43,574 nucleotides of DNA, taken from Nitrospina sp. (GTDB lineage: Bacteria > Nitrospinota > Nitrospinia > Nitrospinales > JACRGP01). Below the pieces are notes generated by a model. That model was not told the DNA's origin and searched no databases. It saw only the letters and a program-made list of their open reading frames with translations. Every line of letters starts with the position of its first letter. Within the stretch, counting starts at the first letter, position 1. Below, in pieces: positions 1 through 43,574 of this stretch. Both the position numbers and the translations under genes were made by a program. The DNA lies in assembly GCA_024648695.1 (NCBI GenBank), contig JACAVV010000037.1:1-43574 (forward strand), in the 5' to 3' direction.

Positions 1-127
1 TCCAAATCCACTTTTTATTTGCATCTTAAAGAGTGTGAGTTTAGGTTTAATCATAGAGATCAAGATCTCTATAAATTGCTACTAAAAATCATCAAAAAAC
101 GACCTCTTAACTAGTCTTGTACCTAAT
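1..127. repeat. Left terminal inverted repeat
   Basis: Positions 2-127 are the exact reverse complement of 43449-43574. The repeat is AT-rich, shows no coding capacity and contains a near-perfect palindrome at 53-72 (arms ATAGAGATC and GATCTCTAT around AA). It could be one chromosomal repeat present in two inverted copies, or an assembly-graph overlap in which the contig starts and ends in the same repeat node; a length close to 127 is a common assembler k-mer size. Confidence 0.9.
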
Positions 128-395
128 ATATTTATTGTGGATCAATCAAGAGATTAATTTGATAGGTTTGCCCTCATTTAAATTAATATGACGCATTTCT
201 TGTTTCAGAACAGGTTCCTTTGGAAGAAACTACTCTATAGTATTATAAATCAATGTAATAACAAATAAAGTTCAGGTGGGTTTCAAAAAGGCAATCTGAA
301 ATTTGTTATAGTGTGGAATGCTTCCTTAAAATGGACTTCGCAAATATATAAAATTAATGTCATTAAATTATTACTCGATTCAGGTGGAATTAAAT
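128..395. other. AT-rich intergenic stretch
   Basis: No gene is recognisable between the terminal repeat and the first CDS. The stretch is AT-rich. A TATAGT-like -10 lies at about 309-314, but no convincing -35 precedes it, so I do not call a promoter. Confidence 0.5.
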
Positions 396-1154
396 ATGAA
401 AAAAACTGTTGTTGTTACCGGGGCAGGCAGTGGAATCGGAAGATCCATAGCTATGGAACTCGCAGAAAGAAATTATCGGCTGGTTTTATTGGGAAGGGAC
501 TCTGCCCGGCTTAAACAAACGCAATCGGCTTTGACCAATCCTGATGAGCACTGTTTTTTCGGGTGTGACATTCAGGATGCCAAAAGTATCCGAAAAGCTT
601 TGGAGTCCATGGGGGCCGATTCTCTTTACGGGCTAATTGCAAATGCGGGAATTGGAGGGGAAAACATATACGGTCCGGAGGATAGATGGGAACAGATTGT
701 CTCTACTAATCTTACTGGAAGTTATTACTCGGTGCATGAATGCTTGCCATATTTAAAAAATACCAACGAAGGTTATAAAAAAATTATTTTTATTTCGTCG
801 ATTTTAGCAAGGTTGGGGGTGCCGGGTTATTCTGCCTATTGCGCTTCCAAGGCAGGTTTATTGGGGTTGTGCCGTTCGCTCGCGCAAGAACTTAGCGGCG
901 ATAAAATACTGGTAAATGCTATTTGTCCGGGCTGGGTGAATACGCAAATGGCTCATGAAGGTATTCAAGGGTTTGCGGATGCATTATCGATCTCCAAAGA
1001 GGAAGCCTTTAATAAAGCGATGGAAGTGGTTCCTTTAGGCAAAATGTCTGAACCTGAAGAGGTTGCCAAACTTACAGGATTTTTAATGTCTGAGGATCAA
1101 TCTTCTTTTACCGGCCAAACCATTGATATCAATAATGGGGCGCTAATGGATTGA
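396..1154 (+). CDS. Short-chain dehydrogenase/reductase (FabG-like)
   Basis: A 252-residue classical SDR oxidoreductase, probably NAD(P)-dependent. The N-terminus carries the Rossmann motif TGAGSGIG (residues about 8-15), followed by the NAG motif (NAGIGG), a catalytic Ser in FISSI, and the YCASK active-site Tyr/Lys. The C-terminus GQTIDINNGALMD matches the end of FabG-type enzymes. The ATG at 396 is chosen because CAGGTGGA sits 7 nt upstream and the product then starts directly at the first beta strand; an in-frame ATG at 357 would add 13 residues with no family support. Substrate cannot be read from sequence: 3-oxoacyl-ACP, a sugar or another alcohol are possible. It stands alone, convergent with the next gene. 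Confidence 0.85.
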   Translation: MKKTVVVTGAGSGIGRSIAMELAERNYRLVLLGRDSARLKQTQSALTNPDEHCFFGCDIQDAKSIRKALESMGADSLYGLIANAGIGGENIYGPEDRWEQIVSTNLTGSYYSVHECLPYLKNTNEGYKKIIFISSILARLGVPGYSAYCASKAGLLGLCRSLAQELSGDKILVNAICPGWVNTQMAHEGIQGFADALSISKEEAFNKAMEVVPLGKMSEPEEVAKLTGFLMSEDQSSFTGQTIDINNGALMD

Positions 1155-1167
1155 AATAAAATTCTCA

Positions 1168-1938
1168 TTACGCCTCAACAGCTTTATCGGATGCCGATTG
1201 CTCAGGGTTGGCCTCAACATTTTGGTTGTCATTATTCTGGCCAAAAAGGTTGGCGGCGAATTCCCCCAGTTTGTCCTTCAAGGCGTTCAGTAAATCTTCC
1301 AGGCTTTGCGGAATACTGACATTTTCAGTGAAAGCGGAAGCTTGCTCGCGGAACACCGATTCCACAACCGAAGACACCAGGGATCGTATGTCCTGGATGG
1401 AAGGTTGAGGGTCCAATCCTCCGGTTTCCTGGTTTACAGTATCCGCTTCTGAACTCGGTACAGCGTTACCGGTTTGTTCGACCACAGCAAAACTTCGCGT
1501 GGCGAAGGTTTGTTCGACGCTTCGTTCGAGACGCAATTCCACTTCTTCAATCACTCCCAGGGAACCGGAAAGATCATCCACCGCAGATGCGAGGTCGATT
1601 TCTCCATCCTCAAAGAAGCTTTGGGCAATGGGAGCTACCCGTTCTGCCAGTTCATTAATAGCCGATAACTCCTCTTCATTCAGGTCCCCTTCAACGGAAA
1701 ACGAATATTGGGAAGCCGCACGCGCTGCGGAGGAAAACTCTTGAACCGTTGCGCCATCCTCAAACTGCGTTTCGCTGGCGGATTGCTGAATGCTTTCAGC
1801 GATATCCAGTGAAAAATTAACTACATCCCCTTCCTGGGTCCGGATCGATAAATCTGTAGAACCTTTACCCGATACTCCCACGGCCACTTGGTTTTGGCTG
1901 ACTACGGTGTTTTCCGCGGGTAAATTGTTTTCTATCAT
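1168..1938 (-). CDS. Conserved acidic protein of unknown function
   Basis: A 256-residue protein, Gln-, Ser- and Glu-rich, without signal peptide or membrane segment. A more ordered part around residues 75-115 (YSFSVEGDLNEEEL, then a helix ending near SFFEDGEIDLASA) resembles a region I associate with uncharacterised proteins of motile Gram-negative bacteria; this resemblance is from memory. The flanks look disordered. AAGGAG lies 8 nt before the ATG, so the start is secure. A weak sigma-28-like site (GCCGATTT -10 on the minus strand, 2000-2007) lies upstream, with a poor -35. A motility role is speculation. Confidence 0.75.
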   Translation of the reverse strand: MIENNLPAENTVVSQNQVAVGVSGKGSTDLSIRTQEGDVVNFSLDIAESIQQSASETQFEDGATVQEFSSAARAASQYSFSVEGDLNEEELSAINELAERVAPIAQSFFEDGEIDLASAVDDLSGSLGVIEEVELRLERSVEQTFATRSFAVVEQTGNAVPSSEADTVNQETGGLDPQPSIQDIRSLVSSVVESVFREQASAFTENVSIPQSLEDLLNALKDKLGEFAANLFGQNNDNQNVEANPEQSASDKAVEA

Positions 1939-2093
1939 GATTTAACTCCTTTTCGATTCAAAGCCCGGAAGATGGATTATTTTTCACCTGCTCTTTCTTA
2001 AATCGGCATCCTTAAAAAAAAACATAAGAAAAAAACACGTTTTTTTCAAAATTATTTTGTGGGGAAGTTGAGTGGTCTGGGTCCTTATGGAGT

Positions 2094-2120
2094 ATGATAA
2101 ACTTTGATTATTCTTATCAT
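2094..2120. promoter_or_regulatory. Inverted repeat upstream of paralogue pair
   Basis: ATGATAA (2094-2100) and TTATCAT (2114-2120) form a 7-bp dyad with a 13-nt centre, 33 nt before the start at 2153 and inside the gap between divergent genes. It could be an operator or a transcript hairpin. No regulator can be assigned. Confidence 0.35.
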
Positions 2121-2152
2121 CCCCCCGAGGGAATATTGTAAAGCATTTAATT

Positions 2153-2821
2153 ATGGACGATTACAAGCCATTATTCCAGGAAGAAGCGTTGCGAACGGAA
2201 ACGTATCGCAAGCTTATCATCAGGCAAGCAATCCAAACGATTCGCAAATTTCCCCATTTGAGTGAAGAGGAATTGGTCGAAAAGATCCACCGGTCAACCC
2301 TGAAAGCTTGCGATTTGTGTGTGGAATCGTCTCTGGATGAAAATGCCGGGGATTTGGCGGGTAAATTTTTTACCGGGAGCAAAGAGGATCCGCGCAAGGA
2401 CCATGTGGGCCGGTTTTTTATGCATTATTTGAAAAAACATTTGCGTAAGGAACATTTAAAGGACTACTTTATACCGGTGTTTGCTGAATCGGTTAAATTT
2501 TTGTTGAGTCAAAGTGAGTTTGAACAACTTTCTATTAAGACTTATGGTTTGGTTGATCAATTTTGTAAAAAGGGTTTAACGTATAAAGAAACTCTTGCCA
2601 GCACAGAAGGTATTTCGGTCAGCCAGGAAATTGTGGATGCTTATAAAAGGGAACTAAAACATTCTCCTTTATTTGTGAGGTCATTAAGAAATAAACTGGA
2701 TAACGAGTTGGTTGCCTGCATATCTGTATCCCGTTCCAGAGTGAATATTGAAGAAATCATCGGTCAGGCATTGGCGGAGTTTTTGTCCCTGTTGGAGTGC
2801 AATAAAAGTAACCTCGAATAA
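2153..2821 (+). CDS. Unknown protein, paralogue A of a tandem pair
   Basis: A 222-residue soluble, charged, apparently all-helical protein that I do not recognise. It is a clear paralogue of the next gene: both carry KDHVGRFF near residue 83, then a block ending in IPVFAxS, a central helical segment, and PxFxxxLxNKLDxxLV near residue 180. There is no signal peptide or membrane segment. Only a weak ribosome-binding site is visible before the ATG. The downstream paralogue begins 13 nt after the stop, so the two are surely co-transcribed. The conserved HVGRFF block suggests a binding or dimer surface, which is inference only. Confidence 0.75.
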   Translation: MDDYKPLFQEEALRTETYRKLIIRQAIQTIRKFPHLSEEELVEKIHRSTLKACDLCVESSLDENAGDLAGKFFTGSKEDPRKDHVGRFFMHYLKKHLRKEHLKDYFIPVFAESVKFLLSQSEFEQLSIKTYGLVDQFCKKGLTYKETLASTEGISVSQEIVDAYKRELKHSPLFVRSLRNKLDNELVACISVSRSRVNIEEIIGQALAEFLSLLECNKSNLE

Positions 2822-2834
2822 TATCCTATAAATT

Positions 2835-3506
2835 ATGGATCAAGATTCTAAATCGCCATCTCCCGAGTTGATTCGCATCAATCAACTTCGAAAAGCGATC
2901 CTTCATAAAACGGTTGAGATTTGCAAATCCAACCCTGGTTTGGATACAGCCAGTTTGACGGTTCGATTGGAAAGTGAAACCAGGGAACTCTTTGATCAGT
3001 TTCATTCCCAGGCTATTGCTTTAAAATCTATTCCGCTTAAACCCAAAAGCCGCCGTACCGGTATTAAGGAAAGAAAGGATCATGTCGGACGTTTTTTCCT
3101 GTTTTTGCTGGAGACAGAACTGCGCCGGGAAGGAATTCAGGAATGTTTGATCCCCGTTTTCGCCAAATCGATTCAGTCTCTGATTGGTAATGAGGCCTAT
3201 GATGCCTTTGCCATGAAAATTAGCCATTTGATGGAGTACGGAGAAAATAACGGATTTTCTTATGATCAGGTTTTGAGGAGCAAATCCGGCAAAGAGATCA
3301 TGCAACATATAATCGCGCTTTACAGGAGTGAAATGAGTAAAAATCCCCCCTTTGCAGAACGTTTAAAAAACAAGCTTGACGAAGCGCTGGTTTTAAAGTT
3401 TAAGGAGGGGGAAAGCGAGTCCCTGGACATCGATGCGGCCATCAAAAAAGCTTACCATTTGTTTGTTCACCTGATCGCCTCCGCCCGACTAGAATCTCCT
3501 AAATAG
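2835..3506 (+). CDS. Unknown protein, paralogue B of a tandem pair
   Basis: A 223-residue helical protein, the tandem copy of the preceding gene. Shared features are an N-terminal helix ending in LRKAI/YRKLI, the KDHVGRFF motif (near residue 80), RxExxxxxLIPVFAKS, and the C-terminal NPPFAERLKNKLDEALV. Between these anchors the two copies have diverged strongly, so the duplication is old or the copies have specialised. No family assignment is possible from inspection. It converges with rfbC, whose stop lies 13 nt away, and no terminator is visible in that gap. Confidence 0.75.
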   Translation: MDQDSKSPSPELIRINQLRKAILHKTVEICKSNPGLDTASLTVRLESETRELFDQFHSQAIALKSIPLKPKSRRTGIKERKDHVGRFFLFLLETELRREGIQECLIPVFAKSIQSLIGNEAYDAFAMKISHLMEYGENNGFSYDQVLRSKSGKEIMQHIIALYRSEMSKNPPFAERLKNKLDEALVLKFKEGESESLDIDAAIKKAYHLFVHLIASARLESPK

Positions 3507-3519
3507 TAATTTTTTGATA

Positions 3520-4065
3520 TCAACCCATTTCTTCCAGATTCAATCCGCTGAGTTGAGGGTATTTGGTGTCTTTTTCTGATAACAGGGGTTCTTTAACAGG
3601 CCAATCAATGCCTACCTCCGAGTCGTTCCAGATAAGGCCGCGTTCATCGGGAGGAGAATAGTAATCGGAACATTTATATAAAACGGTGACGGTTTTGCTG
3701 GTCACACAGAATCCGTGGGCGAATCCTGCCGGTACAAATAATTGATGCTTGTTTTCGCTGGAAAGATAGTGGCCCGTCCACTTTCCAAAGGTTGGCGATC
3801 CGGGCCGGATGTCTACCGCGACATCAAAGATTTCGCCCTCGACCACACGTACCAGTTTCGCCTGGGGCTGGTTTACCTGAAAGTGCAAACCCCTTAACAC
3901 GCCGTAGGAGGAATAAGAATGATTGTCTTGGACCAGTTCCGGCTCAATCCCGTTTTCCTGAAACACTTTTTTGGAATAAGTTTCCATAAAGAATCCCCGG
4001 GGATCATTAAACACTCTGGGTTCTACTAATAAAACCCCATCCAGATTTGTTTTGGTAACTTTCAT
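3520..4065 (-). CDS. rfbC: dTDP-4-dehydrorhamnose 3,5-epimerase
   Basis: A 181-residue RmlC/RfbC cupin enzyme, the normal length for the family. It epimerises dTDP-4-keto-6-deoxyglucose at C3 and C5 in dTDP-L-rhamnose synthesis. Visible hallmarks are PRVFNDPRGFFMETY near the N-terminus, the catalytic His in VLRGLHFQ, the FVPAGFAHGF strand, and the active-site Tyr region LYKCSDYYSP followed by ERGLIWND. AGGAAG lies about 6 nt before the ATG. The other rhamnose genes (rfbA, rfbB, rfbD) are not in the window; the neighbour on the same strand is a polysaccharide polymerase/ligase, consistent with surface glycan synthesis. Confidence 0.95.
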   Translation of the reverse strand: MKVTKTNLDGVLLVEPRVFNDPRGFFMETYSKKVFQENGIEPELVQDNHSYSSYGVLRGLHFQVNQPQAKLVRVVEGEIFDVAVDIRPGSPTFGKWTGHYLSSENKHQLFVPAGFAHGFCVTSKTVTVLYKCSDYYSPPDERGLIWNDSEVGIDWPVKEPLLSEKDTKYPQLSGLNLEEMG

Positions 4066-4196
4066 AGCGCTTCCTGATGAATCTCCAGTTTGTGGGCGGC
4101 TTTCCAGGTCCTTGCCTGAATTGTAATTTCGGGAATGATATTCGCTTTTGAGAATTAATTCAATGAATACCCGTGAAATTCCAAAAAGGCCCCTAT

Positions 4197-5477
4197 TTAA
4201 AGAGCAATATAATCATTCTGTTTCTTCCATTCGGGATCAATGGCCAAAGATACCCCCATTAAAAAATAAACCAGCATGATAACCTCAGAATCATAAAAAT
4301 TTACTTCAAACAGGCCTCCGGCCAGAAAGGCCAGGACCGCAGAGCAACAACCCAGGTCGACCCACCGGTCGTAGGGGGTCCCCCGCTTTTGACGTTCCAG
4401 GCGAAACACATTGAAGAAATACAATCCCCAAATGGAAACGAATGCGGCCAAACCAAGGATGCCTGTGTCCACCGCAATCTGAACAAAATTGTTGTGCATT
4501 CCCAGATAACGTTTCAATATTTTTGCGTGCTCCGGGTATTGGGCATACACCGTGTCGACGCATTTAAATCCACAGCCGGTGATGGGGTGGTCTTTGAATA
4601 CCGCGAGTCCCCCTTTCCAGAGGTCCAGGCGAATCACGAAAGTGACGTCTTTCAAATTTACAAAACTGTTCATGCGTTCTTTGACGGCTGGAGGCGATAC
4701 GGTGTAAGCGAAAAAAAAGACCACCGGTAGCAACCATAATAAAACCGGCTTTCGAACAGCTATCAAAAACACAGCTCCGACAAACAGTCCCAGCCAGGCT
4801 TGGCGAGTCAGGGTTAGCAACAGGCAAAAAACCAAAACTCCTAAAATGAGAGTCACAGAAACTTTTCCCTTTTCCTTGAAAAGGAGGCGACTGAAGGCCA
4901 GCAAACCGGCCAGCATCAGGAGGCCCGCATAGGTCATGTACACACTGAAAGTTCCTTCCACTCGAGTTTCGGTGGAAACTCCAAATGCCAGAGCCTGAAA
5001 AAAACCATAAAAAGTCGACAGACAAGCGGTAATCAGTAACAGGCCAATAAAAAACTCCCGCGTCCGGACTCCTTCCAGAATATTTGTCAGCTTGTGAGCC
5101 AATCTTTGGAGCCAGGAAAACTTAAGCCCAGCGGCAGTTTGTTTGAGAAAATCTTGAGGCTTAAAATCCCAAAGTGTATTGGCGACCCAGAACACGATCA
5201 AAATCTCCAAAAACTTTTTCAATGAAGAAAAGCTGTTGGCAGGGTCCACAGCGGTGATCACAGCTAAAATTGCTGAAAGTGAAAACAAGGCAAACGGTAT
5301 ACCCAAAGGCCAATACACTGATTTCCATCCGCGCTGAATTTGGACCCGGCACAACCATAAAATCCCTCCAAGCCCTCCGAACAATTGTGTGAGGCTGATA
5401 GAAAACAGAGAAAAACAGGTAAAGCCGATCAGGCAAAAATAATTTAATCGTTTTAAAGTTTCCGGGGTTTTGTTCAT
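4197..5477 (-). CDS. O-antigen ligase / polymerase family membrane protein
   Basis: A polytopic inner-membrane protein of about 426 residues with some ten to twelve hydrophobic segments. The large periplasmic loop and following helix contain KRYLGMHNNFVQIAVDTGILGL, the pattern typical of the Wzy_C/WaaL superfamily, and HPITGCGFKCVD precedes it as in that family. It probably polymerises or ligates lipid-linked glycans. WaaL and Wzy cannot be told apart by eye. I start at the ATG at 5477; an in-frame TTG at 5510 would add 11 residues, and neither start has a strong ribosome-binding site. It lies 131 nt upstream (on its strand) of rfbC. Confidence 0.8.
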   Translation of the reverse strand: MNKTPETLKRLNYFCLIGFTCFSLFSISLTQLFGGLGGILWLCRVQIQRGWKSVYWPLGIPFALFSLSAILAVITAVDPANSFSSLKKFLEILIVFWVANTLWDFKPQDFLKQTAAGLKFSWLQRLAHKLTNILEGVRTREFFIGLLLITACLSTFYGFFQALAFGVSTETRVEGTFSVYMTYAGLLMLAGLLAFSRLLFKEKGKVSVTLILGVLVFCLLLTLTRQAWLGLFVGAVFLIAVRKPVLLWLLPVVFFFAYTVSPPAVKERMNSFVNLKDVTFVIRLDLWKGGLAVFKDHPITGCGFKCVDTVYAQYPEHAKILKRYLGMHNNFVQIAVDTGILGLAAFVSIWGLYFFNVFRLERQKRGTPYDRWVDLGCCSAVLAFLAGGLFEVNFYDSEVIMLVYFLMGVSLAIDPEWKKQNDYIAL

Positions 5478-5624
5478 GGAAAGGAATCTAATTCTTGAGG
5501 AAATGGTCAATTGAATCCGGTTTGTTGGATCGGATCGATTATAGGAGGAAGCGTAAAGGGAGTAAACGTCTAACTTGATAATTGTTTGACCCTCATTTTA
5601 GGAAGGACTCATTGGTACCCTGGA

Positions 5625-5653
5625 TTGACTCCTTTCGCCGTGAACCTTATAAT
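5625..5653 (+). promoter_or_regulatory. Sigma-70 promoter for hisA-hisF
   Basis: TTGACT (5625-5630), a 17-nt spacer and a perfect TATAAT (5648-5653). Transcription should start near 5660, about 40 nt before hisA. Confidence 0.75.
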
Positions 5654-5700
5654 CCCACGGATACTTTTTATAGCAAACCTTTACAATGAGTGCGTAATCA

Positions 5701-6435
5701 ATGAAAATCATTCCCGCTGTTGATATCAAGGGAGGTAAATGCGTTCGCCTGGTTCAGGGCAAAGCCGATCAGGAAACCGTGTATTCCGATGACCCCGTAG
5801 CCATGGCCTGCCACTGGGACGAGCAAAATGCCCGTTTGATCCATGTCGTGGACCTGGATGGGGCTTTTGACGGTGTTCCGGTAAACGCCGATTTGATTCG
5901 GGATATCATCTATAATAGCTCCGTTGATATTCAGGTTGGAGGCGGTATTCGTAACCTGAAAACAATAGAAACCTATGTTCATGCCGGGGCCTATCGTGTG
6001 ATTCTCGGAACCATTGCTCAAAAAGACCCCGAATTTGTCCGCGAAGCATGTAAAGAGTTTCCAGAAAAGATCATGGTCGGAATTGATGCGAGAGATGGAA
6101 AGGTCGCCATTCAGGGTTGGGTGGAGGTTTCCGATCAAAAAGCGGAAACCCTGGCAAAGTTGCTGGAACCTATGGGGGTTGCAGGCTTTATTTTCACCGA
6201 TATCTCACGCGACGGTATGATGCAGGGACCAAATATTGATAGCATCAGAAATTTTGCTTCGTCTGTGAACACCCCGGTAATCGCCTCTGGTGGCGTGAGC
6301 CAACTGGAAGATCTGTCTAATTTGTTAACACTTAAAGGTGAAGGTGTGGAAGGTGTGATTGTCGGCAAAGCGCTTTACGATAAAAGCATCGATTTTAAAT
6401 CCGCTCAAAAACTGGTGGACGATAATGCTGGCTAA
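5701..6435 (+). CDS. hisA: ProFAR isomerase HisA
   Basis: A 244-residue TIM-barrel enzyme (1-(5-phosphoribosyl)-5-[(5-phosphoribosylamino)methylideneamino]imidazole-4-carboxamide isomerase) of histidine synthesis. The sequence opens with [20 protein letters not shown]; Asp8 is the catalytic base and the second catalytic Asp lies in [14 protein letters not shown]. Phosphate-binding loops VGGGIR and ASGGVS are intact. Length is normal. A near-consensus promoter lies upstream and hisF overlaps its 3' end. HisH and other his genes are not adjacent, so the his genes appear dispersed in this genome. Confidence 0.95.
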
Positions 6436-7261
6436 ACGAATCATCCCGTGTCTGGATGTTAAAGGTGGTCGAGTGGTCAAAGGAGTGAATTTCGTTAATT
6501 TGCGCGACGCAGGTGACCCGGTCGAAATCGCCGCCGCCTATGAACAGGAGGGGGCAGACGAATTGACGTTTCTGGATATCACCGCTTCCCATGAGAAAAG
6601 AGACATCATAATCGATGTGGTTGCCCGAACCGCTGAAACGGTGTTTATGCCGCTTACAGTTGGAGGAGGGATTCGTACTTTGGATGATATTCGCAATCTT
6701 CTGAAAGCGGGAGCTGACAAGGTAGCGATCAATACTGCCGCTGTGCATGATCCCGAGTTCGTCGAAAAAGCCGCAAGGCGTTTTGGCAGTCAATGCATTG
6801 TAGTTGCTATTGATGCCAAACAGGTCAGTACCATCGATCCCGATTTTACACCAACCGTTTCCTGGAAGGACGAAAAACCGGAACTGTTTTTGAAGTCAGA
6901 TGATGCGTTTCCCTGCTGGGAGGTATTCACTCACGGAGGTCGAAAGCCCACAGGCATCAATGCGGTGTCCTGGGCGCAACGCATGGAACGGTACGGGGCA
7001 GGGGAGATCCTGTTAACGAGTATGGACAGGGATGGAACCAAACAAGGATATGATTTGCCCCTGAACCGTACGATTTCCGAATCCACCACAATTCCATTGA
7101 TCGCATCTGGCGGAGCTGGCAACCTGGAGCACCTTTATCATGGAATTGAAGAAGGAAAAGCTGATGCAGTTCTCGCCGCTTCCATTTTTCATTTCAAGGA
7201 ATTCACCATCGGCGAAACCAAAGAGTACCTCAAGTCCAAAGGCGTCATAGTCCGAATTTGA
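6425..7261 (+). CDS. hisF: Imidazole glycerol phosphate synthase cyclase subunit HisF
   Basis: A 278-residue HisF that, with HisH, converts PRFAR to imidazole glycerol phosphate and AICAR. The ATG at 6425 overlaps the hisA stop by 11 nt, a normal translational coupling, and gives the canonical [20 protein letters not shown] with catalytic Asp11. The second catalytic Asp is at 130 (VVAIDAK). VGGGIR and ASGGAG phosphate loops are present. The usual length is about 252-258: the excess is an insertion of some 20-27 residues just after Asp130, at about residues 137-162, before the conserved [13 protein letters not shown]. Confidence 0.95.
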
Positions 7262-7326
7262 TAATTCAACTCAAGCGATGGATCATAAAATTAAGGAAAT
7301 TAATAATCTTCCAATGATTAAACATT

Positions 7327-7383
7327 CACCCTCTCCCTTGGAGAGAGAGGATTAAGGTTAGGGGGGATGAGGCCGAAGGCCTA
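7327..7383. repeat. Dispersed palindromic repeat, copy A
   Basis: Two short hairpins (CTCTCC/GGAGAG and AGGCC/GGCCT) flank GAGGATTAAGG. A related copy lies at 39486-39540 with the same order of parts. It sits between hisF and the convergent LD-carboxypeptidase. It resembles widespread intergenic REP-like repeats. Confidence 0.6.
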
Positions 7384-7462
7384 CTTTCTAGATTTTTTGT
7401 TTAGCCTATTTGGCAGTAAAAAGGATTTCCTGGGTAAAACTCTTATCTGTAAGCCGGGTTTT

Positions 7463-8398
7463 TTAAAGCACACCGCAATGCTCAAACTCAAGCGATTTAG
7501 GATTGGTACTCAAGGTTCCGCTCACCCCCACAGGAATTGTCCACATTTCCTTGCCATGCCCAATCGGGCAATTGATCAGGATGGGGAAAGTGTCGTCTCT
7601 GAAAAAATCTCCAATCGCATCGTCCAGGGTCCAGTTTTGTCTGGGACCTGGATGGCAATTGATCATCTCCCCGAATACGATACCTTTTACGTGCCGAAAT
7701 TTTCCTGCCTGCTGAAGTTGGCACAGCATACCGTCAATCCGGTAAGGCGCCTCATTGACATCTTCGATCAATACAATCCTGTCACGCGTGTCAATTTCCC
7801 AGGGAGTTCCCAGTGACCGGCACAGAAGGGTCAAACATCCTCCTACGATGGTTCCTTTCGCAGTTCCTTCCTTTAAAACCCGGGATCCGGAAAATTTAAA
7901 ATGTCGTCCCGCTTCGTTGCCTGACAAGAGTTGGATGCACTGTGATTTGGTTCGCGTCATTTGGTGCCGACCAAAGTTGCCCGCCACCATTGGGCCGTGG
8001 AACGAAACCAGGCCACAATTTTGATGCAGGAAGTTTAACATGATGGTGATATCACTGGCACCAATGAAAATCTTCGGATTGGCCCGAATGACTTTTTTTG
8101 AAAGCATGGGAAGGATTCGCCCGATTCCATAACCACCGCGTGCGCAAAAGATGGCTTTGATATCCTTATTGGAAAACATCTCCATTATTTCCTCTGCGCG
8201 GGTTTCATCAGGACTGGACAGGTAGCGATATTTGCTTCCGAGTGTTCTCCCAGGGACCGTTTGAAATCCCATTCGTTTTAAAAAGCGCAATCCTTTTTCC
8301 AAAGGTTCCTGTTGAACAGGGCCGGCGGGAGCGATCACGCCAATGCGGTCACCGGGAAACAATCGTTGGGGACGCAATAACTTCAGTTTTTTTCCCAT
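7463..8398 (-). CDS. LD-carboxypeptidase (peptidase family S66)
   Basis: A 311-residue cytoplasmic serine peptidase of the LdcA type, which cleaves the terminal D-Ala from murein tetrapeptides during cell-wall recycling. The N-terminal part has GDRIGVIAPAGP and the ARGGYG motif. The nucleophilic Ser is in IGASDIT; the Glu of the triad is likely in VLIEDVNEAPYRIDGML and the His in CPIGHGKEMWTIP. Length fits the family. The ribosome-binding site before the ATG is weak. It is divergent from the cytidylyltransferase gene. Related S66 members cleave microcin C7, so a role in resistance cannot be excluded. Confidence 0.9.
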   Translation of the reverse strand: MGKKLKLLRPQRLFPGDRIGVIAPAGPVQQEPLEKGLRFLKRMGFQTVPGRTLGSKYRYLSSPDETRAEEIMEMFSNKDIKAIFCARGGYGIGRILPMLSKKVIRANPKIFIGASDITIMLNFLHQNCGLVSFHGPMVAGNFGRHQMTRTKSQCIQLLSGNEAGRHFKFSGSRVLKEGTAKGTIVGGCLTLLCRSLGTPWEIDTRDRIVLIEDVNEAPYRIDGMLCQLQQAGKFRHVKGIVFGEMINCHPGPRQNWTLDDAIGDFFRDDTFPILINCPIGHGKEMWTIPVGVSGTLSTNPKSLEFEHCGVL

Positions 8399-8453
8399 AC
8401 GCGTTCACTCAAATTTGGTTACAATGATTTCAAAAAGGAATCTGCCTGAAAAT

Positions 8454-9200
8454 ATGTCTAACAAAGTCACCGCCGTCATTCAAGCCCGAATGGGATCCAC
8501 ACGTTCTCCTGGAAAAGTTTTGCGTTCATTGGGGCATTACTCCATAGTGGAGCACATTGTATTTCGACTCAGGCAAATTTCTGCGATCAAAAAAATGATT
8601 CTTGCCGTTCCGGATTTGCCATCTGAAGCCCCTCTCATTGATCTTGCAAAGAATCTAGAGATCGATTCCTTTAAGGGAGATGAGGAGGATGTGTTGTCCC
8701 GTTTCGTGAATGCCTGTGAAGGTACAGGGACTGACCATATCGTCCGGATATGCGCTGACAATCCTTTAATTGACCCAAATTTAATCGCCTCCCTCATTGC
8801 GGGGCATTTAAAGGAAAAAGCTGATTATACCATTCCGGAAGATCCGGTTCCACGGGGAACGGGAGCCGAAGTGGTGCGCTATGAGTCCTTGATTAATATC
8901 GCCCGGCGCGCAACATTAAAACCCTACCGGGAGCATGTGACCGCCTATATCCTGGATCATGTGGATGATTTTAAAATTCTCCGAGTGGCCCCACCCGCTT
9001 ATTTAAAGGGCAGAGAGTTTCGGCTGACAGTGGATACGGCGGAGGATATTTTATTGATGGATGAAATCTTCAATCGGTTCAGTGAAGAGGACTCCCCTGT
9101 ATTCAGCCTTGAGCCTGTTATTCAATTCCTCGAACAAAACCCACAAATCGCGAACCGGAACTCGCACGTCCTTCAAAAGGACTGGCGTCAGGAAAAATAA
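8454..9200 (+). CDS. SpsF-type cytidylyltransferase family protein
   Basis: A 248-residue nucleotidyltransferase of the CMP-sialate/CMP-KDO synthetase superfamily. The signature VTAVIQARMGSTRSPGKVL (residues about 5-23) is the nucleotide-binding loop, and RICADNPLIDP is the metal-binding Asp region typical of the SpsF subgroup. Such enzymes activate acidic or modified sugars for surface glycans. It lies directly upstream of the flagellin cluster, so a part in flagellin glycosylation is plausible but inferred. I start at the ATG at 8454 because the family begins within a few residues of the QARMGSTR loop; an ATG at 8424 is the alternative. Confidence 0.8.
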   Translation: MSNKVTAVIQARMGSTRSPGKVLRSLGHYSIVEHIVFRLRQISAIKKMILAVPDLPSEAPLIDLAKNLEIDSFKGDEEDVLSRFVNACEGTGTDHIVRICADNPLIDPNLIASLIAGHLKEKADYTIPEDPVPRGTGAEVVRYESLINIARRATLKPYREHVTAYILDHVDDFKILRVAPPAYLKGREFRLTVDTAEDILLMDEIFNRFSEEDSPVFSLEPVIQFLEQNPQIANRNSHVLQKDWRQEK

Positions 9201-9215
9201 TTTTCTATCCCGCCC

Positions 9216-9242
9216 TAAAGTTCTAAGTATTTTGGCCGATAG
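9216..9242 (+). promoter_or_regulatory. Sigma-28 promoter P1 (flagellin 1, distal)
   Basis: TAAAGTTC, an 11-nt spacer, and GCCGATAG match the FliA/SigD consensus (TAAAGTTT-N11-GCCGATAA) in 14 of 16 positions. It starts 16 nt after the cytidylyltransferase stop and lies about 485 nt before flagellin 1. Confidence 0.85.
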
Positions 9243-9301
9243 TGAAAATAAGGCAATTTCTGCTTTTAATTTTTTTAAAGTAAATCCTTAACTTAACTTG
9301 A

Positions 9302-9328
9302 TTATCGGAAAAAACATGAAGCCCTTTA
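9302..9328 (-). promoter_or_regulatory. Possible sigma-28 promoter on the minus strand
   Basis: Read on the minus strand, TAAAGGGC (9328-9321), an 11-nt spacer and TCCGATAA (9309-9302). It would direct transcription leftward, antisense to the cytidylyltransferase gene. The -35 is weaker than in P1-P4, but the -10 and spacing are exact. Confidence 0.45.
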
Positions 9329-9377
9329 GCCAATTAATTGCATTTAAGCTTTTTTCAAAAAAAGTAACTTCTCAGGC

Positions 9378-9404
9378 TAAAGTCTTAAGGGTTTTTTCCG
9401 ATAA
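9378..9404 (+). promoter_or_regulatory. Sigma-28 promoter P2 (flagellin 1, proximal)
   Basis: TAAAGTCT, an 11-nt spacer, TCCGATAA. P1 and P2 also share a TAAG start of the spacer and AAGGCAAT downstream, so they look like a tandem duplication. The leader from P2 to flagellin 1 is about 315 nt, AT-rich and without a credible gene. Confidence 0.85.
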
Positions 9405-9710
9405 AGGCAATACGGGAAATATTTTCCTGAAATAATATCTAGCAATTATTATGCTTATCTGACTTATCGGCCAGTATCATGAATAACAATATGACAAAAA
9501 AGGCGAGAAATAAAAATGAGTCAAAAAAGGAAAAAAGCTTATTGTTTAAGGTTTTTTTTCGTTAAGTCAGATAAGAAGTAAATTGACAAAAAATTAGTTT
9601 AATTAACACTTTACCTAATCTGCTTAACGGTATCTTTTCAATATACTTTAGTTTTGCAAATCGACCGGATACTGAATAATTTTTTAAAGGAACAAACTTT
9701 TTTTAATAAA

Positions 9711-9726
9711 TTAGGTGGAGGCCTAA
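9711..9726 (+). promoter_or_regulatory. Hairpin presenting the flagellin 1 Shine-Dalgarno in its loop
   Basis: TTAGG and CCTAA pair around the loop TGGAGG, ending one base before the ATG. The Shine-Dalgarno is therefore in a GGA-containing loop, the layout bound by CsrA/RsmA proteins in known targets. Confidence 0.6.
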
Positions 9727-9727
9727 A

Positions 9728-10585
9728 ATGCCAGTTCGAATCTTCAACAACATCACATCGTTAAATGCGCAAAGAATTTTAGGTGACAATAACCAACGAT
9801 TGTCTACTTCAATTGAACGAATTGCATCTGGTATCCGGATCAACAGAGGGGCGGACGATGCCGCGGGCCTGGCGATATCAGAAGCTTTACGGTCAGATAT
9901 CAGGGCGCTTCGGCAGGCGGTAAGGAACGCGAATGACGGAATTTCCCTGATTAATGTAGCGGAAGGGGGCTTGAATGAACAATCAGGTATTCTTATCCGT
10001 CTTCGGGAGCTTTCTTCTCAGGCGGCCACCGGTACGGTGGGTTCCACAGAACGCGCGACCATCCAATTGGAGTTCAATGCATTGAGAAATGAAATCGACC
10101 GAATTTCTGCGACTACGGAATTTAATGGCCAGGCTCTTTTAGATGGATCGTTGGCTTCAAGCGTCACTTCGGACAATCAGATTTTAATTCAAATTGGAAT
10201 TGACAGTACGGCCAATAGTCGGATCAATTTGAACCAGCAGGTCGATTTGCAGGCGATCACCTCGTCCAGCCTGGGAATCGATACCCTTTCTGTAACTTCG
10301 GCAGGGGGCGCATTGACCGCGCTTGAATCCATCAACTCCGCTTTGGCGGTAGTGACCCAGGGCCGAGGTCAAATCGGTGCGGTTCAAAACCGGTTGGTCC
10401 GTTCTATCAGTAATATTTCGATTGGAGTGGAGAATCTGCAAGCGGCGGAATCTGAAATTCGAGATGCGGACATTGCCGCTGAAGTGGCATTGCTCACAAG
10501 AAATCAGATTTTGGTGCAATCGTCTACCGCTGTGCTGGGTCAGGCAAATTTGTTGCCGCAATCGATTTTGCAGTTATTGGCATAG
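9728..10585 (+). CDS. fliC: Flagellin 1
   Basis: A 285-residue flagellin made only of the conserved D0/D1 parts, with almost no D2/D3 insertion. The N-terminal coiled region runs from MPVRIFNN through RIASGIRINRGADDAAGLAIS to LRELSSQAATGT, and TEFNGQALLDGS follows. The C-terminus has RDADIAAEVALLTRNQILVQSS and ends in LLPQSILQLL, typical of the export and polymerisation helix. It is exported by the flagellar type III apparatus and forms the filament. Two sigma-28 promoters lie upstream and the Shine-Dalgarno sits in a hairpin loop. Flagellins 2 and 3 are close paralogues; this one lacks their 11-15-residue central segment. Confidence 0.95.
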   Translation: MPVRIFNNITSLNAQRILGDNNQRLSTSIERIASGIRINRGADDAAGLAISEALRSDIRALRQAVRNANDGISLINVAEGGLNEQSGILIRLRELSSQAATGTVGSTERATIQLEFNALRNEIDRISATTEFNGQALLDGSLASSVTSDNQILIQIGIDSTANSRINLNQQVDLQAITSSSLGIDTLSVTSAGGALTALESINSALAVVTQGRGQIGAVQNRLVRSISNISIGVENLQAAESEIRDADIAAEVALLTRNQILVQSSTAVLGQANLLPQSILQLLA

Positions 10586-10617
10586 GAAGCATAGATTTAA
10601 ATTCAACGTTACAAAGT

Positions 10618-10647
10618 AAGGGAGTCCGAAAGGTTTCGGACTCCCTT
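10618..10647 (+). terminator. Strong hairpin after flagellin 1
   Basis: AAGGGAGTCCGAA and TTCGGACTCCCTT form a perfect 13-bp stem with loop AGGT, 33 nt after the stop codon. No U-tract follows, so it may terminate weakly or protect the 3' end of the mRNA. Confidence 0.65.
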
Positions 10648-10740
10648 CAACCTACCAGACAACACCCCAATCCGCATTGACTTCCTGAAAAAAATCAGGA
10701 GGCTTACCCGGTTCTGCGCGAAAAATAAAAAATCAAAAAC

Positions 10741-10767
10741 TAAAGTTTAACCCGGCCCTACCGATAA
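10741..10767 (+). promoter_or_regulatory. Sigma-28 promoter P3 (orphan leader)
   Basis: TAAAGTTT (perfect -35), an 11-nt spacer and ACCGATAA. It drives a leader (features at 10913 and 11015) that is not followed by a recognisable flagellin. Confidence 0.85.
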
Positions 10768-10912
10768 CAGATATGAGGCTAGGAATAAGCTAAGAAAATG
10801 AGGCAAACATATAAGTCCTGTATTTTCTATCGGCAATGGAGTGAAATGCCTTGATAGCTTTTTCTACCCATTTATTTCCAGGGCATGACCAGGTAATCGA
10901 TTGCCCGGATGG

Positions 10913-10977
10913 TTTTCAGCGGGAGGCTGAAAGTGTTATTGGCATTTTTCGTACTCAAGGTGGAGGAAAGAAAAGTG
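10913..10977 (+). repeat. Orphan flagellin leader, duplicate of the flagellin 2 leader
   Basis: Hairpin TTTCAGC-GGGAG-GCTGAAA, then ACTCAAGGTGGAGG and a GTG at 10975. The same order, spacing and largely the same bases occur at 11391-11454 directly before flagellin 2. The sequence after this copy does not encode flagellin. An open frame of 120 codons runs from the GTG to 11337, but it spans sigma-28 promoter P4 and GC-rich hairpins and looks non-coding. Confidence 0.7.
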
Positions 10978-11014
10978 AAGGGGCTCATCCTAAAACCAGA
11001 TCAAATCCCTTTTT

Positions 11015-11064
11015 GGGCGGTTCGAGGAAATCCCCGAAAGAATCGCCCCCCGACCCCGGGGGGC
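11015..11064 (+). terminator. Terminator-like hairpin with an alternative upstream stem
   Basis: GCCCCCCG (11045-11052) and CGGGGGGC (11057-11064) form an 8-bp stem with loop ACCC, followed by AATTATT. A competing stem pairs GGGCGGTTC (11015-11023) with GAATCGCCC (11040-11048) and shares four bases with the first. This would end a P3 transcript after about 290 nt. There is no long U-tract. Confidence 0.45.
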
Positions 11065-11219
11065 AATTATTCCGCTAATGCCGGAACCCGTTCCCCTTCC
11101 CCAATTTTATTTTATTTGCCTGATTTAGCATATAAATTCAGGAAAAATATTGTGTGTGGTTTAAAGGCCAAGTTGACCGTTGGGCACACAAACTTGGAAA
11201 AATTTGTACAAAATAAAAT

Positions 11220-11246
11220 TAAAGTTAAATTCCAACCATCCGATAA
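11220..11246 (+). promoter_or_regulatory. Sigma-28 promoter P4 (flagellin 2)
   Basis: TAAAGTTA, an 11-nt spacer, TCCGATAA. The leader to flagellin 2 is about 200 nt. Confidence 0.85.
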
Positions 11247-11294
11247 CGGAAATAAGGTAAGAATTGCTCTGAAAGAATTAAACGTCATTTTAGG

Positions 11295-11311
11295 CTTATC
11301 TTACTTATCGG
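11295..11311 (+). repeat. Copy of the flagellin-upstream motif
   Basis: CTTATCTTACTTATCGG differs from the copy at 9454-9470 in one base. Its TATCGG begins 66 nt after the CCGATA of P4. Confidence 0.75.
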
Positions 11312-11314
11312 AAT

Positions 11315-11443
11315 ATGAGTGGAGGCTCATGAGGTAAAAAACAAGTGGCATGGTGGAAACCGCCACGTGACACAAGTGTTTCCAGACAAATTTTCAGCGG
11401 GAGGCTGAAAATCTTAAAAACATTTCCATACTCAAGGTGGAGG
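11315..11443 (+). promoter_or_regulatory. Flagellin 2 leader with three GGA-loop hairpins
   Basis: In order: ATGAG-TGGAGG-CTCAT (11315-11330); GTGGC-AT-GGT-GGAA-ACC-GCCAC (11345-11366, a stem with a 2-nt bulge and a GGAA loop); ATTTTCAGC-GGGAG-GCTGAAAAT (11390-11412, 9-bp stem). The Shine-Dalgarno TGGAGG follows at 11438-11443. Successive hairpins with GGA in the loop plus a GGA-bearing Shine-Dalgarno are the known layout of CsrA/RsmA-regulated leaders. Protein binding is inferred. Confidence 0.6.
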
Positions 11444-11451
11444 TAAGGAAA

Positions 11452-12348
11452 ATGCCAGTTCGAATCTTCAACAACATACCCTCGTTAAATGCACAAAGAA
11501 TTTTAGACACGAACAATGACCGTCTTGCTCAATCGGTAGAGCGAATTGCATCCGGTATCCGGATCAATCGTGGTGCCGATGACGCCGCAGGCCTTGCTAT
11601 TTCGGAAACTTTGCGATCCGACATCCGGGCGCTCCGTCAAGCAGTTAGAAACGCAAACGATGGAATTTCCCTCATCAATGTGGCCGAAGGGGCCTTGAAC
11701 GAACAAGCCGGAATCCTGATCCGATTGAGAGAACTGGCTTCCCAGGCATCAACAGGAACGGTTGGTTCGACAGAGCGACAGACCATTCAGTTGGAGTTCG
11801 ACGCACTTCGAAACGAAATCAATCGTATCGCCGCAACTACTGAATTCAACGGACAAAACCTGATCGATGGTTCTTTGGGGTCCACAGTTGCCGCTGACGC
11901 CCAGATCTTTATTCAAATCGGTATTGACAACACAGCTGACAGCCGGATCAATTTGAATCAACAGGTTGATTTGCAATCGATCACCTCGACCGCTTTGGTC
12001 ACGACCGCTTCGGCCAATCAGGTGACAGTGGGCACGACTTTGGAAAGCTTGTCAGTAACCTCTGCGGCGGGGGCTTTGACGGCTTTGGAATCAATCAACG
12101 AATTCATTTCGACGGTAACCGCCAGCCGGGGTAAAGTGGGTGCGGTACAAAACCGTCTAGTTCGAACGATCAGTAACCTCAACATCGGAATCGAAAACCT
12201 GCAGGCCGCGGAATCTGAAATCCGTGATGCAGACATCGCCGGTGAAGTTGCCTTACTTACCAGAAACCAGATTCTGGTTCAGTCTTCGACAGCTATGGTG
12301 GGACAAGCTAATTTGCTCCCTCAGTCAGTGCTTCAGTTATTGAGTTAA
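11452..12348 (+). CDS. fliC: Flagellin 2
   Basis: A 298-residue filament subunit with conserved D0/D1 halves (MPVRIFNNIPSLNAQRIL; ASGIRINRGADDAAGLAIS; RDADIAGEVALLTRNQILVQSSTAM; LLPQSVLQLLS). It resembles flagellin 3 most, sharing a short central insertion containing NQVTVGTTLESLSVTSA that flagellin 1 lacks. The start at 11452 is fixed by homology and by TGGAGG 8 nt upstream; an in-frame GTG at 11437 overlaps the Shine-Dalgarno. Promoter P4 and the hairpin-rich leader precede it. A double hairpin with a strong terminator follows. Confidence 0.95.
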   Translation: MPVRIFNNIPSLNAQRILDTNNDRLAQSVERIASGIRINRGADDAAGLAISETLRSDIRALRQAVRNANDGISLINVAEGALNEQAGILIRLRELASQASTGTVGSTERQTIQLEFDALRNEINRIAATTEFNGQNLIDGSLGSTVAADAQIFIQIGIDNTADSRINLNQQVDLQSITSTALVTTASANQVTVGTTLESLSVTSAAGALTALESINEFISTVTASRGKVGAVQNRLVRTISNLNIGIENLQAAESEIRDADIAGEVALLTRNQILVQSSTAMVGQANLLPQSVLQLLS

Positions 12349-12393
12349 AGTTTCGAGCGGGTTTTTATTCTTATCATATCCTAGGGCATTTCT

Positions 12394-12413
12394 GCCGCCC
12401 CTCGTGGGGCGGC
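12394..12413 (+). terminator. GC-rich hairpin after flagellin 2
   Basis: GCCGCCCC and GGGGCGGC pair perfectly around TCGT. It lies 45 nt after the flagellin 2 stop and upstream of the main terminator. Confidence 0.5.
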
Positions 12414-12452
12414 CCTAAACCCTCGGAACCGTTCTCGATAACCGGGTTTTAG

Positions 12453-12483
12453 AAAGCGCCCCTCCCTCGGGGCGCTTTTTTTG
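12453..12483 (+). terminator. Rho-independent terminator after flagellin 2
   Basis: AGCGCCCC and GGGGCGCT pair around TCCCTC and are followed by a run of T. It separates flagellin 2 from the flagellin 3-4-flaG unit. Confidence 0.85.
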
Positions 12484-12545
12484 CTTCTGGCAGTGTGTTT
12501 CCACTACTCCTTCCTTCTATTTCCTAAAATTATTTAAAAAAAAGA

Positions 12546-12573
12546 TAAAGGAAAAAATTTTATTTTCCGATAC
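12546..12573 (+). promoter_or_regulatory. Probable sigma-28 promoter P5 (flagellin 3)
   Basis: TAAAGGAA, a 12-nt spacer and TCCGATAC. The spacer is one nt longer than in P1-P4 and the -35 is weaker. It is the best candidate to drive flagellin 3, flagellin 4 and flaG. Confidence 0.6.
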
Positions 12574-12606
12574 AGGGGATGAAATGCCCAAACTTTATTC
12601 CATGTA

Positions 12607-12692
12607 ACCTTTTCAAAAGGAGAACAAACTATCTGAACAGTTTGATGTTTTAGCAAGGATGCTAAAACAACTAGGAAACATCCAAAATCATG
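12607..12692 (+). promoter_or_regulatory. Flagellin 3 leader with a CsrA-type hairpin
   Basis: Three hairpins are visible: CCTTT/AAAGG (12607-12619), CAAACT/AGTTTG (12625-12644), and GTTTTAGCA-AGGA-TGCTAAAAC (12647-12668). The last has a 9-bp stem, and its CAAGGATG matches the core of the CsrA in-vitro-selected consensus (RUACARGGAUGU). A GGAGGA Shine-Dalgarno follows at about 12692-12697. Confidence 0.65.
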
Positions 12693-12705
12693 GAGGATCT
12701 AGGAT

Positions 12706-13605
12706 ATGGTAAGAATATTTAACAATATTCCCTCTCTCAATGCCCAGAGAATATTGGGAATCAATAACGAAAGGCTTTCGACCTCAATCGAAAGAATTTC
12801 TTCCGGTATAAGAATCAATCGGGGTGCAGACGATGCGGCGGGACTCGCTATTTCCGAAGCTCTGCGTTCTGATATCCGCGCCTTGCGGCAAGCGGTAAGG
12901 AATGCCAGTGACGGTATTTCTTTGATCAATGTTACAGAAGGTGCCCTCAACGAACAATCGAACATTCTCATCCGCCTTAGGGAATTGGCCTCGCAAGCGG
13001 CCACCGGTACCGTTGGATCCACGGAACGTCAAACCATCCAATTGGAATTCGACGCGTTACGCCGGGAAATTGACCGTATTGCGGCTACTACCGAATTTAA
13101 CGGTCAGCCTCTCATTGATGGTTCTTTAGCGTCAACCGTGCCCGCCGATGAACACATCCTCATTCAGATCGGTATCGATAATACGGCAAACAGCCGAATC
13201 GATTTGAATACGGAGGTCAACCTGACTCCGATCACTGCCTCCGCTTTAACCGTGGGACCCAACACTACAGCCAATAATGTTACGGTTGGCACCCGTTTGG
13301 AAGAATTATCCATCACAGCGGCGGCGGAAGCATTGACAACCCTGGAAGCGGTGAATGACTACCTGTCGCAGGTAACATCGGCCCGTGGTAAAGTGGGCGC
13401 CGTTCAAAACAGGTTGGTACGAACCATTGCCAACTTGTCCATTTCGATTGAAAACCTGTCCGCCGCGGAATCCGCCATTCGGGATGCCGACATTGCGGAA
13501 GAGGTGGCGTTACTCACTCGAAACCAGATTCTGGTGCAGGCCGCTACGGCTATGGTTGGGCAGGCCAACCTGCTCCCGCAATCGGTTCTTCAATTACTAC
13601 AGTAA
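12706..13605 (+). CDS. fliC: Flagellin 3
   Basis: A 299-residue D0/D1-only flagellin. It starts MVRIFNNIPSLNAQRILG, one residue shorter at the N-terminus than the others. SSGIRINRGADDAAGLAIS, LRELASQAATGTVGSTERQ, TEFNGQPLIDGS and the C-terminal RDADIAEEVALLTRNQILVQ are all intact. The central segment carries VGPNTTANNVTVGTRLEELSIT, a longer version of the insert in flagellin 2. The gene is preceded by a distinctive hairpin leader and has its own probable sigma-28 promoter. Flagellin 4 follows 65 nt later with no promoter, so both are likely co-transcribed. Confidence 0.95.
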   Translation: MVRIFNNIPSLNAQRILGINNERLSTSIERISSGIRINRGADDAAGLAISEALRSDIRALRQAVRNASDGISLINVTEGALNEQSNILIRLRELASQAATGTVGSTERQTIQLEFDALRREIDRIAATTEFNGQPLIDGSLASTVPADEHILIQIGIDNTANSRIDLNTEVNLTPITASALTVGPNTTANNVTVGTRLEELSITAAAEALTTLEAVNDYLSQVTSARGKVGAVQNRLVRTIANLSISIENLSAAESAIRDADIAEEVALLTRNQILVQAATAMVGQANLLPQSVLQLLQ

Positions 13606-13624
13606 TCTTTATGGAGATGATCTT

Positions 13625-13681
13625 ATGAATTGGATAACCGAGCTAATCCAGATTTTGGAGGACAAACAATATGCCAATTAG
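13625..13681 (+). CDS. Possible 18-codon leader peptide overlapping the flagellin 4 start
   Basis: ATG at 13625 opens an 18-residue frame (MNWITELIQILEDKQYAN) that ends 8 nt inside flagellin 4. TATGGAGATG precedes it at a usable distance. It contains the flagellin 4 Shine-Dalgarno (TTGGAGG), so its translation could couple to flagellin 4. There is no comparative evidence and it may be chance. Confidence 0.25.
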   Translation: MNWITELIQILEDKQYAN

Positions 13682-14525
13682 AATTTTTTCCAACATTTCA
13701 TCCATTAATTCCCAAAGGCATTTGGGAAATTCGAACTCGATGGTGGGTAAATCCCTTGAACGGATTTCCTCGGGAATCAGGATTCGAACCGCGGCGGATG
13801 ATGGAGCCGGATTGGCAATCACGGAAACCTTACGGGCGGATGTTCAGGCCTTGAAACAGGCTTCACGAAACGTTAATGATGGTATTTCCCTGATTCAAAC
13901 CGCAGAAGGAGCCCTCAACGCAACGGCCGGTATGTTGATTCGTTTGCGGGAGCTGGCATCGCAAGCGGCAACGGGAACCATCGTTCAACGGGAGCGTGAC
14001 AGTATTCAACTGGAATACAATGCCTTGTTGACGGAAATCGACCGCATCGCAGATACGACCGAGTTCAACGGACAAAAGTTGATCGACGGAACTCTGGCGG
14101 CGGACGCTTCTGATGAAATAATTATTCAAACAGGAGTGACCACCGATATTACGGACCGGGTCAATCTGAACGAACAATTGGACATCACTTCCGTGACCGC
14201 GGCTGGGTTGGGATTGGATAACTCCAACATCTCCTCCCAGCAAGGAGCCCTGGATTCCATGGATGCCCTGCAAGGCGCCATTCAGACTTTGGTTGATATT
14301 CGGGGGCGGGTGGGTGCTACTCAAAATGAGTTGACGCGTACATCCCGGACCCATGCGGTCAATGTCGAAAATTTTACATCGGCGGTATCAACTATCCGCG
14401 AAACGGATGTTGCGGAGGAGTTGGCGTTTTTAACGCGAAACCAAATCCTGGTTCAATCGGCTTCATCCATGATTGGCCAAGCGAACCTGATTCCACAGTC
14501 GGTATTGACCCTGTTACAGGGTTAA
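13671..14525 (+). CDS. fliC: Flagellin 4 (divergent)
   Basis: A 284-residue flagellin, the most divergent of the four. The shared frame is kept (MPIRIFSNISSINSQRHL; RISSGIRIRTAADDGAGLAI; LRELASQAATGT; TEFNGQKLIDGT; ELAFLTRNQILVQSAS; LIPQSVLTLLQG), but GADDAAG has become AADDGAG and the stretch after LASQAATGT reads IVQRERDS instead of VGSTERQT. The middle is the shortest of the set. Divergence from three near-identical neighbours suggests a specialised position, such as the hook-proximal part of the filament. This role is inferred. It is probably in one transcript with flagellin 3 and flaG. Confidence 0.93.
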   Translation: MPIRIFSNISSINSQRHLGNSNSMVGKSLERISSGIRIRTAADDGAGLAITETLRADVQALKQASRNVNDGISLIQTAEGALNATAGMLIRLRELASQAATGTIVQRERDSIQLEYNALLTEIDRIADTTEFNGQKLIDGTLAADASDEIIIQTGVTTDITDRVNLNEQLDITSVTAAGLGLDNSNISSQQGALDSMDALQGAIQTLVDIRGRVGATQNELTRTSRTHAVNVENFTSAVSTIRETDVAEELAFLTRNQILVQSASSMIGQANLIPQSVLTLLQG

Positions 14526-14587
14526 TTCAAAAACAGGATGATAAACAATAAATTCAAAACCCAATCATCACCAAGGAGGGAAATGAT

Positions 14588-15061
14588 ATGAGTTTCGATA
14601 TTTTTCCACAGAGCCTGAATGTCGGCTTTAATAAAAACCAGGGATTTGCTCCCGTCAGCCATGATGGCCTACACTCCACGGAGAATTCTTCCTATTCGAA
14701 GATCTCTGCGGACCCGGAGAAAATCCCGATTCTTAAGCTCGTATCCGATGATATATCGAAAGAGAACGGATCTTCTTCGAATGCGCAGGATGAAGCGAGT
14801 ATTGCTCAAGTTTTCGGTGAGGATACGGTTGAAATTTCCGGTCAGCAAGCGGACCGAAAAGTTCAATACGATTACGATTTTGAAACGAAAAAGATTGTCA
14901 CAAAAATCGTAGATAGCGAAACCAACGAAGAGATCAAACAGATTCCTGATGAGCGGTTAAGAAAAATTTATCAGGGATTGGAGGAGTTCGACGAGCAAAT
15001 CAGCGAAGTCTCTTCCGAAGTCGGTGCCATCGGGGACCAGGTTCTCGATGAAACGGTTTAG
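14588..15061 (+). CDS. flaG: FlaG-family protein
   Basis: A 157-residue protein. The C-terminal half (about residues 85-135) has the FlaG pattern: YDFETKKIVTKIVDSET, then EEIKQIPDERLRKI, as in FlaG proteins that affect filament length. The N-terminal half is longer than in typical FlaG, polar, Ser/Asn-rich and probably disordered. A strong AAGGAGG lies 8-10 nt before the ATG. It follows flagellin 4 by 62 nt, fitting the common flagellin-flaG order. FliD and FliS, which often follow, are absent here. Confidence 0.8.
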   Translation: MSFDIFPQSLNVGFNKNQGFAPVSHDGLHSTENSSYSKISADPEKIPILKLVSDDISKENGSSSNAQDEASIAQVFGEDTVEISGQQADRKVQYDYDFETKKIVTKIVDSETNEEIKQIPDERLRKIYQGLEEFDEQISEVSSEVGAIGDQVLDETV

Positions 15062-15146
15062 CGATCGGAATGGGTCTGCAAAATGAATGACTTGTTCGAT
15101 TTGAACGTGAAAGGTATTTTTAAGATACGTCAAGCTTCACAGGTCT

Positions 15147-16193
15147 ATGAAGACCTTTAAAGTGGGGTTGATCGGATGCGGTCGGATCGGTAGTCTTTTG
15201 GAAGAGGACTCTCTACGCGGTAAACCGTGTACCCATGCAGGTGGTGTTCATGCCTTTAAGAAGGCCCGGTTGGTTGCAGGATGCGACATCGATGAAAAAC
15301 GTTTGATGCGTTTCGGGAATACTTGGGGGGTGGACAATTTGTATTCGGATTTCAGTGATATGTTGCGAAACGAGTCGTTGGACATCGTTTGTATCGCCAC
15401 CTGGACCCACCTGCATGCCCCAATGGTTAAAGCCGCCGTGAAGGCGGGTGTCCGCGGGATTTTTTGCGAAAAACCCATCGCTCATAGTGTTCGGGAAGGA
15501 CGGGCTATGGTTCGACTATGTGCCCAAAATGGCGTTCCTCTCGTTATCAATCACGAACGGCGATGGGATCCGCATTACCAGAAAGCGCGGCAATTGATAC
15601 GGTCCGGAAAGATCGGTGAGGTTCGTACGATTATCGGCCACGCGCTTTCGCAATCGCCGCCAAAACTTCCGGTAGAGACTTACGGGGGGGGACCTATGTT
15701 TCATGATGGTACACATTTGGTGGATTTGCTATATTATCTGGGGGGTGACATCGACTGGGTGTCGGGTCACGAAAATCGTCCCAATGGACCCAAAAACATC
15801 GAAGAAACTGCGTGGGGAATGATGCGGTTTAAGAACGGTGCGATGGGATTCATTGAAGGGGGTGGTGGGCGAAGGTACTTTGGCTTCGAGTTGGATATCC
15901 AGGGATCCGCAGGAAGAATCCTGATTGGCAACTCGGGACACGAATTATACCTGACCCGAAAAAGCAACCGCTTCACAGGATTCAAAGAGTTGGAGCAGGT
16001 TTCCTTCCCATCTCCTAAAAAATATCAAAGCCCGTTTATCGGCGGCGTTCAAGAGTTGATCCGGAATTTGCGAACCGGCGAACCCGGACTGTCCAGCGGT
16101 GAAGATGGCTTGAAAGCTTTGGAGTTGATTTTTGCCATCTACCGGTCCGCATCAAAAAATGGAAAACAAGTCTACCTCCATTCCAGAAACTAA
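15147..16193 (+). CDS. Gfo/Idh/MocA family oxidoreductase
   Basis: A 348-residue NAD(P)-dependent sugar-type oxidoreductase. The N-terminal Rossmann fold has GLIGCGRIG (residues about 7-15) and CEKPIA (about 111-116), the family's nucleotide-binding and catalytic-lysine motif. MFHDGTHLVDLLYYL contains the conserved Asp/His of the C-terminal domain. Members oxidise or reduce sugars, inositols or their nucleotide derivatives. Next to the flagellins and a cytidylyltransferase, it could help build a flagellin sugar, but that is inference. The ribosome-binding site is weak. Its 3' end overlaps the next gene by 35 nt. Confidence 0.88.
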   Translation: MKTFKVGLIGCGRIGSLLEEDSLRGKPCTHAGGVHAFKKARLVAGCDIDEKRLMRFGNTWGVDNLYSDFSDMLRNESLDIVCIATWTHLHAPMVKAAVKAGVRGIFCEKPIAHSVREGRAMVRLCAQNGVPLVINHERRWDPHYQKARQLIRSGKIGEVRTIIGHALSQSPPKLPVETYGGGPMFHDGTHLVDLLYYLGGDIDWVSGHENRPNGPKNIEETAWGMMRFKNGAMGFIEGGGGRRYFGFELDIQGSAGRILIGNSGHELYLTRKSNRFTGFKELEQVSFPSPKKYQSPFIGGVQELIRNLRTGEPGLSSGEDGLKALELIFAIYRSASKNGKQVYLHSRN

Positions 16194-16836
16194 AAACTCT
16201 TTTAACCTTTACTGGCTTGCCCTGGCCATAATCCTTTTATCCACACTGATCAAAATTTATTCCGGCTCGGTCAGCGAACTGTACCAAGCGCAGAATTGGG
16301 TTACAAAAAATAACGCCGAAGAAGCGGTGCGTCATTTTGACCGCGCTATACGGTGGTACCTTCCCTTCAGCCCGATTACCAATCAGGCCGCCGAAGGCAT
16401 ATGGAACCAGGCAAGGAAAGCGGAGCAGTCGGGAGACCCCACCACTGCCTTAAAGTTTTATCGAATATTACGCGGATCCTTTTACGCTTCCAGAAGTCTG
16501 GTCACCCCAGGCAGGGATTGGATCGCCAGGACCAACGATAAAATCGCCACGCTTATGGCGAAAGCGCCTCCCTATAAACAACAGGATCCCCCTGTTTCCT
16601 TAGAACAAAGAAAAGCAGAGGCTCTGGAAATACTTTTTAAAGAAAGGCCACCTTACACGATGTGGGCTTTGCTTGGGGAAATTGGGTTTTTGGGATGGGT
16701 CACCACGACACTTCTTTTTATTTTCAAGGGTATGGATAAAAAGGGGCGTATACTACCCGGATTACGTACGCGAGTTTGGATTTTTGTTTTCCTTATTTTT
16801 TATTCCCTGTGGATTTTGGGAATGTACCTGACCTGA
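16159..16836 (+). CDS. Membrane protein of unknown function
   Basis: A 225-residue protein. A transmembrane helix at about residues 15-35 (YWLALAIILLSTLIKIYSG) leads to a soluble helical part of about 110 residues with TPR-like texture (EEAVRHFDRAIRWYLPFSP, then TTALKFYRILRGSF), followed by two hydrophobic helices near the C-terminus. I do not recognise the family. The ATG at 16159 lies inside the preceding gene's end. It precedes the ABC exporter genes by 165 nt, but a promoter-like sequence in that gap suggests separate transcription. Confidence 0.7.
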   Translation: MENKSTSIPETKNSFNLYWLALAIILLSTLIKIYSGSVSELYQAQNWVTKNNAEEAVRHFDRAIRWYLPFSPITNQAAEGIWNQARKAEQSGDPTTALKFYRILRGSFYASRSLVTPGRDWIARTNDKIATLMAKAPPYKQQDPPVSLEQRKAEALEILFKERPPYTMWALLGEIGFLGWVTTTLLFIFKGMDKKGRILPGLRTRVWIFVFLIFYSLWILGMYLT

Positions 16837-16869
16837 ATGAATGTTTCCTGTAAATTAAAAATTTTTTAA

Positions 16870-16897
16870 TTGAAAAATAAAATTTGATTGTGCTAAT
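16870..16897 (+). promoter_or_regulatory. Possible sigma-70 promoter for the ABC exporter operon
   Basis: TTGAAA (16870-16875), a 16-nt spacer, and an extended -10 TGT-GCTAAT ending at 16897. About 105 nt before the ATPase gene. Confidence 0.35.
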
Positions 16898-17001
16898 TTT
16901 TGTACATTCCTTATTGTGATTTACCCTTTAGCGTACCTGTTTTTCAGCTTGATTCCCAAGTGTATTAACTCCAATAACTCATGCAGATTTGTGGTGAATG
17001 A

Positions 17002-17937
17002 ATGATTGAAGTAGAAAACTTAAGCAAGTTTTATGGTCCGCGCCAGGCCATCAAGGGCCTGAATTTCAGCGTGGAATCTGGAGAAGTGGTGGGTTTTTTG
17101 GGTCCGAACGGAGCCGGTAAATCCACGACGATGAATATATTGTGCTGTATTATGCCGGCCTCTGAAGGGTCAGCCCGGGTTTGTGGATACGATATTTTCG
17201 AGCAGTCCCTGGAAATTCGGAAAAATATTGGTTACCTTCCTGAAAACCCTCCTTTGTATCAGGATATGGTGGTGTCGGATTATCTAGCGTTTTCTGCCGG
17301 GATTCGCGGTGTCGCCAAATCCAGTGTTGCGTCGGCAAGAGACCGTGTGCTGGAAAAATGCGGATTGAAGGAAGTCGGTCACCGGATCATCGGTAAACTT
17401 TCCAAAGGTTACCAGCAAAGAGTTGGAATAGCTCAGGCCTTGATTCATGATCCGAAAATTCTTGTTCTGGACGAGCCGACCTCAGGGTTGGATCCGATTC
17501 AGATCATTGAGATTCGCAAACTGATCAAGGAACTGGCGGAATCGCATACCATCATATTGAGTTCGCATATCTTGCCCGAGATCACGCAAATCTGCCAACG
17601 TGTGATAATCATTAACGAAGGTGAGATCGCCGCGGTGGATTCGCTCGAAGGGCTTACTGCCTCTTTGAGGAAAACGGAACGATTGCGGTTTAAACCCCGC
17701 AACCCATCCCCTGGCATTGTGGAGGGTTTGAAGGGTTTGGAAAAAATCCTTTCTGTTACCGAAGAGGATGATGGCCTGTTTCAAATTGAATGCGAACTGG
17801 AATCGAATATTCAGGACAAGGTGGCGGAACTCGCGCTTTCCAATCAATGGGGTATCGTTGAATTGAGTCCATTGTCACTGACCCTGGAAGACATCTTTTT
17901 AAAACTGACCACCGAAGAAAGCGAGGTGGCCTCGTGA
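17002..17937 (+). CDS. ABC transporter ATP-binding protein (GldA-like)
   Basis: A 311-residue ATPase of the ABC-2 exporter type. Walker A is GPNGAGKST (about residues 36-44), the signature is LSKGYQQR, Walker B is ILVLDEP, and the H-loop is in SSHILPE. The C-terminal 80 residues form the extra domain seen in CcmA/GldA/NatA ATPases. It powers the permease encoded by the next gene, which overlaps by 4 nt, and the set is completed by a GldG-like and a DUF4340 protein. The substrate is unknown. In Bacteroidetes gldA-F-G serve gliding; outside that phylum similar cassettes have no settled role. Confidence 0.92.
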   Translation: MIEVENLSKFYGPRQAIKGLNFSVESGEVVGFLGPNGAGKSTTMNILCCIMPASEGSARVCGYDIFEQSLEIRKNIGYLPENPPLYQDMVVSDYLAFSAGIRGVAKSSVASARDRVLEKCGLKEVGHRIIGKLSKGYQQRVGIAQALIHDPKILVLDEPTSGLDPIQIIEIRKLIKELAESHTIILSSHILPEITQICQRVIIINEGEIAAVDSLEGLTASLRKTERLRFKPRNPSPGIVEGLKGLEKILSVTEEDDGLFQIECELESNIQDKVAELALSNQWGIVELSPLSLTLEDIFLKLTTEESEVAS

Positions 17938-18701
17938 AAAACACACTGCTGATTATAAAAAGGGAATTGGGATCGTTTTTTCAATCGCCCATCTTTTACG
18001 TGCTGACTACTGTATTTCTGGTCCTGTACAGTTTTATTTTTCAGAACATCCTGGCGTTTTTCAGTATGCAAAGTTACCAGGCCGGGCAGATTCAGGGAAT
18101 GAATATCGGATTGAATTTGAACGATATGGTCATCGCTCCTTCGTTTCAAAACATGGCTGTGATTCTATTGCTGATGATTCCTATTGTGACCATGCGAAGT
18201 TTTTCCGAGGAAAAGAAGTCGAAGACGATCACTCTTTTGCTTTCGTCTCCCATTCACTTGAAGGAAATCATTCTGGGGAAGTTCCTCGCGTGTTTTCTGG
18301 TGGTGGCCCTGATGATGGCGTTATCCTCCTATTCAGTCATGTTCCTCTGGATGGTCGGCGAACCGGAGATCGGTCCCATCGTGAGTGGATACCTTGGCTT
18401 GTTGTTGATGACCGGGTGCTATATTTCGATTGGTGTGTTTGCATCTTCCCTAACCGATAACCAGATTATTTCAGCGGTGATCAGTTTTGGTTTCATGCTT
18501 TTCATGTGGATCATCGGCTGGGGTGCACAATCCGCGGGACCCAATCTGGGCGCCGTGCTTGAGTATCTTTCCCTGATCGATCATCTCGAAAACTTTCTGA
18601 AAGGGATCATCGATTCCAGTGACGTGATCTATTATCTCACTTTTATTGTGTTCGGACTGTTTTTGACGCACCGGATTCTCGATTCCAAAAGATGGAGGTA
18701 G
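17934..18701 (+). CDS. ABC-2 type permease (GldF-like)
   Basis: A 255-residue inner-membrane permease with six hydrophobic segments. The motif FSEEKKSKTITLLLSSPI in the first cytoplasmic loop is characteristic of ABC-2 permeases of the GldF/NosY group. It starts with GTG overlapping the ATPase stop (GTGA), a typical coupled arrangement. The GldG-like gene starts 8 nt after its stop with a good Shine-Dalgarno (GGAGG). Confidence 0.9.
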   Translation: MKNTLLIIKRELGSFFQSPIFYVLTTVFLVLYSFIFQNILAFFSMQSYQAGQIQGMNIGLNLNDMVIAPSFQNMAVILLLMIPIVTMRSFSEEKKSKTITLLLSSPIHLKEIILGKFLACFLVVALMMALSSYSVMFLWMVGEPEIGPIVSGYLGLLLMTGCYISIGVFASSLTDNQIISAVISFGFMLFMWIIGWGAQSAGPNLGAVLEYLSLIDHLENFLKGIIDSSDVIYYLTFIVFGLFLTHRILDSKRWR

Positions 18702-18709
18702 TTGTATAA

Positions 18710-20263
18710 ATGAAACGTTTTGCCCCCACGGCGGGATGGACGGGCTTGTTTTTTGCCTTCACCGCCTTGTTTTTCTATATTGTCGTTCCTGCAAAAGTGA
18801 ATTTGAACCTGACCCTGTTGTTGATTGCCATAATAAACCTGGCCGTATTTGCCTGGGTGGAAAAATCTGCCATCCGCGAGGCTTTTAAAGGCCGTGCCGC
18901 TGTTTATGGATTGAATACAACGGTCATGGTCATTGTCTTTTTGGGTATTCTGGTCTTTATCAATATGCTTTCCTTCCGGCATAAAAACCGACTGGACCTG
19001 ACCGAAGGCAAGCTTTATTCCCTGGCCGCTCAAACGGAAAAAATAGTTTCCAACCTGCCTCGCGATGTCAAAATGACGGCTTTCTTTCAATCCGAAGCAC
19101 CAACCAAAAACGAGTTCGATCTGTTGGCGCAAGGATATCTGGCGCAATCGGACAAGTTGTCCCTGGAATTTGTTGATCCCGATAAAAGCCCTGCTATTAC
19201 CAAACGTTATGGGGTCACAACCTATGGCACCGTGGTTCTGGAAAGCGGTGGGCAGGAAACCAAAATTGCCAGTCCGACGGAAGAAAATTTGACGAATGGA
19301 CTCCTCAAAGTGATAACTGATGAAAAGAAATCGATCTACTTTCTGGAAGGCCACGGTGAGGCCGGAATTGAGGATAACAGCAAAGAAGGTTATTCCACTG
19401 TTAAAAAGGCCTTGGAAAAAGACAACTACAAGGTTGAAAAACTGCTTTTACTGCAATCGGGAAAAGTGCCCGATGGGGCGTCCCTGGTGGTCATCAACTC
19501 CCCCAGGAAACCGTTGCTCCCCGAGGAAATCAAGGGCATCGAATCCTATCTCAACCAGGGGGGGTCGGTGTTTTTATTGCTGGATCCGGATGTGGATTCC
19601 GGTTTCAAACCTTTCCTTGATAGTTGGGGGATCGAGATTAAAAATGATGTCGTTATCGACCCGTTGTCCAAATTGTTTGGAGGCGACTTTGCGGCTCCAA
19701 TAATTCAAAAGTATACCTTTCACGATATCACCAAAGACTTTGGCCTCGCCACTATCTTTCCACTGGTTCGGTCGATCACACCAAAGTCCACTCCCGGTAT
19801 CGAGACGGTGGAGCTATTGAAAACGGGTGAGAACAGTTGGGCGGAGATGGATATCACTGATGAAAAGGTAAAGTTTGATGAGGGTAAAGATTTGCAAGGG
19901 CCGGTGAGTATCGGAGTCATAGCCACTAAAAAGCTCGCAGGGGAAAAACCTGAACCTGAAGAGAGTGAGGAGAAGGGTTCTGCGAAACCTGAAAAAGCAA
20001 CCCTTGTGGTGTTTGGCGACTCAGATTTTGCCAACAACAACTATTTTAATTTTACCGGCAATGGTGACTTTTTCCTTAATGTCACGTCCTGGCTGGCTCA
20101 GGAGGAAAACCTGATCGCCATTCGCGCGAAAGAAAGAAAGTCGAGTCCCGTTCAACTGACTTCGTCGCAGGGCAGTATGATCTTTATGCTGGGCGTGGTG
20201 GTGTTTCCGGTTATCGTTATCCTTACAGGGGTGAAGGTCTGGTGGAGGAGGCGTTCGTTATGA
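18710..20263 (+). CDS. GldG-like ABC exporter accessory protein
   Basis: A 517-residue membrane-anchored protein. There are three hydrophobic helices in the first 90 residues, a long periplasmic part, and a C-terminal transmembrane helix just before a basic tail (VWWRRRSL). NKNRLDLTEGKLYSLAAQT-type sequence (here HKNRLDLTEGKLYSLAAQT) opens the GldG/ABC-auxiliary domain, and FLLLDPDVDSGF lies in its second half. This is the Gldg_ABC_transp/ABC_transp_aux architecture. It probably links the exporter to an envelope partner. The downstream gene overlaps by 4 nt (ATGA). Confidence 0.85.
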   Translation: MKRFAPTAGWTGLFFAFTALFFYIVVPAKVNLNLTLLLIAIINLAVFAWVEKSAIREAFKGRAAVYGLNTTVMVIVFLGILVFINMLSFRHKNRLDLTEGKLYSLAAQTEKIVSNLPRDVKMTAFFQSEAPTKNEFDLLAQGYLAQSDKLSLEFVDPDKSPAITKRYGVTTYGTVVLESGGQETKIASPTEENLTNGLLKVITDEKKSIYFLEGHGEAGIEDNSKEGYSTVKKALEKDNYKVEKLLLLQSGKVPDGASLVVINSPRKPLLPEEIKGIESYLNQGGSVFLLLDPDVDSGFKPFLDSWGIEIKNDVVIDPLSKLFGGDFAAPIIQKYTFHDITKDFGLATIFPLVRSITPKSTPGIETVELLKTGENSWAEMDITDEKVKFDEGKDLQGPVSIGVIATKKLAGEKPEPEESEEKGSAKPEKATLVVFGDSDFANNNYFNFTGNGDFFLNVTSWLAQEENLIAIRAKERKSSPVQLTSSQGSMIFMLGVVVFPVIVILTGVKVWWRRRSL

Positions 20264-22005
20264 AGTTTAAAGGCACTGTATGGATGCTGGTCGCGTTTGC
20301 CGGCCTGGCCCTTTACTTCTTTTTTGTTGAAGTTCCTGGAGAAGAAAAAAAACAAAAAGCCAAAGAGCTTTCCGAAAAAATACTGCCCATTGATTCAAAT
20401 GAGGTTCAGCAGGTGTCCGTCACAAATGCAGGTGAGATTGCTGTGCTTGAGCGAAAAGATGATTTGAATTGGAGGCTAATCAAACCTCTGAAAGCCAATG
20501 GCGATGACCTGGCGGTAGAAGACATCCTGAGCACTTTGGAGTCTGCCATTTTCAAGCGTGTTGTTGAAGAGGCTCCCAAAGACCCTGGCGTCTATGGCCT
20601 TAAGGAACCCTCTCTCAAAATTTCCCTCCAGATGAAGGATGGCAAGAACTACGACGTGCTGGTGGGAGATAATAGCCCCATCGGGCATAGCTTTTATGTT
20701 ATGCGCAAAGACCAGAACCGGGTGTTGCTGACTTCAGGGGCCGGTGACGAATGGAAAAAATCGCTTTATGATCTTCGCGACAAAACGGTGCTCGACTTTG
20801 AAACCCCCAAAGTTAAGGAGTTTCAAATTCAATATTCCGGTAAGACTACGCGGTATGTAAAAGACACTGATGGATGGATGGTTCATGAAGGGTTCGCCGC
20901 CAAAGGGGATGCGACGGGAATTGACGGGTTGTTGAATTCCCTGCAATTGACTCATGCCAAACGGTTTGTGGAAGAAGCCCCGAAATCCCTTGAAGGCTAT
21001 GGTCTGGATAAACCGCAAGTGCAAGTGGATATCACTTTGGATGGAGAAGACAAACCTCTACAATTGTTAATCGGATCCGAAGATAAAGAGGAAACCTGGT
21101 TTGCGAAGAGGAGTACCGCCAAAAACATCATCACTCTGGATAAAAGCATATATGACAAACTGACGGTCAATCCGCTCGACTATCTGGATAAGGATCTGTT
21201 TCGATTCGAGGACCCTGAGGTGCTTTCTGTTTCTTTAAAACATTCCGGTGAGACCATCGAATTGAAGCGCGGATCGGAGGAAGGTGCACTCTGGAAAATT
21301 ACAGCGCCTGGAACCGAAAAAGCTGATCAAGCCACGGTCAGCAGTTTGCTGTTCGATTTGAAGGATGCCAAAATCGTGGGCTATATTGAAGGCGAGTCCA
21401 AACAGTTGGACGCCTATGGGCTTGATCAACCCTCACGCGAAATGAGTTTTGAAACGAAGGATAAAAAGATTTTGGGTTTCAGCGTCGGTAACGAAACCGA
21501 AGATAAAGCGCATTATTTTTCTTCCCGAACGGGTGAGACTCCGGTGTTTATACTGAAGAAAGAAAGCATAGATAAAATCTTCCGCTCCCTTCATGACCTG
21601 AAAGATAAAAAACTGTTTCATTTCGAAATTGATAAGGTTGCAAAAATCATCCTTCAGCGTCCAAACGATAAAATGGAGTTGGTCAAAAAAGGGGATGAAT
21701 GGTCCCTCACCAACCCCAAACCAGATTCCAAATTCGATTCCCACCAGGGCAACGACATTTTATGGACGCTGGGTAACCTGGAGTATCAGGAACAGCTGGA
21801 CTCGGCACCCGAAGGAATCGATACTGGATTTTCCAATCCCACCCTAACCCTGGAAATTCTGGATAGCAACGACACGTCTCTTGGTAAAATTGAAGTCGGC
21901 GCTAAAAAGGACGATTCCAATTTGCATTTCGCCCGAATCGAATCAGATCGCAGATTGTTTACTGTTCAAGAGCGGTTTTTAAAAGAACTTGAACACAAGC
22001 GTTAG
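20260..22005 (+). CDS. DUF4340 repeat protein
   Basis: A 581-residue protein with an N-terminal signal anchor (VWMLVAFAGLALYFFFV) and a long periplasmic region. I count four related units of roughly 120-130 residues, each with a beta-rich start (VQQVSV, VKEFQI, VLSVSL, VAKIIL), a W in the middle, and an ending such as YGLKEP, YGLDKP, YGLDQP or TGFSNP. DUF4340 proteins usually sit beside Gld-type ABC genes, as here. ATG at 20260 overlaps the upstream stop and has GGTGGAGG before it. It closes the operon. The role is unknown; a periplasmic scaffold for the exporter is a guess. Confidence 0.85.
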   Translation: MKFKGTVWMLVAFAGLALYFFFVEVPGEEKKQKAKELSEKILPIDSNEVQQVSVTNAGEIAVLERKDDLNWRLIKPLKANGDDLAVEDILSTLESAIFKRVVEEAPKDPGVYGLKEPSLKISLQMKDGKNYDVLVGDNSPIGHSFYVMRKDQNRVLLTSGAGDEWKKSLYDLRDKTVLDFETPKVKEFQIQYSGKTTRYVKDTDGWMVHEGFAAKGDATGIDGLLNSLQLTHAKRFVEEAPKSLEGYGLDKPQVQVDITLDGEDKPLQLLIGSEDKEETWFAKRSTAKNIITLDKSIYDKLTVNPLDYLDKDLFRFEDPEVLSVSLKHSGETIELKRGSEEGALWKITAPGTEKADQATVSSLLFDLKDAKIVGYIEGESKQLDAYGLDQPSREMSFETKDKKILGFSVGNETEDKAHYFSSRTGETPVFILKKESIDKIFRSLHDLKDKKLFHFEIDKVAKIILQRPNDKMELVKKGDEWSLTNPKPDSKFDSHQGNDILWTLGNLEYQEQLDSAPEGIDTGFSNPTLTLEILDSNDTSLGKIEVGAKKDDSNLHFARIESDRRLFTVQERFLKELEHKR

Positions 22006-22025
22006 AATTGTCCTGAAGACATTAG

Positions 22026-22294
22026 TGTCCGGGGAAAATCAAAATATTCTTTGAAAACGTGAGGCTTAATTGGGCTGTTTTTTAACCGGACAGCACGAAT
22101 AAGCTCCTAAAATGGCTGTAAATGCCTGTTCCCACACTGATAAGGATTTTCAGCGATCTCAGAAAACTCTTTCAGGGGATGTAGATTCAGGTTTTCCCGG
22201 ACAGCATGGATCGAAAACAGGTAACTCCTTAAAAAACAATGAAATATTTTTTAATACTGGACTATCAACCCAATGTTAAATATTTCCCCGGACA
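22026..22294. mobile_element. Possible MITE
   Basis: A 269-bp non-coding segment is bounded by TGTCCGGGGAAA (22026-22037) and its inverted copy TTTCCCCGGACA (22283-22294). TAGTGTCC occurs at the left border and again just outside the right one. Two internal CCGGACAGCA copies (around 22090 and 22199) suggest nested or rearranged ends. The ends resemble transposase terminal repeats. There is no transposase gene. Confidence 0.45.
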
Positions 22295-22349
22295 GTAGTG
22301 TCCTGAAGATTTAAATTTTTCCATCTCAATTTTATAAAGAGAATTTATT

Positions 22350-22697
22350 ATGACAATTAAAATCTACCACAATCCGAAATGTAGTAAATCCCGGCAGACC
22401 CTGGCTTTACTTGAAGAAAAGGGTGTCGCGCCTGATATTATTGAGTATCTCAAAACGCCTCCTACGGTGGATCAATTGAAAGAAATTCTTGCATTGTTGA
22501 ATCTGTCGCCGCGAGAATTGATGCGCAAGAAGGAGTCTGAGTATAAAGAATTGGATCTTGCCAATACTTCCCTTTCTGATGACGATTTAATCAAAGCGAT
22601 GGTCGAGAATCCGATTTTGATCGAGAGGCCTATAGTTGTGGCTAATGGTAAAGCCGCCCTGGGTCGACCGCCTGAGAATGTTCTGGAGATTTTGTGA
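22350..22697 (+). CDS. arsC: ArsC-family arsenate reductase (glutaredoxin type)
   Basis: A 115-residue thioredoxin-fold protein of the ArsC/Spx/YffB group. HNPKCSKSRQTL holds the single catalytic Cys (about residue 11), and ILIERPIVV plus GRPPENVLEIL supply the conserved Arg residues of ArsC. The length matches the short ArsC/YfgD-type reductases rather than the 141-residue plasmid ArsC. No ars repressor or efflux gene is adjacent, so the physiological substrate is uncertain. AAGAGAA precedes the ATG. Confidence 0.85.
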   Translation: MTIKIYHNPKCSKSRQTLALLEEKGVAPDIIEYLKTPPTVDQLKEILALLNLSPRELMRKKESEYKELDLANTSLSDDDLIKAMVENPILIERPIVVANGKAALGRPPENVLEIL

Positions 22698-22762
22698 TTT
22701 CTATAAAATTCATCTGCCTTTTGAAGTTTGTCTGCAATTGTATTGCCAACAGGGGAAACGAA

Positions 22763-22823
22763 ATCTTGCCTGCGAGCAAGATATAACCAGAGATTCTTTG
22801 TCGCTCCGTTCCTCTGAATGACA
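22763..22823. repeat. REP-like intergenic repeat
   Basis: The 389-nt gap from 22698 to 23086 holds a hairpin (ATCTTGC/GCAAGAT, 22763-22782) followed by a tail ending in TCTGAATGACA. The tail resembles a kind of dispersed repeat common in bacterial genomes. No gene is supported in the gap. Confidence 0.4.
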
Positions 22824-23023
22824 TTTTGGATTTTATGGTATTCCTTTGCCATTTAAGTTTGCCTCGTTTTGGACTCCGCGCAAAAAATTATTTGCCGACC
22901 TTTTCCCAAGCACTGATCCTCTTTCCTTTATATTTCACTTGAAAATCACCTCAAGGGTCAAAAAAACATTCACCTTGGCATTCGTTTTCTTTGAAAGTCG
23001 GTGCAATTGTACCTGAAAACTGG

Positions 23024-23029
23024 TATAAT
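23024..23029 (+). promoter_or_regulatory. Extended -10 promoter for the regulator-motAB unit
   Basis: TG-G-TATAAT is a full extended -10. The -35 is poor. It lies about 58 nt before the likely start codon. Confidence 0.4.
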
Positions 23030-23086
23030 CACTTGTTTTTACTCCTTTTATTGAAGAAATTGATGTCAACTTAAGTGAGGTTGTCA

Positions 23087-24436
23087 TTGGATATAGCCAC
23101 ACAATCGAAAAAATTCCTTTGTATCGACGATGAGCGGTCCCAGTTAATGATCGTCAAGCAAATCCTTTCGAAATCGTTTTCGACGGACGCACTTACGGTT
23201 TACGAAGCGGATTCTGGAGAAGCGGGACTCAAACAAATCGAGGAACTCACGCCGGATATCATCCTTTGCGATATCCACATGCCGGGTATCGATGGCTACG
23301 AAGTATGCCGCCGCACCCGCGAAAAATTTCCCGGTACTGCCGTGATTTTGATGTCGGCCTATGATGAAGAGGAAGACAACGCCTCCCGTGCACGCGAAGT
23401 TGGTGCGGATTCGTTTCTGAGCAAACCAGTCAAGAAAGGCGAATTGTTGTTCGTGGTCGGTTACGTTTTGCGGGTGGCCCACCTCAACGACGCTTTGTTT
23501 GAAAAGAATCGCCAACTGGAAGACTCCCTTGACCGGCTCAAACAATTCCATCAAAAGCTGTCGGTGTTGAACGATGAGTTGCAAGCTGACAAAAGCAGGC
23601 TGAACACCAACCTGAAAGAGATGATGGATCTGAACGCCCAACTGGAAAACAAGAATTCCCAAATTTCCACCATGATGACGGAGATGTCGAGTCGGTTCGA
23701 TTCAACGGTCGGTTTGCTGGCTAATATCATCGATTTAAGGCAAAGCCAGCATAAGGGGCATTCCGAACGGGTTGCGCAAATTTCCCTTTTCATCGCGGGC
23801 AAATTAAAATTGACTGATATGCAAAAGGATACTATTAAAGTGGCCGCCCGCCTGCACGAGTTGGGGATTGTCAGTCTGCCCACTCAGGAAAAGAAGCAGT
23901 TGGCGCTGGATGAAGAAAAGGGGCGTATGGTGAGCAACCATCCGTTGGTCGGTGAAATGCTTTTGAAAAGTTTTCCCGGATTCGAGTTGGTGGCAGACAT
24001 TATCCGCCACCTGCACGAAAATTATGACGGATCGGGCGCACCCGACGGATTATTCGGCGACCGTATTCCGATCGGTTCGCGTATCATATCTGCGGCCAGT
24101 TTTTTTGATCACAGTGCGCAGGCGAATTCCAAATCCACGCCGCGCCAGGTGATGGAGAAGATGATGGCACAAGGCGGCGTTTGGTTCGACGAGCAGGTGT
24201 TGAGTTGCCTGAGCGACTATGTCGATTCCCAGGATAAATCGCTCAGGGAAAAACTCATCGATTGCACCGTGTTCTCACTTTCGGAGGGGATGGTTCTGGC
24301 CTCGGACATTTATTCCGATTCGGGTATCAACTTGTTGAGAAAAGGGACGTTGTTAAACAAGGACATCCTGAGCAAGATATTAAAATTTCACAAAATGGAC
24401 CCCATTAGTGGTTCAATAAAAGTAAAGCAAGGATGA
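23087..24436 (+). CDS. Response regulator with degenerate HD-GYP domain
   Basis: About 449 residues. The receiver domain (1-125) has DDE at 14-16, the phospho-acceptor Asp62 (LCDIHMPG), Ser90 and Lys113 (SKPVKKGEL). A coiled coil covers about 135-205. The HD-GYP-like domain (210-400) keeps His225, His257 and His310, but HD is HE (257-258), the usual HHE reads LHE and GYP is GAP. HD-GYP proteins hydrolyse cyclic-di-GMP; here activity is doubtful and binding is possible. I choose TTG at 23087 because AAGTGAGG lies 6 nt upstream; GTG at 23075 would add four residues. It ends 4 nt before motA, so it is probably part of motor control. Confidence 0.85.
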   Translation: MDIATQSKKFLCIDDERSQLMIVKQILSKSFSTDALTVYEADSGEAGLKQIEELTPDIILCDIHMPGIDGYEVCRRTREKFPGTAVILMSAYDEEEDNASRAREVGADSFLSKPVKKGELLFVVGYVLRVAHLNDALFEKNRQLEDSLDRLKQFHQKLSVLNDELQADKSRLNTNLKEMMDLNAQLENKNSQISTMMTEMSSRFDSTVGLLANIIDLRQSQHKGHSERVAQISLFIAGKLKLTDMQKDTIKVAARLHELGIVSLPTQEKKQLALDEEKGRMVSNHPLVGEMLLKSFPGFELVADIIRHLHENYDGSGAPDGLFGDRIPIGSRIISAASFFDHSAQANSKSTPRQVMEKMMAQGGVWFDEQVLSCLSDYVDSQDKSLREKLIDCTVFSLSEGMVLASDIYSDSGINLLRKGTLLNKDILSKILKFHKMDPISGSIKVKQG

Positions 24437-24440
24437 TTAA

Positions 24441-25229
24441 ATGGATCTAGCGACTCTTATAGGCATTGCCGCGGGGGTAGGAGCCGTTCTGGTTTCGATT
24501 TTATTGAACAGCGGACTTGGCCTTTTCTGGAACGCGCCTTCCGCGATGATTGTTTTGGGAGGGACCATCGCCGCGACCTTGGTGGCTTATCCGCTGAGCG
24601 AATTGATGCGCGTGATCGGTTTATTCCTGAAAGTATTCTTTGTTAAAAAATCCGATTTCAATGAACTCATCGAAGTGATGGTCACCATCTGTAACGTGGC
24701 CCGAAAAGGTGGCGTTCTCGCTATCGAATCGAAGTTGAAGGACATCGACAATGAGTTTTTGAAAAAAGGATTGCAGTTGACGGTGGATGGTAAGGACGAA
24801 GCTACGGTCAACGGCCTGTTGAAACGCGAAATCAAACAGATCCAGAAAAGCCATAAAGACGGTTGGGAAATTTTCAGCGCGATGGGCGCTTACGCCCCGG
24901 CATTCGGGATGATCGGAACGCTGATCGGTCTCATTCAGATGCTCGCCGATCTGGCAGATGTGAATTCCGTTGGACCCAAAATGGCGGTGGCGCTCATCAC
25001 TACATTCTATGGAGCTGTGTTGGCTAATTTGTTTTTTATTCCCATGACCGTTAAACTGAAACGAAGGAGTTCCACAGAGACCCTGGAAATGAATCTGGTT
25101 CTTGAGGGAATCTCCTATATTCGCAAGGGCGTTAATCCCAGATTTATGCAGGACGTATTGGAGAATTACATGGACGCGGCCCTGGGTAAAAAGGTTCAGA
25201 AAGACGACGGTAAAAAAGGCGGCAAGTAA
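24441..25229 (+). CDS. motA: Flagellar motor stator protein MotA
   Basis: A 262-residue MotA/PomA protein with four membrane helices. The conserved AYAPAFGMIGTLIGLI (about residues 150-165) holds the channel Pro, and GPKMAVALITTFYGAVLAN follows. The cytoplasmic loop between helices 2 and 3 is charged and contacts the rotor. With MotB it forms the ion-driven stator. Whether protons or sodium drive it cannot be decided reliably by eye. AAGGA lies 9 nt upstream of the ATG. MotB follows 29 nt later. Confidence 0.95.
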   Translation: MDLATLIGIAAGVGAVLVSILLNSGLGLFWNAPSAMIVLGGTIAATLVAYPLSELMRVIGLFLKVFFVKKSDFNELIEVMVTICNVARKGGVLAIESKLKDIDNEFLKKGLQLTVDGKDEATVNGLLKREIKQIQKSHKDGWEIFSAMGAYAPAFGMIGTLIGLIQMLADLADVNSVGPKMAVALITTFYGAVLANLFFIPMTVKLKRRSSTETLEMNLVLEGISYIRKGVNPRFMQDVLENYMDAALGKKVQKDDGKKGGK

Positions 25230-25258
25230 CAATCAACATCAGTTGAAGGTGATTCGGA

Positions 25259-26083
25259 ATGGCTAAAGCGGAAGCGGCAAAAAAAGACCCTCCTCCCGCA
25301 CCCCAGGAAGAGGAAGAAGAAGAGGAAGCGGAAGAGGGGGAAGAGGGGGCGCCGGCGTGGGTCATGACCTTTGCGGACCTTGTGACCCTGTTGATGGTTT
25401 TCTTCATTCTCCTGTTTGCTATGGGAACCATTGAAGACGAGAAGTGGCGTCTGATCAAGGAATCCCTGAAGACCGCCCTGGGAACCGATGTCATTCCCGA
25501 ATCGGGGACTCGTGAAGGCCTGGATGTCATCAAGAACAAGTTGCTGGAAGATAAAACCATCCATGCTGTCGATGAGGTGGGCGCTATGGTGGCGAAGGAA
25601 GTAGAGGAAATCGCTTCTGAAGTGGAAGAGTTTGTCTACAAGAACAAGCTGGCAGGACAAGTGGAGGTCAATTCCGATGAGCGTGGCGCCATTATTACCA
25701 TATCCGACTTGGTGTTGTTTCGTCCAGGTCAGGCACGGGTGACCTTTGAAGGTGATAAAACGTTAAAGCAGATTTTTGACCTTTTGAAACAGTTCAACTA
25801 TAACGTGACCATTGAAGGGCATACCGACAACACGCCTATTCGCACCGAGCGGTATCCTTCAAATTGGGAGCTCTCGGCTTCTCGTGCAAGTGAGGTGGCT
25901 CGTAAATTGGTGAGTAGCGGATTCCCTCCAAATAAGTTGACCGTGGAAGGTTTTGCCGAGTACAGGCCCAAAGTGCCGAACACATCCGCCCAGAACCGCG
26001 CCACCAATCGGCGTATAGAGATCGTTTACCAGCGTGGAAGCATTCGTAAGCATATGGTGGATATTCTGCGGCAAGGTCGCTGA
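25259..26083 (+). CDS. motB: Flagellar motor stator protein MotB
   Basis: A 274-residue MotB. The single membrane helix begins PAWVMTFADLVTLLM; Asp40 is the essential ion-binding residue. The C-terminal OmpA-like domain binds peptidoglycan: TIEGHTDNTPI, then NWELSASRASEVARKL and NRATNRRIEIVY. The N-terminal cytoplasmic tail carries an unusual acidic run (about 13 Glu residues between 17 and 30), whereas MotB tails are commonly basic. The riboflavin operon starts about 50 nt downstream and no terminator is visible between them. Confidence 0.95.
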   Translation: MAKAEAAKKDPPPAPQEEEEEEEAEEGEEGAPAWVMTFADLVTLLMVFFILLFAMGTIEDEKWRLIKESLKTALGTDVIPESGTREGLDVIKNKLLEDKTIHAVDEVGAMVAKEVEEIASEVEEFVYKNKLAGQVEVNSDERGAIITISDLVLFRPGQARVTFEGDKTLKQIFDLLKQFNYNVTIEGHTDNTPIRTERYPSNWELSASRASEVARKLVSSGFPPNKLTVEGFAEYRPKVPNTSAQNRATNRRIEIVYQRGSIRKHMVDILRQGR

Positions 26084-26135
26084 CCCTACATTCACGAAAC
26101 AATCCTTTTTAATAACCCCCAACCGATTCTGAATT

Positions 26136-27242
26136 TTGGCAACGAAAGAAACCCAGCAGGAACAATACATGCGTCGGGTTTTGCAGTTGGCTGAAAAAGG
26201 GCGTGGAAAGACACGGCCCAATCCCATGGTAGGCGCCGTGATAATTAAAAACGGAAGGCTTGTCGGGGAGGGCTACCACAAAAAAGCAGGAGGACCCCAT
26301 GCAGAAATTTCAGCTTTAAAACAAGCTGGAATTCAAGCCAGAGGTGCCGAAATGTATGTTAGCCTGGAACCCTGTTGCCACCACGGTAGAACGCCTCCCT
26401 GTACCGAAGCGATCATTCAGAGTGGAATTAAAAAAGTATACGTGGGCGTGCGTGATGCCAATCCTTTGGTTGCAGGAAAAGGGATTCGGCGCTTGAAGAA
26501 AATGGGCATAGAAGTTCATTCCGGAATTTTGAAAAAAGAATGCCTGCGCCTCAATGAGGTGTTTTTCAAATTTATTCGCACCAACACACCATTCGTTTAT
26601 TTGAAATCCGGCATGTCTCTGGATGGAAAGATCGCCACCACTACGGGCGAATCGCAATGGATCACAGGTCCGCAACCGCGTGCCCTTGTGCATAAACTAA
26701 GGAATGAAGTGGATGCCATTCTGGTGGGTGCCGGAACGGTTGTGAAAGACAATCCCAGCCTAACGACCCGGCTGGGAAAAAGAAAGGGACGCAATCCTGT
26801 GCGGGTTGTCCTCGATCCGGAATGCAAAATTCCTCTGTCGGCTAAAGTATTTGCAAACTGCCGGGAAGAAACGGTGATTTATGCCAGCAGGACAGGGTTA
26901 CCCCTTCCACGAAAGAAATCCTTGAGTCAAAAAAAAGTACTTGTATTGAACTTCGATTGCAGAAACAATGAAATCCCTTTACAACAACTGATGCTTGAAT
27001 TGGGCCGCCAGGGGATCACCAGTGTCCTCATTGAAGGCGGAAGCCAGGTCAACGCCAGCGCTCTAAGAGAAAACATTGTCGACAAAGTGATGTTGTTCAT
27101 GGCACCCCTCATCATAGGAGGGGCTTCGGCTCCGGGTGTGGTGGGCGGGCCGGGAATAAAAAGTTTGCAAGAAGCTCTGAATATAAAGGACATGAACGTC
27201 CGTTCAGTGGGCCGGGATTTCCTGATCGAAGGATATTTATAA
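26136..27242 (+). CDS. ribD: Riboflavin biosynthesis deaminase/reductase RibD
   Basis: A bifunctional enzyme of 368 residues for the second and third steps of riboflavin synthesis. The N-terminal deaminase has zinc ligands in HAEISAL and PCCHHGRTPPC (about residues 50-90). The C-terminal reductase starts near YLKSGMSLDGKIAT and includes VLIEGGSQVNAS. Start choice is uncertain: TTG at 26136 preserves the QEQYMRRVLQLA beginning typical of RibD, while ATG at 26169 has a better Shine-Dalgarno (AGGAA). It heads a run of rib genes. No FMN riboswitch is present upstream. Confidence 0.93.
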   Translation: MATKETQQEQYMRRVLQLAEKGRGKTRPNPMVGAVIIKNGRLVGEGYHKKAGGPHAEISALKQAGIQARGAEMYVSLEPCCHHGRTPPCTEAIIQSGIKKVYVGVRDANPLVAGKGIRRLKKMGIEVHSGILKKECLRLNEVFFKFIRTNTPFVYLKSGMSLDGKIATTTGESQWITGPQPRALVHKLRNEVDAILVGAGTVVKDNPSLTTRLGKRKGRNPVRVVLDPECKIPLSAKVFANCREETVIYASRTGLPLPRKKSLSQKKVLVLNFDCRNNEIPLQQLMLELGRQGITSVLIEGGSQVNASALRENIVDKVMLFMAPLIIGGASAPGVVGGPGIKSLQEALNIKDMNVRSVGRDFLIEGYL

Positions 27243-27244
27243 GC

Positions 27245-27898
27245 ATGTTCAGTGGTATCGTACAGTGTGTGGGAACTGTGAAAACCGTTCAGCGGCAAAA
27301 CCAGAAAGCCCGATTCGAAATTCAAACCCCGGATGAGTTTATGGATTTCGAAATGGGAGAAAGTATCGCTGTGAACGGTGTGTGCCTGACCGTGTGCGAG
27401 TTTTCTCAAAATACGTTTCAGGTGGACCTCAGTACCGAGACTTTGAGCCGAACCAATATGAATGATATTCACACAGGTTCCAAAGTCAATCTGGAACGTT
27501 CCCTTACACCAAATCAGAAAATCAGTGGGCATTTTGTGTCGGGGCACATCGATCAAATGGGAACCGTTCGCGCTATCGATCATAAGTCCGGGGAAATATT
27601 ATTCCGTTTCGAACACCCACCTGAATTGGGAGCGTTCATCATCGAAAAAGGATCCATCGCGATTGACGGGATCAGTTTGACGGTGTTCGCCTGCGAGAAT
27701 AATCAGTTTTCTGTGTCGATCATACCCTTTACATTTGGCCACACCAATTTGAATCAGCGTAAAGTCGGTGACCGGGTTAATCTGGAATGTGATATGATTG
27801 GGAAATACGTAATCAAAGCCTGCCAAACCATATTGGGGCCGGGTGGAAACACCGGTGGCATCACCCCGGAATTTTTGAAGGAAAAAGGATATCTATGA
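27245..27898 (+). CDS. ribE: Riboflavin synthase alpha chain
   Basis: A 217-residue enzyme that dismutates two 6,7-dimethyl-8-ribityllumazine molecules to riboflavin. It has two lumazine-binding repeats: the first begins [12 protein letters not shown] and contains [13 protein letters not shown], and the second begins [10 protein letters not shown] and contains [13 protein letters not shown]. The length is typical. It starts 2 nt after the ribD stop and its own stop overlaps the ribBA start (ATGA). Confidence 0.95.
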
Positions 27899-29118
27899 CC
27901 AGCACTCATGCGGGTTTGTTTAGCACAATTGAAGAAGCCCTGGAAGATGTTCGCGCGGGAAAAATCATTGTTGTGGTTGATGATGAGGACCGTGAGAATG
28001 AAGGTGACTTAATGATTGCCGCCGAAAAAGTGACGCCGGAGGCGATCAATTTCATGGCCATGCACGGTCGGGGTTTGGTATGCCTGACCTTGACGGAAGA
28101 AAGGACCAGGGAACTCGACCTGCCAATGATGGTTGGAAAAAATTCTTCCCGGTTCGAAACCGCATTCACTGTATCAATTGATGCAAAGGAAGGCACGACC
28201 ACCGGTATTTCTGCAGGGGACCGTGCGAAGACCATTCAAGTAGCGATTGATCCAGAGACTACCCCGGATGATCTGGTACGCCCCGGCCATATATTTCCTT
28301 TAAGAGCGCGGTCGGGAGGGGTGTTGGTTCGCACCGGTCATTCTGAAGGAAGTGTGGACCTCGCGCGCCTGGCCGGATTGAACGAATCGGGTGTCATTTG
28401 TGAGATCATGAATGATGATGGTTCTATGGCCCGGGTACCGCAATTGGTCGAGTTTATAAAAAAACATGATTTGAAGATGATCACCATCAAGGACTTGGTG
28501 GAGTATCGTTTGCAAAAAGAAACTCTGGTGCTTAAAGAAGCCGAAACCGAACTGCCTACCGAGTTTGGCAATTTCAAAGCGGTGGCTTTCCGTAATATGA
28601 TGCTGGACCAGCTACATGTGGCGCTGGTCAAAGGCGATATTCAACCGGATGTCCCGACTCTGGTCAGGGTACATTCCCAATGCCTGACCGGTGATGTTTT
28701 CGGTTCATTTCGTTGCGACTGTGGCGAACAGTTGAGCAAATCTTTGGAAATGATCGAACGGGAAGGGTTGGGGGTTTTGCTTTACTTGTTTCAGGAAGGC
28801 AGAGGCATCGGCATCATCAACAAGCTTAAAGCATATGCTTTGCAGGACCAGGGGCATGACACTGTTCAGGCCAACGAGGCCCTGGGATTTAAAGCCGACT
28901 TGCGAGAATATGGGATTGGAGCGCAAATCCTGCGCCAATTGGGATTGGGAAAAATCCGTCTAATGACCAACAATCCAAGAAAAATTGTGGGTCTGGAAGG
29001 TTATGGCTTGACCATTGACGAACGGGTGGAAATTGAAATTCCTCCAAAACAACAGAATATCAAGTACCTCAAAACCAAGCAAGCGAAGTTGGGGCACTTG
29101 ATCAAAAACATTTCGTGA
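27895..29118 (+). CDS. ribBA: Bifunctional DHBP synthase / GTP cyclohydrolase II
   Basis: 407 residues with two enzymes fused. The RibB part (1-205) has the acidic metal site [13 protein letters not shown] and HTGHSEGS-type substrate residues (here [11 protein letters not shown]). The RibA part (210-407) has zinc ligands in [18 protein letters not shown] and the catalytic stretch [13 protein letters not shown] plus DTVQAN. Both active sites look intact. Together they feed both precursors, from ribulose 5-phosphate and GTP, into the pathway encoded here. Confidence 0.96.
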
Positions 29119-29130
29119 AGAGAATCATAG

Positions 29131-29607
29131 ATGGCAAATATTATTGAAGGGAGCTTATCGGGCGAAGGCCTGAAAGTAGGGATCGTGTCGAGCCGTTTCA
29201 ACGATTTCATAACTGGAAAGTTGGTTGACGGTGCGTTAGATGCCCTTGAGCGGCACGGGGTCAAGGGTGAACATATTGATATTGCCCGGGTGCCAGGGGC
29301 TTTTGAAATTCCTTCCGTGGCACGGCGGTTGGCCGAATCTGGAAAATACCATGCCATCGTTTGCCTGGGTACTGTAATCCGTGGCGCGACGCCCCATTTT
29401 GATTATGTGGCGGGTGAAACAGCCAAAGGTCTCGGGCGTTTGGCTTTGGAGTCGCAGGTTCCCGTTATTTTTGGTGTGTTGACGACGGATACTATTGAAC
29501 AGGCTATTGAAAGGGCCGGCACAAAAGCCGGTAATAAAGGTTGGGAAACGGCTATGGCCGCAATTGAAATGGCAAATCTTTTTAAAAATATTGAATCGGG
29601 TGATTGA
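29131..29607 (+). CDS. ribH: 6,7-dimethyl-8-ribityllumazine synthase
   Basis: A 158-residue lumazine synthase. [21 protein letters not shown] opens the fold, [14 protein letters not shown] binds substrate, and [16 protein letters not shown] includes the catalytic His region. Members form 60-mer or smaller shells. It completes the pathway ribD-ribE-ribBA-ribH. It overlaps nusB by one base (TGATG). Confidence 0.96.
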
Positions 29608-30038
29608 TGGGAAAGAGAAGAACCGCAAGAGAACAAGCGTTAAGATTTTTATATCAGGGAGAATTAAACGAGGGGAGCCTTGAGGAGCAGTTGGACTCCT
29701 TTTTGGACCAATCCCCTTGCACTCCCGAAGTCCAGGAGTACATGTTTCCGTTGGTTCGCGACATTCTTGACCAGAGGGAAGCGGTGGATTCCTGTTTGCA
29801 AAAATGCAGTGAAAACTGGTCACTTTCGCGTATGAGCATCATTGATAGAAACATTCTTCGAATTGCCGTTTTCGAAATCATGTTTCGTAAAGACGTGCCT
29901 GTAAAAGTTGCCATTGATGAGGCTGTTGAGATCGCGAAAGTTTATGGTACAGAAGACTCCCCGGATTTTATTAACGGCGTCCTGGATCGCGCAAAAAAAG
30001 AGATGGAAAAAGATTTGGCGGAGTCTGCTCCCTCCTGA
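29607..30038 (+). CDS. nusB: Transcription antitermination factor NusB
   Basis: A 143-residue all-helical NusB. RRTAREQALRFLYQGEL at the N-terminus and RNILRIAVFEIMFRKDVPVKVAIDEAVEIAKVYG in the C-terminal half (read in parts: IDRNILRIAVFEI, then VAIDEAVEIAKVYG) are hallmarks. It acts in rRNA antitermination with NusE. RibH-nusB linkage is widespread in bacteria. Confidence 0.95.
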   Translation: MGKRRTAREQALRFLYQGELNEGSLEEQLDSFLDQSPCTPEVQEYMFPLVRDILDQREAVDSCLQKCSENWSLSRMSIIDRNILRIAVFEIMFRKDVPVKVAIDEAVEIAKVYGTEDSPDFINGVLDRAKKEMEKDLAESAPS

Positions 30039-30068
30039 AAATGTTTCTGATTGGAGACCTGTTGGAAA

Positions 30069-30797
30069 ATGATTTATGTCATCTTCTCAGATCTGCATTC
30101 CAACCTGGAAGCTTTGAACCGGTTCCAAATGGTTCTCAAGGATATCCCGCACGATAAATTAATTTGTCTTGGCGATTCCATTGGCTATGGAGCCAACCCC
30201 AACGAGTGTGTGGACTGGATTCGTGAAAATGCGGATCTTGCCCTGGCTGGAAACCATGATTATGCCGTTTTAGGCAAAACGGATTTAAGATATTTCAATC
30301 CGTATGCGTACAAAGCCTGCCTCTGGACTCAAAAACAGTTGAGCGCCGAAAACCGGGAATACCTGGAAGGTTTGGTGGCCATTCAGGAATTCGATGGCAT
30401 GTGCCTGGCCCATTCCTCACCTTATGAACCTTATAATTGGCATTATATTGTTTCCAGTTTTGATGGCCTGGTCAATTTTGAAAACTTTCAAACGCCCGTT
30501 TGCTTTGTTGGGCATAGCCACCGTCCCGTGGTTCTCAGCCAGAGTGCCGATGAATCTGTTAATGATTCTTATCCGCAAAAAATGACGATGGAACTTGGCT
30601 TTCGCTATATCGTTAATGTAGGAAGTCTGGGTCAACCCCGCGACGGTAATCCGCTGGCTTGTTTTGTTGAATACGATTCGGAATCGGGTGTTATGGAGTT
30701 TCACCGGCTTGCATATGATATCGAATCCTGCCAGCAAAAAATTTTGCAGGAGGGGCTTCCGGTTTATTTGGCCGAGCGTCTGAGGGAAGGATTATAA
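30069..30797 (+). CDS. Calcineurin-like metallophosphoesterase
   Basis: A 242-residue protein of the YfcE-like metallophosphoesterase group. The di-metal motifs occur in order: FSDLHSN, CLGDSIGYG, AGNHD, AHSSP and GHSH. These enzymes hydrolyse phosphodiesters or phosphomonoesters. The substrate is unknown. The ATG at 30069 starts directly at the first motif strand; an upstream TTG at 30051 would add six residues. It ends the nusB-linked group, and a promoter for the next operon follows. Confidence 0.85.
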   Translation: MIYVIFSDLHSNLEALNRFQMVLKDIPHDKLICLGDSIGYGANPNECVDWIRENADLALAGNHDYAVLGKTDLRYFNPYAYKACLWTQKQLSAENREYLEGLVAIQEFDGMCLAHSSPYEPYNWHYIVSSFDGLVNFENFQTPVCFVGHSHRPVVLSQSADESVNDSYPQKMTMELGFRYIVNVGSLGQPRDGNPLACFVEYDSESGVMEFHRLAYDIESCQQKILQEGLPVYLAERLREGL

Positions 30798-30821
30798 AAA
30801 CGATTGTTTCCGGGGCTTTCC

Positions 30822-30850
30822 TTGACCGCATTTTCAAAAAATGATATAGT
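30822..30850 (+). promoter_or_regulatory. Sigma-70 promoter for the amidase-der operon
   Basis: TTGACC (30822-30827), a 17-nt spacer and TATAGT (30845-30850). It lies about 107 nt before the amidase start. Confidence 0.7.
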
Positions 30851-30956
30851 CAAAAGTATAATAAAATTAAGTGCTTAACTGGGATTTTAAATAATTTCCT
30901 TCAGCATCCAACCTTAGAATTTATAAATATAAACGATTCCACATTCCGGGCCATTG

Positions 30957-32771
30957 ATGAAACAAAAGCAGGCAGTTGAATATAAAAAAATTATTCTTTG
31001 CCTTGTGTTGATGTGTTTGATTCTCCTCCAGTTTTTACCGGTTTCCCAAACCTGGGCGCGCGGTAACCTTTCCCCAGAAGGCTTATACAAACAAGCGAAA
31101 ATCATCTACTACAATTTGAAACATTCTCCGGAAAAACAAAAGCACCGGAACGAATGGATTTATTCGATTCTTCAGTTCAAGTTGGTGGAGGACACGTTTC
31201 CAGGGACAGAAGAAGAATACAAAGCGGTTTTTATGATTGGAAAACTGCATTTCGATCTTTACCGTCAAATGAAAAATGGGCACGACCTGGATACCTCTTT
31301 CAATTATTTTCAAAAGATTGTATTAGCCCCCTACAAGAGAAGCCTGGCCGACGACGCCTTGTTTTATCAAGGCGAGATTTACCTGGAAAAAAAGGATTTT
31401 TCCTCTGCCCGCAAGTCCTTCAAAGCCATTTTGCTGGATTATCCGGATGGGGACCAATTCAAGCTGGCGAAAAAACGCTTGCGCCAAATTTATCCATTGG
31501 CGGTGAAAAAAACTGTTCGATCCGCAAAAGAAAAAACGACATCGGTAAAAGCGCTGACTCTGGAAGAATCCCGGGATAACCGCACTGTTTTGCAAAAAAT
31601 CAGTTACTTGAAAGAGGGAGATACTTCTCAAATTACCATTTATACCAGTGGTCCGGTGAATATTTCTCAAAAGCGCTTGGGGCAACCAGACCGGGTGCAA
31701 TTGAGTTTTTCACCCGCCAAGATGGGGCCTGGGATTTTTGATTCGATTCAGATCGAAAATGAACACTTGGAAAATATTCGTGTGAGCCAGGAGAATTTTG
31801 ATACCAGCAAACTGATTCTGGATCTGGATCCAGCCAGTCACCTGAGCGTCCGGTCGCATAAGGAAAATTCCAAAATAGTAATTTCCCTGAACCCGCAAAA
31901 ATCTTCTCCCGTTGTGAAAACTTCGGTTTTGCCCCTGATGGTTACAAAGGATAGGGAAACTCAAAACCCTCCGGTTCAAATCGCAAAACTTCAATTGTCG
32001 AAGAGTGATAGCCTGGTAATCGGGGCTCCTCCCGTTCAATTGCCGGTGCGAGCAACTCCCAAACCCAAAGTTAAAAAGAAACTTGGGGTGCCTGTGATTG
32101 TAATCGATCCCGGTCACGGAGGCAAAGACGATGGAGCCAAGGGAAAAAGTGGGTTGCTTGAGAAGAACGTCAATTTACAAGTGTCCCGGAAGGTTAAAAA
32201 TTACCTTGAAAAGCACTACCGTTACAAGGTAGTGCTCACGCGTGAAGATGATACGTTTATCCCTGTGAAGGAACGAGGAGATGTTGCAAACAAGATCGGG
32301 GCGGATTTGTTTGTTTCCATTCACGCAAATGCCGCCAGCCGGAGATCCGCTCGGGGGATCGAGACGTATTATTTGGGGCAGGGATTGAGTAAACAGGCTC
32401 AGGAGACCGCCGCCAGGGAGAATGGGGAACTGGTGCAATCGGTTAATGATGACCAGTTGCAGTATATTTTATCCAGCCTGATCAGCACGACGAAAATCAA
32501 TGACTCGTCCCGTCTTGCGGCCCGTGTTCAAAAGAAACTGCATGCGGGCGTTTCCAAAAAATATTCCGGAGTGAGAGACCTCGGTGTTAAAGAGGGCCCT
32601 TTCTTTGTGTTGCATGACGCGTCCATGCCCAGCATATTGGTTGAGTTGGGGTTCATGACCAATCATAGAGAAGAAAAACGGTTGAAGACAGAAGCTTACC
32701 TGGACCGATTGGCAGATTCTATTGCCAAAGGCATTCATCAATTTCTCGAAGAACGAGAACCATCCATATAG
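30957..32771 (+). CDS. N-acetylmuramoyl-L-alanine amidase with AMIN domain (AmiC-like)
   Basis: A 604-residue exported murein hydrolase. A signal or anchor helix (about residues 10-33) is followed by a TPR-like region (about 40-180; YFQKIVLAPYKRSLADDALF, then LDYPDGDQFKLAKKRL), an AMIN domain for envelope targeting (about 205-310), a Pro-rich linker, and the Amidase_3 domain (about 380-600). Zinc ligands are in DPGHGGKDDG, LEKNVN and SIHAN, with catalytic Glu in LVELGFMTN. It cuts septal peptidoglycan in cell separation. The extra TPR-like region is not in E. coli AmiC. Der follows 15 nt downstream. The ribosome-binding site is weak. Confidence 0.92.
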   Translation: MKQKQAVEYKKIILCLVLMCLILLQFLPVSQTWARGNLSPEGLYKQAKIIYYNLKHSPEKQKHRNEWIYSILQFKLVEDTFPGTEEEYKAVFMIGKLHFDLYRQMKNGHDLDTSFNYFQKIVLAPYKRSLADDALFYQGEIYLEKKDFSSARKSFKAILLDYPDGDQFKLAKKRLRQIYPLAVKKTVRSAKEKTTSVKALTLEESRDNRTVLQKISYLKEGDTSQITIYTSGPVNISQKRLGQPDRVQLSFSPAKMGPGIFDSIQIENEHLENIRVSQENFDTSKLILDLDPASHLSVRSHKENSKIVISLNPQKSSPVVKTSVLPLMVTKDRETQNPPVQIAKLQLSKSDSLVIGAPPVQLPVRATPKPKVKKKLGVPVIVIDPGHGGKDDGAKGKSGLLEKNVNLQVSRKVKNYLEKHYRYKVVLTREDDTFIPVKERGDVANKIGADLFVSIHANAASRRSARGIETYYLGQGLSKQAQETAARENGELVQSVNDDQLQYILSSLISTTKINDSSRLAARVQKKLHAGVSKKYSGVRDLGVKEGPFFVLHDASMPSILVELGFMTNHREEKRLKTEAYLDRLADSIAKGIHQFLEEREPSI

Positions 32772-32786
32772 CAGGGACGAATTAGC

Positions 32787-34109
32787 ATGGCAATTCCACA
32801 GGTCGCTATAATTGGTAGAGCCAATGTGGGAAAGTCCACGCTATTCAACCGAATCACCCGAACCCGGTCTGCCATCGTCAACAATACATCGGGAGTCACC
32901 CGCGACCGCATGTACTCTCGTGTCGAAACTTTCGATAAACCTTTTGTGTTGATCGATACGGGAGGTATTGATGTAGACAGTCAGGATGAGATTGAGGTGC
33001 AGATCAAGGAGCAGGCTTTGTTTGCCCTGGAATCCTCCTCGATTATTCTGTTTATGGTCGATGGCAAGGAAGGATTGCAACCGCAGGATCACGAAGTGAT
33101 ACAGTTGCTGAGAAAAAGTGAAAAAGATTTTTTTCTGGTTGTTAACAAGCTGGATCGCAATGATTTTGAAGACGGGTTTCTGGAGTTCACGCAATTAGGT
33201 GTGGAACGCACGTTTGCTATTTCCGCAGAGCATGGCAATGGCGTGGTTTCCTTGATGGAAACGGTGGTCGATTTACTTTCGGAATTCACCGAGTTGGATG
33301 AGGCGGAAGAAAGCGTTCGTGTGGCCATCATAGGTAAGCCCAACGCTGGAAAATCTTCGCTCATCAACAAAATCCTGAACAAAAAGCGTTGTATCGTGTC
33401 TCCCATACCCGGGACCACCCGGGACGCCGTGGATTCACCATTGATATCCGAAGGTAAACATTATATTTTAATAGACACCGCAGGCATACGAAAAAAGGGA
33501 AAAACCCGGCAGTTGCTGGATAAATTTAGCGTTATCATGGCTTTGAAAGCCATGGAACGGGCGGATGTCGTGGTGTTGCTATTGGACGCGAAAACCGGGG
33601 TGACGGATCAGGATGCAACCATAGCCGGATATGCTTATGAACGGGGCCGGGCATGCTTGATCGTGGCAAACAAATGGGATTTGATCGAAAACAAGGAGGA
33701 ACATTATTCTTTTTTGCTGGATCAAATAAAAAACAGGTTGAAATTCCTCGATTTTGCACCTATTTTGACGATTTCATCCAAAACAGGGCAGGGGATTCAC
33801 AAGTTGTTTCCCAAAATTCAGGAAGTGTATAAAGAATATTCAAGACAGGTGCCGACGGGCCAATTGAACTCATGTTTTGAACGGGCAGTCCGGAAAAACC
33901 CGATGAGCCTGTTCAGAGGGAAATTTCTGAAATTGTATTATACTACGCAGGTTAAAAACCGGCCTCCAACCTTCAGGTGCTTCGTCAATTACCCCAAGGG
34001 AATTCATTTTTCCTATCAGCGGTATTTGGCGAATACCTTAAGAAAAACTTTTGGGTTTACTGGAACTCCGGTACGATTGATTTTTTCCCCACGTTCATCC
34101 CAGGAATGA
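32787..34109 (+). CDS. der: Ribosome biogenesis GTPase Der
   Basis: A 440-residue EngA protein with two tandem G domains and a KH-like C-terminal domain. G1 motifs are GRANVGKSTLFNR and GKPNAGKSSLINK; G3 motifs are DTGG and DTAG; G4 motifs are NKLD and NKWD. The C-terminal part FRCFVNYPKGIHFSYQRYLAN is typical. It acts in 50S ribosome assembly. It is followed after 7 nt by the metallo-beta-lactamase/CNB gene, suggesting co-transcription. Confidence 0.96.
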   Translation: MAIPQVAIIGRANVGKSTLFNRITRTRSAIVNNTSGVTRDRMYSRVETFDKPFVLIDTGGIDVDSQDEIEVQIKEQALFALESSSIILFMVDGKEGLQPQDHEVIQLLRKSEKDFFLVVNKLDRNDFEDGFLEFTQLGVERTFAISAEHGNGVVSLMETVVDLLSEFTELDEAEESVRVAIIGKPNAGKSSLINKILNKKRCIVSPIPGTTRDAVDSPLISEGKHYILIDTAGIRKKGKTRQLLDKFSVIMALKAMERADVVVLLLDAKTGVTDQDATIAGYAYERGRACLIVANKWDLIENKEEHYSFLLDQIKNRLKFLDFAPILTISSKTGQGIHKLFPKIQEVYKEYSRQVPTGQLNSCFERAVRKNPMSLFRGKFLKLYYTTQVKNRPPTFRCFVNYPKGIHFSYQRYLANTLRKTFGFTGTPVRLIFSPRSSQE

Positions 34110-34116
34110 GGTCGTT

Positions 34117-36504
34117 TTGGTTGCAAAAGATTACAAAATAATCAAGGGACATAATTTTCGGGTTTTGGAAGTCAATGGTTTTGGTAAAACCATTTTTGGG
34201 TGCCCTCCTGGAATCGTGAAAGAATTTGCCAATAAAAGGAATGAGTTACCCAACCGCTATGTCATTCCTATCCGGACCTTTGTCAAAGGCAGGAACCATT
34301 TCGATTTCGAGTTCATCGTCTACAGTTTTTTGTTTGTAAAACCCAAGAACGAAAAAATCATTATTTATTGCACTGAAGACCAGCGGGAACGGTTCAATGT
34401 GATCATGAATGAAACCCTGTTTGGTCCCAAATTTCATCAGATATTAAGATCCCAGTTTCGTTCCCTGGCTGTCAAAAACGAGTTCACTGCCAAGAAAACC
34501 GAACGCATGAACCGTTTTCTTGACGAGTTGACCGTTGATAAAGTTTTACGGGATTATTTTGACAGTTTATTGAAATCCCAAAAAAGTGACCGTGTGATCC
34601 AAAGCAGTATTAAAGGTTACTTTTCTGATCTCTTGAAAAAGAACCGTTGGCTTGTGGGGAAAAACGGCTCAGACCTTTCTTCCGATTTTGCAAAAAATTA
34701 TATCCTGTGTGCTCAGTTAAAAAATGAAATGGACCTGTTTGCACTTTCCAGGGAAGAGGACCGGGAAGCGTTTACTGAGAAAATAATTGAGTTCAATATT
34801 TTTGACGAGAACGGGGTGATTTACATTCATGGCGAAAAGGATAAACGTAAAAAGCTTAAAATCGTCCAAACCCAACCTTCCAAATTCGATGTGTATGAGC
34901 GCAACCAGCTCAAATGCCAGGTGGATATCAGCAAGTTGGATCGCCACCGCAAGCCGGTTCAAGTTCAGCCTATAAAAAAACCTTTCATGGGCGCCACCTT
35001 CATGGGTGTGGGGTCCGGATTTGCTCCGCAAAGGAAGAACAGTTGCATGATTGCCTGGACCGAGGGCAAGGGCATTATGGTCGATGCCTTGCACGATTCG
35101 GCTATAGAAACAATAGGATATGGAATCACGCAAAATGATGTGGAATATGTTTTTCTGACTCACGTGCATTCTGACCATGATATAGGTTTGATTGAAAAAA
35201 TTCTTTATGGGGAACGGGTCAAGGTGATTTCTTCTCGAATCATATTCGACAGCTTTCTAAGAAAGGTCGAAGCTCTGACATGTTTTCCATTGGAGATGAT
35301 CGAATCCTTTCTGGATTTTCTTGAGGTGGAACCCAATAAGAAAATCAAGTTACCTGGATTCAAAAACTCTTATTTTACTTTTGATTATTCTTTGCATTCC
35401 ATACCCGCAGGCCGTTTTGTCCTGACTTATAAGGAAAATGGACACAACAAATCCATCAGCCATTCGGGCGACACAAAATACGATCTGGTAAAACTGCAAT
35501 CCTGGTACGAACAGGGTTTGCTAACGAAAAATCGCCGGGATTCCCTCCTGGGGTTTATTTGGGATGCAGACCTGATCATCCACGAAGTTGGCGGAGGCAT
35601 TCTACATACCGAATTGGAAGCCCTGAGCAAAATGCCTCAGTCTATTTTGAAAAAAGTTCGCCTGGTTCACCAGCATAGCGATCCTCCAACCAATCAGAAA
35701 AAATTTCAATTTGCCAAAGAGGGGCAGACCATTTCCATTTTGAGCGAAGGGCATCATTCCAAAGTGTCCCAGATAGAAACCCTGAAGCAAGTGCCTTTGT
35801 TCAACGGGGTCTCTGAAAAGGGGTTAATGGATATGCTGAGCCACTCCGGGGTAGAACGGTTCGATCCGGATGAAATGGTTTTTTCCCAAAATGAGATAGG
35901 CGACAGTTTTTATGTGATTCTGGATGGCTTTGCTGAGGTGATCATTGATGAGGTTTCGCAGGCCATTTATGAGAAGGGCAAGTTTTTTGGAGAACTTGCT
36001 ATTTCGACCAACGATCCCCGTCGCCGGGCAACCGTCAAGGCGCTTTCCAATTTAACCGTTCTGAAAATTCCAAAGCGGTTTTACAAGAAATTGGAACTGC
36101 CAAAGATTCAGGATGATTTTTATAAATTGAATAATTATTACAACGATATAATCAGTCCCAGTTTGATTGCTTTTCTTGCATTCGGGAAAATGGTCCACTG
36201 GTCTAAAAATGAGAAGATCATTAAAAAAGGTGCCCGGGATCGCTGTATGTATATTGTATTGTCTGGCCAGGTTCGGGTAGAAAATGAAAATAAAGTCCTG
36301 GCAATTCTGAAGGTCGGTGATGTTTTGGGAGAAATTGCTTTGGTTAAAAATATACCCAGGACAGCCACCGTAGTTGCCCAGACCGAAGAGGTTCATGCCC
36401 TTGCTTTGGGCGTGGATGAAGCCTATAAAGTGTTTAAACTGTTTCCATCATTTTATGGAACGATTTATCAAAAAGTAAAAAAGTTAGAAGCTATCATGGT
36501 ATGA
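34117..36504 (+). CDS. Metallo-beta-lactamase-fold protein with two cyclic-nucleotide-binding domains
   Basis: A 795-residue cytoplasmic protein in three parts. Residues 1-285 form an unrecognised domain. Residues about 289-550 form a metallo-beta-lactamase fold with THVHSDHDIG (from residue 348), a later SHSGDT and LVHQHSDPP; HxHxDH-xx-G also fits class II cyclic-nucleotide phosphodiesterases. Two cyclic-nucleotide-binding domains follow (about 560-680 and 690-785) with intact phosphate cassettes, FFGELAISTNDPRRRATV and LGEIALVKNIPRTATV. A cyclic-nucleotide-controlled hydrolase or phosphodiesterase is likely; the substrate is inferred. The start is TTG at 34117 with GAGGT close upstream. Confidence 0.85.
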   Translation: MVAKDYKIIKGHNFRVLEVNGFGKTIFGCPPGIVKEFANKRNELPNRYVIPIRTFVKGRNHFDFEFIVYSFLFVKPKNEKIIIYCTEDQRERFNVIMNETLFGPKFHQILRSQFRSLAVKNEFTAKKTERMNRFLDELTVDKVLRDYFDSLLKSQKSDRVIQSSIKGYFSDLLKKNRWLVGKNGSDLSSDFAKNYILCAQLKNEMDLFALSREEDREAFTEKIIEFNIFDENGVIYIHGEKDKRKKLKIVQTQPSKFDVYERNQLKCQVDISKLDRHRKPVQVQPIKKPFMGATFMGVGSGFAPQRKNSCMIAWTEGKGIMVDALHDSAIETIGYGITQNDVEYVFLTHVHSDHDIGLIEKILYGERVKVISSRIIFDSFLRKVEALTCFPLEMIESFLDFLEVEPNKKIKLPGFKNSYFTFDYSLHSIPAGRFVLTYKENGHNKSISHSGDTKYDLVKLQSWYEQGLLTKNRRDSLLGFIWDADLIIHEVGGGILHTELEALSKMPQSILKKVRLVHQHSDPPTNQKKFQFAKEGQTISILSEGHHSKVSQIETLKQVPLFNGVSEKGLMDMLSHSGVERFDPDEMVFSQNEIGDSFYVILDGFAEVIIDEVSQAIYEKGKFFGELAISTNDPRRRATVKALSNLTVLKIPKRFYKKLELPKIQDDFYKLNNYYNDIISPSLIAFLAFGKMVHWSKNEKIIKKGARDRCMYIVLSGQVRVENENKVLAILKVGDVLGEIALVKNIPRTATVVAQTEEVHALALGVDEAYKVFKLFPSFYGTIYQKVKKLEAIMV

Positions 36505-36622
36505 ATGCATTCCCTGGCAAAGCGAATTCACCCGTGGAGGATTGTTTAACAGGATGGTTGCCCCCCGTTGAAACGTCCGGGCGGGCGAATGGGTACCACC
36601 TTCCCATAGAAAGAGGTCGCTA

Positions 36623-38713
36623 ATGAAAAGTTATAAATTGGATCAAATTCGAAATGTTGGGCTCATAGGTCATGGGGGTGCCGGTAAAACTTCCCTGGCA
36701 GAAGCGATGCTTTTTGATTCGGGAGCGTCTGATCGGTTAGGAAAGGTGGGCGATACGACCTCCATTATGGATTACGACCCGGACGAAGTGAAGCGTGGCC
36801 ATTCCATAAATGCATCCATCGCTTTTTTTGAATGGAACAAAAACAAGATCAATATAATCGATACTCCGGGCTCGAGTAATTTCATTGCCGATACTCCTGC
36901 CTGCATGCGGGTGGTGGACGGGGCCGTGGTGGTGGTGAGCGCTCACGAGGGTGTACAGTTTTATACCGAAAAGGTATGGAAATGGGCCGACCAGGAAAAT
37001 ATCCCGCGCATCGTTTTTGTGAACAAGATGGATCATGAAAGGGCCAATTTGGCTACCATTCTGGAATCTATCAAGAGAAAGTTTAAAAAGAATCCGGCCC
37101 TGTTCCAGATTCCGGTAGGCAATGGAGAAGATTTCTCCGGCTTGGTGGACATTGTTCATAACCAATTTTTCAGTTATGAAAAAGGGGGTAAGGGCGTGGG
37201 TAAGCAGGCGGACGTTCCCACAGATATGGCAGATGAACTGGAAACAACAAGGGCGGAACTGGTGGAAAATGTGGCGGAAGCGGATGACGATCTGCTGGAA
37301 AAATATCTGGAAACAGGTGAGTTGAGCCAGGAGGAGTTTTCTTCCGGACTCAAAAAAGGTATCGCCAATGGCGATCTGATTCCGGTATTTTGCGGGTCTT
37401 CTACCTTGAATGTGGGAATCGACCTGCTGAATAATGCCATCATTGAATACCTGCCTTCGCCGGATAAGCGAGCAGGCTTGCAAGCTAAAGCGGTTAAGGA
37501 TTCCAGCGAAACGGAAATTTCGGCGGGTGATGGGGCTGGGCTTGCAAGTTTGGTGTTCAAGACCGTGGCAGATCCTTATGCAGGGAAGTTAACTTTGTTT
37601 CGAGTGTTTTCCGGAGTGTTGAAAGCCGATTCAAATGTTTTCAATTCGACCAAAGATTCCAGTGAACGAGTGGGGCAACTTTTTGCTTTGCAAGGCAAAA
37701 AACAAATACCGGTCAACCAGATATCTGCAGGTGATATTGGGACGGTAGCCAAGTTAAAATTAACGACCACGGGAGACACCCTCAGTGTGCAGGACAACGC
37801 GGTGCAATTTGATCCAATCAACTTTCCTCATCCCGTAATGGCAAGAGCGATGGTTCCCAAAACCAGGGCCGATGAAGAAAAAATCAGTAATTCCCTGGCA
37901 AGATTGTGTGAAGAGGACCCCACCTTGCAAGTGGAACGGGATAAACAAACCAATGAATTATTGGTTTCCGGCATGGGGCAAGTTCACCTGGATGTTATTC
38001 TGGAGCGAATGAAACGCCGCTTTGGTGTGGAGGTCGATGTCAAACAGCCGAAGGTGCCATACCGGGAGACCATTCGCGGTTCCACCAAAGTGCAGGGTAA
38101 ATACAAAAAACAGACCGGTGGCCGTGGTCAGTATGGAGATACCTGGTTGGAAATTTCACCGACAGCGAAGGGTGCTTTCTTCGAATTTGAAAACAAAATT
38201 GTGGGTGGTGCCATTCCCAGGCAATACATTCCTGCTGTTGAAAAAGGAGTCGTGGAAGCTATGGAGCAAGGTGTGATTGCCCATTACCCCATGGTGGATG
38301 TAAAGGTAGCCTTGTACGATGGGTCCTTTCATGATGTGGATTCTTCCGAAATGGCTTTCAAAATAGCGGGTTCTCTTGGATTTAAAAAAGGGGTACTGGA
38401 TTGCAAACCGATTCTTCTGGAGCCGGTTATGGAAATGGAAGTCAATGTGCCGAGCGAATTCATTGGAGATGTGATCGGTGATCTCAATTCCAAACGGGGC
38501 AAGGTTTTGGGAATTGATGCGAATGAGGATGACCAGACGGTGAAGGTGCATATCCCCATGGAATCGGTATTGAATTACGCCGCCGATTTGACGGCGATGA
38601 CCGGTGGCCGTGGCGCTTTTGCGATGGAATTTTCTCATTACGACGATGTCCCTGAACATATCGCTCAGAAGATTATTGAAGAAGCCAACGCGCAACATGA
38701 AAAGAAGGATTAA
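36623..38713 (+). CDS. fusA2: Elongation factor G-like translational GTPase (EF-G2 type)
   Basis: A 696-residue EF-G-family GTPase with all five domains. It differs from canonical EF-G: G1 is GHGGAGKTSLAEA instead of AHIDAGKTTTTE, and G3 is DTPGSSNF instead of DTPGHVDF, so the catalytic His of switch II is replaced. NKMD (G4) is present. Domain IV has GGRGQYGDTWLEI, and the domain V end TGGRGAFAMEFSHYDDVP is clear. It is not next to rpsL/rpsG/tuf. It is most likely the second EF-G of the cell, whose role varies between lineages. It should not be taken as the only fusA. Confidence 0.9.
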   Translation: MKSYKLDQIRNVGLIGHGGAGKTSLAEAMLFDSGASDRLGKVGDTTSIMDYDPDEVKRGHSINASIAFFEWNKNKINIIDTPGSSNFIADTPACMRVVDGAVVVVSAHEGVQFYTEKVWKWADQENIPRIVFVNKMDHERANLATILESIKRKFKKNPALFQIPVGNGEDFSGLVDIVHNQFFSYEKGGKGVGKQADVPTDMADELETTRAELVENVAEADDDLLEKYLETGELSQEEFSSGLKKGIANGDLIPVFCGSSTLNVGIDLLNNAIIEYLPSPDKRAGLQAKAVKDSSETEISAGDGAGLASLVFKTVADPYAGKLTLFRVFSGVLKADSNVFNSTKDSSERVGQLFALQGKKQIPVNQISAGDIGTVAKLKLTTTGDTLSVQDNAVQFDPINFPHPVMARAMVPKTRADEEKISNSLARLCEEDPTLQVERDKQTNELLVSGMGQVHLDVILERMKRRFGVEVDVKQPKVPYRETIRGSTKVQGKYKKQTGGRGQYGDTWLEISPTAKGAFFEFENKIVGGAIPRQYIPAVEKGVVEAMEQGVIAHYPMVDVKVALYDGSFHDVDSSEMAFKIAGSLGFKKGVLDCKPILLEPVMEMEVNVPSEFIGDVIGDLNSKRGKVLGIDANEDDQTVKVHIPMESVLNYAADLTAMTGGRGAFAMEFSHYDDVPEHIAQKIIEEANAQHEKKD

Positions 38714-38761
38714 CTTTTCCCTTATTTTTTTAATTATCGATCATAAAATTGGAAATGGAAT

Positions 38762-39073
38762 ATGACTGAAACGGTTGTTAAAGCAGATATCATTGAAGAA
38801 GTTTATCAAAAAGTAGGGTTCACCCGGCAAGAGGCTGTGCAGGCGGTTGAAATCGTATTTGATGAAATGAAAAGCGTCCTGGGAAAAGGTGAGAATTTGA
38901 GAATCGTGGGTTTCGCGAGTTTCAACTTGCGCAGTAAAGCCGAACGTGTGGCCCGAAACCCGAAAACCGGCGAACCTGTAAGAATCAAGCCCCGAAAAGT
39001 TTTAACCTTCAAACCCAGCAAGCAATTATTGGAAAAGACCAACCGACTCCCTTATGAGCCCGTCCATACCTGA
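38762..39073 (+). CDS. ihfA: Integration host factor, alpha-type (HU/IHF family)
   Basis: A 103-residue DNA-bending protein. [20 protein letters not shown] forms the dimer helices, [22 protein letters not shown] (in parts: FASFNLRSK, then [11 protein letters not shown]) forms the DNA-binding arms with the intercalating Pro context, and [11 protein letters not shown] ends the domain. The alpha rather than beta or HU assignment rests on overall look and on the merR neighbour, which overlaps by 20 nt, a common pairing (ihfA followed by a MerR gene). Confidence 0.88.
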
Positions 39074-39407
39074 CAAACTATTTTTTAAAATTGGAGAAGT
39101 TGCTGAAATCGTAGAAGTGGAGCAACATGTTCTGAGGTATTGGGAAGATGAGTTTGATTTCCTGAAACCTTCAAAAAACAAATCCGGTCAGCGTTTATAT
39201 CAGAAAAAAGACATCGAAATGGTCCTGGAGATCAAGCGTCTTCTTTACACCGAACTGTTTACTATCGCCGGGGCAAAAAAGAAACTGAAAGAATCAAAAA
39301 AGAACTCCGCCCAATTGGAATTTGCATACAACCGCGAGGAGTTTCTTGCGTGGAAAAAAAAACTCAAACAAGACCTCAATTCCATACTGAAAATGCTGGA
39401 TAGATAA
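39054..39407 (+). CDS. MerR-family transcriptional regulator
   Basis: A 117-residue regulator. The winged helix-turn-helix is at residues 8-75: [25 protein letters not shown], read as [10 protein letters not shown] then [10 protein letters not shown], and [18 protein letters not shown] short coiled-coil tail follows with no obvious effector domain or metal-binding Cys residues. The start lies inside the ihfA 3' end, so the two genes are translationally coupled. Targets are unknown. Confidence 0.9.
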
Positions 39408-39485
39408 TTTTACATCATTCTCAAATAGATCCGCTTGCTGAAAACCTGTTGAATTTTAAAATAACCTCCGTTACAGAAAAGAAGA

Positions 39486-39540
39486 CACCCTCTCTCCTGG
39501 AGGGTGAGGATTAAGGGAAAAAATAAGGCCTAAAGGCCTT
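39486..39540. repeat. Dispersed palindromic repeat, copy B
   Basis: ACCCTC/GAGGGT and AAGGCC/GGCCTT hairpins flank GAGGATTAAGG, as in copy A at 7327-7383. It sits between the convergent merR and ankyrin genes and may serve as a bidirectional transcription stop. Confidence 0.6.
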
Positions 39541-39570
39541 CCTCATTATTTTTCTCATTAAAAATGCCGG

Positions 39571-40635
39571 CTAAGGGTTTTGAAGTAATTTTACAGCTTC
39601 AGCACTTTTCTGTTCCTCGGCAAGTTGCAATGGAGTTTTCCCCTGCTTGTTTTGAATATCGCTTTTTGCCCCTTTTTCCAAAAGCAAGGTGATGACAGGC
39701 AAATGCCCATACTTAGCCGCCAGGTGAAGGGTCGTATCTCCGTTGGCCTGTACTGCATTGACATCGTTTCCTGCCGCGATGAATAAGTCAGCCATCTCCT
39801 TTTGTCCACTCAGACCACAAAGGTGAAGCGGGGTCCGTTGGAATTGATCCTGCGTCTTTGGGTCTGCGCCTTTTGCGATCAATAGTTGTGCGATCTCCTT
39901 ATGAGGGGTGTAAGCTAATGCGTGCAGGGGCGTTTGACCGTTGTTATCTGTAGGGGCCACCTTAGCGCCTTTTGTGATCAGTAAGGCCACTAATTCCCTG
40001 GCTCCTGAATGAGCCGCAAGATGTAAAGGGGCTGCTTCGATTTCGTTTTTGGCTTGAAGGTCGGCACCCGATTCAATTAGCAGGACGGCAATGTCTGTGA
40101 GACCCTTTTTGGCCGCAACGTGCAGAGGGGTGTCGCCATCGGGTCCATTGTGCGAATCCAATCGTGCGCCGTTTTGAATGAGTAGTTGCGCGATGCCCTT
40201 TAGTCCGCGGCCCACGGCAATCTCCAGCGGTGTACTGTCAAACTGATCCCGGCTGTCCAACTCGGCTCCCGCTTTTATGAGACTTTGAGCTATCTCACTG
40301 TGTCCATCGCTTGCCAATGCGTGCAGGGCCGATTGACCGTACACGTTTTTAGTATTCACGTCGGCACCCTCTTTTATCAGGAGTTCAACCATCGCATCCT
40401 GTTTTAGAAAAACAGCCCAATGGAGAGCGGTCAACTGCTCGGAATCTTTTGCATTCACATCGGTTCCATGAGCAAGCAGGGTTTTGACTTTTTCCAGGTC
40501 ACCGGATTGCGCCGCTTTATGGAAGGGATAGGACTCTATTTTTGTTTCTGGTTCAGATGAAGCAAAACAGGGGCTAGCAATATTGAAAGCTGTAATGGAT
40601 AGGGTCGCGAAGATACAAGTGATAAAAAATTTCAT
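39571..40635 (-). CDS. Exported ankyrin-repeat protein
   Basis: A 354-residue protein with a signal peptide (KFFITCIFATLSITAFNIASPCFA) and about ten ankyrin repeats, each near 33 residues and carrying patterns such as TALHWAVFLKQDAMVELLIKEGADVN (as TALHWAV, then LLIKEGADVN). The repeats fill the mature chain. The ATG at 40635 is preferred: AAAGGA lies 6-7 nt upstream and the signal peptide then starts at once; the longer frame to 40668 adds 11 residues. A Cys in SPCFASS could be a lipobox-like site, but the spacing is not convincing. It probably binds other proteins in the periplasm. It is a single-gene unit. Confidence 0.9.
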   Translation of the reverse strand: MKFFITCIFATLSITAFNIASPCFASSEPETKIESYPFHKAAQSGDLEKVKTLLAHGTDVNAKDSEQLTALHWAVFLKQDAMVELLIKEGADVNTKNVYGQSALHALASDGHSEIAQSLIKAGAELDSRDQFDSTPLEIAVGRGLKGIAQLLIQNGARLDSHNGPDGDTPLHVAAKKGLTDIAVLLIESGADLQAKNEIEAAPLHLAAHSGARELVALLITKGAKVAPTDNNGQTPLHALAYTPHKEIAQLLIAKGADPKTQDQFQRTPLHLCGLSGQKEMADLFIAAGNDVNAVQANGDTTLHLAAKYGHLPVITLLLEKGAKSDIQNKQGKTPLQLAEEQKSAEAVKLLQNP

Positions 40636-40799
40636 GGAGTCCTTTCTCGTGCTATTGCCAGGGGGCAATCCAGCCTCAGGGGAGGTAGCGGCCTGGAATT
40701 TGTTGTAAAATTCTACTATACCATTAAAAAACCTTTGAGCCGAGGTAGTGGTTATGCTATTGATTGATTTTTACCACCAGTTTGAGGTCGAACCGAACT

Positions 40800-41981
40800 A
40801 TGACGATATCGCGCAAAATCAGCGGATTTATGGAGCAATCCTCCTGGATTCGCAAAATGTTTGAAGAAGGTATTCAACTCAAAAAGCAATACGGCGAGGA
40901 AAATGTTTTCGATTTGTCCCTCGGCAACCCGGTCATGGAGCCGCCTCCGGAACTGAACCAATCGCTCATATCCGCGGTACAGGATACCAGCCCTGGGACC
41001 CACCGCTACATGCCGAATGCCGGTTTCCCTCAGGTGAGGCAAGCGGTTGCGGAAGCCTTGTCCGGAGAATGCAATGTGGAACTGGGAGCCGATGATATCG
41101 TTGTCGTTTGCGGAGCCGCAGGTGGATTGAATATTACCTTGAAGACCCTGTTGGACCCGGGTGATGAGGTCATCGTGTTTTCACCTTATTTCGTCGAGTA
41201 CTTTTTTTATGCCGACAATCATGGAGGTAAAGCGGTGGCCGTTCCCACACGCGAAGATTTCACGCTCGATCTGGATGCGCTGAATTCCGCCATTACGGAA
41301 AAAACCAAGGCGGTGATCATCAACTCTCCCAACAATCCCACGGGGGTTGTGTACACCAAAGAAGCTCTGAAAGGTTTGGCCGATGTATTAAAGGAGGAGT
41401 CCCGTAAGCGAGGCAAAGCGATTTATCTGATCTCTGACGACCCTTACAAAAAAATTATTTTTGATGGCATGGTGGCGCATAACATTTTTGATTTTTACGA
41501 GAACAGCATATACATCACCAGTCATTCAAAGGATCTTGCCGTTCCCGGTGAGCGCATCGGATTTGTGGCGGTCCGTCCTAATTGTGAGGACGCAGAAAAC
41601 CTGATGGCAGGCCTGATCTTTTGCAACCGGGTGTTAGGATTCGTCAACGCGCCCGCGCTCATTCAACGCGCCGTGCAAAGTGTTCAGGCGGTGACCATCG
41701 ATGTGGGTCAATACCAAAGAAAGCGGGATTTTCTGTATAAAGAATTGACTCACATTGGCTATGAGGTGGTGCGGCCCCAAGGCGCGTTTTACATGTTTCC
41801 CAAGGCCCCCATAGAGGATGAAGTGGAGTTCACACGTCTTTTGGCCAAGCATCGGGTGCTGGCGGTGCCGGGCCGCGGATTCGGAACGCCGGGTTATTTC
41901 CGGTTGTCCTATTGTTTCGAAAACCGCGTCATCGGAGGCGCCGTCACCGGACTGGAAGCGGCTTTCAAGGAAGCCAATTAA
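40800..41981 (+). CDS. Pyridoxal-phosphate-dependent aminotransferase (class I/II)
   Basis: A 393-residue fold-type I aminotransferase of the AspC/AAT-like group. Visible landmarks are SLGNPVMEPP, the cofactor loop GAAGGLN, NSPNNPTGVVY, the Asp/Tyr pair in LISDDPYKKI, the Schiff-base Lys in SHSKDLAVPGERIG, and a C-terminal Arg in FRLSYC. The substrate cannot be told from motifs. ATG at 40800 is chosen over the frame start at 40764 because the first conserved helix begins right after it and GAGGT lies upstream at a somewhat long distance. It stands between two other single genes. Confidence 0.88.
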   Translation: MTISRKISGFMEQSSWIRKMFEEGIQLKKQYGEENVFDLSLGNPVMEPPPELNQSLISAVQDTSPGTHRYMPNAGFPQVRQAVAEALSGECNVELGADDIVVVCGAAGGLNITLKTLLDPGDEVIVFSPYFVEYFFYADNHGGKAVAVPTREDFTLDLDALNSAITEKTKAVIINSPNNPTGVVYTKEALKGLADVLKEESRKRGKAIYLISDDPYKKIIFDGMVAHNIFDFYENSIYITSHSKDLAVPGERIGFVAVRPNCEDAENLMAGLIFCNRVLGFVNAPALIQRAVQSVQAVTIDVGQYQRKRDFLYKELTHIGYEVVRPQGAFYMFPKAPIEDEVEFTRLLAKHRVLAVPGRGFGTPGYFRLSYCFENRVIGGAVTGLEAAFKEAN

Positions 41982-42082
41982 CGGGAAAGGCGATGAACAG
42001 ATAAACCCTTGGAGAGCATGAATCCATTTTGATAGAATAGCATCCAAGTAGAAAAGCAATAACCATTATTTGGGGTGTACTG

Positions 42083-43240
42083 ATGAGTCTTACTCAAGAT
42101 CAAATCGGCCGTTACAGCCGCCATTTGCTTTTGCCGGAAGTGGGGGTGGAAGGCCAGGAAAAAATTTGTAATTCCAAAGTGCTGTGCATTGGCACAGGCG
42201 GACTGGGCTCGCCGGTCGCAATGTATTTGGCCGCCGCCGGTGTGGGAACCCTGGGGCTGATCGATTTCGATGTAGTCGATCAAAGTAACTTACAACGACA
42301 AATCGCTCATCGTGAATCCACCGTTGGAACGTTGAAAGTGGATTCCGCTAAAGCCAGCATTGCCGATATCAATTCAGACGTCAACGTGGTCACCTACAAT
42401 GCCCGTCTCAGTTCCGAAAACGTGATGGACATTTTCAAGGATTACGATGTGATCGTCGACGGAACGGACAACTTCCCGACGCGTTACCTCGCAAATGACG
42501 CATGTGTCCTTTTGGGCAAGCCTTATGTTTACGGATGTATTCTGCGCTTCGATGGTCAAGCCTCCGTATTTTACTCCAAGGAAGGGCCTTGTTACCGATG
42601 CCTCTACCCCGAACCGCCCCCTCCCGGATTGGTTCCCAGTTGTGCCGAAGGTGGAGTGTTAGGCGTCTTATGTGGAATCGTTGGGTGTTTGCAGGCCACC
42701 GAAGCCCTGAAGCTCATATTGGGGAAAGGTGATACACTGGTAGGGCGATTGGTGTTATACGATGCCTTGAAGATGAAGTTTCAGGAAATGAAACTGCGTA
42801 AGGATAAAAACTGTCCGATCTGTGGAGAGAATCCGACCATCACCGAACTCATCGACTACGAACAGTTCTGCGGAATCCCGCAAGCGAGCGAGGAAGAAGC
42901 GGTCGATCCTGAAATGGAAATCGATGTCCATGCCGTCAAAGCGATGCTGGATGAAAAACGAAATTTCAAACTGATCGACGTTCGCGAACCCAGCGAATAC
43001 GATATCTGCAATATCGAAGGCGCGACCCTGATTCCATTAGGCATCATTCAGGAAAAAGATCCTTCAAAACTGAATGGATTACAGAAAAACGAAGAAATCG
43101 TCCTGCACTGTAAAGCCGGCGTCCGCAGTATGAAAGCGGCCAAAGCGCTTCAGGAAATCGGCTTCGAAAACGTTAAAAGCATGAAAGGCGGTATCCTCGA
43201 ATGGGCCGAACAAGTCGACACCGCCATGCCGACTTATTAA
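42083..43240 (+). CDS. moeB: MoeB/ThiF-type adenylyltransferase fused to rhodanese
   Basis: A 385-residue enzyme. The E1-like domain (1-245) opens with RYSRHLLLPEVGVEGQ and has the ATP-binding GTGGLGSPVAMYLAAAGVG, the Arg finger NLQRQ, DGTDNF, and two CxxC zinc pairs (CYRC and CPIC). A rhodanese domain (about 275-385) ends with the persulfide loop VLHCKAGVRSM, with active-site Cys. It adenylates a ubiquitin-like sulfur carrier (MoaD/ThiS type) and can supply sulfur for molybdopterin, thiamine or tRNA thiolation. The gene before it is unrelated. A terminator follows. Confidence 0.93.
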   Translation: MSLTQDQIGRYSRHLLLPEVGVEGQEKICNSKVLCIGTGGLGSPVAMYLAAAGVGTLGLIDFDVVDQSNLQRQIAHRESTVGTLKVDSAKASIADINSDVNVVTYNARLSSENVMDIFKDYDVIVDGTDNFPTRYLANDACVLLGKPYVYGCILRFDGQASVFYSKEGPCYRCLYPEPPPPGLVPSCAEGGVLGVLCGIVGCLQATEALKLILGKGDTLVGRLVLYDALKMKFQEMKLRKDKNCPICGENPTITELIDYEQFCGIPQASEEEAVDPEMEIDVHAVKAMLDEKRNFKLIDVREPSEYDICNIEGATLIPLGIIQEKDPSKLNGLQKNEEIVLHCKAGVRSMKAAKALQEIGFENVKSMKGGILEWAEQVDTAMPTY

Positions 43241-43273
43241 TTATTAGCATTGATTCTCTAGACCTTCATCCGT

Positions 43274-43323
43274 CCTCCTGATTTTGTAGAAAAAGAACTT
43301 TCTCTTAATCAGGGGGGCTTTTT
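43274..43323 (+). terminator. Terminator after moeB
   Basis: CCTCCTGATT (43274-43283) pairs with AATCAGGGGG (43307-43316, one G-T pair), and GCTTTTTG follows. The 24-nt loop can fold further through AGAAA/TTTCT. The rest of the 334-nt end region holds a CCCCCGGGGG palindrome and then the right terminal repeat. Confidence 0.75.
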
Positions 43324-43448
43324 GTTCCCCCCCCCGGGGGTTTTCAATTTTCCTTCCATTCGGGCCTAATGATTCATAAATGAGGTTCACTTTGAAAAAA
43401 ATGACAGACGACCAACTCAACTTTTAAATTATTAAATGCTATATTATA

Positions 43449-43574
43449 ATTAGGTACAAGACTAGTTAAGAGGTCGTTTTTTGATGATTTTTAGTAGCAA
43501 TTTATAGAGATCTTGATCTCTATGATTAAACCTAAACTCACACTCTTTAAGATGCAAATAAAAAGTGGATTTGG
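43449..43574. repeat. Right terminal inverted repeat
   Basis: Exact reverse complement of positions 2-127. Matching stops at the ATTAGGT boundary. See the left repeat for interpretation. Confidence 0.9.

Follow-up and report, generated by a model that had tools for sequence, protein, structure and literature searches.

The gap between the first two of four tandem flagellin genes in a Nitrospinota genome carries a sigma-28 promoter and a flagellin-type leader with two putative CsrA sites, which ends at a start codon that opens no flagellin gene. We estimate at about 50% the probability that this promoter and CsrA-type leader have been retained in the absence of a flagellin coding sequence, with RNA from the promoter (P3) running on into the second flagellin gene, fl2, and binding CsrA. 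To judge from relatives with the same arrangement, in which the control region is far better preserved than the body that follows it, this element, hereafter the orphan leader, probably functions as a regulatory RNA segment and is more than debris. Its transcription, the read-through into fl2, the binding of CsrA, and the titration of CsrA are steps that we infer from sequence comparisons.

The window, i.e., the whole stretch of DNA that was analyzed (43,574 nt), is a contig of genome G000, whose closest relatives are Nitrospinota/Nitrospinaceae MAGs. Its tandem flagellin genes fl1 (9728-10585), fl2 (11452-12348), fl3 (12706-13605), and fl4 (13671-14525) are followed by FlaG, and the orphan leader lies in the fl1-fl2 gap of 867 nt. 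The features of this gap and its downstream gene are:

10741-10766, + strand: P3, sigma-28 promoter of the orphan leader, TAAAG-N15-CCGATA (exact pattern match)
10767-10974, + strand: orphan leader, 208 nt, with transcription predicted to start near 10773 (architecture and length as in the fl2 leader)
10913-10933, + strand: GGA-loop hairpin TTTTCAGC-GGGAG-GCTGAAAG, putative CsrA site 1 (covariation, fold, match to model R1)
10957-10966, + strand: Shine-Dalgarno sequence AAGGTGGAGG containing GGA, putative CsrA site 2 (identical to fl2 11434-11443)
10975-10977, + strand: GTG start without flagellin, opening a 120-codon frame to 11337 (no Pfam match)
10978-11219, + strand: body beyond the orphan start, with no flagellin homology and not alignable to the relatives' body (sequence comparison)
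11015-11048, + strand: alternative stem of 9 bp, 11015-11023 with 11040-11048 (pairs verified; constrained fold)
11045-11064, + strand: GC-rich hairpin of 8 bp without a U-tract (enforced fold)
11220-11245, + strand: P2, fl2's own sigma-28 promoter (exact pattern match), missing from the equivalent place in G003
11391-11411, + strand: GGA-loop hairpin of the fl2 leader, counterpart of the orphan hairpin (sequence match)
11452-12348, + strand: flagellin fl2, next gene downstream of the orphan leader (Pfam Flagellin_N and Flagellin_C)

P3, which the initial annotation had called as a sigma-28 promoter, matched the pattern without exception. Exact matches are rare in the 4.2-Mb genome (15, versus 5 for a reversed-pattern control), and the flagellin cluster holds 6 of these 15. 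The distance from promoter to start codon is 234 nt for P3 and 232 nt for P2. The sigma-28 promoter of the orphan leader has the correct spacing, as expected of a sigma-28-dependent transcript. Reading the two promoters against each other, we observed that P3 and P2 have all 11 of 11 motif positions in common while only 7 of the 15 spacer positions agree, which indicates that the window copy is not recent in that part.

Further sigma-28 sites belong to fl1, for which two tandem forward sites (9216-9241 and 9378-9403, + strand) flank a perfect match on the opposite strand (9303-9328, − strand). In addition, an inverted copy of the −10 box CCGATAA, reading TTATCGG or CTATCGG, follows four sigma-28 −10 boxes of the cluster, each at a distance of 65 to 66 nt (at 9302-9308, 9464-9470, 10827-10833, and 11305-11311); a similar ATCGG occurs ~68 nt downstream in the orphan leader of a relative, G001.

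The 3′ part of the orphan leader duplicates that of fl2, as had been noticed from the sequence at the outset. Its last 64 nt are 82% identical to the 3′ end of the fl2 leader (E = 8e-10), and over the full repeat, 10913-10977 corresponds to 11391-11454 at 82-84% identity, with the stem TTTTCAGC/GCTGAAA(G/A), the loop GGGAG, and then AAGGTGGAGG common to both. The spacing is nearly equal as well: The two GGA motifs are 40 nt apart in the orphan and 39 nt in fl2, and the second lies 13 nt from the start in both. In a 299-nt fold, the sampled pairs of the orphan hairpin had probabilities of 0.93-0.98. The number of GGA motifs in these 299 nt (7, with 5.6 expected) was not above chance, and the window gave no Rfam match. 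The homology between the orphan and fl2 leaders ends at the start codon, and the 245 nt that follow the orphan GTG matched flagellin no better than shuffled sequences did, at either the nucleotide or the peptide level, in agreement with the initial annotation of a start codon lacking a flagellin.

GGA-loop hairpins ~30-50 nt before the start proved common in the flagellin leaders of this order, 47% of which contain a hairpin of at least 7 bp with a GGA loop, versus 1.7% of shuffled sequences. Across 15 leaders, which were picked because the hairpin is present, 97.5% of the stem cells were paired and 14 cells had changed on both sides, a result reached in 0 of 500 shuffles. We built a covariance model, R1, from 24 flagellin leaders of other genomes, excluding the window sequence and all orphans, and ran it over five whole genomes. 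In G000, the best matches were the leaders of fl3 (E = 1e-9) and fl2 (2e-4), followed in third place by the orphan leader (10912-10975, E = 0.0012). As the next match (E = 0.017) precedes a gene of unknown function and then flgM, R1 seems to recover flagellar leaders even at this score. This further element of the same type (L251 1501-1559, G000:C12:64715-64773) consists of GGCAGGATGCC and then GGAGGA, and the gene behind it is a 147-amino acid open reading frame.

The genes csrA and fliW are neighbors on a different contig of the same genome (G000:C55), and they are adjacent in the other genomes checked as well. Together with the covarying GGA-loop hairpin, they make CsrA a good candidate for the binding protein. 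The comparisons show that flagellin genes of Nitrospinota carry leaders of predicted CsrA type, in genomes that have the csrA-fliW pair; we found no report of such leaders on Nitrospinota flagellins in the open-access literature.

Evidence for the retention of an orphan leader came from G001 and G003, two species of a sister genus whose fl1-fl2 gap likewise holds a comparable orphan leader. Here, a sigma-28 promoter is followed by a leader with TTCAGCGGGAAGCTGAA and AAGGTGGAG, an ATG with six flagellin-like codons (MEVRVFS), unrelated sequence, and the fl2 leader. The remnant MEVRVFS suggests a lost flagellin as the likely origin of the orphan leader in the sister genus; in the bodies themselves, a search for leftover flagellin sequence gave none. 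Between the two species, the leader is 91% identical, its hairpin-Shine-Dalgarno part 89%, and the 22 nt that begin with the start codon 100%, compared to 67% for the body, 72% for the upstream intergenic sequence, and 63-73% (about 69% pooled) for the four-fold sites of their flagellins. The leader plus the first 22 nt (91%) thus stands apart from the body (Fisher p = 2e-8) and from the four-fold sites (p = 3e-12). Moreover, the three positions that differ in the orphan stem are all still paired. Decay evidently had time to act on the body, and yet the leader stayed; on this sequence evidence, the orphan leader in the sister genus is kept by selection after the loss of its coding sequence. 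For the window's own lineage, a similar constraint would follow from the promoter motif, hairpin, and ribosome site, which are intact while the P3 and P2 spacers agree at just 7 of 15 positions.

Whether the orphans of the two genera share one origin is a separate matter. The window orphan leader is strongly similar to its own fl2 leader (z = 18) and weakly similar overall to the orphan leaders of G001 and G003 (z about 4), so the orphans may have arisen by gene conversion or in separate events as well as by common descent. R1 scored the G001 and G003 orphan leaders poorly (13.4 and 11.2 bits). Trees of the flagellins and of neighboring genes were tried as an orthology test and set aside: The flagellins evolve in concert within genomes, those of G001 and G003 grouping within their genus, and the neighbor tree was weakly supported.

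A flagellin gene at the orphan position in close relatives, the outcome that the initial annotation had named as speaking against it, was not found in those compared. In a third genus (G002), no orphan leader occurred in the 800 nt visible after fl1. This stretch of ~800 nt (L046), which reaches the contig end, is GC-rich and repeat-like and has no sigma-28 site. Flagellin gaps of 740-880 nt were also inspected in other families of the order; none of these contained an orphan leader, most had a FlaG-like gene, and a few held other sequence. FlaG-like genes in these families thus lie between two flagellins (L047, L049, L050, L054, L055, L057, L060, L072, L073, and others) and not only behind the cluster. 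A 30-nt match in G051 sits within a peptidase-like coding region and was discarded as chance, and a search of genome contigs for further relatives returned members of the same family and none that were new.

Where the P3 RNA ends separates the first alternative from a read-through into fl2. The initial annotation had pointed to a GC hairpin competing with an upstream stem; both structures exist and are mutually exclusive, and the enforced GC hairpin is favored over the alternative stem (−29.8 versus −24.0 kcal/mol), within a 96-nt stretch that folds ordinarily (z = −1.7). With P3 and the CsrA-type element intact and a strong 8-bp hairpin at the right distance, the RNA could be a discrete sRNA, about 290 nt long and dependent on sigma-28, that ends at this hairpin and acts as a CsrA decoy in trans. 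The hairpin 3′ of fl1 (10617-10648) likewise has no U-tract, such that hairpins of this kind might terminate here. However, the GC hairpin lacks a U-tract and is missing from the list of the forward-strand terminator scan, neither it nor the competing stem was recognized in relatives, and the relatives' gaps show no forward-strand terminator. The body is not alignable between genera, and two clear CsrA-type sites are few next to the multi-site decoys of the CsrB type. We therefore consider the discrete sRNA unlikely. The ~290-nt transcript of the initial annotation found no support, while its broader proposal, an RNA made with the flagellins that titrates the leaders' binding protein, is partly supported, CsrA being a good candidate for that protein.

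In G003, a 33-nt deletion in the fl1-fl2 gap (L043, compared with L042) removes fl2's own promoter and leaves P3 intact. From this loss and from the relatives' gaps free of forward-strand terminators, the P3 RNA probably continues into fl2, and in G003 P3 probably drives that gene. The retention of P3 where P2 was lost would also suit a simpler explanation, in which P3 just serves fl2 as an extra promoter further upstream and the leader does nothing as an RNA; tandem sigma-28 sites are, after all, found at the window's fl1 as well (9216 and 9378). A promoter, however, has no need of 91% identity over a 200-nt leader, of 22 nt at 100% identity beginning with the start codon, or of a hairpin that stays paired through changes, and this explanation accordingly appears rather improbable. 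Hairpin, ribosome site, and start are conserved more than promoter activity alone would call for, which suggests a function at the RNA level, most likely CsrA binding.

We give still less credence to the explanation that the element is the debris left by a flagellin gene, in which decay has yet to reach the control region, or else a recent duplication of the fl2 leader. The ATG and six flagellin-like codons that remain ahead of unrelated sequence in the sister genus, as well as the 82% identity between the 3′ part of the window leader and that of fl2, would fit such an origin. Yet plain debris is disfavored by a leader that remains at 91% between G001 and G003 despite a body at 67% and four-fold sites at about 69%, and a recent duplication by P3 and P2 spacers that agree at 7 of 15 positions while every motif position is common. 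The decayed flagellin that the initial annotation had offered as its second possibility thus survives as the likely origin in the sister genus but does not suffice as a description of the element, in which the leader is constrained and the body is not.

The frame that begins at the orphan GTG (10975-11337) reads across the fl2 promoter, and its 120 codons exceed the expected length (P about 0.003). That the GTG opens a real, fast-evolving small protein gene, as the frames of 67 and 76 codons in G001 and G003 and a SEYxWR ending reached in the window and in G003 might suggest, is very improbable, because a one-base difference between G001 and G003 after the seventh codon makes their frames differ, in every frame the substitutions in their body fall evenly on the codon positions and the peptides are no more similar than under permutation, there is no Pfam match, and the SEYxWR ending can be accounted for by RNA conservation of the fl2 leader, in which it lies. 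The codon-position and permutation tests thus led us to reject the small protein suggested by the SEYxWR match and indicate that the G001/G003 body is not a protein gene.

In the tandem-leader arrangement that we favor, the P3 RNA would be made together with the flagellins and would most likely cross the unconstrained body into fl2, P3 serving as a distal promoter and the two leaders lying in tandem. The orphan GGA hairpin and the GGA-containing ribosome site would bind CsrA, and the RNA would take up CsrA that is otherwise free to repress flagellin mRNAs. This effect may be confined to fl2 or extend to the mRNAs of all flagellins; the sequence is compatible with both.

In the hag leader of Bacillus subtilis, CsrA has one site in an upstream hairpin and a second that covers the Shine-Dalgarno sequence, and FliW acts as the CsrA antagonist. 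Together with CsrA and FliW, this leader serves flagellin homeostasis (PMC6529632), and it belongs to an intact gene, whereas the window leader is an orphan. In Campylobacter jejuni, the flaA leader is a target of CsrA repression and also titrates CsrA (PMC4894983). The orphan resembles flaA in having a GGA at the ribosome site downstream of a GGA-loop hairpin, in the CsrA-FliW circuit, and in the proposed titration; it differs in GGA spacing (40 versus 21 nt) and in lacking the flagellin coding sequence, the flaA leader being part of an intact flagellin mRNA. Of the hallmarks of hag/flaA-type leaders, the orphan thus has the GGA-loop hairpin, the GGA over the Shine-Dalgarno sequence, and a genome with csrA and fliW, and lacks the downstream flagellin. 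In Escherichia coli, the sigma-28-dependent sRNAs UhpU, MotR, FliX, and FlgO come from untranslated regions and are tied to flagellar genes (PMC10578931); they mostly act by base pairing, whereas the window element looks like a protein-binding leader. The proposed sequestration of CsrA is akin to that by CsrB/CsrC and RsmY/RsmZ, but in those cases the RNA is a dedicated one and has many GGA hairpins, whereas the orphan has two clear sites, no Rfam match, and no clear terminator.

Proteobacteria offer well-known examples of CsrA decoy RNAs, and in a few cases an mRNA leader also acts as a decoy. The origin of such decoys is seldom visible, and here a leader has apparently been preserved by selection after its coding sequence vanished. 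It is conceivable, if somewhat doubtful, that a flagellin gene shed its coding part and that its leader was kept as a dedicated CsrA-binding RNA, made only alongside the flagellins. If so, what was once a protein gene would now regulate its former sisters as an RNA.
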